Positions 1-49,658 of a stretch of DNA of 49,658 bases are shown here, piece after piece. The translations under genes and the position numbers were made by a program. Source of the DNA: Eubacteriales bacterium (lineage in GTDB: Bacteria; Bacillota; Clostridia; Saccharofermentanales; Fastidiosipilaceae); NCBI GenBank assembly GCA_030537565.1, contig JAUNVS010000006.1, forward strand, positions 1 to 49,658, in the 5' to 3' direction. Under the pieces are notes generated by a model that made no database searches, was not told the origin of the DNA, and saw nothing but the letters and a program-made list of their open reading frames with translations. The stretch's first letter is position 1; the number at the start of each line of letters is the position of its first letter.

Positions 1-369
1 CTCCCCCTCGCTCAGTGCATAGATGAAATTTCTCAGGAGGCGCTTCGAGAACTCAGGATCGCCATCCCCCATTTTCTCTGAGTCAAAGGCGACGATGAAA
101 TCTCGGGACTCGTCACCGGCGTCAAAGCCTTCGACCTCAACGCTCTCTTCGAGGGTAAAACTCGGTCCAAATTCAACGACATACTCTTTTTTATCCTGGC
201 GAACCTGAAAACTGCGCCGCTCTTTTTCCGCCAGCTTCGAGAGATTGATCACGGCCTCCTCATTATCCACACGAACCATCAGCCCCTCATCGGGATGTGC
301 ACTGAGGAGCTTCTTTGATTCAATTACAGGCAGTGGGCAGGTCTGCCCAACGGCATTGATCTCTTTCAT
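1..369 (-). CDS. yedF: YedF, selenium metabolism protein (partial, C-terminus off the left edge)
   Basis: Reading from 369 down, the product starts MKEINAVGQTCPLPVIESKK, the TusA/SirA-like fold with the Cys-Pro motif at residues 10-11. It then runs through a charged region toward a second domain that the window edge cuts (123 codons visible). In the YedF family the TusA-like domain is followed by a DsrE-like domain, and the gene usually sits beside selD. The start is supported by AAAGGA about nine bases upstream. It lies 80 bases downstream of selD on the same strand, so the two are probably one operon. A role in handling reactive selenium is inferred from family and context; the exact reaction is not established. 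Confidence 0.85.
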   Translation of the reverse strand, partial: MKEINAVGQTCPLPVIESKKLLSAHPDEGLMVRVDNEEAVINLSKLAEKERRSFQVRQDKKEYVVEFGPSFTLEESVEVEGFDAGDESRDFIVAFDSEKMGDGDPEFSKRLLRNFIYALSEGE

Positions 370-449
370 TTCCAAACATCCTTTCATCGGCATGCAACAA
401 AGCCAGCGCCGTTTCCCGTCCCGCGCTATCCCGCGCAAATTCGCCCAAT

Positions 450-1499
450 TTAGAGGACGTAAATCTGTTTCTGATCCGCTTCTCGGGCGACGACCTCTCC
501 AATGATGGCTGCATATTCGCCAGCTGCCTCTAGATCGGCGACGAGGGCTTCGGCGGACTCGGCTTCGAGGGCGATCAGGAGCCCGCCTGAAGTCTGGGGG
601 TCAAAGCAGAGCTCCTCGATGCTCTGCTGGTGATGGCGAAATTCAACTTCAGCTTCGAGGGCCCGACGGTTTCGGACCGCCCCCGCTGTGAGGTAGAGTT
701 CCTCGGCGGCCTCGAGTGCACCCGGTAAGACGGGGAGTCGATGGCTATAGATCCGTGCCCCAAATTTATCGGAGCAAAGTTCGCGGAGATGGCCGAGGAG
801 GGAAAAACCTGTCACATCCGTCATCGCATGCGCTGCATGGGCGAGGGCGAGCTCAGAGGCACGGCGGTTTGAGGTGCACATCGATTCAATCAGGGTCTCA
901 TAGTGCTCAGTCGAGAGGGCTCCGACACTCTCAGCCGCTGTTAGGATCCCAACGCCGAGGCGCTTGGTGAGGACCAAGTGGTCGCCAGTCTTCGGACTGT
1001 TATTTCGTAGGAGCTGGCCCTCAGGACAGAGCCCGTTCACCGAGAGACCATATTTAACGCGCGGATCGTGGATCGAGTGGCCACCGCAGAGACTGGTATT
1101 GTTATCGAGGAGGGCCTTTGCCCCGCCTCGAAGAATCTCGGCGAGAACCTCGTCACTACCGCTCTCTGGATAGCAGACAATGCTCAGCGCCGTAATCGGC
1201 TTAGCGCCCATCGCGTAGATATCACTGAGCGCATTCGTCGCCGAAATATAGCCAAAAAGGTAGGGGTCTTCGATCGGCGGTGGAAAAAAGTCGAGTGTTT
1301 GAATTAAAAGTTGCCCATTACCCAGCCGGTAAACTGCGGCATCCTCACTTCCCTCATATCCAATGAGGAGATTCGGATCGCGCTGATCGAGGGGAACTGC
1401 CGGCAGACTCGCTAAGACCCGTTGCAGCTTCTCGATCCCGATCTTCGCATTGCAACCACCACAGACCGTCAAGGTCTCTCGTTCTTCGGACTTCGACAT
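450..1499 (-). CDS. selD: Selenide, water dikinase (selenophosphate synthase)
   Basis: The 349-residue product makes selenophosphate from selenide and ATP, the selenium donor for selenocysteine, selenouridine and the labile selenium cofactor of some molybdenum hydroxylases. The N-terminal active site reads CGGCNAK; Cys16 and Lys19 align with the catalytic Cys17 and Lys20 of E. coli SelD. The usual GCGCK is altered because the second cysteine position is Ala18. The AIRS-type ATP-binding core is followed by the conserved DPQTSGG motif near the C-terminus. Catalytic Cys rather than selenocysteine is used here. A very purine-rich ribosome site, GAGGAGGAGG, precedes the ATG. No selA or selB is visible in the window, so it could be an orphan SelD serving a molybdenum hydroxylase. 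Confidence 0.95.
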   Translation of the reverse strand: MSKSEERETLTVCGGCNAKIGIEKLQRVLASLPAVPLDQRDPNLLIGYEGSEDAAVYRLGNGQLLIQTLDFFPPPIEDPYLFGYISATNALSDIYAMGAKPITALSIVCYPESGSDEVLAEILRGGAKALLDNNTSLCGGHSIHDPRVKYGLSVNGLCPEGQLLRNNSPKTGDHLVLTKRLGVGILTAAESVGALSTEHYETLIESMCTSNRRASELALAHAAHAMTDVTGFSLLGHLRELCSDKFGARIYSHRLPVLPGALEAAEELYLTAGAVRNRRALEAEVEFRHHQQSIEELCFDPQTSGGLLIALEAESAEALVADLEAAGEYAAIIGEVVAREADQKQIYVL

Positions 1500-1587
1500 C
1501 TCTTCCTCCTCCTCTCAAACCATTCGGCTTAAAGTCTAGCACGATTTATTTATTGCGGAATTGATCTGGCATCGTCTTTTGACAACA

Positions 1588-1615
1588 AAGCCCGAGCCGA
1601 CTCAGGCTCAGGCTT
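1588..1615 (-). terminator. Hairpin upstream of selD, terminator-like on the minus strand
   Basis: An 11-base-pair stem (AAGCCCGAGCC pairing with GGCTCAGGCTT, one mismatch that becomes a G-U wobble on the minus strand) has a six-base loop. On the minus strand the stem is followed by TTTGTTGT. It could be an attenuator or a terminator ahead of selD, or insulate it from antisense transcription. Confidence 0.45.
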
Positions 1616-1735
1616 ACCAGCCCAATTTTTAGCCTCAAGTCACCCAAATGCGTGGAAAATGACCAGCAAATGAAGTCTTGCCTTCGCAGATTCATATAAA
1701 TCCTTATTAAAAGAGTCGACTTTGTTGGGATTCGC

Positions 1736-1764
1736 TTGACGCCACCAGCCGAGTTGTTTATAAA
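1736..1764 (+). promoter_or_regulatory. Sigma-A promoter of the ABC importer operon
   Basis: TTGACG at 1736-1741 and TATAAA at 1759-1764 are separated by exactly 17 bases, giving a predicted start near 1771 and a leader of about 75 bases. Confidence 0.75.
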
Positions 1765-1848
1765 AACAATACTACTTAGTGAGCTGGGCTGCGTTTCTAT
1801 ATCCCTCGCCGCAGCGCCCGATGAGGAAAGGATCCAATTCGCAGATTG

Positions 1849-2979
1849 ATGACGAAGCATAAGTCGATGCCAGCAGAGGCGTCCGCCATCGCCATAGAGA
1901 TGGACAGAGAGCCCCTCCTCGCGCCAAACACAGAGGTCGATTCACTTCACCTCCAGTTTGAGCGTGAGAATCGCCGCTGCCTGCGCCACTTCGTCGTTCT
2001 TGCAGCCATCCTCCTCATCATCTTTGCCGTCTCCGCCCGCCTCGGTCGCTATCCCCTCGCCCTCTCCGAAATTTTCCGTTTCATTGGCGAACGAATCCAG
2101 GGCGTCGAGCGCTCTCAGTCCGCACTGAAGCCGGAAGTCTATACCGTCCTCCTCAATATCCGTCTCCCGCGCCTCCTCGTCTGCCTCATGGTCGGCACCG
2201 CCCTCTCTGTCGCTGGTTCGGCATTTCAATCGATTTTCAACAACCCGATGGTTTCGCCAGACGTCCTCGGCGCGAGTTCGGGGGCAGGGCTCTTCGCAGC
2301 CATGGGCATCCTCCTCGGCCTACCCCGCGCCTCACTCATACTCTGCTCCTTCATAGGTGGCCTCCTCTCAATCCTCGTCGTCCTCAGCATCTCTCGCTAT
2401 CTTCGCTTTGAGCCGCTCCTCTCCCTCATCCTCACAGGCATGATTGTCAACTCACTGTTTTCCGCCTGTCTATCGCTTCTGAAATACATCGCCGATCCCA
2501 ACAACGAACTGCCCGCCATTACCTATTGGTTGATGGGCTCATTTAGTGGCGTTTCTCGCAAAGACGTCGGCTTCGTCTTTTGGCCAGTCCTCATCGGCAC
2601 CGGGATCATCATTGCTTACCGCTGGCGTCTCAACCTCCTCAGCCTCGGTAGCGACAGCGCAAAAAGCCTCGGCATCCACCTCAAGCGTGATCGAGCGATC
2701 ATACTTATGGCAGCCACCCTCCTTACCGCCGCATCGGTTTCCGTTGCCGGTATGATCTCCTGGGTCGGTCTCGTCATCCCGCATTTTGCAAAGATCTACG
2801 TCGGTGCTGATCACCGTCGGGCCATTCCTGCCGCTGCCCTTATGGGTGCCGCCTTCCTCCTCCTCGTTGACGACCTCGCCCGCCTCCTCAGCACTGGCGA
2901 AATACCCCTCGGCGTTCTTACGGCCTTTGTTGGAGCCCCGATCTTCCTCTACCTCATATTCACGGAGGGCCGGCGATGA
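1849..2979 (+). CDS. FecCD-family ABC transporter permease (metal, chelate or cobalamin type)
   Basis: A roughly 376-residue polytopic membrane protein of the FecCD/BtuC family. After a polar N-terminus come about ten hydrophobic segments. Family signatures are visible: the segment around NNPMVSPDVLGASSGAG, and GMISWVGLVIPHFAK near the C-terminus, the coupling region with the ATPase. Relatives import iron chelates, haem, cobalamin or, in the MolB group, molybdate or tungstate. Its last codons overlap the ATPase gene by four bases (ATGA), so the two are translationally coupled. The start is uncertain: TTG 1846, ATG 1849 and ATG 1867 are in frame, and AAAGGA at 1827-1832 is rather far from all of them. 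The substrate cannot be read from the sequence. Confidence 0.9.
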   Translation: MTKHKSMPAEASAIAIEMDREPLLAPNTEVDSLHLQFERENRRCLRHFVVLAAILLIIFAVSARLGRYPLALSEIFRFIGERIQGVERSQSALKPEVYTVLLNIRLPRLLVCLMVGTALSVAGSAFQSIFNNPMVSPDVLGASSGAGLFAAMGILLGLPRASLILCSFIGGLLSILVVLSISRYLRFEPLLSLILTGMIVNSLFSACLSLLKYIADPNNELPAITYWLMGSFSGVSRKDVGFVFWPVLIGTGIIIAYRWRLNLLSLGSDSAKSLGIHLKRDRAIILMAATLLTAASVSVAGMISWVGLVIPHFAKIYVGADHRRAIPAAALMGAAFLLLVDDLARLLSTGEIPLGVLTAFVGAPIFLYLIFTEGRR

Positions 2980-3782
2980 ACGCATTCCATGTCGAGATCA
3001 AAAACCTTAGCTTTTCTTACAAAGACCGCCCCGTCCTCCGTAAGCTCTCTCTACAACTTGAGAGCGGACGGCTTTATTGCCTCCTGGGAAATAACGGAGC
3101 TGGTAAGACGACGCTCTTTAAATTGATGCTCGCCCTCCTGCCGCCTCCGAGTGGAACGATTTTTTTCGCGGGGCGGGATCTCGCCGACTTTAGTACCCAG
3201 GAACGGGCACGCCAAATTGCCTACATTCCTCAGGAAGAACGGGCCAATTTCCGATATCGGGCGGAAGAGATTGTCCTCATGGGTCGAGCTCCTCGTCTCG
3301 GACTCCTCCGCCAGCCAAAGAGTTCAGATCTCAGGCAGGTTGCAGCGGTGATGGCGAAGCTTCGCATCGGTCATCTGGCGGGCCGCTATTATCCAGAATT
3401 ATCTGGTGGTGAGCGACAGCTCTTACGAATCGCCCGCGCCCTCCTCCAAGACAGTCCATTTCTGATCATGGATGAGCCCTGTACTGGTCTCGATTACGGC
3501 CATCAGATGCGCATGCTCGAGACGGCCAAGCAGCTGGCTCGCGAGGGCTACTTGGTTCTCTTTTCGAGCCACAACCCTCAGCAGGCGGAACTCTTCGCGG
3601 ACGAGATCCTCCTCCTCAGAGATGGTCAGATGCAGTCCAGCCAGAACGACTGCGAACTTTTATCTGAAATATATAACTATCCCCTGAAGCGTTACCCGAT
3701 CGAGGGAAAATACAGTGCCCTTCTTCCAGATCTCAGTTACCTCGAGGAACGCTTTGATGCATCTAGTGTGAAGCGATCATAG
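2976..3782 (+). CDS. ABC transporter ATP-binding protein, FepC/BtuD type
   Basis: The 268-residue ATPase partner of the preceding permease. All expected motifs are present in order: Walker A GNNGAGKTT at about residue 38, the signature LSGGERQ at about 142, Walker B LIMDEP at about 163, and the switch histidine in FSSHN at about 195. It should form a homodimer under the FecCD permease dimer and energise import. The initiating ATG overlaps the permease stop, and the binding-protein gene follows 29 bases later without a terminator, so the three genes form one operon. The nucleotide-binding domain does not reveal the substrate. Confidence 0.93.
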   Translation: MNAFHVEIKNLSFSYKDRPVLRKLSLQLESGRLYCLLGNNGAGKTTLFKLMLALLPPPSGTIFFAGRDLADFSTQERARQIAYIPQEERANFRYRAEEIVLMGRAPRLGLLRQPKSSDLRQVAAVMAKLRIGHLAGRYYPELSGGERQLLRIARALLQDSPFLIMDEPCTGLDYGHQMRMLETAKQLAREGYLVLFSSHNPQQAELFADEILLLRDGQMQSSQNDCELLSEIYNYPLKRYPIEGKYSALLPDLSYLEERFDASSVKRS

Positions 3783-3811
3783 ATCGTTGAAGATAGAAAG
3801 GAATTTTCGTA

Positions 3812-4912
3812 ATGAAAAGACATCTAAAAGCATTGGCATTTGCCTTAGCCCTCAGTTTCTTACCGAGTTTCGGCGCTGCGCTCCATGCGGAGGAAGCGTC
3901 TGCCTCGGAAGCGAAGACCCGTCAGGTGGTCGACGATGCAGGCCGTGAGGTGGAGATTCCCCTCGAGATTCAGAGCGTTGCACCCTCGGGTGGGGTTGCG
4001 ACTCTCGTACTGTTTACAGCTGCTCCTGAGAAGCTGGCAGCCGTGTCGCGCAGCTTTTCGAAGCCTCAGTTGAAGTATCTCGATAAGAAGTATGCGGATC
4101 TTCCCGAGATTGGCCAGTTTTACGGTAAGAAGGCGAATCTTAACCTCGAGGAGCTCCTCCGTATTAAGCCTGATCTGATCATCGATATCGGTGAAAAGAA
4201 GAAGACGGTTAAAGAGGATATGGATGGGATTCAGGAGCAGACGGGTATTCCGACCCTCTTTATTGAGGCGCTGACGCCTGAAATGGGCGATGCTTATCGC
4301 AAGCTCGGTAAGATCCTCGGTAATGAAGAGCGTTGTGAGAACTTGGCGAAATACTGTGAGGCGAGTCTCGCGCGCAGTGCTAAGGTGCTCGAGTCTCTGA
4401 CGGATGCGGATAAGAAGACTGTTTATTGGGCGATGGGCGATGCAGGCCTCAATACTAACGCGCTCGGTTCTTTCCAGTCGGAGATTCTCGACCTCGTCGG
4501 TGCGGACAATGTCTGTAAGGCTGAGCCCGTGAGCCGTGGTGGCGGTACAGAGGTTTCTATGGAGGACGTGCTTCAGTGGAAGCCAGAATACGTCCTCGTC
4601 GACAGCCCAAGTCTTGCTGAGACGATGGCCGCAGATCCAGCATGGCAGGATTTCTTCAGTCAGAATCCTGAGTCGAAGCAGGTTCTCGTGCCCTATGGTC
4701 CATACGGTTTCCTGGCGGGTCCGCCTTCGGTCAATCGCTTTATCGGCCTCGCATGGTTGGGTCAACTCCTCTATCCAGAGAAGTATGAGCTCGATGTCCG
4801 CCAAGAGGTGAAAGAGTTCTATGAGCTCTTCTACCAGGTGGAGTTGACGGATGAGGCCCTCGATGAGCTGTTGGCAGAGGGGTCTGAGGCGCCTGCGGCA
4901 AAGGCGGCCTAG
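3812..4912 (+). CDS. Periplasmic-binding-protein-like substrate-binding subunit of the importer
   Basis: A 366-residue FecB/BtuF-type (class III) binding protein. It has a Sec signal peptide of about 27 residues ending AALHA before EEA, then the typical opening VVDDAGREVEIP and the lobe containing LNLEELLRIKPDLIIDIG. Oddly, there is no lipobox cysteine: the cleavage site looks like signal peptidase I, whereas monoderm bacteria usually anchor these proteins by a lipid. The only cysteines lie well inside the mature chain, and no membrane anchor is seen at the C-terminus. The gene has a good ribosome site (GAAAGGA) and is followed by a strong terminator that closes the operon. Candidate ligands are an iron or corrinoid complex, or molybdate/tungstate as in MolA; this is not decided by sequence. 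Confidence 0.88.
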   Translation: MKRHLKALAFALALSFLPSFGAALHAEEASASEAKTRQVVDDAGREVEIPLEIQSVAPSGGVATLVLFTAAPEKLAAVSRSFSKPQLKYLDKKYADLPEIGQFYGKKANLNLEELLRIKPDLIIDIGEKKKTVKEDMDGIQEQTGIPTLFIEALTPEMGDAYRKLGKILGNEERCENLAKYCEASLARSAKVLESLTDADKKTVYWAMGDAGLNTNALGSFQSEILDLVGADNVCKAEPVSRGGGTEVSMEDVLQWKPEYVLVDSPSLAETMAADPAWQDFFSQNPESKQVLVPYGPYGFLAGPPSVNRFIGLAWLGQLLYPEKYELDVRQEVKEFYELFYQVELTDEALDELLAEGSEAPAAKAA

Positions 4913-4939
4913 GTCTTTGAGGCAAGTGTCCTATGAGGA

Positions 4940-4971
4940 GGTGGCTGGGTGAGAACCCGCCACCTTTTTTT
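4940..4971 (+). terminator. Rho-independent terminator after the ABC importer operon
   Basis: GGTGGC and GGGT pair with ACCC and GCCACC around a GAGA loop, followed by seven T residues. It ends the three-gene operon. Confidence 0.92.
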
Positions 4972-5036
4972 GTGCCCAGAGAGGGGCGGAGGGCTTGTTT
5001 TTGAGTTCAGGGATGCTGAAAATGACTGTGATCGTA

Positions 5037-5067
5037 CGCACAATGTGCGCAAAAGCCAAAAATTTGG
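5037..5067. promoter_or_regulatory. Two small palindromes upstream of the regulator gene
   Basis: CGCACA-A-TGTGCG (5037-5049) is a perfect dyad, followed by CCAAA-AA-TTTGG (5056-5067). Both lie about 85-115 bases upstream of the predicted -35 box of the regulator. They are candidate operators, perhaps for autoregulation; this is inference from symmetry and position. Confidence 0.4.
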
Positions 5068-5150
5068 TAAAATTACACGAAAGTAGCGGCGTTACTTGTC
5101 GAAATATGCTGGTCAATTACTAGCGCATGAGATAAAAGTAACACAGATAC

Positions 5151-5179
5151 TTGATTTTAAGAATTAAGTACCATATCAT
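5151..5179 (+). promoter_or_regulatory. Sigma-A promoter of the regulator and catabolic genes
   Basis: TTGATT (5151-5156) and TATCAT (5174-5179) are spaced by 17 bases. The predicted start is near 5186, about 40 bases before the GTG start. Confidence 0.7.
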
Positions 5180-5224
5180 AGAGGTATCGACAGATCTTTT
5201 TGTCAGTAAGGAGGCTTTAGCTGC

Positions 5225-5953
5225 GTGCTGAGTCGTGAGGACAAACGGCAGTATTTAGAATCACTGTATAGCCAGGTTGATTTCATGGCACAGGTTTCTG
5301 GACCAAACTGCGAGGTTGTGTTGCGCGATTTCCATGATGGAGAGAGCGAGATTCTCTACATCGTTAATGGCAGCATCAGTGGTCGCCATGTTGGTGAGAG
5401 GATCAGTGGTTTCATGCTGAAGAAGATCATGCGTGAGGATTACCACAAGACCGATTACGTTTCCAACTATTTACTCGTTAACGAACAGGATCAGAAACTC
5501 CTGCGTGCTTCAACTTATTACATCAAACGCGATGGTGAGCTCTATGGTCTTCTATGCGTTAACTATGATGTGACGGGTTTGATGCGCTATCGGGATTTCC
5601 TCAATGAATCGCTCTTTTATGGATTGGGCGATTTTACGAAAGAGGAGACGGACTTCGTGGCTAAACCGCTCGATGAGCTTGTCGACAGTATGATTCGTCA
5701 GGTCGTGTTGTATTGGGATCGCGAGATCCCGTTGGCACGCGTCGATCTCGATCAGAATCCGATTCGCCAGTTGTATCAACTTAAACTCTTTCAATATAAG
5801 GGAACGGTCAGTCGTGTATCAGAGCTACTGAATATTTCGACTCAGTCGATTTACCGATACATTAAGGAAATTGACGATCTTTTGTTTAAAGAGAAACAGA
5901 GACAACACGAATTGAATATGGTCGGCAAACGCCGGGCCAAGAAGAACTCGTGA
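5225..5953 (+). CDS. YheO/DauR-type transcriptional regulator (PAS-like domain plus HTH)
   Basis: A 242-residue regulator. Residues about 10-120 match the YheO-type PAS-like sensor (segments NCEVVLRDF, SEILYIVNGSISGRHVG and YYIKRDGELYGLLCVNYD). Residues about 190-225 form a helix-turn-helix (GTVSRVSELLNISTQSIYRY). It starts at GTG with AAGGAGG eleven bases upstream. The family includes DauR, a regulator of D-arginine catabolism, and members often sit beside amino acid or ureide catabolic genes. Its position as the first gene before ygeW, without a terminator between them, suggests that it controls the cluster in response to a small nitrogen compound. The ligand is unknown. Confidence 0.85.
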   Translation: MLSREDKRQYLESLYSQVDFMAQVSGPNCEVVLRDFHDGESEILYIVNGSISGRHVGERISGFMLKKIMREDYHKTDYVSNYLLVNEQDQKLLRASTYYIKRDGELYGLLCVNYDVTGLMRYRDFLNESLFYGLGDFTKEETDFVAKPLDELVDSMIRQVVLYWDREIPLARVDLDQNPIRQLYQLKLFQYKGTVSRVSELLNISTQSIYRYIKEIDDLLFKEKQRQHELNMVGKRRAKKNS

Positions 5954-5954
5954 G

Positions 5955-6000
5955 ATCCAGTTTGACTGGATGGACTTAGCCGAATCAGCTCGGGGAGCTG
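5955..6000 (+). other. Tandem hairpins between the regulator and ygeW
   Basis: ATCCAGT-TTG-ACTGGAT (5955-5971) and CAGCTC-GGG-GAGCTG (5986-6000) are perfect short stems in the regulator-ygeW gap. Neither is followed by a T-run, so they are not ordinary terminators. They may protect or segment the mRNA. Confidence 0.5.
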
Positions 6001-6046
6001 CGGAAATATGATGATTGGATTCGATCCAAGAAAGGTGGAAAACACT

Positions 6047-7252
6047 ATGGGCACACAAGGTTTTAGTGAATTAATGGCACGTTTGGAGAAGCTGGATTTC
6101 CAGAAACTCTACCAGGATGACTTTTTCCTGACATGGGATAAGAGCCGCGAAGAGCTCGACGCAATTTGGGTCGTCGCTGATGCGATCCGTAAGCTCCGCG
6201 AAGAGAATAAGTCGACGCGCATCTTCGATTCCGGTCTCGGTATCTCGATTTTCCGTGACAACTCGACCCGTACGCGTTTCTCGTTCATGAGCGCTTGTAA
6301 CCTCCTCGGTTTGGAAGTTGCTGACCTCGACGAGAAGAAGAGCCAGATCGCTCACGGTGAGACCCTCCTCGAGACGGCCAACATGGTTTCCTTCATGGCC
6401 GATGTCATCGGTATCCGTGATGACATGTACATTGGTAAGGGCCACACCTATCAAAAGGAATTTGCCGACAGTGTTAAGCGTGGTTTCGAAGAGGGCATCC
6501 TCGAGCAGCGCCCAACCGTCGTTTCGCTTCAGTGCGACATCGACCACCCCACGCAGATGATGGCCGACTCGCTCCACTTCGCTCACTACTTCGGTAACGG
6601 CGATATGGAATCCCTTAAGGGTAAGAAAATTGCTATGACTTGGGCCTACAGCCCCAGCTATGGTAAGCCCCTCTCCGTTCCCCAGGGTGGTATTGGTCTT
6701 TGGACCCGCCTCGGCATGGACGTTGTCCTCGCCCATCCAGAAGGCTACGAAGACATGGACGATGTTATCGAAGTTGCGAAGAAGAATGCCGCTGAGTGCG
6801 GTGGTTCCTTCACCGTGACCAACAGCATGGAAGAAGCCTTTAAGGATGCAGATATCGTCTATCCTAAGAGCTGGGCTCCATTTAAAGCCATGGAAGAGCG
6901 CACCGAGCTTTATGGCAACGGCGACTTCGACGGCATCGATGAGCTCGAGCAGCGCCTCCTGCAGCAGAACGCTAAGCATAAGGACTGGACCGTTACGGAA
7001 GAGCTGATGAAGGTCACGAAGGATGGTAAGGCCCTTTACTGCCACCCACTGCCCGCCGACATCACCGACGTTTCGTGTAAAGAAGGCGAAGTCGACGCTT
7101 CGGTCTTCGATCGCTATCGTAAAGAGCTTTATGCTCAGGCTAGCTTCAAACCCTATATCATCGCCGCGATGATCTTCCTCCAGAGAGTGAAGAATCCTAA
7201 GGCCAAGCTCGAAGAGCTGTATAAGGCTGATGTCAAGCGCATGCAAGAGTAA
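6047..7252 (+). CDS. ygeW: YgeW-family knotted carbamoyltransferase
   Basis: A 401-residue relative of aspartate and ornithine transcarbamylases. The carbamoyl-phosphate signature STRTR is at residues 73-77, HPTQ follows in the middle of the chain, and HPLP begins at residue 333. The length fits the YgeW group of E. coli. I chose ATG 6047 because AAGGTGG lies eight bases upstream; an in-frame ATG at 6008 has no such site. The physiological substrate has long been uncertain. In catabolic clusters with arcC it is expected to work toward carbamoyl phosphate formation, which carbamate kinase then uses to make ATP. Codon use is strongly biased (GGT, CGT/CGC, CTC, AAG), like rpoB, suggesting high expression. 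Confidence 0.93.
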   Translation: MGTQGFSELMARLEKLDFQKLYQDDFFLTWDKSREELDAIWVVADAIRKLREENKSTRIFDSGLGISIFRDNSTRTRFSFMSACNLLGLEVADLDEKKSQIAHGETLLETANMVSFMADVIGIRDDMYIGKGHTYQKEFADSVKRGFEEGILEQRPTVVSLQCDIDHPTQMMADSLHFAHYFGNGDMESLKGKKIAMTWAYSPSYGKPLSVPQGGIGLWTRLGMDVVLAHPEGYEDMDDVIEVAKKNAAECGGSFTVTNSMEEAFKDADIVYPKSWAPFKAMEERTELYGNGDFDGIDELEQRLLQQNAKHKDWTVTEELMKVTKDGKALYCHPLPADITDVSCKEGEVDASVFDRYRKELYAQASFKPYIIAAMIFLQRVKNPKAKLEELYKADVKRMQE

Positions 7253-7285
7253 TCTCAATTACTAACGCAATATAATAGGAACAGT

Positions 7286-7311
7286 TACTGGCCGGCTGCG
7301 GTCGGCCAGTA
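7286..7311 (+). other. Intercistronic hairpin between ygeW and ygeY
   Basis: TACTGGCCG and CGGCCAGTA form a perfect nine-base-pair stem with an eight-base loop. No T-run follows on the plus strand, so it is more likely an mRNA-stabilising or processing element than a strong terminator. Confidence 0.55.
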
Positions 7312-7349
7312 CATCCATTTGATATATGGAAAAAGGAGAAAAAGCGAAA

Positions 7350-8675
7350 ATGGCTAAGAATCTTGATTATAAGAAGATTGCAGAAGCGGCAGAATCCTAC
7401 CGCGCAGATATGACGAAGTTCCTCCGCGACCTCATCTACCTTAAGGGTGAGAGCTGCGAAGAGGGCGATAAGTCCCGTCGTATTCAGCAGGAAATGGAAA
7501 AGGTCGGCTTCAATAAGACGATGATCAATAAGCAGGGCAGCATCCTTGGTTGGATGGGTACTGGTAAGAAGCTCATCGGCTTCGACGGCCATATCGACAC
7601 CGTTGGTATCGGTAACCGTAACAACTGGGAATTCGACCCCTACGAAGGCTTCGAAGATGAAAACCTCATCGGTGGCCGTGGTGGTTCCGACCAGCTCGGT
7701 GGTGTTGTCTCCGCTGTTTACGCTGCGAAGATCATGAAGGATCTCGGTATGCTCAGCGATGAGTACACCGTCCTCGTCACCGGTACTGTCCAGGAAGAAG
7801 ACTGTGATGGTAACTGCTGGCTCTACATCATTGAGCAGGATAAGATCCGTCCCGACTTCGTCGTTTCGACCGAGCCCACCGACGGTGGTATCTATCGTGG
7901 ACACCGTGGTCGTATGGAAATCCGCGTTGAAGTTTCTGGCATCAGCTGCCACGGTTCAGCTCCTGAGCGTGGTGACAACGCCATTTACAAGATGGCTAAG
8001 ATCCTCAATGAGGTTGAACTCCTCAACGAGAATCCTGCTGACGCAGAGATTAAGGGTCTGGCTAAGATGCTCGAAGAGAAGTACAACCCAGAGTATAAGG
8101 AAGCCAACTTCCTCGGCCGTGGTACGGTTACGACCTCTGAGATCTTCTATACCTCGCCTTCACGCTGCGCCGTTGCGGACAGCTGCGCCATCTCCCTCGA
8201 CCGTCGTATGACGGCTGGCGAGACCTGGGAATCCTGCTTGCAGGAGATCGCCGATCTGCCTTCATGCAAGAAGTTCGGTGCGAAGGTCACGATGTACAAA
8301 TATGCCCGTCCAAGCTGGACTGGTGTTGCCTATGAGCAGGACTGCTACTTCCCAACATGGGTCCTCCCGGCCGACGACGTAATCACGAAGTCCGTCGAGG
8401 AAGCCCACCACAACCTCTATGGTGACAAGCGTACGTCGCCGAAGGTTGAGAAGGAAGAGAAGAAGCGTGCCGCACGTCCTCTGACGGACAAGTGGACCTT
8501 CTCCACCAACGGTGTTGCGATCATGGGTCGTCACAAGATCCCGGTCATCGGTTTCGGACCTGGTGCTGAAGATCAGGCCCACGCCCCGAACGAAATCACG
8601 TTCAAAGACGACCTCGTCGTCTGCGCAGCAGTTTATACGTGCATTCCCACGCTCTACTGCGAAAACCTGAAGTAA
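7350..8675 (+). CDS. ygeY: YgeY-family M20 metallohydrolase (peptidase/deacylase fold)
   Basis: A 441-residue M20 family enzyme. Expected metal-site residues are seen: HID (His81, Asp83), Asp114 in GGSDQLGG, the EED acidic cluster at 149-151, Glu175 in STEPT, and a late histidine in DQAHAPNE (His411). These should bind two metal ions for amide hydrolysis. I place the start at ATG 7350, eleven bases after AGGAG; the longer in-frame ATG at 7326 lies before that ribosome site. YgeY is a constant member of the ygeW-ygeX-ssnA set in E. coli and anaerobes. Its substrate is not settled, but an intermediate of purine or uric acid breakdown is likely. A terminator-like hairpin follows. Confidence 0.92.
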
Positions 8676-8696
8676 TTCGTAATTTGGCATAGGATG

Positions 8697-8733
8697 AGGC
8701 CTTCGGTGACGGTTTAGCCGCCGGAGGCCTTTT
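8697..8733 (+). terminator. Terminator or attenuator between ygeY and arcC
   Basis: AGGCCTTCGG pairs with CCGGAGGCCT (one G-U), and the stem is followed by TTTT then CC. The short T-run suggests partial read-through into arcC. Confidence 0.7.
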
Positions 8734-8779
8734 CCACCTAAGATACGAGCAATAATTTTTAGATGTATAGAGGAAGAAT

Positions 8780-9721
8780 ATGGGAAAGAGAATTTTAGTT
8801 TCTTTGGGGGGCAATGCCCTCGGTACACAGTTCGATGATCTCGTCGAGAGCGTCGGCGTCATCGCCAAGCCAATCGCTGGCCTGATTAAAGATGGTCACG
8901 AAGTCGTCGTCTGCCACGGTAACGGTCCACAGGTCGGTTACATTAAGACGAGCCTGGATAAGGGTAATGCCTCAGATGGCATCATCGATTTCCGTAAGAC
9001 CCTACCTCTGGCGGACTGCGTCGCCATGAGCCAGAGCTACATCGGCTATCACCTCCAGAATGCGATCGAGAATCAGCTCCACGCCCTCGGTATCGAAAAA
9101 GAAGTCGCTACCGTTGTCACCCGTGTTGAAGTCGATCCTCAGGATCCCCTCTTTAAGAACCCGACTAAGCCAATCGGTGCCTTCTTTACAAAAGAAGAGT
9201 CCCAGGTCCTCGTCGACGCCGGTAAGACGGTGATCGAAGACAGTGGCCGTGGCTATCGTGAAGTCGTCGCCTCACCGATTCCTCAGGACATCCTCGAGAA
9301 AGAGACGATCCATGCGATGATGAACAGCGGTGCTGTGGTGATCGCTGGTGGTGGTGGCGGTATTCCCGTCTACACCGAGAATGGTTGGACGAAGAAGATC
9401 GACGCCGTTATCGATAAGGATCGCGTCTCGGTCATGCTCGCTGCCATGGTCGAAGCTGACAGCCTCGTCATCCTTACCGGTGTCGAAAAGGTCGCTGTTA
9501 ACTTCAATACCCCTGAGCAAAAAGATCTCGATACGATGACGCTCGCCGAGTGCGAACAGTACATTAAAGAAGGCCAGTTCCCAGCTGGATCGATGCTGCC
9601 GAAGATTGAGTCTGCGATGCAGTTCGTCCGTTCGGGTGCGGGTCGCTCTACCTTGATCACTTCCTTAGACAAGCTGGTCGAAGGCCTGCGCGGTGAAACC
9701 GGCACGCTCGTCGTCGAATAG
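8780..9721 (+). CDS. arcC: Carbamate kinase
   Basis: A 313-residue amino acid kinase-fold enzyme that makes ATP from carbamoyl phosphate and ADP, giving carbamate (ammonia and CO2). The N-terminal LVSLGGNALG, the HGNGPQVG loop, and AGGGGGIPV with the following DAVIDKD are all characteristic. The ATG has GAGGAAG just upstream. Located between ygeY and ssnA, it is the energy-yielding last step of a carbamoyl-group pathway, with YgeW as the likely source of carbamoyl phosphate. No arginine deiminase or ornithine transcarbamylase gene is nearby, so the arginine deiminase pathway is less likely. Codon use shows the same strong bias as the other cluster genes. Confidence 0.95.
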   Translation: MGKRILVSLGGNALGTQFDDLVESVGVIAKPIAGLIKDGHEVVVCHGNGPQVGYIKTSLDKGNASDGIIDFRKTLPLADCVAMSQSYIGYHLQNAIENQLHALGIEKEVATVVTRVEVDPQDPLFKNPTKPIGAFFTKEESQVLVDAGKTVIEDSGRGYREVVASPIPQDILEKETIHAMMNSGAVVIAGGGGGIPVYTENGWTKKIDAVIDKDRVSVMLAAMVEADSLVILTGVEKVAVNFNTPEQKDLDTMTLAECEQYIKEGQFPAGSMLPKIESAMQFVRSGAGRSTLITSLDKLVEGLRGETGTLVVE

Positions 9722-9734
9722 TTAGAATTTGGAT

Positions 9735-9764
9735 GCGAGCCTGCTGCGTCTGCTGCGGGCTCGC
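9735..9764 (+). other. Intercistronic hairpin between arcC and ssnA
   Basis: GCGAGCC (9735-9741) pairs perfectly with GGCTCGC (9758-9764), and TCTTT follows. It may be a weak terminator or an mRNA-stability hairpin. Confidence 0.55.
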
Positions 9765-9786
9765 TCTTTAAATGAGGAATTGGATC

Positions 9787-11109
9787 ATGCTGCTTTATAA
9801 CGCAAACATATTTACCAACGATGAGCGTCAGCCCTTCATTGAAGACGGCGCAATCGTTGTTAATGGAAATGAAATTACCGCCGTCGGCAAGCGTCAGGAT
9901 TTGGAAACGGCCTATCCCCAGGAAGAGAAAATCGACCTCGGGGGCAAGCTCGTCTTACCAGGACTTATTAACTGCCATACGCATATCTATAGCGCCTATG
10001 CGCGGGGTATGGCGGTCTCCAAACCAACGCGTAACTTTATTGAAGTCCTAGAGAATCTCTGGTGGGCTCTCGATAAAAAGTTGACCGTCGAAGACGCTAA
10101 GCTCTGCGCTTATCAAACCATGATCGAATCGATCCGCAATGGCGTGACCTGTCTCTTTGACCACCACGCTGCGCCGAATGGCGTCGAGGGTTCCCTCGAT
10201 GCCATTGCTGAAGTCGCTCTCGAGCTCGGCATGCGTGCTGACCTCTGCTATGAATTGACAGATCGTGACGGCGAGCGCGTCCGTGACCTCGGTCTTGCAG
10301 AGAACCGTCATTTCATCGAGCGCTGCAAGCGTGAGAATAACGATTACTTACGCGCCCATTTCGGACTTCATGCCAGCTTTACCCTCAGTGATGAGAGTAT
10401 GGCAAAGGCAGCGGATATCGTTCATGAACTCGATGCAGCGGTACACTGTCACTGTGCTGAGGGACTGGATGACCAACTCTTCTGTGTTCGTCAGCATGAC
10501 TGCCGCGTCATCGAGCGCCTCGAGCGTTTCGGCTTGATGAGCGATCATGCTCTCGTCGTCCACCTCTGCCACTGTGCTGCGCGTGAGCTCGACATCATTA
10601 AGAAGCACGACTCGATCGCGCTTCATAATCCAGGTAGCAATATGAACAACGCAGTTGGACGCACCCCCCTCGAGGGTCTCCTCGAGCGCGAGATCCTCAC
10701 GGGTCTTGGCACCGACGCCTATACACATGATATGTATGAGTCGATGAAGACGGGAAAAGTTCTCTATGCACACGATCGCTGCCAGACCGGTGAAGGCTTC
10801 GGCCAGATGCTTAAACTTCAGTTTGAGAACAATCCGAAGATTGCAGCGCGCTTCTGGGATAAGCCGATGGGCCGTATCCAAGCAGGCGCCTATGCAGATC
10901 TCTGCGCATACGAATACCTGCCCTTTACTCCTCTAAATGCCAACTCGATCGGTGGCCACATCCTCTTCGGACTCTCGGGTAAACTTTGCACCGACAATAT
11001 GATCAACGGAAAATTCGTCATGAGAAATCGTGAGATTCTCGGCTGTGACGAGGCGCGCGTCGCGGCGCGTTCACGTGAGCGTGCAGCGGAGATTTGGCCT
11101 CTAATGTAG
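9787..11109 (+). CDS. ssnA: SsnA-family aminohydrolase
   Basis: A 440-residue amidohydrolase of the SsnA group. Metal-binding residues are visible: HTH at His64/His66, histidines in VHCHCAEG (His220, His222), further histidines in VHLCHC (His259, His262), and Asp310 in LGTDAY. Enzymes of this superfamily deaminate or hydrolyse purine-like rings. SsnA occurs with ygfK, xdhD and selenium-dependent hydroxylase genes, but its reaction is not firmly known. I chose ATG 9787 because GAGGAATTGG lies just upstream and the protein then begins MLLYNANIF, like E. coli SsnA; an in-frame ATG at 9772 is less likely. It belongs to the ygeW-dpaL transcript group. Confidence 0.92.
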   Translation: MLLYNANIFTNDERQPFIEDGAIVVNGNEITAVGKRQDLETAYPQEEKIDLGGKLVLPGLINCHTHIYSAYARGMAVSKPTRNFIEVLENLWWALDKKLTVEDAKLCAYQTMIESIRNGVTCLFDHHAAPNGVEGSLDAIAEVALELGMRADLCYELTDRDGERVRDLGLAENRHFIERCKRENNDYLRAHFGLHASFTLSDESMAKAADIVHELDAAVHCHCAEGLDDQLFCVRQHDCRVIERLERFGLMSDHALVVHLCHCAARELDIIKKHDSIALHNPGSNMNNAVGRTPLEGLLEREILTGLGTDAYTHDMYESMKTGKVLYAHDRCQTGEGFGQMLKLQFENNPKIAARFWDKPMGRIQAGAYADLCAYEYLPFTPLNANSIGGHILFGLSGKLCTDNMINGKFVMRNREILGCDEARVAARSRERAAEIWPLM

Positions 11110-11113
11110 GACA

Positions 11114-11171
11114 AGTCGCCAGCAGCCCACCCTGCGACTGAGTTAGTTTATTAAAATTGTGCCGAGCACAA
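11114..11171 (+). other. Two hairpins between ssnA and dpaL
   Basis: AGTCGC (11114-11119) pairs with GCGACT (11134-11139), and TTGTGC-CGA-GCACAA (11157-11171) lies directly before the dpaL ribosome site AAAGGA. No T-run follows either. The second stem could modulate translation of dpaL. Confidence 0.5.
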
Positions 11172-11184
11172 GAAAGGATACAAT

Positions 11185-12393
11185 ATGTATAAGAACTTTA
11201 AGATGACGGACATCCAGAAAGCCCAGACCGATGAGCGCGTGCGCGACTTCCTCAGCATGGAAGCTTGTGCGAACGTCAGCAGCTACCACAAGTCCTATCC
11301 CCAGTACACTTCGACCCCACTGGTTGAGCTAAAAGAAACGGCTGCCCACTTCGGCCTGAAGAATGTCTTCGTTAAAGACGAGTCCTATCGTTTTGGCCTC
11401 AACGCCTTTAAAGTGCTCGGCGCCTCCTATGCCATGGGCGTCTACCTCGCCGAGAAACTGGGTCTTCCCCTCGAGAAGCTCAGCTATGAAGCCCTCACGA
11501 GTCAAGAAGCAAAAGAGAAGCTCGGTGACATGACTTTCATTACCACGACCGATGGTAACCATGGCCGTGGCCTCGCCTGGACTGCTCAGCAGCTCGGCTA
11601 CAAGTCGATCGTTAAGATGCCAAAGGGTTCTGCCCAGGAGCGTCTGGACAACATCCGCGCCTGTGGTTCGGATGCTGAGATTACCGACATGAACTACGAT
11701 GACGCCGTCCGTCACTGTAACGAGCTCGCCCAGAAGCATGGCTATGTCATGGTTCAGGATACGGCTTGGGAAGGTTATACCCAGATTCCCAAAGACATCA
11801 TGCGCGGTTATGCGACGATGGCCTTTGAAGCCATCGAGCAGCTCGGCGACACCGTCCCGACCCACGTCTTCCTCCAGGCTGGCGTTGGCTCGATGGCGGG
11901 TGCTGTCGCAGGCCTCCTTGCCAACCACTATGGCGATAAGAAGCCGATGATCGTGATCGTTGAACCCAATAAGGCAGACTGCATCTATCGCACCGCTGAA
12001 GCAAAAGACGGCAAGCTCCACTTCGTCACTGGCGACATGGACACGATCATGGCCGGTCTCGCCTGCGGTGAGCCAAACCAGATCGGTTGGGACGTCCTCA
12101 CCGAGACGGCAGAATATGCGGTTTCCGCACCTGACTGGGTTGCTGCCCGCGGTATGCGCGTCCTCGGTAATCCCGTTGGCCAAGACCGTAAGATCATCTC
12201 CGGTGAGTCCGGTGCCGCCACCTTCGGCTTCGTCTCGACCGTCATGGAGCGTGAAGAGCTCAAAGAACTGCGTGAGCAGCTCAAGCTCGACGAGAACTCC
12301 GTCGTTCTCTGCTTCTCGACCGAGGGTGACACCGATCGTAAGAACTATCTCGACACGGTTTGGGATGGCAAAGACAGCAGCTATAACGGCTAA
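11185..12393 (+). CDS. dpaL: Diaminopropionate ammonia-lyase (YgeX/DpaL)
   Basis: A 402-residue fold-type II PLP enzyme that converts 2,3-diaminopropionate to pyruvate and two ammonia. The PLP lysine is Lys76 in RFGLNAFKVLG, a motif shared with the E. coli enzyme. The TTDGNHGRG loop binds the substrate carboxylate, and the glycine-rich phosphate site appears as QAGVGSMAGAV. ATG follows AAAGGA by six bases. It is the last gene of the cluster and is closed by a strong terminator. 2,3-Diaminopropionate or a ureido derivative is thought to arise from opened purine rings in this pathway, so DpaL would supply pyruvate and ammonia. Confidence 0.95.
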   Translation: MYKNFKMTDIQKAQTDERVRDFLSMEACANVSSYHKSYPQYTSTPLVELKETAAHFGLKNVFVKDESYRFGLNAFKVLGASYAMGVYLAEKLGLPLEKLSYEALTSQEAKEKLGDMTFITTTDGNHGRGLAWTAQQLGYKSIVKMPKGSAQERLDNIRACGSDAEITDMNYDDAVRHCNELAQKHGYVMVQDTAWEGYTQIPKDIMRGYATMAFEAIEQLGDTVPTHVFLQAGVGSMAGAVAGLLANHYGDKKPMIVIVEPNKADCIYRTAEAKDGKLHFVTGDMDTIMAGLACGEPNQIGWDVLTETAEYAVSAPDWVAARGMRVLGNPVGQDRKIISGESGAATFGFVSTVMEREELKELREQLKLDENSVVLCFSTEGDTDRKNYLDTVWDGKDSSYNG

Positions 12394-12416
12394 TCTCCGT
12401 TCAAATTACAGATTTG

Positions 12417-12447
12417 AAGATGGTCCTGCGGGGCCATCTTTTTTTTT
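12417..12447 (+). terminator. Rho-independent terminator after dpaL
   Basis: AAGATGG pairs with CCATCTT around a ten-base loop, followed by eight or more T residues. A second imperfect stem (CTCGC/TGCT with AGCA/GCGAG, 12466-12496) and an eight-T run near 12505 follow, outside any gene. Confidence 0.9.
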
Positions 12448-12523
12448 GTTTGAAAAAAGAGTTCTCGCATCTGCTAGTGAAAGCATCCGCGAGTTCTAAC
12501 GGATTTTTTTTCTAAAAATCGCA

Positions 12524-12808
12524 ATGGAATCTCTGATAAATATCGAAGAGAGTGGTACTATATATGTAACTAATCGAAGGAAGAAGGAGTCTATTATCGA
12601 TATCATCATCAAAAATCGAATTGCTGAGTTCCGCAAAGAAAAGGGTTTATCGCAACACAGATTAGCGAAAGCGGTCGGGCTAAAAAGAAGGTCCATCATG
12701 GCCTATGAGAACTATCAGATTAGTCCAACGCTAGAAACCGCTTACAAAATCTGTCAGGTGCTAGAAAAAGACTTCTTAGAGGTCTTTTTGATTAATTCAA
12801 TCGAATAG
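12524..12808 (+). CDS. Small XRE/Cro-type HTH protein
   Basis: At most 94 residues. The C-terminal two-thirds (from about NRIAEFRKEKGLSQ through KICQVLEKDF) is a classic Cro/C1 helix-turn-helix of about 65 residues. The N-terminal 25 residues look unlike any domain, and ATG 12524 has no ribosome site. A good AAGAAGGAG occurs inside the frame near 12579-12588, but only ATT or ATC codons follow it, so the true start is uncertain. The gene is AT-rich compared with its neighbours and ends nine bases before the next ORF, suggesting a pair. It is probably a DNA-binding regulator of a small acquired unit. Confidence 0.75.
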   Translation: MESLINIEESGTIYVTNRRKKESIIDIIIKNRIAEFRKEKGLSQHRLAKAVGLKRRSIMAYENYQISPTLETAYKICQVLEKDFLEVFLINSIE

Positions 12809-12817
12809 GAGTTTCCC

Positions 12818-13237
12818 ATGGGGCTATTTACACAAAACACAAAAGAAATTAGAGCAAAGGTGCAAGGAGTTTTCCATAATACGAGCAACTATGTTGTTGC
12901 GGTTCAGCATCGCAGTGCACTAAGACAATTCGGATCATTAATTGTATCGAACGTATTGAATGCAACAGATAGCAACAGAACTTTTCTGCTCTACTTTGAT
13001 AAGCAAGGAATCTACGAAGCAGAAACCTCGTTTAGCGAAAAAAGCCAGTTCTTATTAATGCCTTGGCATGAAATTTCTGACTTTTCCTACCGAGATAAAG
13101 GAGGACATATTTTGCTCTCCTACACACATTTGGGTCAAAAACGCGGATATCAGATTGATTTCAATGGTGCAATTATGAAAGATAATCGTGAAAACACTCT
13201 TTCGTTGATCCAGAAAGACTGGAATAGAGTTTACTGA
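12818..13237 (+). CDS. Unknown 139-residue protein, possibly PH-domain-like
   Basis: I do not recognise this protein. It starts with a good AGGAG seven bases upstream of ATG 12818 and is coupled to the HTH gene. The chain has no signal peptide or membrane segment. Alternating hydrophobic and polar stretches (RTFLLYFDKQGIYEAE, FLLMPWHEISDFSYRD, GGHILLSYTHLGQKRGYQID) suggest a mainly beta protein like bacterial PH-like or GRAM-like domains; this is only an impression. Base composition is AT-rich relative to the flanking housekeeping genes, consistent with acquisition. A terminator-like stem follows the gene. Confidence 0.6.
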   Translation: MGLFTQNTKEIRAKVQGVFHNTSNYVVAVQHRSALRQFGSLIVSNVLNATDSNRTFLLYFDKQGIYEAETSFSEKSQFLLMPWHEISDFSYRDKGGHILLSYTHLGQKRGYQIDFNGAIMKDNRENTLSLIQKDWNRVY

Positions 13238-13280
13238 TTTTTCCCAAATGAAATATTGCTGTTTAAATGTTCATCAGAAA

Positions 13281-13321
13281 AAAGAGTGCCGGGGTCAGCT
13301 TAAGCAAGTCCAGCACTCTTT
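13281..13321. terminator. Terminator between convergent islet genes
   Basis: AAAGAGTGC pairs perfectly with GCACTCTTT around a 23-base loop. It sits between the plus-strand unknown gene and the minus-strand broken peptide gene and, with flanking A and T bases, could act in both directions. Confidence 0.6.
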
Positions 13322-13346
13322 ACTTATACATGAAGTTTATCCAAGC

Positions 13347-13885
13347 TTATCCCCCAATTGCGCATTGACCTGCCGAGATTGCGATCGAGGCGAGAATACC
13401 TGCTACATTAAATTTAATTCCGAGTTTTACTAGTTGTTTTCCGAGGCTTTCGGCTACTTTTTCCCCATGCTTTTCCTTCGATATACTTCTTAAGATCGCC
13501 GCTGCTTAGCAAGTGGTCTTGAGGAAAAATGAGGATTTGTTCTGGCAAATGGTCCTTTGTATAGAGTTTCTTGGCTACCTAGAGCAAGCTATGTGCCATG
13601 TTCGTCGCCATACTTTTGTTTCAAAAGACTTTCGTTAATGCTCAGTTTTCCATTTTCCCATGGTCTAGCTTCCTCAAAAATGAAGCGAAGTTCGTTTTCA
13701 ATGTTTTTCAATTCCTCTGCAGAGATGTTTTCTGTCTTGGAAGGCGCATTTTGCTCTGCTGCGAATACCGTTGCAGGATTCGTAAACAGATTGAGTGCAA
13801 CTAATCCTGTCAAGAAACCAGTCAATAGATTTCTAAATTTGCTTTTGAGACTAAACTCTCCATATTCGGTTTTGGCGTTGGGCAA
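13347..13885 (-). pseudogene. Broken gene for a secreted bacteriocin-like peptide
   Basis: On the minus strand, 13885-13589 encodes a signal-peptide-like N-terminus (FRNLLTGFLTGLVALNLF then TVFAAEQ) and an acidic stretch ending LLKQKYGDE, after which it stops. In other frames the sequence continues with SSGDLKKYIEGKAWGK and then KVAESLGKQLVKLGIKFNVA, then GILASIAISAGQCAIGG and a stop at 13347-13349. Joining the pieces needs at least two frame changes, one near a GGGGAAAAA run (about 13468-13476). The restored protein would be about 175 residues with an exported N-terminus and a glycine/alanine-rich, cysteine-containing hydrophobic tail. That resembles streptococcin A-M57/geobacillin 26-like secreted proteins, from memory. 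The N-terminus is also suspect because only TTG is available as a start. Confidence 0.55.
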
Positions 13886-14259
13886 AGTGATTCGGGTTAA
13901 AACGAAACAGTCCTAGCTTATATAAAGGAATATCCGATATCGATTTTTTGCCCTGATATTTCCAAGAAATACAGGCTTATCTGCCAGATCGAGGTGTCAG
14001 AGATACTGCACATCGATCTGGGTCATGCATTTCTTATAGCAGACGCTCATGGAATTCCCAGCGCTTCCAGTCCAAGTCAAATTATCCGGCTTTTGTGAAT
14101 CTGTCGGATGCTTGCTGTCCAGACACAGCGCCCTTTATTGACATAAAAATAATTGATAGGGCAGAAAACCATATGACATCACCAATTATCGGCTACAATA
14201 GGCCGAAGATATTGGATTTCCTGATCTGTGTGAGAGGCGTAGAAGGGGAGGTCGGCGTC
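13886..14259. other. Intergenic region between the broken peptide gene and the EamA exporter
   Basis: About 370 bases with no convincing gene. A -10-like TACAAT at 14194-14199 could serve the exporter, but no good -35 accompanies it. The in-frame upstream extension of the exporter ORF through this region lacks a ribosome site and has unlikely codon use. Confidence 0.45.
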
Positions 14260-15177
14260 ATGGAACGAGCAATTCGGGCGATATCGGCGAGAAATTGGGC
14301 ACGTTTGGCGCTGCTCTTTGTCACCGTCGTTTGGGGGGCTGGTTTTGTCGCTGCAGATGTGGCCCTCAGGACTTATCGCCCATCGGAGATCCTCCTCTTT
14401 CGCTTTATTTCAGGGCTAGGCCTCAGCCTCTTGCCGCTTATCTGGCAGCGGCGCCCGCTGGCTCCGCTTGTTGCTCGCTCGACGCGGGGCTACCGCCGGG
14501 GCCGTTACTACGCCCTCGCCTGTGGATTCTGTCTCTTCCTCGGCTTTCTCTTTCAGACTGAGGGCCTGCAGTTCACGACTCCCTCGAAAAATGCCTTTTT
14601 GACATCGCTTAACGTCATCGTCGTTCCCTTTCTTGAGGCGATTTTTGGCCGAGAGCGACTTCGGCCGTCGCGCCTAGTTGCGGCGGGTCTAGCCCTCTTC
14701 GGTGTCGGACTTCTGACCCTAGATGCCAATTTCCAGATTGGACTCGGTGATGGCCTCAGCTTCATATGCGCTTTTTGTTTTGCGGCGCAGATGTTCTTAC
14801 TGAGTTTGGCTCTGAGAGAGATCAGTTCCGAAGAGGCGATCCGACTTGAGCTTCTCTCGGCGACGGTCTTCGGAGCACTTTACTATCTCGTCGTCGGTCT
14901 CAGACCTCTGCGCTTCGAGGGTCTGCCCTTTCTCGGCCTCCTCTTCCTCGGATTTATCAGCACGGGCCTTTGCTACTTCTTGCAATCCCTCAGCCAACGT
15001 TATCTCTCCGCCTCAGAAACCGCCATCATCCTCTCGCTGATCGCCGTCTTCGCTTGCCTCTTCTCGGTATGGCTTCTCGGTGAGGCCCTGAGTTTACGGA
15101 TGCTTCTGGGGGCGCTTTGCATCATGATGGCCGTTATTGGTATCAATTTTTTTGAGGATAAAAGACATCGCCTGTGA
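14260..15177 (+). CDS. EamA/DMT-family membrane transporter
   Basis: A 305-residue protein with about ten hydrophobic segments arranged as two EamA repeats. The first repeat begins at WARLALLFVTVVWGAGFV and includes the family-typical FRFISGLGLSLL. The second contains SLIAVFACLFSVWLLGEAL, the usual EamA ending before a last helix. I place the start at ATG 14260, eight bases after GGGGAGG; the frame is open to 14095, but that part looks non-coding. Members export amino acids, purines or other metabolites, and the substrate cannot be inferred. It stands alone between the islet and the symporter gene. Confidence 0.88.
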   Translation: MERAIRAISARNWARLALLFVTVVWGAGFVAADVALRTYRPSEILLFRFISGLGLSLLPLIWQRRPLAPLVARSTRGYRRGRYYALACGFCLFLGFLFQTEGLQFTTPSKNAFLTSLNVIVVPFLEAIFGRERLRPSRLVAAGLALFGVGLLTLDANFQIGLGDGLSFICAFCFAAQMFLLSLALREISSEEAIRLELLSATVFGALYYLVVGLRPLRFEGLPFLGLLFLGFISTGLCYFLQSLSQRYLSASETAIILSLIAVFACLFSVWLLGEALSLRMLLGALCIMMAVIGINFFEDKRHRL

Positions 15178-15331
15178 GTCTGTATAGCAAAACGCCCGCG
15201 GGTGCCAGTATCGAATTTCACAAATAAGTGCTTGCAAAATTGTGCAATGGATGGGATCGATGCGGAAGGCTATTCTTATCAATTCATATTTGCTAAGCTT
15301 GCGCTAAGTTTATCTATGGAGGATATGGCTT

Positions 15332-16798
15332 ATGGTACCAGTATTGGCGGCTCTTTCGCCCTTACAGATTAAGGTTTTGCTCATCGTGATCGTCTATTTG
15401 CTCGCGATGCTCGCAATTGGTTTCTGGTCTTCGAAGAAGATCGAGAGTAATGAGGACTTCATGCTCGCAGGGCGTAAGCTCGGGCCGCTACTCTTAGCGG
15501 GTACCCTGGCCGCCACTGAAATTGGTGGGGGTTCGTCACTTGGCGTGGTCGAAAAGGCCTACGGCCAGTGGGGGCTCGGTGCCTCGTGGTACGTCATCAC
15601 GATGGGCATCGCCTTTGTGATCCTCGCTTTTATTGCCCCGAAGCTGCGTAGTGCCGAGGTTAAGACGGTGCCAGAGTATTTCCGTCGTCGTTATGGGCGT
15701 TCTTCTGGCATCATTACAGCGATTATCATGCTCTTACCGTTGATCGGTCTAACCGCTTCTCAGTTCATCGCCTCTGCAACGATTCTCAGCGCCCTGCTCG
15801 GAATTAATCTAAAGGTCGCTATCACGGTCGTGGCGATTGTTGTTACCGTCTATTCAATCATGGGTGGTCTCTGGGCCGTTGCGATGACGGACTTTGTCCA
15901 GGTCTTCCTCATCGTCTTGGGCATGGGACTTGCTGTTCCTTATGCACTGAACCTCGCTGGCGGTTGGGGCCAGGTGGTTCAAAATGTCCCCGCGGAGACG
16001 CTGAGTATGTTCCAGGGAATTTCGGTTTCTACGATCATCAGTCTCATCATCATGTACACGGCTTCATTCATGGTTGGTCAGGAGGCGGTCTCCCGCTTCT
16101 ACGCCGCACGTAGTCCAAAGGTCGCTCTGAAGGGCTCGGTGATTTCGGCGATCGTAAACTTTGTCTATGCCTTTATTCCGACGGTTCTCGGTATCATCAC
16201 CCTCGCCCTCGTCAACATGGGGAAGATGGATTCAGATGCCATCCTCGCAGATGGTGCGAAGATGGCCCTCCCACACGTGGCGATGGCGGCGATGCCAGTT
16301 CTCATCGTCGGTTTGCTCTTCTCGGGAATTATCTGTGCGACGATGAGTTCGGCGGATTCGGACCTCCTAGGTGCTGGGTCGATCTTCGCCAATGACTTGT
16401 ACAAACAGTACATTCGCAAAGAAGCGAGCGCCAATGAGGTGATGAATGTGACGCGAGTTACGATGCTCATCGTTGGCATCTTCGCATGGCTGATTGCCAT
16501 CAGCAATTCTCAGAACCTGATTAATATCCTGATGTTCTCCTTTACCTTACGTGCTGCGGGTTCCTTCTTCCCATACATCTTCGGTCTCTATTGGAAGAAG
16601 TCCTCGATTTTCGGAACGATCGCCTCGCTCGTGGGTGGATCTGCAATCGTCATTTGGCTCGAGCATTCTGGGACCCATCCCTTCGGTCAGGTTGAGCCGA
16701 TCATTCCAGGACTGGTGGTCAGCTTCATCCTCTTCATCGGCTTTAGTCTTCTCGCACCGAGCAAGCGGGGTGACTGCGAGTTGGCGCCTGAGGAATAA
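15332..16798 (+). CDS. Sodium:solute symporter (SSS family)
   Basis: A 488-residue protein with about 13 membrane segments of the SSS (SLC5-like) family. Seen motifs are the N-terminal SNEDFMLAGRKLGPLLLAGT, the helix-1 break ATEIGGGSSLG, the core TVPEYFRRRYG, and the conserved SGIICATMSSADSDLLGAGS near TM8. GGAGGA lies eight bases before ATG 15332. It should import a small solute (amino acid, sugar, carboxylate or nucleobase-like compound) with sodium. It follows the purine-type catabolic cluster only at a distance, so a link to it is speculative. A terminator follows at 16855. Confidence 0.9.
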   Translation: MVPVLAALSPLQIKVLLIVIVYLLAMLAIGFWSSKKIESNEDFMLAGRKLGPLLLAGTLAATEIGGGSSLGVVEKAYGQWGLGASWYVITMGIAFVILAFIAPKLRSAEVKTVPEYFRRRYGRSSGIITAIIMLLPLIGLTASQFIASATILSALLGINLKVAITVVAIVVTVYSIMGGLWAVAMTDFVQVFLIVLGMGLAVPYALNLAGGWGQVVQNVPAETLSMFQGISVSTIISLIIMYTASFMVGQEAVSRFYAARSPKVALKGSVISAIVNFVYAFIPTVLGIITLALVNMGKMDSDAILADGAKMALPHVAMAAMPVLIVGLLFSGIICATMSSADSDLLGAGSIFANDLYKQYIRKEASANEVMNVTRVTMLIVGIFAWLIAISNSQNLINILMFSFTLRAAGSFFPYIFGLYWKKSSIFGTIASLVGGSAIVIWLEHSGTHPFGQVEPIIPGLVVSFILFIGFSLLAPSKRGDCELAPEE

Positions 16799-16854
16799 GT
16801 TGTCTGAGCTCGTTTCAGTGGTTTAGCCACAGAGGATACAATTAAGCAATATTT

Positions 16855-16902
16855 GGCTCAGGTCGGGGTCGCGCAGGACGTGATTCTGGCCTGGGCCTTT
16901 TA
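16855..16902 (+). terminator. Terminator after the symporter gene
   Basis: GGCTCAGGTC pairs with GGCCTGGGCC (two G-U pairs) around a 23-base loop, followed by TTTT and a second T-rich stretch. Confidence 0.75.
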
Positions 16903-16986
16903 CTTTTGCTGTGGTCAAAGACGATTTGGGTGAAGACCGCAGGGCGAATCCTTATAAAAATTTGCTTGAATAAACAAAAAAGAGTC

Positions 16987-17020
16987 TTGACAAAGTGACG
17001 AAATTCACCTTACTTGTCAA
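16987..17020 (+). promoter_or_regulatory. rpoB upstream region: -35-like box inside a dyad
   Basis: The 368-base gap before rpoB (16799-17166) holds a perfect TTGACA at 16987 with only a weak -10 (TACTTG, 18 bases on). The box is one arm of an inverted repeat, TTGACAA (16987-16993) with TTGTCAA (17014-17020), which also encloses GTG and CAC. TATATA at 17064-17069 is another possible -10. A small stem, CCGAA-GTTCT-TTCGG, lies in the leader at about 17129-17143. The exact promoter is uncertain. Confidence 0.4.
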
Positions 17021-17166
17021 AAGCTTTTTCGGCTGAACGGAAAAGTTCACGCTTGCTTTCTCATATATAGAAGTTTAAAGAGGTGGCCAGAAGCGGGCGG
17101 TGTTATGATCGCCTGTGTTTTGCTGCTCCGAAGTTCTTTCGGAAATCCACAGCGCGAGGTGAGAAG

Positions 17167-20100
17167 ATGGTGCATCCAGTTAAGTACGGACGTTCGGAAC
17201 GAATGTCTTACTCGAAATTGCGTGAAGTCATCGATACCCCCGATTTGCTTGAAATTCAGAAAAACTCTTACCAGTGGTTCCTCAATGAGGGCCTACGAGA
17301 GGTTTTGGACGACGTTAGTCCGATTACAGATTTCAGCGGGGACATCGAACTGACTTTTTCAGAACAGTCATTTGATATCGAACATCCAACCCATACTCTT
17401 GAAGAGAGTAAAGAAAAAGACGTTAACTACGCCGCTCCTCTGCGAGTGAAGGTTCGTCTTTTTAACCGTCGTACGGGTGTGCCGCGTGAGCAGGAGATCT
17501 TCCTCGGCGACTTCCCGATTATGACGGAGAACGGCACCTTTATTATCAATGGTGCAGAGCGTGTCATCATCTCGCAGCTTGTTCGCTCGCCAGGCGTTTA
17601 TTTTTCGAGCTCGATTGATAAGAAGACAGGTCGCAAGCTCTGGGGTGCTCAGATCATCCCGAATCGCGGGGCCTGGCTTGAGTTTGAAACGGATGCGAAT
17701 CAGGTGATTAATGTCCGTGTCGACCGCACTCGTAAGTTCCCGCTTACGGTCTTCCTGCGCTCGCTGGGCTTCGGTAGCAATGATGAGATCATCGATACCT
17801 TCGGCGATGATGAGAAGATTATGGCGACCTTGGAAAAGGATAGCTGCAATAATCGCGATGAGGGTCTCCTCGAGCTCTATCGCAAGCTTCGTCCCGGTGA
17901 GCCGATTTCGGTTGAGGGGGCGGAGAGCCTGTTGCAGAATCTCCTCTTCGATCCACGTCGTTATGACCTCGCCCGCGTGGGTATTTATAAGGTGAATAAG
18001 AAACTGGCCCTCGTCGACCGCATTTGTGGACATAAGTGTGCGAAGACGGTTGTCAGCGAAGATGGTGAGATCCTCATTGAAGAGGGTGAGACGATCAGCG
18101 CTGAGGCGGCGATGGCAGCCCAGAATGCGGGGATTAATGAAATTTGGATCTTCCCGATTTCGCACGTGGGTGAGCGGATCATCGAGGGTCAGACGGCCCT
18201 GCGCGTGATCTCCAATCTTCGCGTCGATGCGAAGAGCTACCTCGAGACCCAGTTCGATCCCAGCTTGATGGCAGACTTTGATTTCGAGGCCCTCGGGATT
18301 ATCGAGCAGGTCCGGATCAGCGTCCTACGTGAAATCGTCGAAGAAGTTCTCGCCAGTGAGGAAGATCGCAGCAGTCTCCTCAAGCAACTTTTGAATCAGA
18401 AGCGTCATGAGCTCCAGCCGAAGAATCTCACGGTTGAAGATATTATCGCTGCCGTTAACTATTTCCTCGGTCTTTCGAGTGGCGTCGGTAGCACCGATGA
18501 CATCGATCACCTCGGCAACCGTCGCGTCCGTTCGGTTGGTGAGCTGCTTCAGAACCAGATCCGCATCGGTTTCTCGCGCATGGAGCGCGTCGCCCGTGAA
18601 CGCATGGGTGCCCTCCCCGATATGGATAAGGCGCTTCCTCAGAATATCGTGAACGCTCGTCCGATTTCCGCGGCGGTAAAAGAGTTTTTCGGCTCTTCGC
18701 AGCTCTCACAGTTTTGTGATCAGCCAAACCTCCTCGCTGAACTGACTCACAAGCGCCGTCTTTCAGCCCTCGGTCCGGGTGGTCTTTCCCGTGATCGTGC
18801 GAACTTCGAAGTCCGTGACGTTCACACCTCGCACTACGGCCGTATGTGCCCTATCGAGACACCTGAAGGTCCAAACATCGGTCTGATTAACTCCCTCGCC
18901 TCGTATGCGAAGGTCAATAAGTACGGCTTCATCGAGACCCCCTTCCGTTTGTACGATAAAGAAAAGGGTGTGGTTACCAACGAAGTCCAGTACATGACGG
19001 CGGATGTCGAGGATAACTACTACATTGCCCAGGCTAATGAACCCCTCGATGAGAATGGTCGATTCATTGCAAAAAAGGTCACGGTCCGCTGGCTTGACCA
19101 GTTCCTCCAGGTTGACCCAGAGCGCGTCGACCTCATGGACGTTTCACCGAAGCAGCTGGTTTCGGTTGTTACTTCGTTGATCCCCTTCCTCGGAAACGAT
19201 GACGCTAACCGTGCCCTCATGGGTTCAAACATGCAGCGTCAGGCGGTGCCGTTGGTTAAGACGGAATCCCCGATCATTGGTACGGGGATGGAGTACAAAG
19301 CGGCCCACGACTCTGGCGTCTGCGTGATTGCGAAAAATAGTGGCGTGGTCGAGCTCGTCGAAGGTGACGCCATCGTCGTTCGCAACGATGCTGGCGGCCA
19401 GGACGTCTACCCACTGATTAAGTATCAGCGTTCGAATCAGAACACCTGCATTAACCAGCGTCCCCTCGTTAAGATGGGCGAAAAGGTCGAGGCGGGTGAC
19501 ACGATCGCCGATGGTCCCTCGACCGACCAGGGTGAAGTCGCCCTCGGACGCAACGTCCTCATCGGCTTCATGACCTGGGAAGGTTACAACTACGAGGACG
19601 CCGTCCTCCTTAATGAACGCCTCGTCCGCGATGACGTCTATACCTCGATCCACATTGAAGAGTACGAGTGTGAGGCCCGTGACACCAAGCTCGGTGCCGA
19701 GGAAATCACCCGTGAAATCCCCAATGTCGGTGATACGGCGATGAAAGACCTGGACGAATTTGGCGTCATCCGTCTCGGTGCTGAGGTGCACTCCGGCGAC
19801 ATCCTCGTCGGTAAAGTCACACCAAAGGGTGAGACCGAGTTGACTCCCGAGGAGCGCCTCTATCGTGCGATCTTCGGTGAAAAGGTCCGCGAAGTCCGCG
19901 ATACCTCGGTTCGTGTTCCACACGGTGAGTCGGGTATCGTCGTCGACATTAAGACTTTTACAAAGGAAAACAACGACGAACTTAAGCACGGTGTTAACAA
20001 GCTGGTGCGGGTTTATGTGGCCCAGAAGCGTAAGATCAGCGTCGGTGATAAGATGGCGGGTCGCCACGGTAACAAAGGTGTTATCTCGCGAATCCTTCCA

Positions 20101-20892
20101 GAAGAGGACATGCCCTTCCTCGAAGATGGTACGCCGCTGGACATCGTCCTCAACCCGCTCGGTGTTCCGAGCCGCATGAACATCGGCCAGGTTCTCGAGG
20201 TTCACCTCGGCCTCGCCGCGAAGAAGCTTGGTTGGAAGATTGCCACCCCTGTTTTCGATGGTGCGACGGAAAAGGATATTTCTGAAGCCTTCGAGCAGGC
20301 CGGCATCGATCCCGATGGTAAGGCGATTCTCTACGATGGTCGCACGGGCGAACCCTTTGAGAATCGAATCACAGTCGGCATCATGTACTACCTCAAACTG
20401 GCCCACTTGGTCGACGATAAGATTCACGCCCGTTCGATCGGTCCGTATTCACTCGTCACCCAGCAGCCCCTCGGTGGTAAGGCCCAGTTCGGTGGTCAGC
20501 GCTTCGGTGAGATGGAGGTCTGGGCCCTCATGGCCTACGGTGCCGCCTATACGCTCCGTGAGATGTTGACGGTGAAATCCGATGACGTAAACGGTCGTAC
20601 GAAGACCTACGAAGCAATCGTAAAGGGTAAGAATATCCCTGAGAGTGGCATCCCAGAATCCTTTAAGGTTCTGGTAAAAGAATTGCAGTCCCTCTCCCTC
20701 GACGTGCGCATCTTCACCCAGGATGAAGAAGTCGCAATCCAGGAGGATGAGGATGACGAGCCGATGGTCTATGACCTCTCGCATCTGCGCAATCTGATCG
20801 GCGCCTCTGACGACGAACTCCAGTATGAATCGGACGCAGAACTTGCGGCCCGCGGTTTCAGCGAGGGCGATGCGGAGAGCGAAGGAGAATAA
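17167..20892 (+). CDS. rpoB: DNA-directed RNA polymerase beta subunit
   Basis: A 1241-residue beta subunit of RNA polymerase. I set the start at ATG 17167 (MVHPVKYG, then RMSYSKL), as in clostridial RpoB, with GAGGTGAG just upstream; the longer frame from 17083 adds sequence unlike the family. Core motifs are present, including the rifampicin-pocket region (SSQLSQF ... [13 protein letters not shown]), [16 protein letters not shown], and the C-terminal [19 protein letters not shown]. The pocket region has unusual residues: Cys where E. coli has Met515, and PNLL for NNPL around 518-521. The gene is not preceded by rplJ/rplL. It is three bases from rpoC, so the two are one operon. Confidence 0.98.
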
Positions 20893-20895
20893 TCG

Positions 20896-23800
20896 ATGTC
20901 TGAACTGAAGAATTTTGATTACATTGGCATTAGCCTCGCCTCACCAGAGAAGATCCTTGAGTGGTCTCATGGCGAGGTAAAAAAACCAGAGACGATTAAC
21001 TATCGTACGCTCAAGCCAGAGCGTGATGGTCTCTTCTGTGAGCGCATCTTCGGACCCTCGAAGGATTTCGAGTGCCACTGCGGTAAGTATAAGAAGATCC
21101 GTTATCGTGGCATCGTCTGTGATCGATGCGGCGTCGAAGTGACCCGTGCCGCGGTGCGCCGCGAGCGCATGGGGCATATTAAGCTTGCCGCACCGGTTTC
21201 CCATATTTGGTATTTCCGTGGCATCCCGAGCCGCATGGCTCTAATTCTCGACCTTTCACCGAAGAATCTCGAGCGCGTCCTCTACTTTGCGAGCTATATC
21301 GTGACCGATCCTGGTAATACGGAGCTCAGTCATCAGCAGATCCTCAGCGAGCGCGAGTACTTCCAAGCAACCGAGAAGTTTGGTCGTAATTCGTTTAAAG
21401 CGGGGATGGGTGCTGAAACCATTAAGGAACTTTTGGCAGCGATCGACCTGCCCGTGCTGGCTGAGGAACTCCGTAATGAGTTAAAGGTCGCTGGTGGTCA
21501 GAAGCGCATCCGCATTATTAAGCGTCTCGAGGTCGTCGAGTCCTTCCTCAACAGCAACAATCGCCCAGAGTGGATGATTCTCGACGTCGTTCCAGTCCTA
21601 CCGCCTGAGCTGCGTCCGATGGTCCAGCTCGACGGTGGCCGCTTTGCGACCAGTGACCTCAACGATCTCTATCGTCGTGTCATCAATCGTAATAACCGTC
21701 TTAGCAAACTGATTACCCTCGGTGCGCCCCAGATCATCATCCGTAACGAGAAGCGCATGCTTCAGGAAGCGGTTGACTCTCTGATCGATAACGGTCGCCG
21801 TGGACGTCCAGTTACGGGGGCGGGTAACCGTCCACTGAAGTCCCTCTCTGACCTCTTAAAAGGTAAGCAGGGTCGTTTCCGTCAGAACCTGCTCGGTAAG
21901 CGCGTCGACTATTCAGGTCGTTCGGTTATCGTCGTCGGTCCTGAGCTTAAGATGCACCAGTGCGGTCTGCCAAAAGAAATGGCGATCGAGCTCTTCAAGC
22001 CCTTCGTCATGAAGCGCCTCGTCGAACTCGGCCTCGCCCAGAATATTAAAGCCGCCAAGCGCTATGTCGAACGTGGAACGGACGATGTTTGGGACATCCT
22101 CGAAGAGGTCATCAAAGACCACCCAGTCCTCCTCAACCGTGCTCCAACCCTTCACCGTCTCGGTATCCAGGCCTTCGAGCCGACCCTCGTCGAGGGCCGC
22201 GCCATCAAGCTCCATCCCTTGAGCTGTACGGCCTTTAACGCCGACTTCGACGGTGACCAGATGCCAGTTCACTTGCCGCTCTCCGCTGAGGCCCAGGCTG
22301 AAGCGCGCTTCCTGATGTTGGCTGCAAACAACCTCCTCAAACCTCAGGATGGTAAGCCCGTTACGGTTCCGACCCAGGACATGGTCCTCGGTTGTTACTA
22401 TCTGACGATGGAACGCCCAGGCGAAAAGGGTGAGGGAAAGATTTTCACCAACCTCGATGAGGCGATCATGGCCTATGACCAGCATGAGCTTGAACTGCAC
22501 TGTCGGATTAAGATCCGCCGCAGTCTTGAAGTGCAGGGGCGTGTCTACACCCGCGTTGTTGAGTCGACCCTCGGCCGCTTTATCTTTAATGAAGTGATCC
22601 CTCAGGATCTCGGCTATGTCGACCGCAGTGTCGAAGGCCACGAGTGCGACCTCGAGTGTGACTTCCTCGTCGGTAAGAAGCAGCTCGGCCAGATCATCGA
22701 GCATTCGATTGCGACCTGCGGTATTTCGCATACGAGTCAGGTCCTCGATAAGATTAAATCCCTCGGCTATAAGTATTCGACCCGAGGCGGTATCTCGATC
22801 GGCGTCTTCGACATGGTCGTCCCAGACGTTAAGGATCAATACCTCGCCGAGGCTGAGAAGCGCATCGACTTCATCAAGCAGCAGCATCAGCGTGGTCTCG
22901 TCAACGAAGAGGGTCGCCGTGAGGCTTCGATTAAAGTCTGGCGTGAGACGACGGATACGATCACAAAGGTCCTCGAAGAGAGCCTTAGTGAGTACAACCC
23001 GATTGCAATCATGAGTAAGTCGGGTGCTCGTGGTAACATGAACCAGATCAAACAGCTCGCCGGTATGCGCGGTAACATGGCCGATACCGCCGGTCGTACG
23101 ATCGAGATCCCGATTAAATCAAACCTCCGTGAGGGCATGAACGTTCTCGAATTCTTCATCTCCTCCCACGGTGCGCGTAAAGCGCTTTCTGATACGGCCT
23201 TGAAGACAGCTGACTCGGGTTATCTAACCCGTCGTCTCGTCGACGTCTCGCAGGATATCATCGTCTACGAGGATGACTGCGGTAGCCAGGAGAGCTTCGA
23301 AGTCAGCGAGATTACAACTGGACGTCGGGGTGAGGCTCGCCGTGTCTTGAAGACTCTGCGTGACCGGATTAAGGGTCGTTACCTTGGCGAGGATATCCTC
23401 GATCCAGAGACTGGCGAAGTCATCGCAGCCCGTAATAGTCTCGTGACCTATGATGTCTGCGATCGTATCGAGGCAGCTGGTATTGAAAAGGTGAAGATCC
23501 GTTCGATCCTTACCTGTCATGCGAAGCACGGCGTCTGTGCGAAGTGCTACGGCCTCAACCTCGCAAATGCTGAGCCCGTCATCATCGGCGAAGCGGTCGG
23601 TATTATGGCCGCCCAGTCGATCGGTGAACCAGGTACTCAGTTGACGATGCGTACCTTCCACACGGGTGGTATTGCGGACTCGGACGAGGACATCACCCAG
23701 GGTCTACCTCGTGTTGAGGAGCTCTTTGAGGCGCGTAAGCCAAAGGGCCAGGCGATTATGGCTGAGCTCTCGGGAACGGTGCGAATTGCTGACTCGGCGA

Positions 23801-24498
23801 CTAAGCGTAAGCGCGAAGTTACGATTACGGCAAAGGATGGCATGGAGATCATCTACCAGGTCAGCTACGGTGCTCAGCTCCTCGTTGAAAACGGCGAGCA
23901 GATCGAAGCGGGTGAGTTGATTACGGATGGTTCGGTCAACCCCCACGACATCATGAAAGTCTCGGGCATCACGGGTGTTCAGCGCTATATTATCTCCGAG
24001 GTCGTAAAGGCCTACATGAATAACGGTGTTGAGATCAACGATAAGCATATCGAGATCATCGCCCGTCAGATGATGCGAAAAGTCCGCGTCGACGATCCGG
24101 GTGAAACTCAGTTGCCGACGGGTGCGATGGTTGATATCTTCGACTTCGAGGATGCCAACGAAGCCGCTGCTGCTGAGGGAAAGGTCCTGGCCGAAGGGAC
24201 TCGAATCCTCCTCGGTATTACAAAGGCCTCTCTGGCAACAGACTCCTTCCTATCGGCAGCCTCCTTCCAGGAGACCACCCGTGTCCTCACCGAAGCTGCA
24301 GTTAAGGGTAAAAAAGACCAGCTCATCGGTCTAAAGGAAAATGTCATCATCGGTAACCTGATCCCCGCTGGTACAGGTCTCCAGCACTACCGTAAGATCA
24401 CGCCGGTACCCGTCTGCCCAGAGAACCACGATCTGATTTCGAAGGTCGAAACGGTCATGGAAGAGATTGAACAGGATGCTCGCCAGCGCTCGATCTAA
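20896..24498 (+). CDS. rpoC: DNA-directed RNA polymerase beta' subunit
   Basis: A 1200-residue beta' subunit. The N-terminal zinc site reads [20 protein letters not shown]. The catalytic magnesium loop NADFDGDQM lies at about residue 448. The bridge-helix region contains [20 protein letters not shown], and the second zinc site includes [13 protein letters not shown], followed by the trigger-loop region [26 protein letters not shown] within the rpoB end serves its ATG. A strong terminator follows and no rpsL-rpsG-fusA genes come next, so the operon here is just rpoBC. Confidence 0.98.
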
Positions 24499-24528
24499 GC
24501 GCGCGGTAGCTCAGAGCTAAAATCATGG

Positions 24529-24566
24529 GGCGCTTGTCTGAGAACTCGGACAGGCGCTCTTTTTCT
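24529..24566 (+). terminator. Terminator of the rpoBC operon
   Basis: GCGCTTGTCTGAG pairs with CTCGGACAGGCGC (two G-U pairs) and is followed by TCTTTTTCTT. Confidence 0.88.
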
Positions 24567-24740
24567 TGCCTCCAATTCTGAAGCATGGCGCGCATCTCAT
24601 TTGCGATTTTTAAAGACGGCTGAAACTTGCCCGTAAAATCGTTAAAATAGACGTTTGTGGAGAGGCTGGACAATCTTCGCCTGACCTAGAGTTAGGCGCT
24701 TCGTTCGGCGATATTACTGAGCAGCGAACTAGGACGAGAT

Positions 24741-26042
24741 ATGCGATTAATTGTCTTTGATTTGGAGTGGAATACCCTCTGCCCCTCATACTTACTCCAG
24801 GGCCGTGATCCAGCAGCGCTGGTGAAGCGTCGTCTGCGAAACTGCCATTTGGAGAATCAGGTGAAGAATCCGATGCAGAAGCTGACGGCCGAGATTATCG
24901 AGATCGGCGCCTGCCGCATCGATTTAACGGGAGCACCCAGGGCCCAGTATCAGAGCCGCATCTATCCAGTTCGCCATTCGATTCTCAATCCCTATGTGGC
25001 TAAGACGATTCACTTGAAGCAGTCCCAACTTGAGGAGGGGCGGGCGTTTCCGACGGTCTATGATGAGTTTATCCGCTGGTGTCGAGCTGGCTTGGCTGAA
25101 GATGAGCCACTCATCTTGATTGCGTGGTCGACTTCGGATGCCCTCGCCTTGAAGGCGAATCTCGATTACTTTGGTCTGCCGACGAAGCTGCCCTTTCGCA
25201 TGCTTGATCTCCAGGCCCTCTATGCGTACTCATTGCGCAGCAAACATCGAAGTCGCCTCCAAAAGGCGATTGTCGAACTTGGTTTAGCGCAGACTCGCCC
25301 CTTTCACGATGCCCTCGACGATGCCCTCTATACGGCGGAGGTCTATCGGGCCCTCGTGCCGATTTACGGGGCTGCTTTTTTGCAGCGAGAGCAGTCGCTC
25401 GATTCGATTGGAAACCTGAATTCCTTTGTTGCTTCAGAGCTCTTTAAAGATCTTCCCACGACAGGATCCGAGGGGGGCAGCCTAGGGGATGCGGCCGAGG
25501 CGGAGATCATCGGAGAGAATTCGATTCGCCCACGCCGTTCGAGTCGCAGTGCCCAGAAACGTTGGCGTCGCGCCCAGCAGGACTGTGAAGGTCTATTAGC
25601 GAAGCAGGGACTTTCGAAGCAAGCTGCTGAGGAGCTCCTCGAAGCCGCGATTCTCAAGCTCGCCTTTGATGCGACAGTTTCCGTGAGTACGAAGATTTCC
25701 GTGCGGGCGGATCTCTCGGATGAGAATACGTTTTCGGCTCAGTTCCTCCAGAACTTTAAGTGCCCGAATTGTCAGCGTCGACTTGAGGTGCTCGAACCGC
25801 TCGCCCTCGCAGCCAATACACAATTTAAGGGCTTTTACGATTGTCCGGAACACGGTCGCTTCGTTCTCCACTTCCACCTCCATGGTGCGCCGAGGCGTAG
25901 TGGGCGGGAGCAAGCTAAGCCCCAGCAGCGCTTCATGCGGCGCCTGCCACCGCTGAAGCCGAAGCCGGCTCGCGGGCAGGTGTATGGGCTGACTTTGAAG
26001 TTTGTACACGATGAGGGATGGGCATCGCAGGGAGTAGATTAA
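24741..26042 (+). CDS. DEDDh-type exonuclease with C-terminal zinc-ribbon-like domain
   Basis: A 433-residue protein. Residues about 1-215 form a DEDDh 3'-5' exonuclease domain: FDLEWN (Asp6, Glu8), a middle acidic residue in WSTSDALALKANLDYFG, and the last motif FHDALDDALYTAEVY with His and Asp. This is the RNase T/ERI/KapD type rather than DnaQ with beta-clamp features. The middle (about 250-330) is basic and helical. The C-terminus has CPNCQRRL and later YDCPEHG, a probable zinc ribbon for nucleic acid binding. AGGACGA precedes the ATG. It is a single gene between terminators. RNA or DNA end-processing is likely; the target is unknown. Confidence 0.8.
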   Translation: MRLIVFDLEWNTLCPSYLLQGRDPAALVKRRLRNCHLENQVKNPMQKLTAEIIEIGACRIDLTGAPRAQYQSRIYPVRHSILNPYVAKTIHLKQSQLEEGRAFPTVYDEFIRWCRAGLAEDEPLILIAWSTSDALALKANLDYFGLPTKLPFRMLDLQALYAYSLRSKHRSRLQKAIVELGLAQTRPFHDALDDALYTAEVYRALVPIYGAAFLQREQSLDSIGNLNSFVASELFKDLPTTGSEGGSLGDAAEAEIIGENSIRPRRSSRSAQKRWRRAQQDCEGLLAKQGLSKQAAEELLEAAILKLAFDATVSVSTKISVRADLSDENTFSAQFLQNFKCPNCQRRLEVLEPLALAANTQFKGFYDCPEHGRFVLHFHLHGAPRRSGREQAKPQQRFMRRLPPLKPKPARGQVYGLTLKFVHDEGWASQGVD

Positions 26043-26062
26043 CGGATTTAATTAGTGGATTT

Positions 26063-26095
26063 GGGCGTTGCTAAGGCAGCGCCCTTATTTTTTTA
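26063..26095 (+). terminator. Terminator after the exonuclease gene
   Basis: GGGCGTTGC pairs with GCAGCGCCC (one G-U) around TAAG, followed by a long T-rich tract. Confidence 0.9.
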
Positions 26096-26123
26096 TTTTT
26101 TTTGAAAAGCGTTACAAAACACT

Positions 26124-26152
26124 ATTGACTTTGTCTGACTTTCGATTAGAAT
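26124..26152 (+). promoter_or_regulatory. ctsR promoter with overlapping CtsR operator
   Basis: On the minus strand 26140-26124 reads AGTCAGA-CAA-AGTCAAT, matching the CtsR heptamer repeat RGTCAAA-NAN-RGTCAAA with one mismatch per half. It overlaps TTGACT (26125-26130), and TAGAAT (26147-26152) follows after 16 bases as -10. A single extra half-site AGTCAAA lies at 26172-26178. Autorepression by CtsR, relieved on heat or protein stress, is the expected behaviour. Confidence 0.75.
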
Positions 26153-26244
26153 AATTACAAAAGACAGGGAAAGTCAAAGAGTGGACAGTCGAGTTGAGGC
26201 GCTCGCTCCCGTATCGCTTTGGCGTGATGAGAGGATGGTTCAGC

Positions 26245-26721
26245 GTGGCAAGTTTAAGCGATCTGATTGAGAAGATGTTAAAAGAGATGATGGAGGCAGG
26301 TGACGGTGCGATTGAGATTAATCGCAACGAGCTGGCTCAGCAGATGAATTGTGCCCCGTCCCAGATTACCTATGTATTGACGACGCGTTTTACCAATGGG
26401 CAGGGCTATTACATCGAGAGTCGTCGTGGCGGCGGTGGTTCGATTCGCATCCGACAGCTCCAGGCCCTCTACCCCGGCCGCTCCTATCTCATGCATCTGA
26501 TTAATGCCCTCGAGGAGCTCAGTGAGATTTCTCAGCATGAGGCTCAGGTGACTTTGAATAATTGCCAGGCCTATCAGGATATGGATGAGATCGTGACAAA
26601 GGTCATGTGGGCGGCGGTCAGCGATCGGGCTCTGCAGCAGATTAGTGCAAAAGAGCGTGATCGAGCGCGGCTTAGTATCTTGAAAAACATGTTGCTCGCC
26701 CTCGCCTTTGAAGAGGCCTGA
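26245..26721 (+). CDS. ctsR: CtsR, repressor of class III heat-shock genes
   Basis: A 158-residue repressor. It begins at GTG 26245 (ASLSDLIEKMLKEMM), with GAGGAT eight bases upstream; the frame extends further upstream, but that part is leader. The winged helix includes INRNELAQQMNCAPSQITYV, and the wing contains the conserved glycine-rich ESRRGGGGSIRI. The C-terminal dimerisation region follows. CtsR represses clp genes and its own operon at normal temperature, and a matching operator overlaps the promoter here. In Bacillus subtilis it is inactivated at high temperature and targeted by McsB; no mcsB is present in this operon. Confidence 0.95.
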   Translation: MASLSDLIEKMLKEMMEAGDGAIEINRNELAQQMNCAPSQITYVLTTRFTNGQGYYIESRRGGGGSIRIRQLQALYPGRSYLMHLINALEELSEISQHEAQVTLNNCQAYQDMDEIVTKVMWAAVSDRALQQISAKERDRARLSILKNMLLALAFEEA

Positions 26722-26796
26722 GCTCGTCGAACTGTCTTTGAACACATTAAAAATTTAAGAAACCAGGCGTGTGACGCCAAGTGATGGAGGTCAATT

Positions 26797-27513
26797 ATGT
26801 TCTGTGATTTTTGCCATAAAAATGAAGCCAATATTCTGTATCGCCAAAGCATTAACGGTGCTGAGAGCGAGTATCACCTCTGCCAGGATTGCCTATCGAA
26901 GATCCGCTCAGGCCAGGACCGCGATCCTCAGCAGATTTCAAATTATTTCGCCGATCTATTCGATGATATGCCCTTCGGGTCGATGCGTCGACTCAAGCAT
27001 CTGACGTCGGCCTTTGACGATGATATTTTCCAGGGGCTCGTCAATGGACTCAGTGGTGGTGCGCTGCAGCTTGATCTCAGCCCATTCTTCCACTCCGCGA
27101 TGGCTCCCTTTGCCCTCGGACCGATTTCGCTTGAGAAGGCAAGCCCGGAGGGCGAGGCGACGGAGGATGCGGTGCTCAAGAAGTCGGAGGCCACCCACGA
27201 TGCGGAGGATCAGGCCCTCTGCGAGCGACTAGCCCGTCTTTCCTTTGATGAAAACGGCAAGTTAAAACTGGAGCTGGAAAATAAAGAAGATCGTAGCGCT
27301 GCTCAGGCAGATTCGGGAAACGCTGAGAAAGTGGCGTCGACGAAGTTGCCCCTCACGCGCCTTACGATTGATAAGATCCAGGAACTTTTAACGACACTCT
27401 CTCCCTCGATGAAACGGGCGCTACTCGAGGAACAAAAACGTCTGGCGGTCGAGGCCGAGGCCTATGAAGATGCAGCGGCCCTGAGAGATTTAATGTCTGG
27501 CATCGACGATTAA
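26797..27513 (+). CDS. mcsA: McsA-like zinc and UVR-domain protein
   Basis: A 238-residue protein. The N-terminus has CDFC (Cys3, Cys6) and CQDC (Cys29, Cys32), one probable zinc site, followed by a variable acidic middle and a C-terminal UVR domain (about 200-235: MKRALLEEQKRLAVEAEAYE then DAAALRDLM). B. subtilis McsA has more CxxC motifs, so this one seems reduced. McsA normally activates the arginine kinase McsB and helps ClpC and CtsR. Here it lies 75 bases after ctsR and 71 before clpC, with mcsB missing. A small hairpin, GGCGT-GTG-ACGCC (26766-26778), precedes its ribosome site GGAGG. Confidence 0.82.
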   Translation: MFCDFCHKNEANILYRQSINGAESEYHLCQDCLSKIRSGQDRDPQQISNYFADLFDDMPFGSMRRLKHLTSAFDDDIFQGLVNGLSGGALQLDLSPFFHSAMAPFALGPISLEKASPEGEATEDAVLKKSEATHDAEDQALCERLARLSFDENGKLKLELENKEDRSAAQADSGNAEKVASTKLPLTRLTIDKIQELLTTLSPSMKRALLEEQKRLAVEAEAYEDAAALRDLMSGIDD

Positions 27514-27584
27514 GCATCGATGCTTCGCCAGATGAAAGCGATGAGGCCTGAGACAGAGCCTATGAAGAAAAGGAGACTAGTACG

Positions 27585-30398
27585 ATGACGATACGATTTT
27601 CGAAATCAGCTGCCCGTATCTTAGAATTAGCGGCAGCTGCAGCATATGAATATAAACGAGACAGCATAGGGACGGAGCAACTGCTTCTCGCCCTCTTCAT
27701 GATCCACGATCCTGAATTGGATGAGGTCTTTGAAAGTGAGGGGCTAACGGAGGAGAAATTCCGCAATGTCCTCGCAGAACTCTATCCGGAGCGGCGTGCG
27801 CTTGGCGATAAGCGCTTTAATATCAACGAGGATCAGTTGATGGAGAAGCTCTCGCCCCAAGCGGTTACGGTCCTCCAAAAGGCGATTGAGATGCAGGAGA
27901 AACTCTCCTGTGAGAGCCTCAGTCTGCCACTCCTCGCCCTCGCGATTTTTAGCGTTCGCAATACCGTGGCGATGCAGTGCATTAAAGCCCTGCACTTCGA
28001 TCCATCTCAGTTCCAAAATCGGATTAGTGCGATCCTGCGTGCTTATCTCGCACGTCGCAATCGCGCACGCCAGGAGGAGGATTCGCGCCGAAGCCTCCAG
28101 GAACACTTCTTCAACTTTATGCCGCCACAATTTCAGGGTATGCCCGGTATGGCGGGGATGGAATTTCCATCGATGGATGGGGCCGAAATGGCTCAGCGCG
28201 GTGGGCGACAGTACCCCAATGAAGAGGAGTCGGCGCTCAAGCTCTATGGTCATGACCTAACCCAGATGGCGCGCGAAGAGAAGCTTGATCCAATTATTGG
28301 TCGAGATGAGGAAATCGAGCGCGTAATGCAGATCCTCTGTCGTCGGAGTAAGAATAATCCCGTCCTCATCGGTGAACCCGGTGTTGGTAAGACGGCGATC
28401 GCCGAGGGTCTAGCCCGTGGAATCATTGCTGGCGAAATGCCCGATCTTCTCGCGAATAAACGCCTGATTTCACTGGACCTAACGGCGATGCTCTCCGGAG
28501 CGAAATACCGAGGTGAGTTCGAGGAACGCATTAAAAATGTCCTCGATGAAGCCGCCGAGCGTAAGGATGTCATCCTCTTTATCGATGAACTCCATACCCT
28601 TATCGGTTCTGGTGCCGGCGAGGGTGGAAACCTCGATGCCGCCAACATCATGAAGCCGATGCTGGCCCGTGGTGAGATCCAAGTCATCGGTGCGACGACG
28701 ATCAAGGAATATCGTAAATATGTCGAAAAGGATGCCGCCCTCGAGCGCCGCTTCCAACCAGTCATGGTCAACGAACCGAGCGAAGAAGACGCCATCCTCA
28801 TCCTTCAGGGTTTGCGTTCAGCCTATGAGCAGCATCATAAGGTCCAGATTTCCGATGAGGCGATCGAGGCCGCTGTTCGCTACTCTGTTCGCTACATCTC
28901 CGACCGCTTCCTCCCCGATAAGGCGATTGACCTCATCGATGAAGCCGCTTCGAAGCTGCGGATGAAGTCCTACATCGAGCCCAAAGAGGTGAAGACTCTA
29001 CAAGATGAGATCGAGGAGATCTGTGAACTCAAGCTGGCCGCCTCCCAGCGTGAGGATTACGAACAGGCTGCGAAGCTTCGCCAAAAAGAGCTGCAGCTCC
29101 AGTCCGCCATCGAGCGGATTCGTGAGCAGGCGCAGGGAACGGGAAGCGATTCGGATACCGTTCTCGGCGAGGCTGGAATTGCCGACGTTGTCTCTGCATG
29201 GACGGGAATCCCTGTGCGTCGACTTAGTGAGAGTGATCAGGAACGGCTAAAGGATCTCGAAAAGAACCTCGAAGAACGGGTCATCGGCCAACATGAGGCC
29301 GTCTCTTCGGTTGCCAAAGCCATCCGCCGCTCGCGCATGGGTCTCGGCGACATGAAGCGGCCCCAGGCCTCCTTCCTCTTTATGGGGAATACTGGTGTGG
29401 GTAAGACGGAGCTTGCAAAGGCCCTCGCAGAGCTGCTCTTTGGGGATGAGAGCGCGATGATTCGCCTCGACATGTCGGAGTTCATGGAGAAACACTCGGT
29501 GGCAAAACTCTTCGGAGCGCCTCCTGGTTACGTCGGTTATGACGAGGGCGGGCAGCTTTCTGAAAAAGTTCGTCGTCGACCCTACAGCGTCATCCTCTTT
29601 GACGAGATCGAAAAGGCCCACCCAGATGTCTTCAATGCACTCTTGCAGATCCTCGATGATGGCCGCATGACCGATGGACAGGGTCGGACGGTCAACTTTA
29701 AAAACTGCATCATCATCATGACCTCGAACATCGGTTCGGGTCAGATCACTGCTGAGAAGAGACGGAGCATCGGCTTTACACCCGTCTCCCAGTTACCAGA
29801 TGCGAATGATGAAAAGGCACTCTACGGTGGCCGCAGCTATGAGGAGGCCAAGCGCGAGACGCTCGAGGCACTTCGCTCGACCTTCCGTGCGGAGTTTATT
29901 AACCGCATCGATGAGATCATCTACTTCCACCTCCTCGATCGCGAGGCGATGAAGTCGATCGTCCGTCTCATGTTGGCTGAACTTCGAGAGCGTACTGAGG
30001 CGATCGGTATTGGTCTAAACTGCAGCGATGCGGCGGTCCTCGCCCTCGCTGAGCGTGGCTTTGATCCGCAGTATGGGGCCCGTCCCCTCCGCCGTGAGAT
30101 TCAGTCCTCGATCCAGGACCTCCTCAGTGAGGCGATGCTTGATGGTCAGGTCCACGCAGGGGATCAGGTCGAGATCGACTATCGAGATGGGCAATTTGTC
30201 TTCAGCTCTCCAGAGTCAACGGTGGTTGAGGTCAAGTCCGAAGCGGTTGATGAGGCCAACGAATGCATTCAGGTGGATCTCAAAGGGCTGTCTGAGGATG
30301 AGGGAGAGGCTGAGACGGAGACGCAGCCTGCGTCTGAGAGTTCGGCACTCGAATTAAAAAGCGATGCAGACAACGCTGATGACGCCGATGAAGCGTAA
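27585..30398 (+). CDS. clpC: ClpC, ATP-dependent Clp protease ATP-binding subunit
   Basis: A 937-residue class I Clp/Hsp100 ATPase that unfolds substrates for ClpP. Two N-terminal Clp repeats (about 1-150) are followed by a methionine-rich linker with [14 protein letters not shown], then the first AAA+ module (Walker A GEPGVGKT at about 263). A UVR-containing middle region ([15 protein letters not shown], about 487) and a second AAA+ module (GNTGVGKT at about 600) follow. About 60 acidic residues form a C-terminal tail after the D2 small domain, longer than usual. The preceding gene spacing and the terminator after 30452 make it the last gene of ctsR-mcsA-clpC. Confidence 0.95.
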
Positions 30399-30451
30399 TT
30401 ACGGATCGCTGGCGGCTGGCTTGTCGCCTAGATGAGCGAGCTTGTCATCGG

Positions 30452-30488
30452 AAAGGGAGTTCTAATTTGATTAGAATTCCCTTTTTTT
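30452..30488 (+). terminator. Terminator of the ctsR-mcsA-clpC operon
   Basis: AAAGGGAGTTCTAAT pairs with ATTAGAATTCCCTTT (one G-U) around TTG, followed by a T-run. It also covers an in-frame TTG that a gene finder might take as the start of the next gene. Confidence 0.93.
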
Positions 30489-30673
30489 ATGTAAGTGAAC
30501 TGCTTTGGGTGAGGATCTCAGAGGACGAGCTTCTTGGCTGGATTGTCTCTGGAGAGAACGCTCTCGCTGATTCTATCTGGGCGATGAGGAGGGGGCGGTC
30601 GAGGCGATTTCTTCGCAATTTGCAGGTGGTCTTGATAAAATGGGCAAAAACTCGGGCCTGGGGGATGACGGGA

Positions 30674-31711
30674 ATGCGCTATTGCTTTTATTGTGGACAG
30701 TTGATTAAAAAGGGTGAGAGCTGTCCCTGTCGTCACGATCCAGCTGGAAATGTCAGTGAGCAACCGGGCGTGATTGCCGAGGCTTGCCGCCTCGATGGTG
30801 ATCTGAGCAGCTCGTCGAAGTCGCGTGAGTCAGGCCGTTCTTCGAATCGCTCGTCAGTTTGGACGTCGTCGAAATCGCCAGCGCCGAATATTGCGACGCT
30901 TATGGAGACGGCGGCGAAACGCCAGCAGGCCGCTCTCGAAACCGATGCGAGTGAGGCGGAGCTGGAGCTCGCCTCGAGCATCGAAGCATCACCCGTTGTG
31001 GTCGAGGGGAAGAAGTCGAAGTGCCAAGCGAGAGCGGAGATCGCCCACGTCCAGCATCCCCAGCAGGATAAGTCACGCAACTTAGTATCGCGGATCCTCT
31101 CGCCATTTAGTGTCTTTTTCGACAAGTATTTTATGCGCGCTGAAGATACGGCGAAGCAGATGGTTTCGGAACCAATTAATAAATTGCATTTCGTCATCCT
31201 CTTCTTCCTCCATGTCTTCGCCTTTGTCATCTTCATCCTCCTCCTCGCGCGCAATGCCAGTTTCGGCCAATTCCTCCCCCATGTTTCGATTCGCAACCAG
31301 GCCCTGAGTCGCCAGGCGATCGTCGAGCTCTGCTGGCGGGCCGCAACCCTCTCGGCCTTGGACAATGTCTTTCGTGCGGTATCCCTGCTCATCATGTTGG
31401 CCTTTTCAGGGGTAATCGTCCCCTTCCGACGTATTCTTCGCTTTCAGCGCATGGGATATATCTATAAAGTGGCGTTCACGGTCTTCGCGTTTCTATTTAC
31501 CAATGGCAGTGGTCTCACAGGTCTCCTCATCCTCTGTCTCGGTGTCGCCTTTTCATTAATGACCGACTTCCTCTCTCTGAAGCAGGGGGGAATTCTCAAC
31601 GAACGCCTCGTCTTCCTCGTCGTCACATTTTCAAGCATCCTCTCGATGCTCTTTTTATCGATCCTATTGACCTGGTTCTTCCCGACCGTCATGGGATTTG
31701 GCATCGCTTAG
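30674..31711 (+). CDS. Membrane protein with N-terminal zinc ribbon, unknown function
   Basis: I place the start at ATG 30674 (MRYCFYCGQ), about nine bases after a G-rich site; ATG 30665 is an alternative. The frame is open to 30467, but that codon lies in a terminator stem. The 345-residue product has a short zinc ribbon (CFYCGQ ... CPC), then about 130 polar, serine- and alanine-rich residues, and then at least four membrane segments, starting at FVILFFLHVFAFVIFILLLA. This zinc-ribbon/linker/multi-TM layout is common among uncharacterised Bacillota proteins. The next gene follows after 35 bases, so they may be cotranscribed. No function is assigned. Confidence 0.75.
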   Translation: MRYCFYCGQLIKKGESCPCRHDPAGNVSEQPGVIAEACRLDGDLSSSSKSRESGRSSNRSSVWTSSKSPAPNIATLMETAAKRQQAALETDASEAELELASSIEASPVVVEGKKSKCQARAEIAHVQHPQQDKSRNLVSRILSPFSVFFDKYFMRAEDTAKQMVSEPINKLHFVILFFLHVFAFVIFILLLARNASFGQFLPHVSIRNQALSRQAIVELCWRAATLSALDNVFRAVSLLIMLAFSGVIVPFRRILRFQRMGYIYKVAFTVFAFLFTNGSGLTGLLILCLGVAFSLMTDFLSLKQGGILNERLVFLVVTFSSILSMLFLSILLTWFFPTVMGFGIA

Positions 31712-31746
31712 CGTTCACTTAGGCCGATTAGTAAAGGAGTGCCTGT

Positions 31747-33027
31747 ATGAATCCAAAAGACGATAAGAATCCTTCCAGAGACATCAGTTATGATCTCTTC
31801 GATGCATACGACATCCTGCCTTCGAAATACCACGATTTAATTCGACGGCCGAGCGCTGCCGAGTGGGAGGCCAATGCCGCTCTCCGCGCTGAACTCGATG
31901 AAATCGATCGATCGCTAGTCGAACTCTTCCTCAAACGCCAGCGCTTTATCAGCGCCCATGATGAGGCCCTCGATGATTCGTTGATCTTTGAGCCCCAAAA
32001 GGATTGGCTCGCACTGCGGGATCTGGAGAAAAAAGTCAGCGACAGTAGCCTCAGGGCTTCAGCCGAGGCTTTTTATCGAAAACTGCAGCGCCTCGAACGA
32101 GAGATTCGCTACCATAAGCGCCTCGCCCGGGGGCGTAAAATCCCCGGTCGGGAACTTCTCGATGCCTTCCCGAGAGGGCTGCGGGCCAGTACCCAAGCCT
32201 TTGACGTACGACGCCTGGCATTCTTGGGCGCACCAGATTCCGCTGCTGAGACAGCTGCGCGCTTCCTGTATCCAGAGGCGAAGCGGATTGCCTTTCGTGA
32301 GATGCATCAGGCGATGCGGATGCTCGACCGGGAAGCCTGCGATCTTCTGGTCGTGCCGACAGACTACATCGATAGCGGCATGCATAGTTATCTGATTGAG
32401 CGTTTCTGTCGTGAGGACCTCTTTATTGTTAACGCTTGCACCGTTGAAACGCGTTACCGTTTGATGATGCCGAGGATTGCGAAGCTGTCGAGCATACGAA
32501 AGGTCCTGGGGACGGCCCTCAGCCTCGAGCGTTACCAGGGTTTTCTCAAGCGTATGGCCTGGAATTTCGGGGAGGTGGCGACGTCAGCGCTGGCGGCTCA
32601 CGAAGTTGCCCTGCGTAATGATCCGAGTATCGCGGCGATTGCTCCAGAAGATGACGCACTCATCCTCGGTCTAAGTTGTCCGGAGACGGAGATCGACCGA
32701 CTTAGTACGTATCGGGAGCGCTACATTGCTCTCGCACGGAAGGCCTATATCAGCCATGATGCGAATTCACTGATTCTCCTCGTTGAGACACGTGACCAGA
32801 CCCATGCGCTATCGTCGATCTTGCAGGCCATCTCGGACCGTGGCTATAATGTAGATTATCTAAAGCTACAATCCCCAGCTTTAAATGAGCCAGAGGTGGA
32901 TGTCCTCTTGGGGCTTCAGGTTCCGTTTGGCGATGAGCGCATCATGGATCTCCTCTACCAGTTCCAGGAAGAACTCTCTGACACCCATTTAATTGGCTGG
33001 TTTAAGAGTGATGATCATCGGAGGTAA
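31747..33027 (+). CDS. P-protein (PheA) homologue with altered catalytic motifs
   Basis: A 426-residue protein with the layout of the bifunctional P-protein: an AroQ chorismate mutase-like helical domain (about 40-125, LRAELDEIDRSLVELFLKR), a prephenate dehydratase-like domain (about 165-335), and an ACT domain (about 340-415). Key motifs are changed. The chorismate mutase lysine and Arg-Glu region is replaced by HDEALDD and PQKDW. The dehydratase TRF motif appears as Glu324-Arg325-Tyr326. The ACT motif ESRP appears as LQSP. It has a good AAAGGAG site. The isochorismatase-like gene starts two bases after its stop. It may bind an aromatic ligand without catalysis, or be a fast-evolving enzyme; both are inference. 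Confidence 0.7.
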   Translation: MNPKDDKNPSRDISYDLFDAYDILPSKYHDLIRRPSAAEWEANAALRAELDEIDRSLVELFLKRQRFISAHDEALDDSLIFEPQKDWLALRDLEKKVSDSSLRASAEAFYRKLQRLEREIRYHKRLARGRKIPGRELLDAFPRGLRASTQAFDVRRLAFLGAPDSAAETAARFLYPEAKRIAFREMHQAMRMLDREACDLLVVPTDYIDSGMHSYLIERFCREDLFIVNACTVETRYRLMMPRIAKLSSIRKVLGTALSLERYQGFLKRMAWNFGEVATSALAAHEVALRNDPSIAAIAPEDDALILGLSCPETEIDRLSTYRERYIALARKAYISHDANSLILLVETRDQTHALSSILQAISDRGYNVDYLKLQSPALNEPEVDVLLGLQVPFGDERIMDLLYQFQEELSDTHLIGWFKSDDHRR

Positions 33028-33029
33028 TT

Positions 33030-33614
33030 ATGTCATCCGTAAACTTATCGGGGCAGCATTTGCAGCGTCCCCGACCTGAGGAGAGTCTCCTCCTCGTCAT
33101 TGATGTCCAGGAGCGTCTCCTACCTGTTATTGCAGATAGCGATGCGATCGTTGAGCGCCATTGTGAGCTCCTCGGTGGTGCGAAGGTCCTCGGCGTGAAG
33201 ACGATTTTTAGTGAACAGTATCCGAAGGGCCTGGGTTCGACTGTGACGACGCTTTGGTCCTGGATTGAGGAGAGTGATCGCAACGTCTATTCGAAGGTCG
33301 CGTTTTCCTTCGTCGATGCCTATCCTGAACTCCTCGAAGAGTTCCGAGCTGCGGGCATCCGCCACGTGATTTTGACTGGTGTCGAGGCGCATATCTGCGT
33401 CTACCAGACCGCCCGAGATCTCCTCGCTCTCGGCTTCGCTGTGACCGTTGTTTCGGATTGCGTCGGGAGTCGTGAACACAGTGATCGAGATGCGGCGCTC
33501 TTAGAGCTGAGGCGCATCGGTGTGCGAGTTCTCTCGAGCGAGGCCCTCCTCTTCGATCTCTTGCGGGAGGCAGGGACCGAGGCCTTTAAACAGATTTCTA
33601 TGCTGATTAAGTAA
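33030..33614 (+). CDS. Isochorismatase-family cysteine hydrolase
   Basis: A 194-residue alpha/beta hydrolase of the isochorismatase-like superfamily. The catalytic triad is visible: Asp25 in VIDVQE, Lys89 in YSKVAFS and Cys123 in GVEAHICVYQTA. The cysteine shows it is an amidase-type member (as in nicotinamidase-like or YcaC-like enzymes), not a true EntB isochorismatase, which has no such Cys. GGAGG precedes the ATG. It starts two bases after the P-protein homologue and is closed by a terminator, so the two are translationally linked. The substrate is unknown; an amide or carbamoyl compound is plausible. Confidence 0.88.
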   Translation: MSSVNLSGQHLQRPRPEESLLLVIDVQERLLPVIADSDAIVERHCELLGGAKVLGVKTIFSEQYPKGLGSTVTTLWSWIEESDRNVYSKVAFSFVDAYPELLEEFRAAGIRHVILTGVEAHICVYQTARDLLALGFAVTVVSDCVGSREHSDRDAALLELRRIGVRVLSSEALLFDLLREAGTEAFKQISMLIK

Positions 33615-33623
33615 AGTTCATTA

Positions 33624-33652
33624 CAGCCACTCGCCGAGCGGGTGGCTTTTTT
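33624..33652 (+). terminator. Terminator after the isochorismatase-like gene
   Basis: GCCACTCGC pairs with GCGGGTGGC (one G-U) around CGA, followed by six T residues. Confidence 0.9.
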
Positions 33653-33667
33653 GAGAAGGGTATTCAT

Positions 33668-36337
33668 ATGCAGAGAATACGTTCAGATTTGGCTGCGCAG
33701 CTCTTTCTGCGCGCTGAGGCTCGCTATGCCGCGCTTCCAGAGGCCCTCGTTGAGGAGCTTGCGTGTTTTCGCCAGGAGGGTGACTCAGACCTGGCCGCGT
33801 CGATCGCTTTTTTAATTGCTAATCTTCCCGAAACAGATCTTCTCAATCTCGAGCCCAGTTTCTATCGAGCTCACAGTCTCGAGACACTCGAGAACCTCGC
33901 AGAAATGCCCTGGTCCTCGGAGATTCGCGATGAACTCTTTTTGGTCTATGTCCTGATGCCACGCGTCAGTAGTGAGGACATACGCCTCCACCGACGCTTC
34001 TTCTTCGAAGAATTGCGTGAGCGGATTGCGGGGCAGGGAATGGCCGAGGCCTTGCAGACGGCGAACTACTATTGTCTCGAGCATGGTGATTATGCTTCGA
34101 CGAATTCTCGGACGGTTTCACCGCTGGCTTTTTACGCACGAGCGAAGGGGCGTTGTGGGGAGGAATCCTGCTTCGTCGTTTCAGTGTTGCGTTCGCTCGG
34201 GATTCCAGCTCGACAGATCTATGCGCCGTACTGGGCTCACACGGATGATAACCATGCCTGGTGCGAAGCCTACGTCGATGGGGATTGGCACTATTTCGGC
34301 GCCTGCGAACCCGAAGCGACGCTTGATTGCGGTTGGTTTGACGCCGCCGCTCGGCGAGCGAAAATCCTCCTCGCGCGCAATTTTTCCAGTCTTCACTACC
34401 CTGGGGACGCACTGATTGAATCGTCCACTCAGACCGGTCTCGTAAATGTCTCCGCCCGTTATTTTAAGACGAGTCGCCTACGGGTGAAGATCAATCCCGC
34501 CCAGGCAGGGATCTCTGTCCATTTCTACCTCTTCAACTATGCGGCGATGAGTGAGTTTCTCTGCCTCGTCACCGATGAGGAGGGTGAGGCCTGTATCGAG
34601 CTCGCCGATGGCCATGTCCTCTTGCGCATCGAGCACGCGGGCCAGTTTGTTGAACACCTGCTTTACGTCGAGGGCGATTCGGATACAGTCGTCAGCTTCT
34701 GTGATCCTCTTCAGCTCGATCCAGGATTGAGCGAGCGATTCTGGAGCATGGAGAGTCAGCGATTTGTGGCTCCGAGCCAAAAAGACTGCCCGATTCAGGA
34801 GGTCTCAGATCAGAAGCGCCAGCTTCATCAGGAGCGACTCGTGGCTGCCAAGTCCGAGCTAGCTGCCCGCCGGGCTGGATTCCCCCAAGCCCCGAATTCA
34901 GAACTTCAGGCAGATGTTCCAGACATGGGGCTAGAGCTCGAGCGCAGCCAGCGAATCTACAGTCGAGAAGAGCTGCTTGCCCTCGCTCTCGGAAATGCCG
35001 ACACGATTGCTGCGTACCTCGATGCCTCCGGTCCCCTCAGCGAGCTGCAGCGCCGGCGTCTACTGAGTTCGATGGATCCAAAGGATCTCTCCGACATCCT
35101 CCCCGGGGTCCTCGAAGATCATGGAGAGCAGAGTTTTTCAGAGCTTGAACGCCGACGTGAGGCGATCTTCGCCGAACTTCCCCGCGAGGCACGTCGGGAT
35201 ACGGAAACGGCCGAGGCCTTTTATGACCGTTATATCCTTTCGCCGAGGTTTGAGCGCGAGCTGATCTATCCGTGGCGAGCCGAGATCCTCGCGGCCTTTT
35301 CAGAAGCCGAAAAATCGGCTTTCCGCGAAGACCCGAAGCGGATTGCCAATTTTGTCGATGCTGAGATCGGCTTGCCCGAATCCGAGGACTATTCCGTCTT
35401 AACGGCAAACCCAGCGAAGGCGCTTCGCTATCGGCGCGCGAATCTCCGCAGCCGTCGGATTCTCATCCTCGCGATTGCTCGTAGCCTCGGGATTCCCGCC
35501 TACAGTGAGGCGATGTCCTCGCAGCTCTATTTCTATCACCGCGGCGTTAAAACTCTGTTTTACCCCGTTGCGAAACGGCGTGAAAAATTGGCGCGACTTG
35601 AGCTCCTCGATGATCTCCACCAGGGTCGTTTGCGCCTGATGAGCCAGTTTAGTCTTCAGCGCGTCTCCGATAGCGGTGACCGTCAGTATGTCAGTCCCAG
35701 TGAATTCGATGATTTCAGTGAGGGATATCGCCTCAATCTCCCAGCGGGAAATTATGAGATCAGTCTTTGCCGTCGCCTCGATCAGGGGGACCTCCTCATC
35801 GAACGTCAGCTGCTTCATCTGCAGTCTGGCAAGACGCTCCAATATCGTATGAACTACCCTCAGGCGGAGTCGAGTGAACATGATGTGGCCGGCCTCTACG
35901 ACTTTAAATTTCGCAGCCTACAGGGGGACTTCGAGCTCAGTGCCCGGGCCGCTTTTGAAAGCGGTCGGCACCTCTTTATCTTTTTCGCGGCGGAAGGCGA
36001 GCCCTATGCCCATCTCGCCCAAGATCTCGAGCGCGAGCTTGATGCCCTCAAGCCCTATGCGAACTCGATTCTCTTCTTCGCCGAAAATCGCCGCGACTTC
36101 GAAGATCCTCGGATGACGGCGATCTGCAAGTCACTCAAAGGCTGTAGCCGGGCATTGGTCCGCAGTGAGAGCTTGAAGGCCCTGTATAGTTACTATGTCT
36201 GTGAGAGTCGCGAACTGCCGTTTGTCCTCATGCTAGGAGATCGCGAAGACCTCCTCCTCAAGCGTAACGGTTATCGTGTCGGTCAGGGGGCGGAGATTGT
36301 TCAGGCTTTTCAACAGCTGGAACTAAAGCGTCGCTAA
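33668..36337 (+). CDS. Large transglutaminase-like protein with thioredoxin-like C-terminus
   Basis: An 889-residue cytoplasmic-looking protein with no signal peptide or membrane segment. Residues about 140-230 are a transglutaminase-like core: GRCGEESC with Cys163 in the catalytic position, LRSLGIPARQIYAPYW, DNHAWCEAYVDGDWHYFGAC with His196, then EPE. A second region around residue 590 repeats part of the pattern (RRILILAIARSLGIPAYSE) without the Cys/His set. The last 130 residues (GRHLFIFFAAEGEPYAHLAQ onward) look like a thioredoxin or related fold but lack CxxC. Such proteins may act as peptidases or deglycosylating enzymes; I do not assign a reaction. It is convergent with the CbiA-like gene. 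Confidence 0.75.
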   Translation: MQRIRSDLAAQLFLRAEARYAALPEALVEELACFRQEGDSDLAASIAFLIANLPETDLLNLEPSFYRAHSLETLENLAEMPWSSEIRDELFLVYVLMPRVSSEDIRLHRRFFFEELRERIAGQGMAEALQTANYYCLEHGDYASTNSRTVSPLAFYARAKGRCGEESCFVVSVLRSLGIPARQIYAPYWAHTDDNHAWCEAYVDGDWHYFGACEPEATLDCGWFDAAARRAKILLARNFSSLHYPGDALIESSTQTGLVNVSARYFKTSRLRVKINPAQAGISVHFYLFNYAAMSEFLCLVTDEEGEACIELADGHVLLRIEHAGQFVEHLLYVEGDSDTVVSFCDPLQLDPGLSERFWSMESQRFVAPSQKDCPIQEVSDQKRQLHQERLVAAKSELAARRAGFPQAPNSELQADVPDMGLELERSQRIYSREELLALALGNADTIAAYLDASGPLSELQRRRLLSSMDPKDLSDILPGVLEDHGEQSFSELERRREAIFAELPREARRDTETAEAFYDRYILSPRFERELIYPWRAEILAAFSEAEKSAFREDPKRIANFVDAEIGLPESEDYSVLTANPAKALRYRRANLRSRRILILAIARSLGIPAYSEAMSSQLYFYHRGVKTLFYPVAKRREKLARLELLDDLHQGRLRLMSQFSLQRVSDSGDRQYVSPSEFDDFSEGYRLNLPAGNYEISLCRRLDQGDLLIERQLLHLQSGKTLQYRMNYPQAESSEHDVAGLYDFKFRSLQGDFELSARAAFESGRHLFIFFAAEGEPYAHLAQDLERELDALKPYANSILFFAENRRDFEDPRMTAICKSLKGCSRALVRSESLKALYSYYVCESRELPFVLMLGDREDLLLKRNGYRVGQGAEIVQAFQQLELKRR

Positions 36338-36352
36338 TCGACGCGCTCGAAG

Positions 36353-36386
36353 AAAAAAGCCAGGCCCTGTGAGTCGGGGTCTGGCT
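36353..36386. terminator. Bidirectional terminator between convergent genes
   Basis: AGCCAGGCCC pairs with GGGTCTGGCT. On the minus strand it is followed by six T residues, serving the CbiA-like gene; on the plus strand by GCTTGTTTC, a weaker signal for the transglutaminase-like gene. Confidence 0.85.
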
Positions 36387-36397
36387 GCTTGTTTCAA

Positions 36398-38002
36398 TCA
36401 CGCTAATCCACGAGATGATTTCTGAAAGTCGTAGACTTGCGTCGATTCCTGCAGCTCGTCTGCTTGGCGCTGCTTACGATAGTCGAAGCAACTATCGATG
36501 AAGCAGCGGAGGTGCCGGGGGTGGGCGCGCAAGTAGAGCCGGGCGGGTATCGCGGTGAATCCCTCGTCCCCGCCTAAGCAGGCAAACTGCTCTCGACTTT
36601 GGACGAGTCGGAGCTGAAAGTCACCGCTGCCCCGCTCAGGGATCAGCTGCTTATTGAGGCGGGCGCGAGCTCGATACTGATAGCGAGCGGCGGCTGATTG
36701 AGTCAGACAGATCCACTCGACATAAATCTCATTACGAGCGGCAGAACTCATCTGCGTTCGGAGGCTAAAATCCTGCTCCAGGAGGGCCAGCATCGGCCAG
36801 GCGTTGACATCATCACTGGCGTAGATGTGACGACAGAGGAAGAGGTAGGCCTCGGAGTCAGCGAGGAGGGGACAGCCACGGTCGACGGCTTGGTAGATCT
36901 GGCGGCGCATATCCCGGCGTTGGCTGAGCTCTGGGAGGTAGGATTTAATCCGGTTTGAGGAAAGATAAATTCCGTCGATTTCTCGGGGGAGTTCGGCATC
37001 GTAGAGTGGACTAAATGGGATCAGTTCAATCCCGAGATCCGCGAAGGCATCGAGGTTTTCACGGTAGCTGAGGTCAAAGGCGGGATCGTCAGCATAGGCG
37101 ATGCGCAGGGAGCTCGTGCGGCTACCGTACTGGTGCTGGAGCTGGAGGATGCTCTCTGGGATGCGTTTCTCTAGGGCTGCACTCGCTTCGGCGAGCTTCA
37201 GCAGGCCCTCGAGCTCGAGGCTCTCGAAGAGTGCTTCGGCGAGTTCTTGTAGAGAGGCTCGCCAATCGGCTCTGCGACAGGCATGGCGCCAGCTGCGCTC
37301 GACCTCGAGGGACATGTATCCGAAGACGGGGAGCTTGAGTTCGGCCTCGAGGTAGGACTTCAATGGACTGTAATCTTCCTCCTCGACACGGGTGAGGATG
37401 AGGCCCTGGACTAGAGATGGCTCGGCATAATCGAGACAGGCCCGGATCAGGGGAAGGAGCTGACTTCGCATCTCGCTGGCATCGACGATGAGGATGATGG
37501 GCGTCTCAAGACAGCGGGCGAGTGCCTCTGGCGAGGCGGTGACGGGAGACGCCGAGGCATCACTGCTGCTGTTGGCGGAATAGAGTTCGGAGTCGAAGAG
37601 GCTGCCGCGGCCGCTGATCAGCGCGAGGCGCAGTGCAAATGAGTAGCGATAGAGGCTGTAGAGCAGCATCTCGCGGTCTTGGATCCAAGGGTCGAGGGAG
37701 ATCGCTGATTGGCCACAGATAAATTCGAGGCGCTGACGGCGATCTGGATCTTCGTAAACTTCGAAGATCCGGAGATTCTGGCCATACTGCTGGCTACCTG
37801 AGGGATGCGTGCTAGTTTCGACGAAGTGGATGCGAAAGGCGGCGGCGAGCAGCTCGCAGAGACTATTTTGGCCACAGTCGCCAGAGAGGCCGGTGAGGCA
37901 GAGGCGTGGAAGCTGAAACTGCTCAGTCGGCTTCGAGTTTGCGCGGGGCTGCGATTCGGATGCAGCGCTCGTAATCGATATCGGGTGCATGGCGTCAGAC
38001 AC
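36398..38002 (-). CDS. CbiA/CobB-like protein with both active sites altered
   Basis: A 534-residue homologue of cobyrinate a,c-diamide synthase. Family landmarks in order are a P-loop-like GLSGDCGQNSL (38-48), CGQSAISLDPWIQD, ALISGRGSLFD, ETPIILIVDASEMRS, then a glutaminase-like half with RIAYADDPAFDLSYRENLDA and IELIPFSPLYDAELP. The P-loop Lys-Thr is replaced by Gln45-Asn46, and the glutaminase ECGG nucleophile motif reads A381-D-S383-E-A, so the catalytic Cys is Ser383. The family's late His-containing YLHLHF segment reads RLYLRAHP. Full length is kept, so this is not simple decay. It starts at GTG with GAGGAG upstream. No other corrin genes are nearby. A binding or regulatory role is inferred. 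Confidence 0.7.
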   Translation of the reverse strand: MSDAMHPISITSAASESQPRANSKPTEQFQLPRLCLTGLSGDCGQNSLCELLAAAFRIHFVETSTHPSGSQQYGQNLRIFEVYEDPDRRQRLEFICGQSAISLDPWIQDREMLLYSLYRYSFALRLALISGRGSLFDSELYSANSSSDASASPVTASPEALARCLETPIILIVDASEMRSQLLPLIRACLDYAEPSLVQGLILTRVEEEDYSPLKSYLEAELKLPVFGYMSLEVERSWRHACRRADWRASLQELAEALFESLELEGLLKLAEASAALEKRIPESILQLQHQYGSRTSSLRIAYADDPAFDLSYRENLDAFADLGIELIPFSPLYDAELPREIDGIYLSSNRIKSYLPELSQRRDMRRQIYQAVDRGCPLLADSEAYLFLCRHIYASDDVNAWPMLALLEQDFSLRTQMSSAARNEIYVEWICLTQSAAARYQYRARARLNKQLIPERGSGDFQLRLVQSREQFACLGGDEGFTAIPARLYLRAHPRHLRCFIDSCFDYRKQRQADELQESTQVYDFQKSSRGLA

Positions 38003-38450
38003 GGCGTTCTCCTCACTTTTTTAATATTCTAGCATGAAGCAGACTTTGGACCGCAGAGAACTCAAGCCATTTGGGTGTAGATGGCCGTTCCAGAGTTCTA
38101 CATGAGCTTGATGGCTTTCGATCTGGGTTCAGAGCTTGCATGTCTTAGAGCTTACGGGACTTGGCTTTTAGCTAAGGTGTTTGTCAATCAACGGGGCAAA
38201 GGTTGTACGGAATAATCTCAGTAGCCAGCCGCCCCTTGTTAAGTTTATCTATATATAAAAATAATTTACGGGTACATAACAGAGAATTTTGTTATTTCAA
38301 TCACTATTTTTGAGAGATATAGTGGAACTTCTCTGGTTTTTAAATTTTTAGTCGTTAAAATATTAATAATGCAATGTATTGGATTTGGTTTTAAGATACT
38401 CCTTTTTTGGAGGAACTTGTGAATCTCCGAATGAGAGGTAGCCTGATACG
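38003..38450. other. 448-base intergenic region, AT-rich in its second half
   Basis: This gap separates divergent genes. TGCTAGAAT on the minus strand (38034-38026) is a possible extended -10 for the CbiA-like gene. For the plus-strand gene, TATAGT (38318-38323) could be a -10 with a poor -35. Between 38230 and 38420 the sequence is markedly AT-rich. GGAG (38409-38412) and CTCC (38425-38428) can pair just upstream of the next gene. I see no RNA gene or ORF I can support. Confidence 0.5.
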
Positions 38451-38852
38451 ATGAAATCAAAACGATTGGTGGCATGGATCGTAGCATCGACCCTCGTCTT
38501 TGTATCGATGACTGCTGCACTTCGCACATTTGGCCTGGGTTCGAATTTAGATACTCTATCGGCGGATGAAGTTTATACGTCGGAAGATAATTTGGAGGAG
38601 AATTCAGATTCTCAAGCCGATTCCAGCACTCCTGTGATGCCGGATGGGGATGTAAACTCTGGTGATGTTGAAGAGAAGCCCGATCTGAATTCGGGGGATC
38701 GTCCTGACGAAGCTGATGCTAATCCAGATGCGGATGACGGTTCAAGCAAGCCAGGCGATTCCACAAACCCAGGGAATGACGATTCTATCGATCTGGGAGA
38801 TTACACGTCAGGATCTGCCGATTCGGATGAGTCTCCTGAGCCCCTGACTTAG
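38451..38852 (+). CDS. Small exported acidic protein, unknown
   Basis: A 133-residue protein. Residues about 1-28 are a signal peptide or membrane anchor (KRLVAWIVASTLVFVSMTA). The remaining 100 residues are low-complexity and strongly acidic, rich in Asp, Glu, Ser, Pro, Gly and Asn (for example DLNSGDRPDEADANPDADDG), with no cysteine or lysine cluster and no sorting motif. It is probably an unstructured surface-exposed chain. A GAGAGG site lies a little far upstream (13 bases). The gene stands alone between two gaps, and the terminator stem overlaps its last codons. I do not recognise a family. Confidence 0.65.
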   Translation: MKSKRLVAWIVASTLVFVSMTAALRTFGLGSNLDTLSADEVYTSEDNLEENSDSQADSSTPVMPDGDVNSGDVEEKPDLNSGDRPDEADANPDADDGSSKPGDSTNPGNDDSIDLGDYTSGSADSDESPEPLT

Positions 38853-38865
38853 GGGGCTCTTTTTT
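38838..38865 (+). terminator. Terminator overlapping the stop codon of the acidic protein gene
   Basis: GAGCCCC pairs with GGGGCTC, with the stop codon TAG at the base of the loop (38850-38852), followed by TTTTTT. The stem begins inside the last five codons. Confidence 0.88.
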
Positions 38866-38943
38866 ATCGTCGGCTAAGGTGGATTTCAATCGAGATGCTG
38901 GGGCGAAGTTGTATCTGAAGTTTCGGTTTAGATGAAAGCCTCG

Positions 38944-39029
38944 TGCTATAATTTAGCTTGCTTAAGGGCATTTGCCCGGGTCCATTCGCCGAAGGCGAGG
39001 ACCGTAGGAGTACGGAAGGAGAAACAGAC
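38944..39029 (+). promoter_or_regulatory. ytxH promoter and structured leader
   Basis: TGCTATAAT (38944-38952) is an extended -10 with a poor -35. The leader then has GGGC-ATTT-GCCC (38967-38978) and a longer stem in which GGTCC and CGCC pair with GGCG and GGACC (38979-39004), then the ribosome site AAGGAG (39016-39021). The second stem lies between promoter and ribosome site and could influence translation. Confidence 0.6.
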
Positions 39030-39536
39030 ATGTTTGTTGAAGAAATTATTGGGGCCTTTACAGGACAGAATCGTCGTAATCGCAATCGTGCGGTGACCAT
39101 TGGAACTGGCCTCGGCATCCTCGGAGGCTTTGCTGCAGGAATCCTTCTCGCACCTAAGTCGGGCGCAGAGACGCGCGCGGATATCCGTGATGCCGCAATT
39201 ACTGGGGCTGAGACGGTAAAAGAGGCGGCGGTTAAAGTCGCTGACGTCACCGCGGATAAGGCAAGTGAGTTTGCTACCATCGCTGGCCGTCGCTTTGATG
39301 AGTTTAAAGCCGCTGCGAAAGATGTGGGTGAGGATGTCGATCGTAAGGCCCGTGAGATCGCACGTAAGGCCCGCGTCGCAGCTCGTGGTGCCGCTGAAGA
39401 GGGTAAAGAAGTTGCCAAGGAAGTCAAAGAATCTGCGAAGACCGTTGCAGAGGATGTTAAAAAAGGCGCAAAAGATGTAAAAGAGAGCGTTGAAGAGTCC
39501 GCTAAGAAAGTCAAAGAAGACGTAAAGAAGGCCTAA
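39030..39536 (+). CDS. YtxH-domain membrane protein
   Basis: A 168-residue protein. The N-terminal YtxH-type segment reads VTIGTGLGILGGFAAGILLA followed by PKSGAETR, one short membrane segment and the conserved PKSG motif. The rest is a long, highly charged helical tail of Lys/Glu/Ala/Val repeats (for example KEVAKEVKESAKTVAEDVKK), like apolipoprotein- or LEA-like amphipathic helices. I chose ATG 39030, eight bases after AAGGAG; the upstream frame to 38958 lies in the structured leader. It is followed two bases later by a DUF948-like gene, a common pairing in Bacillota. Family members are linked to general stress, but the role is not defined. Confidence 0.88.
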   Translation: MFVEEIIGAFTGQNRRNRNRAVTIGTGLGILGGFAAGILLAPKSGAETRADIRDAAITGAETVKEAAVKVADVTADKASEFATIAGRRFDEFKAAAKDVGEDVDRKAREIARKARVAARGAAEEGKEVAKEVKESAKTVAEDVKKGAKDVKESVEESAKKVKEDVKKA

Positions 39537-39538
39537 CT

Positions 39539-40045
39539 ATGACTGGCTTTTTCTTGGATGCTACTATCAGTCTTTCCGACCTCTGCCAGCTCCTTTTAGC
39601 TTTGGCCGGGGTGGCGGTTCTCGTCGCATTGACGGTTCTGATCATTAAATTGATTAAGATCCTCACGAATGTTAATCAGATCGTTAGCGATCTGAAGTCA
39701 CCCGTTTCAGAGTGCCTCGAGAGTCTCCCCGAGACGATGAGTAATGTTAATCTCATCGTCGGTAACTTCGTCGACATCAGCGATGATATCGCTGAGACGG
39801 TGACTCCCTTACTTGCGAGCACAGCTGAAATTGGGAACAGTACTCAGGTTCTCTTAACTCAGGTCAGCAACACGGCGTCTGAGGCCCTCCTCGCCGTTCA
39901 GCGAGGGATCCACTTCTTCGATCCAAAACAGCGCGAGCGCCGTCGTGGAGAGAAGAGCAGCTGGGGCCAGCTTACGAAGGCAGCAGGCAGTGCCTACAAC
40001 ACCTATCGCGCCTTAAAAAAGGCGGGCGTTATTAAGCGAAAATAG
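39539..40045 (+). CDS. DUF948-like membrane protein
   Basis: A 168-residue protein with one N-terminal membrane segment (LLLALAGVAVLVALTVLIIK), followed by a helical region (NVNQIVSDLKSPVSECLESL and on) with heptad-like hydrophobic spacing and a basic C-terminus. This layout fits DUF948-like (YoxC-type) proteins. It begins two bases after the ytxH stop, with GCCTAACT in place of a strong ribosome site, so coupled translation is likely. It probably sits at the membrane together with the YtxH protein. A terminator follows at 40068. Confidence 0.75.
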   Translation: MTGFFLDATISLSDLCQLLLALAGVAVLVALTVLIIKLIKILTNVNQIVSDLKSPVSECLESLPETMSNVNLIVGNFVDISDDIAETVTPLLASTAEIGNSTQVLLTQVSNTASEALLAVQRGIHFFDPKQRERRRGEKSSWGQLTKAAGSAYNTYRALKKAGVIKRK

Positions 40046-40067
40046 TCGACGATCCCTATGTCGCAGA

Positions 40068-40110
40068 GAGGTTCAGTGCTCATCGAGAGTCCTGAGCCTC
40101 TTGTTTTTTT
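40068..40110 (+). terminator. Terminator after the YtxH/DUF948 pair
   Basis: GAGGTTCAG pairs with CTGAGCCTC (one G-U) around a 15-base loop, followed by TTGTTTTTTT. Shortly after, TATAAT at 40138-40143 is a likely -10 for pepF, though its -35 is unclear. Confidence 0.8.
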
Positions 40111-40171
40111 AGGAGCGAGCAAGTTCTGAGAATTGTTTATAATGGAGACTAACTTTTACTAGGAGGCTGCT

Positions 40172-41980
40172 ATGTCTAATCAGCGTTTAGCGCTACGCAG
40201 TGAATTAAAACTTGAAGATACTTGGGATCTGACTCAGATCTTTGCAGATGAAGCCACTTATCAATCGGCTTTCGAAGCCCTCGGTACGAGCCTCGAGAAG
40301 CTCGAATCCTATCGGGGGCGGATTCTCGAATCGGCTGAGACGCTCTACGATTTTCTCGAATTGAGCGAGGTCTATGGCAATCAGTTTATGAAGCTTTATA
40401 CCTACGCCCATCTCGCAGCAGACGTCGATGTCGCTGATTCGAAGAATGCTGCGCGCCAGGGGATCATCCTCCAGCGCTATGCGGAGTTTTCGGCACGGCT
40501 TAGTTTTGTCGAACCCGAATTGATGGGGCTTGAGATCGATCGCCTCGATGCGATGATTGCTTCGAAGCCAGAGCTGGGACTCTACCGGCATGCCCTCGAA
40601 ACCCGTCTACGCGAGAAGCCGCATATTCTTTCTGAGGCGGAGGAGCGCATCCTCTCGAAGCTCAGTCCAATCCTCGATGCACCGTCACGGATTTTTTCGA
40701 AGCTGTCGGATGCTGACTTGCGTTTCGAGCCAACGCTCGACTCGGAGGGGGAGGAGCAGCTGGTTTCTGAGGGTCGTTATTCCGTCCTCATGAGTAGCCC
40801 GGATCGGAAGCTCCGTGCGGGGGCATTTAAGAATATCATGGCTGCGTATCACAGCCACCGCAACGCCTTTGCAGAAACCCTCTTCGCTCAGTTTAACTAT
40901 GACAATATCCGCGCTGAAATTAAGCGTTTTACTTCGGCGCGTGAGGCGGCTCTCTTTAGTACCCAGATTCCAGAGGCAGTCTATGATCAGCTCCTGGAGA
41001 CGGTTCATGAGAATCTCGCACTCCTCCATCGCTATGTCGCCTATCGGAAGAAGAAGCTGAAGCTCGATGAGCTCCACTACTATGACCTCTTCGTCTCGCT
41101 CTCGGATGAGGTGAAGGATCTGCACTTTAGTTTTGAAGAGGCAAAAGAGATTGTCTTCGAGGCTCTGAAACCGCTCGGAGAGGACTACCGGGCGATGCTC
41201 GAGCGTGCCTTTAACGAGCGCTGGATTGATATTCCTGAGAACCAGGGTAAGCGCACAGGCGCCTATTCAAGTGGCTGCAATGGTACGCCCGCTTACATAC
41301 TCCTCAATTGGAATGGCAGTCTCGATGCGCTCTATACGCTGATTCATGAGTTGGGGCATTCGATGCACTCCTGGCATACTTGGAATAGCCAAGCTCCTGT
41401 CTATGCGAACTATGGTATTTTCCTGGCTGAGATCGCTTCGACGACGAATGAGAATCTCCTCACCCACTATCTCTTGAAGAAGTATGCGGACGATCCGAAG
41501 ATGACCGCCTACCTCCTCAATCACTACCTCGATGGGGCTCGCGGGACGGTGTTCCGCCAGACACAGTTCGCCGACTTTGAGTGGCAGGCCCACGTTAAGA
41601 TTCAAAATGGCGAGGCGATGACGGCCGATGACTTTGATACTCTATATGGAGATTTGACCTATGAGTACTATGGTGAGGCGCTCGTCCGTGATCCTGAGCC
41701 TGCCCATGAGTGGGCGCGGATCCCACACTTCTACTATAATTTCTATGTCTTCCAATACGCGACGGGATTCAGTGCAGCGACCTATTTTGCAGAGACGATC
41801 ACGGTGGGTGAAGCCGGCGCTCTCGATCGTTATCTCGGCTTCCTGCGTGCAGGGGAGTCGATGGCGCCGATGGATGTCCTCAAGCAGGCTGGGATTGATA
41901 TGACGAAAAAAGATGCTGTCGAGACCTGCCTCAAGCGTTTTGGTGAATACTTAGATCGATTAGAAAGTCTGGATGTATAA
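40172..41980 (+). CDS. pepF: Oligoendopeptidase F
   Basis: A 602-residue M3B metallopeptidase that cleaves short peptides in the cytoplasm. The zinc site is His392-Glu-Leu-Gly-His396 in LIHELGHSMHSWH, and the third ligand is the glutamate of the following EIASTTNE segment. The N-terminal domain (LEDTWDLTQIF) and the late RDPEPAHEWARIPHFYYNFY segment are typical of PepF. AGGAGG lies eight bases upstream of the ATG. The last base of its TAA stop is the first base of the divIC ATG, so the two are translationally coupled. Confidence 0.95.
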   Translation: MSNQRLALRSELKLEDTWDLTQIFADEATYQSAFEALGTSLEKLESYRGRILESAETLYDFLELSEVYGNQFMKLYTYAHLAADVDVADSKNAARQGIILQRYAEFSARLSFVEPELMGLEIDRLDAMIASKPELGLYRHALETRLREKPHILSEAEERILSKLSPILDAPSRIFSKLSDADLRFEPTLDSEGEEQLVSEGRYSVLMSSPDRKLRAGAFKNIMAAYHSHRNAFAETLFAQFNYDNIRAEIKRFTSAREAALFSTQIPEAVYDQLLETVHENLALLHRYVAYRKKKLKLDELHYYDLFVSLSDEVKDLHFSFEEAKEIVFEALKPLGEDYRAMLERAFNERWIDIPENQGKRTGAYSSGCNGTPAYILLNWNGSLDALYTLIHELGHSMHSWHTWNSQAPVYANYGIFLAEIASTTNENLLTHYLLKKYADDPKMTAYLLNHYLDGARGTVFRQTQFADFEWQAHVKIQNGEAMTADDFDTLYGDLTYEYYGEALVRDPEPAHEWARIPHFYYNFYVFQYATGFSAATYFAETITVGEAGALDRYLGFLRAGESMAPMDVLKQAGIDMTKKDAVETCLKRFGEYLDRLESLDV

Positions 41981-42321
41981 TGAGTCGAAGCTCACGAGCG
42001 AAGCGAGGGCTGGAGTCCGGCACTCAGCGTAGGGCCTTTAGCAACTCAGGTCTCCTGCTCTTCCTCCTCATTCTTCTATTTATGGCGACGAGTCTCGTCG
42101 CAGCCTATAACGTGATCACTCGGCAGTTTGCTGAGGAGCGTCGTCTCGAGGTCGAACAAGAAGAGCTCTCTCGACGTGTCGATTCGTTAAAGGAGGAGGG
42201 CAATCGTCTGAAGAAACGTCTAGACCAGGTCGGTACCCCGGGCTATGTTGAGGACGTTGCTCGCTCTGAGCTCGGCATGGTGAAGAGCGATGAGATCGTC
42301 TTCGTCGATGAAGCCGACTAG
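41980..42321 (+). CDS. divIC: DivIC/FtsB-type septum formation initiator
   Basis: A 113-residue bitopic membrane protein: a basic cytoplasmic N-terminus, one membrane segment (GLLLFLLILLFMATSLVAAY), then an extracellular coiled coil (EVEQEELSRRVDSLKEEGNR) and the characteristic end TPGYVEDVARSELGMVKSDE. It belongs to the DivIC/FtsB group, which links FtsL and DivIB in the divisome. The start codon overlaps the pepF stop by one base. FtsL has a similar size, but the GYVEDVARSELGMV segment favours DivIC. A strong terminator follows. Confidence 0.85.
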   Translation: MSRSSRAKRGLESGTQRRAFSNSGLLLFLLILLFMATSLVAAYNVITRQFAEERRLEVEQEELSRRVDSLKEEGNRLKKRLDQVGTPGYVEDVARSELGMVKSDEIVFVDEAD

Positions 42322-42340
42322 TTAAAAATACCCGCATACG

Positions 42341-42387
42341 AAGAGGGGTCAGCCAGCTGGATTTAAACTGGCGTGACCCCTCTTTTT
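42341..42387. terminator. Terminator between divIC and recR
   Basis: AAGAGGGGTCA pairs with TGACCCCTCTT, extended by CCAG with CTGG, followed by TTTTT on the plus strand. It lies between convergent operons and may also help end the recR transcript. Confidence 0.9.
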
Positions 42388-42433
42388 ATTTATCGGCAGA
42401 GATCCGAAGAAATCGGATTGGCGATCGGCGAAA

Positions 42434-43060
42434 TTAGAAATTAAAGCTGCTATCTTCCTGGATGACCTGTCGACCTGCTAGGGCGCGGGCGAGGGTCATC
42501 TCATCGGCGAATTCGAGGGAAGAACCGCTTGGTAATCCCTGAGCGATGCGAGATACCCGGATCCCTGTGCTCTGTAGGAGGCGGGCGATGAACATCGCTG
42601 TTGCCTCGCCCTCGACGGTGGAGTTATTGGCGAGGATGACCTCGGTGATCTCAGGGTGTTGTTGCAGTCGTTCGAGGAGTTCGCGAAGCTTGATGTCCTC
42701 AGCACTGACGTGATTCATCGGGGAAATGGCCCCGTGGAGGACGTGATAGAGGCCGTTATAATCCTGGCTGCGTTCGATCGCCGCCACATCGGCAGGTTGC
42801 TCGAGGACGCAGAGGAGGCTGTGATCCCGCTTCGGATCACTACAGATCGGGCAGGGATCGACATCGCTGAGATTACAACAGCTCTTACAGAGTTGGACCT
42901 TCGTCTTCGCCTCGCGAATCGCCTCTGCTAGGGCAAAGGCTTCTTCGTCAGGACGGCTGAGAATGTAAAAACAAAGCCGCTGCGCCGTCTTATTGCCGAT
43001 CCCGGGCAGCTTGCCGAGAGCGGCGATTAATTTTGCAACAGCGGGCGCATACTTCGCCAT
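42434..43060 (-). CDS. recR: Recombination protein RecR
   Basis: A 208-residue RecR, which acts with RecF and RecO to load RecA at gaps. In order: the helix-hairpin-helix (AALGKLPGIGNKTAQRLCFY), the four-cysteine zinc finger (CKSC ... CPIC), the TOPRIM domain (LCVLEQPADVAAIERSQDYN and EVILANNSTVEGEATAMFIA), and the C-terminal Walker-like tail. It is the last gene of the ffs-dnaX-ybaB-recR block, with a six-base gap after ybaB. This gene order is well known from Bacillota. Confidence 0.97.
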   Translation of the reverse strand: MAKYAPAVAKLIAALGKLPGIGNKTAQRLCFYILSRPDEEAFALAEAIREAKTKVQLCKSCCNLSDVDPCPICSDPKRDHSLLCVLEQPADVAAIERSQDYNGLYHVLHGAISPMNHVSAEDIKLRELLERLQQHPEITEVILANNSTVEGEATAMFIARLLQSTGIRVSRIAQGLPSGSSLEFADEMTLARALAGRQVIQEDSSFNF

Positions 43061-43066
43061 CGTCGT

Positions 43067-43408
43067 TTAAAAGAGACCTGGGATCCCGCCAAAGGCGCCC
43101 ATCTTATTCGCACTCAGCTCTTCGATCTGTTCCATTGCGCCGTTTACTGCCGTGAGGACGAGGTCCTCGAGCATCTCGGGATCTTCGGGATCGATCGCTT
43201 CGGGCTTAATGGAGATCGAGAGCAGCTTATGTTCACCATTGCACTTCACGGTCACCATACCGCCACCGCTGCTGTACTCAACCTCGGCCTGCTGGATCTC
43301 TTCCTGGGCCTTGGCCAGCTGCTCCTGCATCTTCTTCGCCTGCTTCATCATCTGGTTCATGTTGCCCATACCGCCCATGCCACCAAAGGGATTGCCACGT
43401 TTTGCCAT
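43067..43408 (-). CDS. ybaB: YbaB/EbfC-family nucleoid-associated protein
   Basis: A 113-residue protein. It opens with a Gly/Met-rich stretch (MAKRGNPFGGMGGMGNMNQM), then the helix KQAKKMQEQLAKAQEEIQQA and the beta sheet segment MVTVKCNGEHKLLSISIKPE. YbaB proteins form dimers that bind DNA. I start at ATG 43408, with AAAGGA upstream; the longer frame from 43450 overlaps the end of dnaX and lacks a site. It lies between dnaX and recR, as in B. subtilis (yaaK). Confidence 0.94.
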   Translation of the reverse strand: MAKRGNPFGGMGGMGNMNQMMKQAKKMQEQLAKAQEEIQQAEVEYSSGGGMVTVKCNGEHKLLSISIKPEAIDPEDPEMLEDLVLTAVNGAMEQIEELSANKMGAFGGIPGLF

Positions 43409-43430
43409 AATATTAGTCCTTTCGTACGTC

Positions 43431-45305
43431 TCAGAGAGACGGCTCTTCACCTTTTAATTTTATCTCTAAAGGAATTCCATTTTCATCACAGAGTTCACGG
43501 ACCTTCGTAATCCAGTCGGCCTCGGATTGTTTCTTCTTTTCATCACTGCCAAAACGATCGACATCTTCCGCAAAAATCGGACTGATACGAATATCCTTTT
43601 GGGGGAAGACCGCTTCGAGGACTTCTTCGAATATCAGTTTGGCCTCCGCTGAGCAGAGCCGTTCGAAGACGCGCGCCTCGTGATCTTGGCAGATAATTTT
43701 AATCTGGCCATAGTCGAAGATCAGGGAGCGTCCACGGATCATCATCGACATCGCCATCTGTCCACGCTTCGCCAGTTCATCGAGGATTCTCGGCCATGCG
43801 GCTTGCATCTCTTCAATACTTGGGAGGGCGGGGAGCTGGGCGAGATCTTCGTCCGTCAGAGCTTCTTGATTTGCGGGATCTAAGTCGGATAGTTCAAAGG
43901 GAGACTCAAGCTCCATACTGAGCACCTGACCGAGCCGACCGGATTCCTCCGCTTGGCGCCGGCGGGCTTTTGCCGCTTGGACGTCGTCGGCGTGACTGCG
44001 TCGCTGCTTAGGCATCTCAGCCTCGCGCCAATTGCCAGTGCGTTCGGGTTTCGTAGCTGCGCGCTCGCTTGCGGGTTTGGAACTTAGCTTGGTAGCTGGC
44101 TCGGGTGTGGGCTCATCGGCTGGCTTCGACTTTTTTTTTACGACGGCCTCTGCCGGACTCTTCTCGCTCGCTTCGTTGGCGCGTTCGCGCTCAGCGATGA
44201 GGGCGAGGAGGGCGACCTCGAGGGTGAGGCGTGCCTCGCTCTGATTCTTGAGGCGGCTGGCAATTGCTTCGAGGCGCTCGATCACATGGAGGAGCTCGGG
44301 AAGCTCATAGTAGCCGAGGAATTTTCTCAGTACCTGAATGCGCTCAGCACTGAGGGGAATGTAGGCTTCCACTGCATCGTCCGAAGTCGATTTCAAGAGG
44401 AGGAGGTGGCGATAATAGATGGCCGTGTCGAGACAGAAGCGCCCGTAATCGAGGCCCTCGCGGCTGACTTTTTCTAAGACCTTCGTGAGAGCGAGAGCTT
44501 GTCGAGTTGTGATCGCCGTCATCAGGGCGAGGATGAGATCGTCACTGCTGCGTCCCGCCATCTGGAGGACTTCCTCTCGGAGGAGGGGACCGTCGACGGA
44601 GGCAGAGCTCGCATGGAGGTTAGAGGCTTGATCTAAGAGCGAGAGGGCATCTCGGAGGGCGCCATCGGCGAGCTGGACGAGGAGCTTAAGTGCCTCGCGA
44701 TCGATCGTGAGACCGAGATCAGCAGCCACTTCTTTGAGTCGAGCTGCGATCTGGGGTTCGGGGATGCGACGGAAGTCGTAGCGCTGACAGCGGGAGTGAA
44801 TCGTGGCGGGGATGCGTCGAGGCTCTGTCGTTGCGAGGATGAAGATCACGTGAGCGGGTGGCTCTTCGAGAGTCTTCAATAGGGCGTTAAACGCGGCATT
44901 CGACAGCATGTGGACTTCGTCAATGATGTAAATCTTATACTTCGCAAGTGCTGGGAGGTAGGCGACTTCCTCAATGATGCGACGGATGTCTTCGACACTA
45001 TTATTCGAGGCGGCATCCATCTCAACGACATCGAGTAGGCTGGCGTCGAGGATCGACTTACAGACCTCACAGTGATTACAGGGATTGGATCGCTTATCGG
45101 GTGCGAGGCAGTTTAGGGCACGGGCGAAGATTTTTGCCATAGAGGTCTTACCCGTTCCGCGGGTGCCGCAGAACAAGTATGCGTGGGCAGGGCTAGCACT
45201 GGCGATGCTGTGTCTGAGGGCCGCTACGGTCGCCTCCTGACCCACGACCTCATCGAAGGTCTGTGGACGCCATTTGCGGTATAGAGCCATGCGATTTTCG
45301 CTCAC
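43431..45305 (-). CDS. dnaX: DNA polymerase III subunit gamma/tau
   Basis: A 624-residue clamp-loader ATPase. Walker A GTRGTGKT lies at 47-54, four zinc cysteines at 66, 76, 79 and 82, then DEVHMLSNAAFNALLKTLEE and the sensor ATTEPRRI. Domain III follows, then a proline/lysine-rich linker and a tau-specific C-terminus. I use GTG 45305, five bases after GAGAGG; ATG 45290 is a possible shorter start. A run of nine A (44139-44131, codons 389-392) can slip, and the resulting -1 frame stops five codons later, giving a short gamma-like form of 397 residues. The gene lies directly downstream of the SRP RNA, as in other Bacillota. Confidence 0.97.
   Translation of the reverse strand: MSENRMALYRKWRPQTFDEVVGQEATVAALRHSIASASPAHAYLFCGTRGTGKTSMAKIFARALNCLAPDKRSNPCNHCEVCKSILDASLLDVVEMDAASNNSVEDIRRIIEEVAYLPALAKYKIYIIDEVHMLSNAAFNALLKTLEEPPAHVIFILATTEPRRIPATIHSRCQRYDFRRIPEPQIAARLKEVAADLGLTIDREALKLLVQLADGALRDALSLLDQASNLHASSASVDGPLLREEVLQMAGRSSDDLILALMTAITTRQALALTKVLEKVSREGLDYGRFCLDTAIYYRHLLLLKSTSDDAVEAYIPLSAERIQVLRKFLGYYELPELLHVIERLEAIASRLKNQSEARLTLEVALLALIAERERANEASEKSPAEAVVKKKSKPADEPTPEPATKLSSKPASERAATKPERTGNWREAEMPKQRRSHADDVQAAKARRRQAEESGRLGQVLSMELESPFELSDLDPANQEALTDEDLAQLPALPSIEEMQAAWPRILDELAKRGQMAMSMMIRGRSLIFDYGQIKIICQDHEARVFERLCSAEAKLIFEEVLEAVFPQKDIRISPIFAEDVDRFGSDEKKKQSEADWITKVRELCDENGIPLEIKLKGEEPSL
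44113..44141 (-). promoter_or_regulatory. Probable programmed slippage site in dnaX
   Basis: The minus strand reads GTA, nine A in all, then G TCG. Slipping by -1, or adding one A in the transcript, changes the frame to GTC GAA GCC AGC CGA and then TGA at 44115-44113. Slipping the other way stops after 15 codons. AGAGG just upstream resembles the stimulating ribosome-binding element of E. coli dnaX. The position, after domain III, is where gamma ends in other bacteria. Confidence 0.65.
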
Positions 45306-45420
45306 GTCGACCTCTCTTCCGTGATCTTCCGCAAACTCGCTGCACGCAGGGAGAGCTATGTGTGTACAGCATCGTAGAGTCGCCGCGAGTTTGGAGCGGG
45401 GAAATCCTAGGGAATAGAAA

Positions 45421-45552
45421 TTGCCTCCTAGGGCGAATGCTCAGACGAATCCGAAACACATCCGGGGAACCGCTTACTGCTGCTTCCGTCAGGACCTGAC
45501 AGGGTTCACGGGCCGAATCGCACGGGGCCCAAGCATCCGCCGCGAGAGGCAA
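45421..45552 (-). ncRNA. ffs: Signal recognition particle RNA (small type)
   Basis: On the minus strand the conserved SRP core GTCAGGTCCTGACGGAAGC, followed by AGCAGTAAGCGG, is present: the symmetric loop and GGAAGCAGC tetraloop region bound by Ffh. The ends pair: GCCTC with GAGGC, and GGCGGATGCT with AGCATTCGCC (one G-U), giving an RNA of about 130 bases. It lies about 115 bases upstream of dnaX on the same strand, the usual site in Bacillota. The length suggests a small RNA without a full Alu domain. TGCTAAACT (about 45573-45565, minus) is a possible extended -10. Confidence 0.9.
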
Positions 45553-45668
45553 TTACTCACCCAAGTTTAGCAAAAAAGCCTCGCCAAGAAAAGGTGGCCA
45601 ATCGGATTTGCCCCAGGGACTTGGGCGGAGGCGCATGGACTTGCTCTATCTTGCTCCTTCTGTCTCTA

Positions 45669-45697
45669 TTGAGGCTAGGTCTGAGGTTTGTTATATT
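45669..45697 (+). promoter_or_regulatory. Sigma-A promoter of leuS
   Basis: TTGAGG (45669-45674) and TATATT (45692-45697) are separated by 17 bases. The leader is only about 25 bases long, too short for a T-box. Confidence 0.7.
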
Positions 45698-45727
45698 TAA
45701 TTTTTATTTAGTAGAGGGGGTATAGGT

Positions 45728-48166
45728 ATGAAAAAGTATGATCACCTATCCATAGAAAAGAAGTGGCAGCAGCGCTGGGCGGAGACGAAGCCCTTTGCCG
45801 CCATTAATGGTTCGGAAAAAGAGAAATACTACGTCCTGATCGAATTTCCCTACCCGTCTGGTCAGGGGCTTCACGTCGGTCACCCGCGACCCTACACCGC
45901 CCTTGACATCGTCGCACGCCAGAAGCGTCTCGAGGGAAAGAATGTTTTGTTCCCGATGGGCTGGGATGCTTTCGGGCTTCCGACGGAAAACTTCGCAATC
46001 AAGAATAAAATTCATCCAGCGATTGTCACGGAACGTAACATTGCTCGCTTTAAGGAGCAGCTCCAGCGCCTCGGCCTTTCTTTCGACTGGGATCGTGAGA
46101 TCAATACGACGGATCCCTCTTACTATAAGTGGACGCAGTGGATTTTCTTGCAGTTGTATAAGGCGGGCCTCGCCTACAAAAAAGAGATGTCTGTCAACTG
46201 GTGTACATCTTGTAAGTGCGTCCTCGCGAATGAAGAGGTGGTCGATGGCCACTGTGAGCGCTGCTCGGCACCGGTCGTTCATCGGGTTAAGAGTCAATGG
46301 ATGTTGAAGATTACAGAGTATGCTGAGAAACTCCTTGCTGGCCTCGAGGAGGTCGATTTCATCCCCCGTGTTAAGGCTCAGCAGCGCAACTGGATTGGGC
46401 GTTCTGAGGGGGCCTCGTTATGTTTTCAGACGACACGTGGCGATGTCTTGGAAGTCTTTACGACCCGTCCAGACACTCTATTTGGTGTTACTTACATGGT
46501 CATGTCGCCCGAGGCAACTTTGCTCGAGACTTGGCGGGATGCGATTGAGAATTATGAGGAGCTCGAGGCCTATCGATTTGAGGCTTCGAAAAAGAGCGAG
46601 CTCGAACGCAGTGAGTTGAATAAGGATAAGACGGGAATCCGCCTCCAGGGGGTTGAAGCAATTCATCCGCTGACTGGGGTGAAGCTGCCGATCTTTATCG
46701 CTGACTATGTCCTTGCGGGCTATGGGAGCGGTGCGATTATGGCGGTTCCTGGGCACGATCAGCGTGACTATGATTTCGCTCAGAAGTTTGGCCTGCCAAT
46801 TGTCGAGGTCGTATCGGGTGGAAACCTCGAGGAGGGTCCCTATGTCGATAGTGAGAAGGGTGTCCTTGTCAATTCAGATTTCTTAGATGGTCTCGAGGTT
46901 CCACTTGCAAAGGCGAAGATGATCGAATATCTAGAGGAAAGAGGGATCGGGGAGAGAAAGGTCAACTATAAGCTCCGTGACTGGATTTTCTCGCGTCAGC
47001 GCTACTGGGGCGAGCCGATCCCGATGGTTCACTGCGAGAAATGTGGGTGGCAAGCGATTGATGAGTCCGAACTTCCTCTGGAGTTGCCTCAGATTGAATC
47101 CTATGAGCCGACGGATACGGGTGAGTCGCCGCTCGCCGCGATCCGCGATTGGGTCGAGACGACTTGTCCCTGCTGTGGTGGACCCGCTGAACGTGAGACT
47201 GATACGATGCCGCAATGGGCGGGTTCGTCTTGGTACTATTTGCGTTACTGTGATCCACACTGTGAGACCGGAATCGCAAGTCCAGAAGCACTCGACTATT
47301 GGATGCCTGTTGACTGGTATAACGGGGGGATGGAGCATACGACCCTCCACCTGCTCTACAGTCGCTTCTGGCATAAGTTCCTCTACGACATCGATGCGGT
47401 TCCCTGCCGAGAGCCCTATCTCAAACGCAGTAGTCACGGGATGATCCTCGGTTCGGACGGCGAGAAGATGAGTAAGTCACGAGGAAACGTTATCAACCCC
47501 GATGAGCTCGTCGAGAACTTCGGAGCCGATACGGTGCGCGTCTATGAGATGTTTATCGGTGATTTTGAAAAGGCGGCGCCCTGGAATGAGCGGGGCGTTA
47601 TCGGCGTGCGGCGCTTCCTCGAACGCGTCTACGCCCTGCCACAGTTCCTCGCCGATGGCGAGACGCTTGAGGCCGCAGAAGTCAACCACCAGGGCTTCCT
47701 CGAATCCCATCAGACGATGATGAATAAGAGCATCAAGAAGGTGACGGAGGATATTGCCAATCTGAAGATGAATACGGCCGTCGCTCAGTTGATGAGTCTC
47801 GTTAACCTCTTCTACGACGATAAGACGATGACGCCAGCAGAGTACTCCTGCTTCTTACGCCTCCTCAACCCCTTCGCGCCCCACCTAAGCGAGGAGCTCT
47901 ACGAGGCCGCATTTGGCGATGGTCCGATTACAGGCTTGACCTGGCCAAGCTATGATGAAGAACTCTGTGAAGAGGCTCTCGTTGAGTATGCGATCCAGAT
48001 TAATGGCCGAGTGAAGAGCCGGATCATGCTGGCGCGTGACTGCGAACGTGAGGAAGCTCTCGCTGCGGCGAAGGCGGACCTTCAGATCGCAGAACTCATA
48101 GCGGGTAAGACGAGTGTAAAAGAAATCGTCGTCCCAGGTCGCTTGATCAACATCGTCGTCCGCTAA
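45728..48166 (+). CDS. leuS: Leucyl-tRNA synthetase
   Basis: An 812-residue class Ia synthetase charging tRNA-Leu. The HIGH motif appears as HVGH (49-52) and KMSKS at 580-584. The zinc-binding CTSC ... CERC is present, and the CP1 editing domain shows TTRPDTLFGVTYMVM and YGSGAIMAVPGHDQRD. The C-terminal anticodon-binding region and the short LeuS tail ending in KEIVVPGRLINIVV are complete. The ATG follows a GAGGGGG site. It has its own promoter and no T-box leader. The length is normal for bacterial LeuRS. Confidence 0.98.
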   Translation: MKKYDHLSIEKKWQQRWAETKPFAAINGSEKEKYYVLIEFPYPSGQGLHVGHPRPYTALDIVARQKRLEGKNVLFPMGWDAFGLPTENFAIKNKIHPAIVTERNIARFKEQLQRLGLSFDWDREINTTDPSYYKWTQWIFLQLYKAGLAYKKEMSVNWCTSCKCVLANEEVVDGHCERCSAPVVHRVKSQWMLKITEYAEKLLAGLEEVDFIPRVKAQQRNWIGRSEGASLCFQTTRGDVLEVFTTRPDTLFGVTYMVMSPEATLLETWRDAIENYEELEAYRFEASKKSELERSELNKDKTGIRLQGVEAIHPLTGVKLPIFIADYVLAGYGSGAIMAVPGHDQRDYDFAQKFGLPIVEVVSGGNLEEGPYVDSEKGVLVNSDFLDGLEVPLAKAKMIEYLEERGIGERKVNYKLRDWIFSRQRYWGEPIPMVHCEKCGWQAIDESELPLELPQIESYEPTDTGESPLAAIRDWVETTCPCCGGPAERETDTMPQWAGSSWYYLRYCDPHCETGIASPEALDYWMPVDWYNGGMEHTTLHLLYSRFWHKFLYDIDAVPCREPYLKRSSHGMILGSDGEKMSKSRGNVINPDELVENFGADTVRVYEMFIGDFEKAAPWNERGVIGVRRFLERVYALPQFLADGETLEAAEVNHQGFLESHQTMMNKSIKKVTEDIANLKMNTAVAQLMSLVNLFYDDKTMTPAEYSCFLRLLNPFAPHLSEELYEAAFGDGPITGLTWPSYDEELCEEALVEYAIQINGRVKSRIMLARDCEREEALAAAKADLQIAELIAGKTSVKEIVVPGRLINIVVR

Positions 48167-48279
48167 GTTTTCGCGCTCGGCATATTCGCTACCTATGACG
48201 CTCGATGCACATGCTAAGCTATGCGTTGATTTGCATTTGTATGGCGCTCTAAGCCATCGATTGTAGAAAGGGAGATAAG

Positions 48280-48408
48280 ATGTTTCGTCTGATTCGTTGG
48301 TTTTTTAGAATTCTGTGGAAGATAACAAAAATCCTCTTTTTAGTCGGCGTCTTGGAGCTCCTTTTGAGCTCTAAGTCGCATAAGAAGAGAATTAAGATTC
48401 GTCGATAA
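48280..48408 (+). CDS. 42-residue basic membrane protein
   Basis: This short gene has a strong ribosome site (AAAGGGAG) seven bases before ATG 48280. The product has an aromatic, basic N-terminus (MFRLIRWFFRILWK), one membrane segment (ITKILFLVGVLELLLSS) and a very basic tail (KSHKKRIKIRR). It is followed by a perfect terminator, so it is likely a real transcription unit. No family is recognised. It could be a small membrane regulator, a toxin-like peptide or a protein-complex accessory; the sequence does not decide. A small dyad, ATGGC with GCCAT (48241-48257), lies in its leader. Confidence 0.6.
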   Translation: MFRLIRWFFRILWKITKILFLVGVLELLLSSKSHKKRIKIRR

Positions 48409-48430
48409 TCGCTGAGCTTAATTCAGAAAT

Positions 48431-48466
48431 AGAAGAGGGCGGAACTTGAAGTTCCGCCCTCTTCTT
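48431..48466. terminator. Perfect symmetric terminator between convergent genes
   Basis: A 16-base-pair perfect stem (AGAAGAGGGCGGAACT with its complement) has a three-base loop. It serves the small membrane protein gene and the convergent surface protein gene. Confidence 0.88.
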
Positions 48467-48485
48467 AGTTTGCTACGGATGGTCT

Positions 48486-49658
48486 CTAAATATTCTGACG
48501 CTTGAAGACGAGAAAGACGCCGCTGCTGATTAGGAGAATGAGGAGGAGGCCGAGTTCACTGGCTTCACCGGTACTTGGAATGCGAGTTTGGCTGCTGGGA
48601 TTTGTTTGGCTCGGTGGATCAGAGAGTGAGGGTTGGGAACTGCTCGTCTGTTTGCTCGTCGTTTCAGTCGCCGTTGTGCTCGTAGTCGTGGTCGTGCTTG
48701 TTGTCGTGCTTTCCACGGGTTCACTGGGCTTGATGTGGTTGACGACACGGAATTTGAGGAGATCCTCCGACTCGACGCTCTGGATATCTGAACTACAGCG
48801 GCTGGCGATATCCGCATCGCTTAGGCCTGCGATCTTAATGGCCGTTTCTCGAATCTGGTAGCGGTAGAGATCTCCGCTTGAACTGGACTTTGGAAGATTG
48901 CTGATCCGGATATGGAAGCCTGCATCTGAGAGCGATTCAACACGGACGCTTTCGACTTGCTTCTCGTTGATTTCGCCGTTTTGTACGACATGTTCCCAGC
49001 TAAAGAGGGCTTGATCGCCTAAGCGAATCGGGTAGGAATTCATCAGCTCTTCCTCGCCGCTCGAGTTGATGCGAATTTGATCGAGGCTGAATTCAGCTTC
49101 AGCGACCTGGCCAGCATCGAGGCCTTCCCAAACTTTCTCAAGCTCCAGTGTGCGGCGATCGATGCGAAGGTGGTTTTCGAGGGAGAGCTTCGCCGCTTCG
49201 GCGCTGGCGATGCGAGGCAGACTGAGATAGGGATTCCCGGTATCGCGCTCATGGATTTTATAAATGAGCGGCTTGGCTTCAGGCCCCTCACTCGTCGCTG
49301 GGAGTTTGCTGAACTTGAATTCCCAAGAGCTAGCGGCTGGATTGAAATCTTCTATGGGCGCCATGTGTTCGAGGAGCGTCGTTCCTTCGTAGCTCTGAAC
49401 TTGTTTTTCACCATCATAGGCTTCGAGGGTGAGCAGAGCGGCAAAATCCTGCCAGGTTTTAAATCGTTCCGTTCTCGAAGCCGCCGAATCTGTCCAAGTC
49501 TTGGTAAACGTGAGTGAGAGGGGGATTTTCAAGTCGACATGGTCCTCGCCACCGTCGATGCGGGCTCGGTTTTGAATACTCGTTAGAGCTTCATCGGTAT
49601 GGAAGATTGCATCAAAGACAACGTCAACGGTCTTTATTTCTCCGAGTGAACGGTCTGT
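48486..49658 (-). CDS. Sortase-anchored surface protein with Cna-B-like repeats (partial, N-terminus off the right edge)
   Basis: The frame is open from the window edge, giving 390 visible residues; the TTG at 49532 is not the true start. Two beta-rich units begin with LSLTFTKTWTD and LELEKVWEGLDAGQVAEAEF, the repeated opening of Cna-B-type stalk domains. A Thr/Ser/Pro-rich wall-spanning region with a long threonine run (about 48640-48720) follows. The end is a sorting signal: IPSTGE, a hydrophobic helix (LGLLLILLISSGVFLVF) and the basic tail KRQNI. IPSTG is a variant of LPXTG. The protein should be linked to peptidoglycan by sortase and may be an adhesin or stalk. Confidence 0.85.
   Translation of the reverse strand, partial: TDRSLGEIKTVDVVFDAIFHTDEALTSIQNRARIDGGEDHVDLKIPLSLTFTKTWTDSAASRTERFKTWQDFAALLTLEAYDGEKQVQSYEGTTLLEHMAPIEDFNPAASSWEFKFSKLPATSEGPEAKPLIYKIHERDTGNPYLSLPRIASAEAAKLSLENHLRIDRRTLELEKVWEGLDAGQVAEAEFSLDQIRINSSGEEELMNSYPIRLGDQALFSWEHVVQNGEINEKQVESVRVESLSDAGFHIRISNLPKSSSSGDLYRYQIRETAIKIAGLSDADIASRCSSDIQSVESEDLLKFRVVNHIKPSEPVESTTTSTTTTTSTTATETTSKQTSSSQPSLSDPPSQTNPSSQTRIPSTGEASELGLLLILLISSGVFLVFKRQNI

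Follow-up and report, generated by a model that had tools for sequence, protein, structure and literature searches.

Why would a bacterium keep an intact gene for an enzyme that seems unable to catalyse its reaction? This question is raised by a locus in a 49,658-nucleotide stretch of DNA from a member of the Fastidiosipilaceae (contig JAUNVS010000006.1; the whole stretch is called the window). The gene encodes a homologue of the cobyrinic/hydrogenobyrinic acid a,c-diamide synthase CbiA/CobB, here designated pseudo-CbiA, in which, as judged from alignments and structural models, the catalytic residues are lost while the fold is kept. We consider it likely that pseudo-CbiA is a folded pseudoenzyme under selection, which is kept as a putative binding or scaffold protein. 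Its presence in genomes that, with one exception, lack B12 synthesis suggests that a dead enzyme has gained a non-catalytic job.

The relationship to CbiA/CobB emerged from profile searches. The NCBIfam profile NF002204 (CbiA/CobB) matches residues 93-419 of the window protein with 140 bits (E 1e-40), falling short of the curated equivalog cut-off of 254 bits, and Pfam GATase_3 matches with 28.7 bits, barely above its cut-off of 27. This similarity is far above chance and, by sequence, identifies the window protein as a CbiA/CobB homologue across both domains. Moreover, AlphaFold yielded a confident two-domain model (pLDDT 79, pTM 0.80), in which residues 420-440 and 457-480 are low-confidence stretches; the homologue from genome G004 was modelled with a pLDDT of 88 and a pTM of 0.89. 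The modelled N-terminal domain resembles the dethiobiotin synthetase BioD (3fgn_C; VIA-align Z 17.8, rmsd 3.2, 202 residues) and the C-terminal domain resembles GatD chains (VIA-align Z 15.9-17.4), a predicted pairing of synthetase-like and GATase-like domains that is the expected CbiA architecture. A sequence search of solved structures with the window protein gave no match. The CbiA layout over 534 residues, which a preliminary description of the locus had put forward, was borne out by the profile matches and by the model.

The fate of both active sites was traced in an alignment of the pseudo-CbiAs with about 40 genuine CbiAs (Table 1). In the window protein, the P-loop GxxSGxGKT reads GLSGDCGQN (K45Q, T46N) and does not match the pattern GxxxxGK[TS]. 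LIEGVMG reads LISGRGS, with Ser130 in place of the synthetase Glu, and GPD(F/Y)IDP reads GSQYEDP at a place where an adjoining insertion makes the alignment less sure. In the glutaminase domain, AECGG reads ADSEA (C383S), HEFHYS reads RLNKQL and a later H-L-H-F reads R-L-Y-L, so that both late His residues are gone. The preliminary description had named Gln45-Asn46 and Ser383 exactly and had also noticed the altered late His region; since neither Lys nor Cys aligns at the catalytic positions, the loss of both sites that it had proposed held.

Table 1. Coordinates of pseudo-CbiA, its features and neighbours in the window, and of related proteins from other loci
Feature	Locus	Position	Strand	Remarks
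Pseudo-CbiA coding sequence	Window	36398..38002	-	534 aa, GTG start; codon usage resembles neighbours
Ribosome-binding site AGGAG	Window	38009..38013	-	Six bases before GTG start; read from sequence
N-terminal synthetase-like domain, residues 29-279	Window	37166..37918	-	Dethiobiotin-synthetase-like fold; AlphaFold and VIA-align
Degenerate P-loop G-L-S-G-D-C-G-Q45-N46	Window	37865..37891	-	Lys-Thr gone; alignment
C-terminal GATase_3-like domain, residues 293-513	Window	36464..37126	-	Pfam GATase_3 and VIA-align
Retained block, residues 301-350, DPAF..SYRENLD..FSPLYDAELP..DGIY	Window	36953..37102	-	Identity comparison with genuine CbiA
Degenerate nucleophile elbow, residues 380-390, LADS383EAYLFLC region	Window	36833..36865	-	Cys gone; alignment
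YtxH-family gene	Window	38958..39536	+	Neighbour of pseudo-CbiA in four genera
DUF948-like gene	Window	39539..40045	+	Paired with YtxH
f3 CbiA	L063	9008-10369		Cys to Ser
f3 CbiA	L065	8254-9588		Cys to Gly
f3 CbiA	L066	8156-9556		Cys to Ala
f3 CbiA	L067	7546-8946		Cys to Gly
f3 CbiA	L068	5971-7410		Cys to Gln
f3 CbiA	L069	8558-9895		Cys to Gly
f3 CbiA	L070	4143-5483		Cys to Gly
Eroded HemC-CobA-HemD fusion (G006)	L013	6-1877		Cut by contig start; directly upstream of pseudo-CbiA
Eroded HemC-CobA-HemD fusion	L073	6522-9239		
Eroded HemC-CobA-HemD fusion	L078	6524-9364		
Eroded HemC-CobA-HemD fusion	L080	3517-6282		

Pseudo-CbiA is not confined to the window. Among 12 examined genomes of the family to which the window's genome (G000) belongs, hereafter f1, five genomes from five genera carry it (G000, G001, G004, G006 and G008). 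All catalytic motifs are lost in these five proteins, whereas the synthetase motifs persist in the roughly 40 genuine CbiAs. Their NF002204 scores (210, 201, 180, 140 and 63 bits) are clearly set apart from the 336-478 bits of the genuine CbiAs of the order, and G006 has an intact CbiA alongside its pseudo-CbiA. In a sample of 391 Clostridia genomes, full-length CbiA matches below the cut-off came from G000 and G001 only. The remaining sub-cut-off matches are partial and lie mostly at contig ends; the contig-end fragments and one broken copy were rejected as further pseudo-CbiAs. A contig scan for closer relatives, in a collection that may leave out records from the window's own or a very near genome, found only the members from G004 and G006 and genuine CbiAs.

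In CbiA trees, the pseudo-CbiAs form one side of a branch with a support of 100/99 (47 rows) or 99/99 (22 rows), and the group survives removal of either of its longest members, with long branches as a reason for caution. A single origin is independently supported by the motif changes common to G000 and G006, which both have GQN for GKT and S-E for C-G, and by the proximity of YtxH in four of the five genomes. Since the carriers fall into three separate lineages of the RpoB tree (G001; G000 with G008; G006), pseudo-CbiA was probably present in the f1 ancestor, and subsequent loss from several lineages is the most likely course of events.

The codon-position pattern, the open frames, the codon usage, the ribosome-binding site, the fold and the block of residues 301-350 together point to purifying selection on pseudo-CbiA. 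A dN/dS value was not obtainable because only distant homologues were compared, among which synonymous sites are saturated or undefined by NG86 and YN00. Between the G001 and G004 genes (43% protein identity), the three codon positions are identical to 51, 66 and 31%, resembling two genuine CbiAs with 44% identity (50, 65 and 33%), and positions 1 and 2 exceed position 3 in every comparison of the window gene with another pseudo-CbiA. The codon usage does not stand out from that of the contig (score 0.184, GC3 0.68). Conservation is unevenly spread: pseudo-CbiAs and genuine CbiAs share an identity of 0.55 over residues 301-350 (0.62 among genuine CbiAs), 0.21 in the P-loop region (0.51) and 18% in the C-terminal part (31%).

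Pseudo-CbiA could nevertheless have no function: it may be the native CbiA left over after loss of the B12 pathway, decaying slowly and with a frame that has stayed open by chance. Indeed, it evolves fast (25% identity compared to 69-73% for RpoB) and was lost from sister lineages, and it is thus not essential in all f1 lineages; moreover, the C-terminal half of the window copy keeps only 4 of 18 conserved genuine positions, and residues 420-480 are modelled with low confidence. We still judge decay to be unlikely because none of the five frames contains an in-frame stop, in five genera and at saturated synonymous divergence, whereas neutral simulation from the window gene produced about five stops at 0.1 substitutions per site, rising to 17 at 1.0. 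The normal codon usage, the good ribosome-binding site, the block-wise retention and the confidently modelled folds also speak against it. The preliminary description had argued for selection on a role other than CbiA catalysis, such as the binding of a corrinoid or a partner, and the intact frames, codon positions, codon usage, retained block and fold support selection for such a role but not the corrinoid. Continued binding of a tetrapyrrole or corrinoid, as carrier, sensor or scavenger, would fit the descent from a corrin-binding enzyme, the presence of CobS in G001 and the situation in G006, which keeps the corrin pathway and in which a degenerate HemC-CobA-HemD adjoins pseudo-CbiA. This reading is quite unlikely in view of the host genomes. 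G000, G001, G004 and G008 lack both corrin methyltransferases and HemB, and each of them has a single tetrapyrrole-methylase-family (TP_methylase) protein that, by size and number, is presumably RsmI-like. Among the five carriers, only G006 has the corrin set with HemB, and CobS is limited to G001 and G006. No B12-binding-domain protein was found in G000, G001 or G008, whose assemblies are 84%, 97% and 95% complete, respectively, so that absences are less certain in G000.

The lack of nearby corrin genes, noted before for the surroundings of the gene, thus extends across the whole 84%-complete genome, and since our searches gave no sign of B12 making, salvage or use in G000, corrinoid binding is improbable there. 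G000 and G008 show neither corrin synthesis nor CobS nor B12-binding-domain proteins, and the synthetase site has lost its surrounding Asp/Glu motifs; at least in these two genomes, the role of pseudo-CbiA is likely independent of corrinoids. Alternatively, the protein may still be an enzyme, repurposed by means of an active site newly formed from other residues. Both domains are still predicted to fold and a few residues are clade-specific (Ser at 176, Gln at 368 and Leu at 449), but the clade has almost no new invariant polar residue and its conserved positions are mostly derived from CbiA, which makes a new catalyst very improbable.

The favoured binding or scaffold role would mainly be exerted via the retained GATase-like face formed by residues 301-350, as the conservation suggests, and pseudo-CbiA may bind a partner. 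The sole positional lead to such a partner, which is a lead rather than a result, is the YtxH/DUF948 pair: this pair, or YtxH alone, lies near pseudo-CbiA in four of the five carriers. In G001, pseudo-CbiA, YtxH and DUF948 are collinear, separated by 30 and 47 bases; in G004, pseudo-CbiA is followed by a YtxH gene of the same orientation, and the contig ends without a DUF948 match. The cell envelope, near the YtxH/DUF948 pair, may be the most plausible setting for pseudo-CbiA; the suggestion is a weak one and considerably more likely to be wrong than right. Since pseudo-CbiA and YtxH diverge in the window and an SNF2 helicase lies between them in G006, the position may be inherited and not functional. 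The pair also occurs without pseudo-CbiA in G005, G007 and other genomes, often adjoining an SNF2 helicase, which weakened the candidacy of YtxH/DUF948 as exclusive partners. A literature search reaching few subscription journals found no papers on YtxH together with DUF948 and none on CbiA pseudoenzymes.

The window contains further genes around this locus. Between pseudo-CbiA and YtxH, a 133-aa acidic, low-complexity, secreted-looking protein without a Pfam match is encoded (38451-38852). Convergent with pseudo-CbiA is the gene for a protein of 889 aa that has a single transglutaminase-like domain and is otherwise unassigned over long stretches (33668-36337). A 426-aa protein with a prephenate dehydratase domain and a weak ACT domain (31747-33027) is followed by an isochorismatase-like gene (33030-33614).

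Other tetrapyrrole-synthesis proteins of the family have eroded as well. The HemC-CobA-HemD fusion is full-length but eroded in the f1 genomes G005, G007 and G010, which between them carry the copies of L073, L078 and L080 and from which HemB is absent, and the CobA and HemC scores of the eroded fusions are mostly below the cut-offs. G006 has a strongly eroded fusion head to tail with pseudo-CbiA and an intact copy elsewhere. Perhaps f1 has repurposed several such proteins as non-catalytic ones, in G006 maybe as one non-metabolic module, a tentative idea that we consider doubtful.

A related loss has occurred in the sister family f3, where seven of eight CbiAs have lost the glutaminase Cys but retain P-loop and synthetase motifs; the CbiA of L064 alone still has the Cys. 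The CbiA of L060 (Desulfovibrio) has Gly at this position, too. In the scanned loci, the f3 CbiAs adjoin corrin genes, namely cbiC in L063 and genes for CbiE/T-like methylases in L066 and L069. Because they keep the synthetase motifs, score above the cut-off and adjoin corrin genes, the Cys-less f3 CbiAs probably still amidate, with free ammonia. To our knowledge, few bacterial cases have been documented in which inactive descendants of metabolic enzymes outlive their pathway and a clear before-and-after series is available. Active CbiA, glutaminase-less CbiA (in f3) and doubly dead CbiA (in f1) all occur within a single order here, which makes the steps of pseudoenzyme evolution testable.

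Compared with known systems, pseudo-CbiA shares the two-domain layout and the near-intact block 301-350 with CbiA/CobB (NF002204 / TIGR00379). Unlike these enzymes, it lacks the P-loop, the synthetase Glu, the glutaminase Cys and the late His and scores below the cut-off, and four of its five host genomes are without the B12 pathway; Cys and His are conserved in CobB/CobQ (PMC5871853). The f3 CbiAs resemble pseudo-CbiA in the replacement of the Cys by Ser, Ala, Gly or Gln but, in contrast to it, exceed the CbiA cut-off and keep the P-loop and the synthetase motifs. The C-terminal domain has the same fold as GatD, the glutaminase of the MurT-GatD lipid II amidation complex. However, GatD does not itself contain a synthetase domain, whereas pseudo-CbiA has a synthetase-like one, and the Cys-His dyad that GatD keeps (PMC5871853) is missing from pseudo-CbiA.
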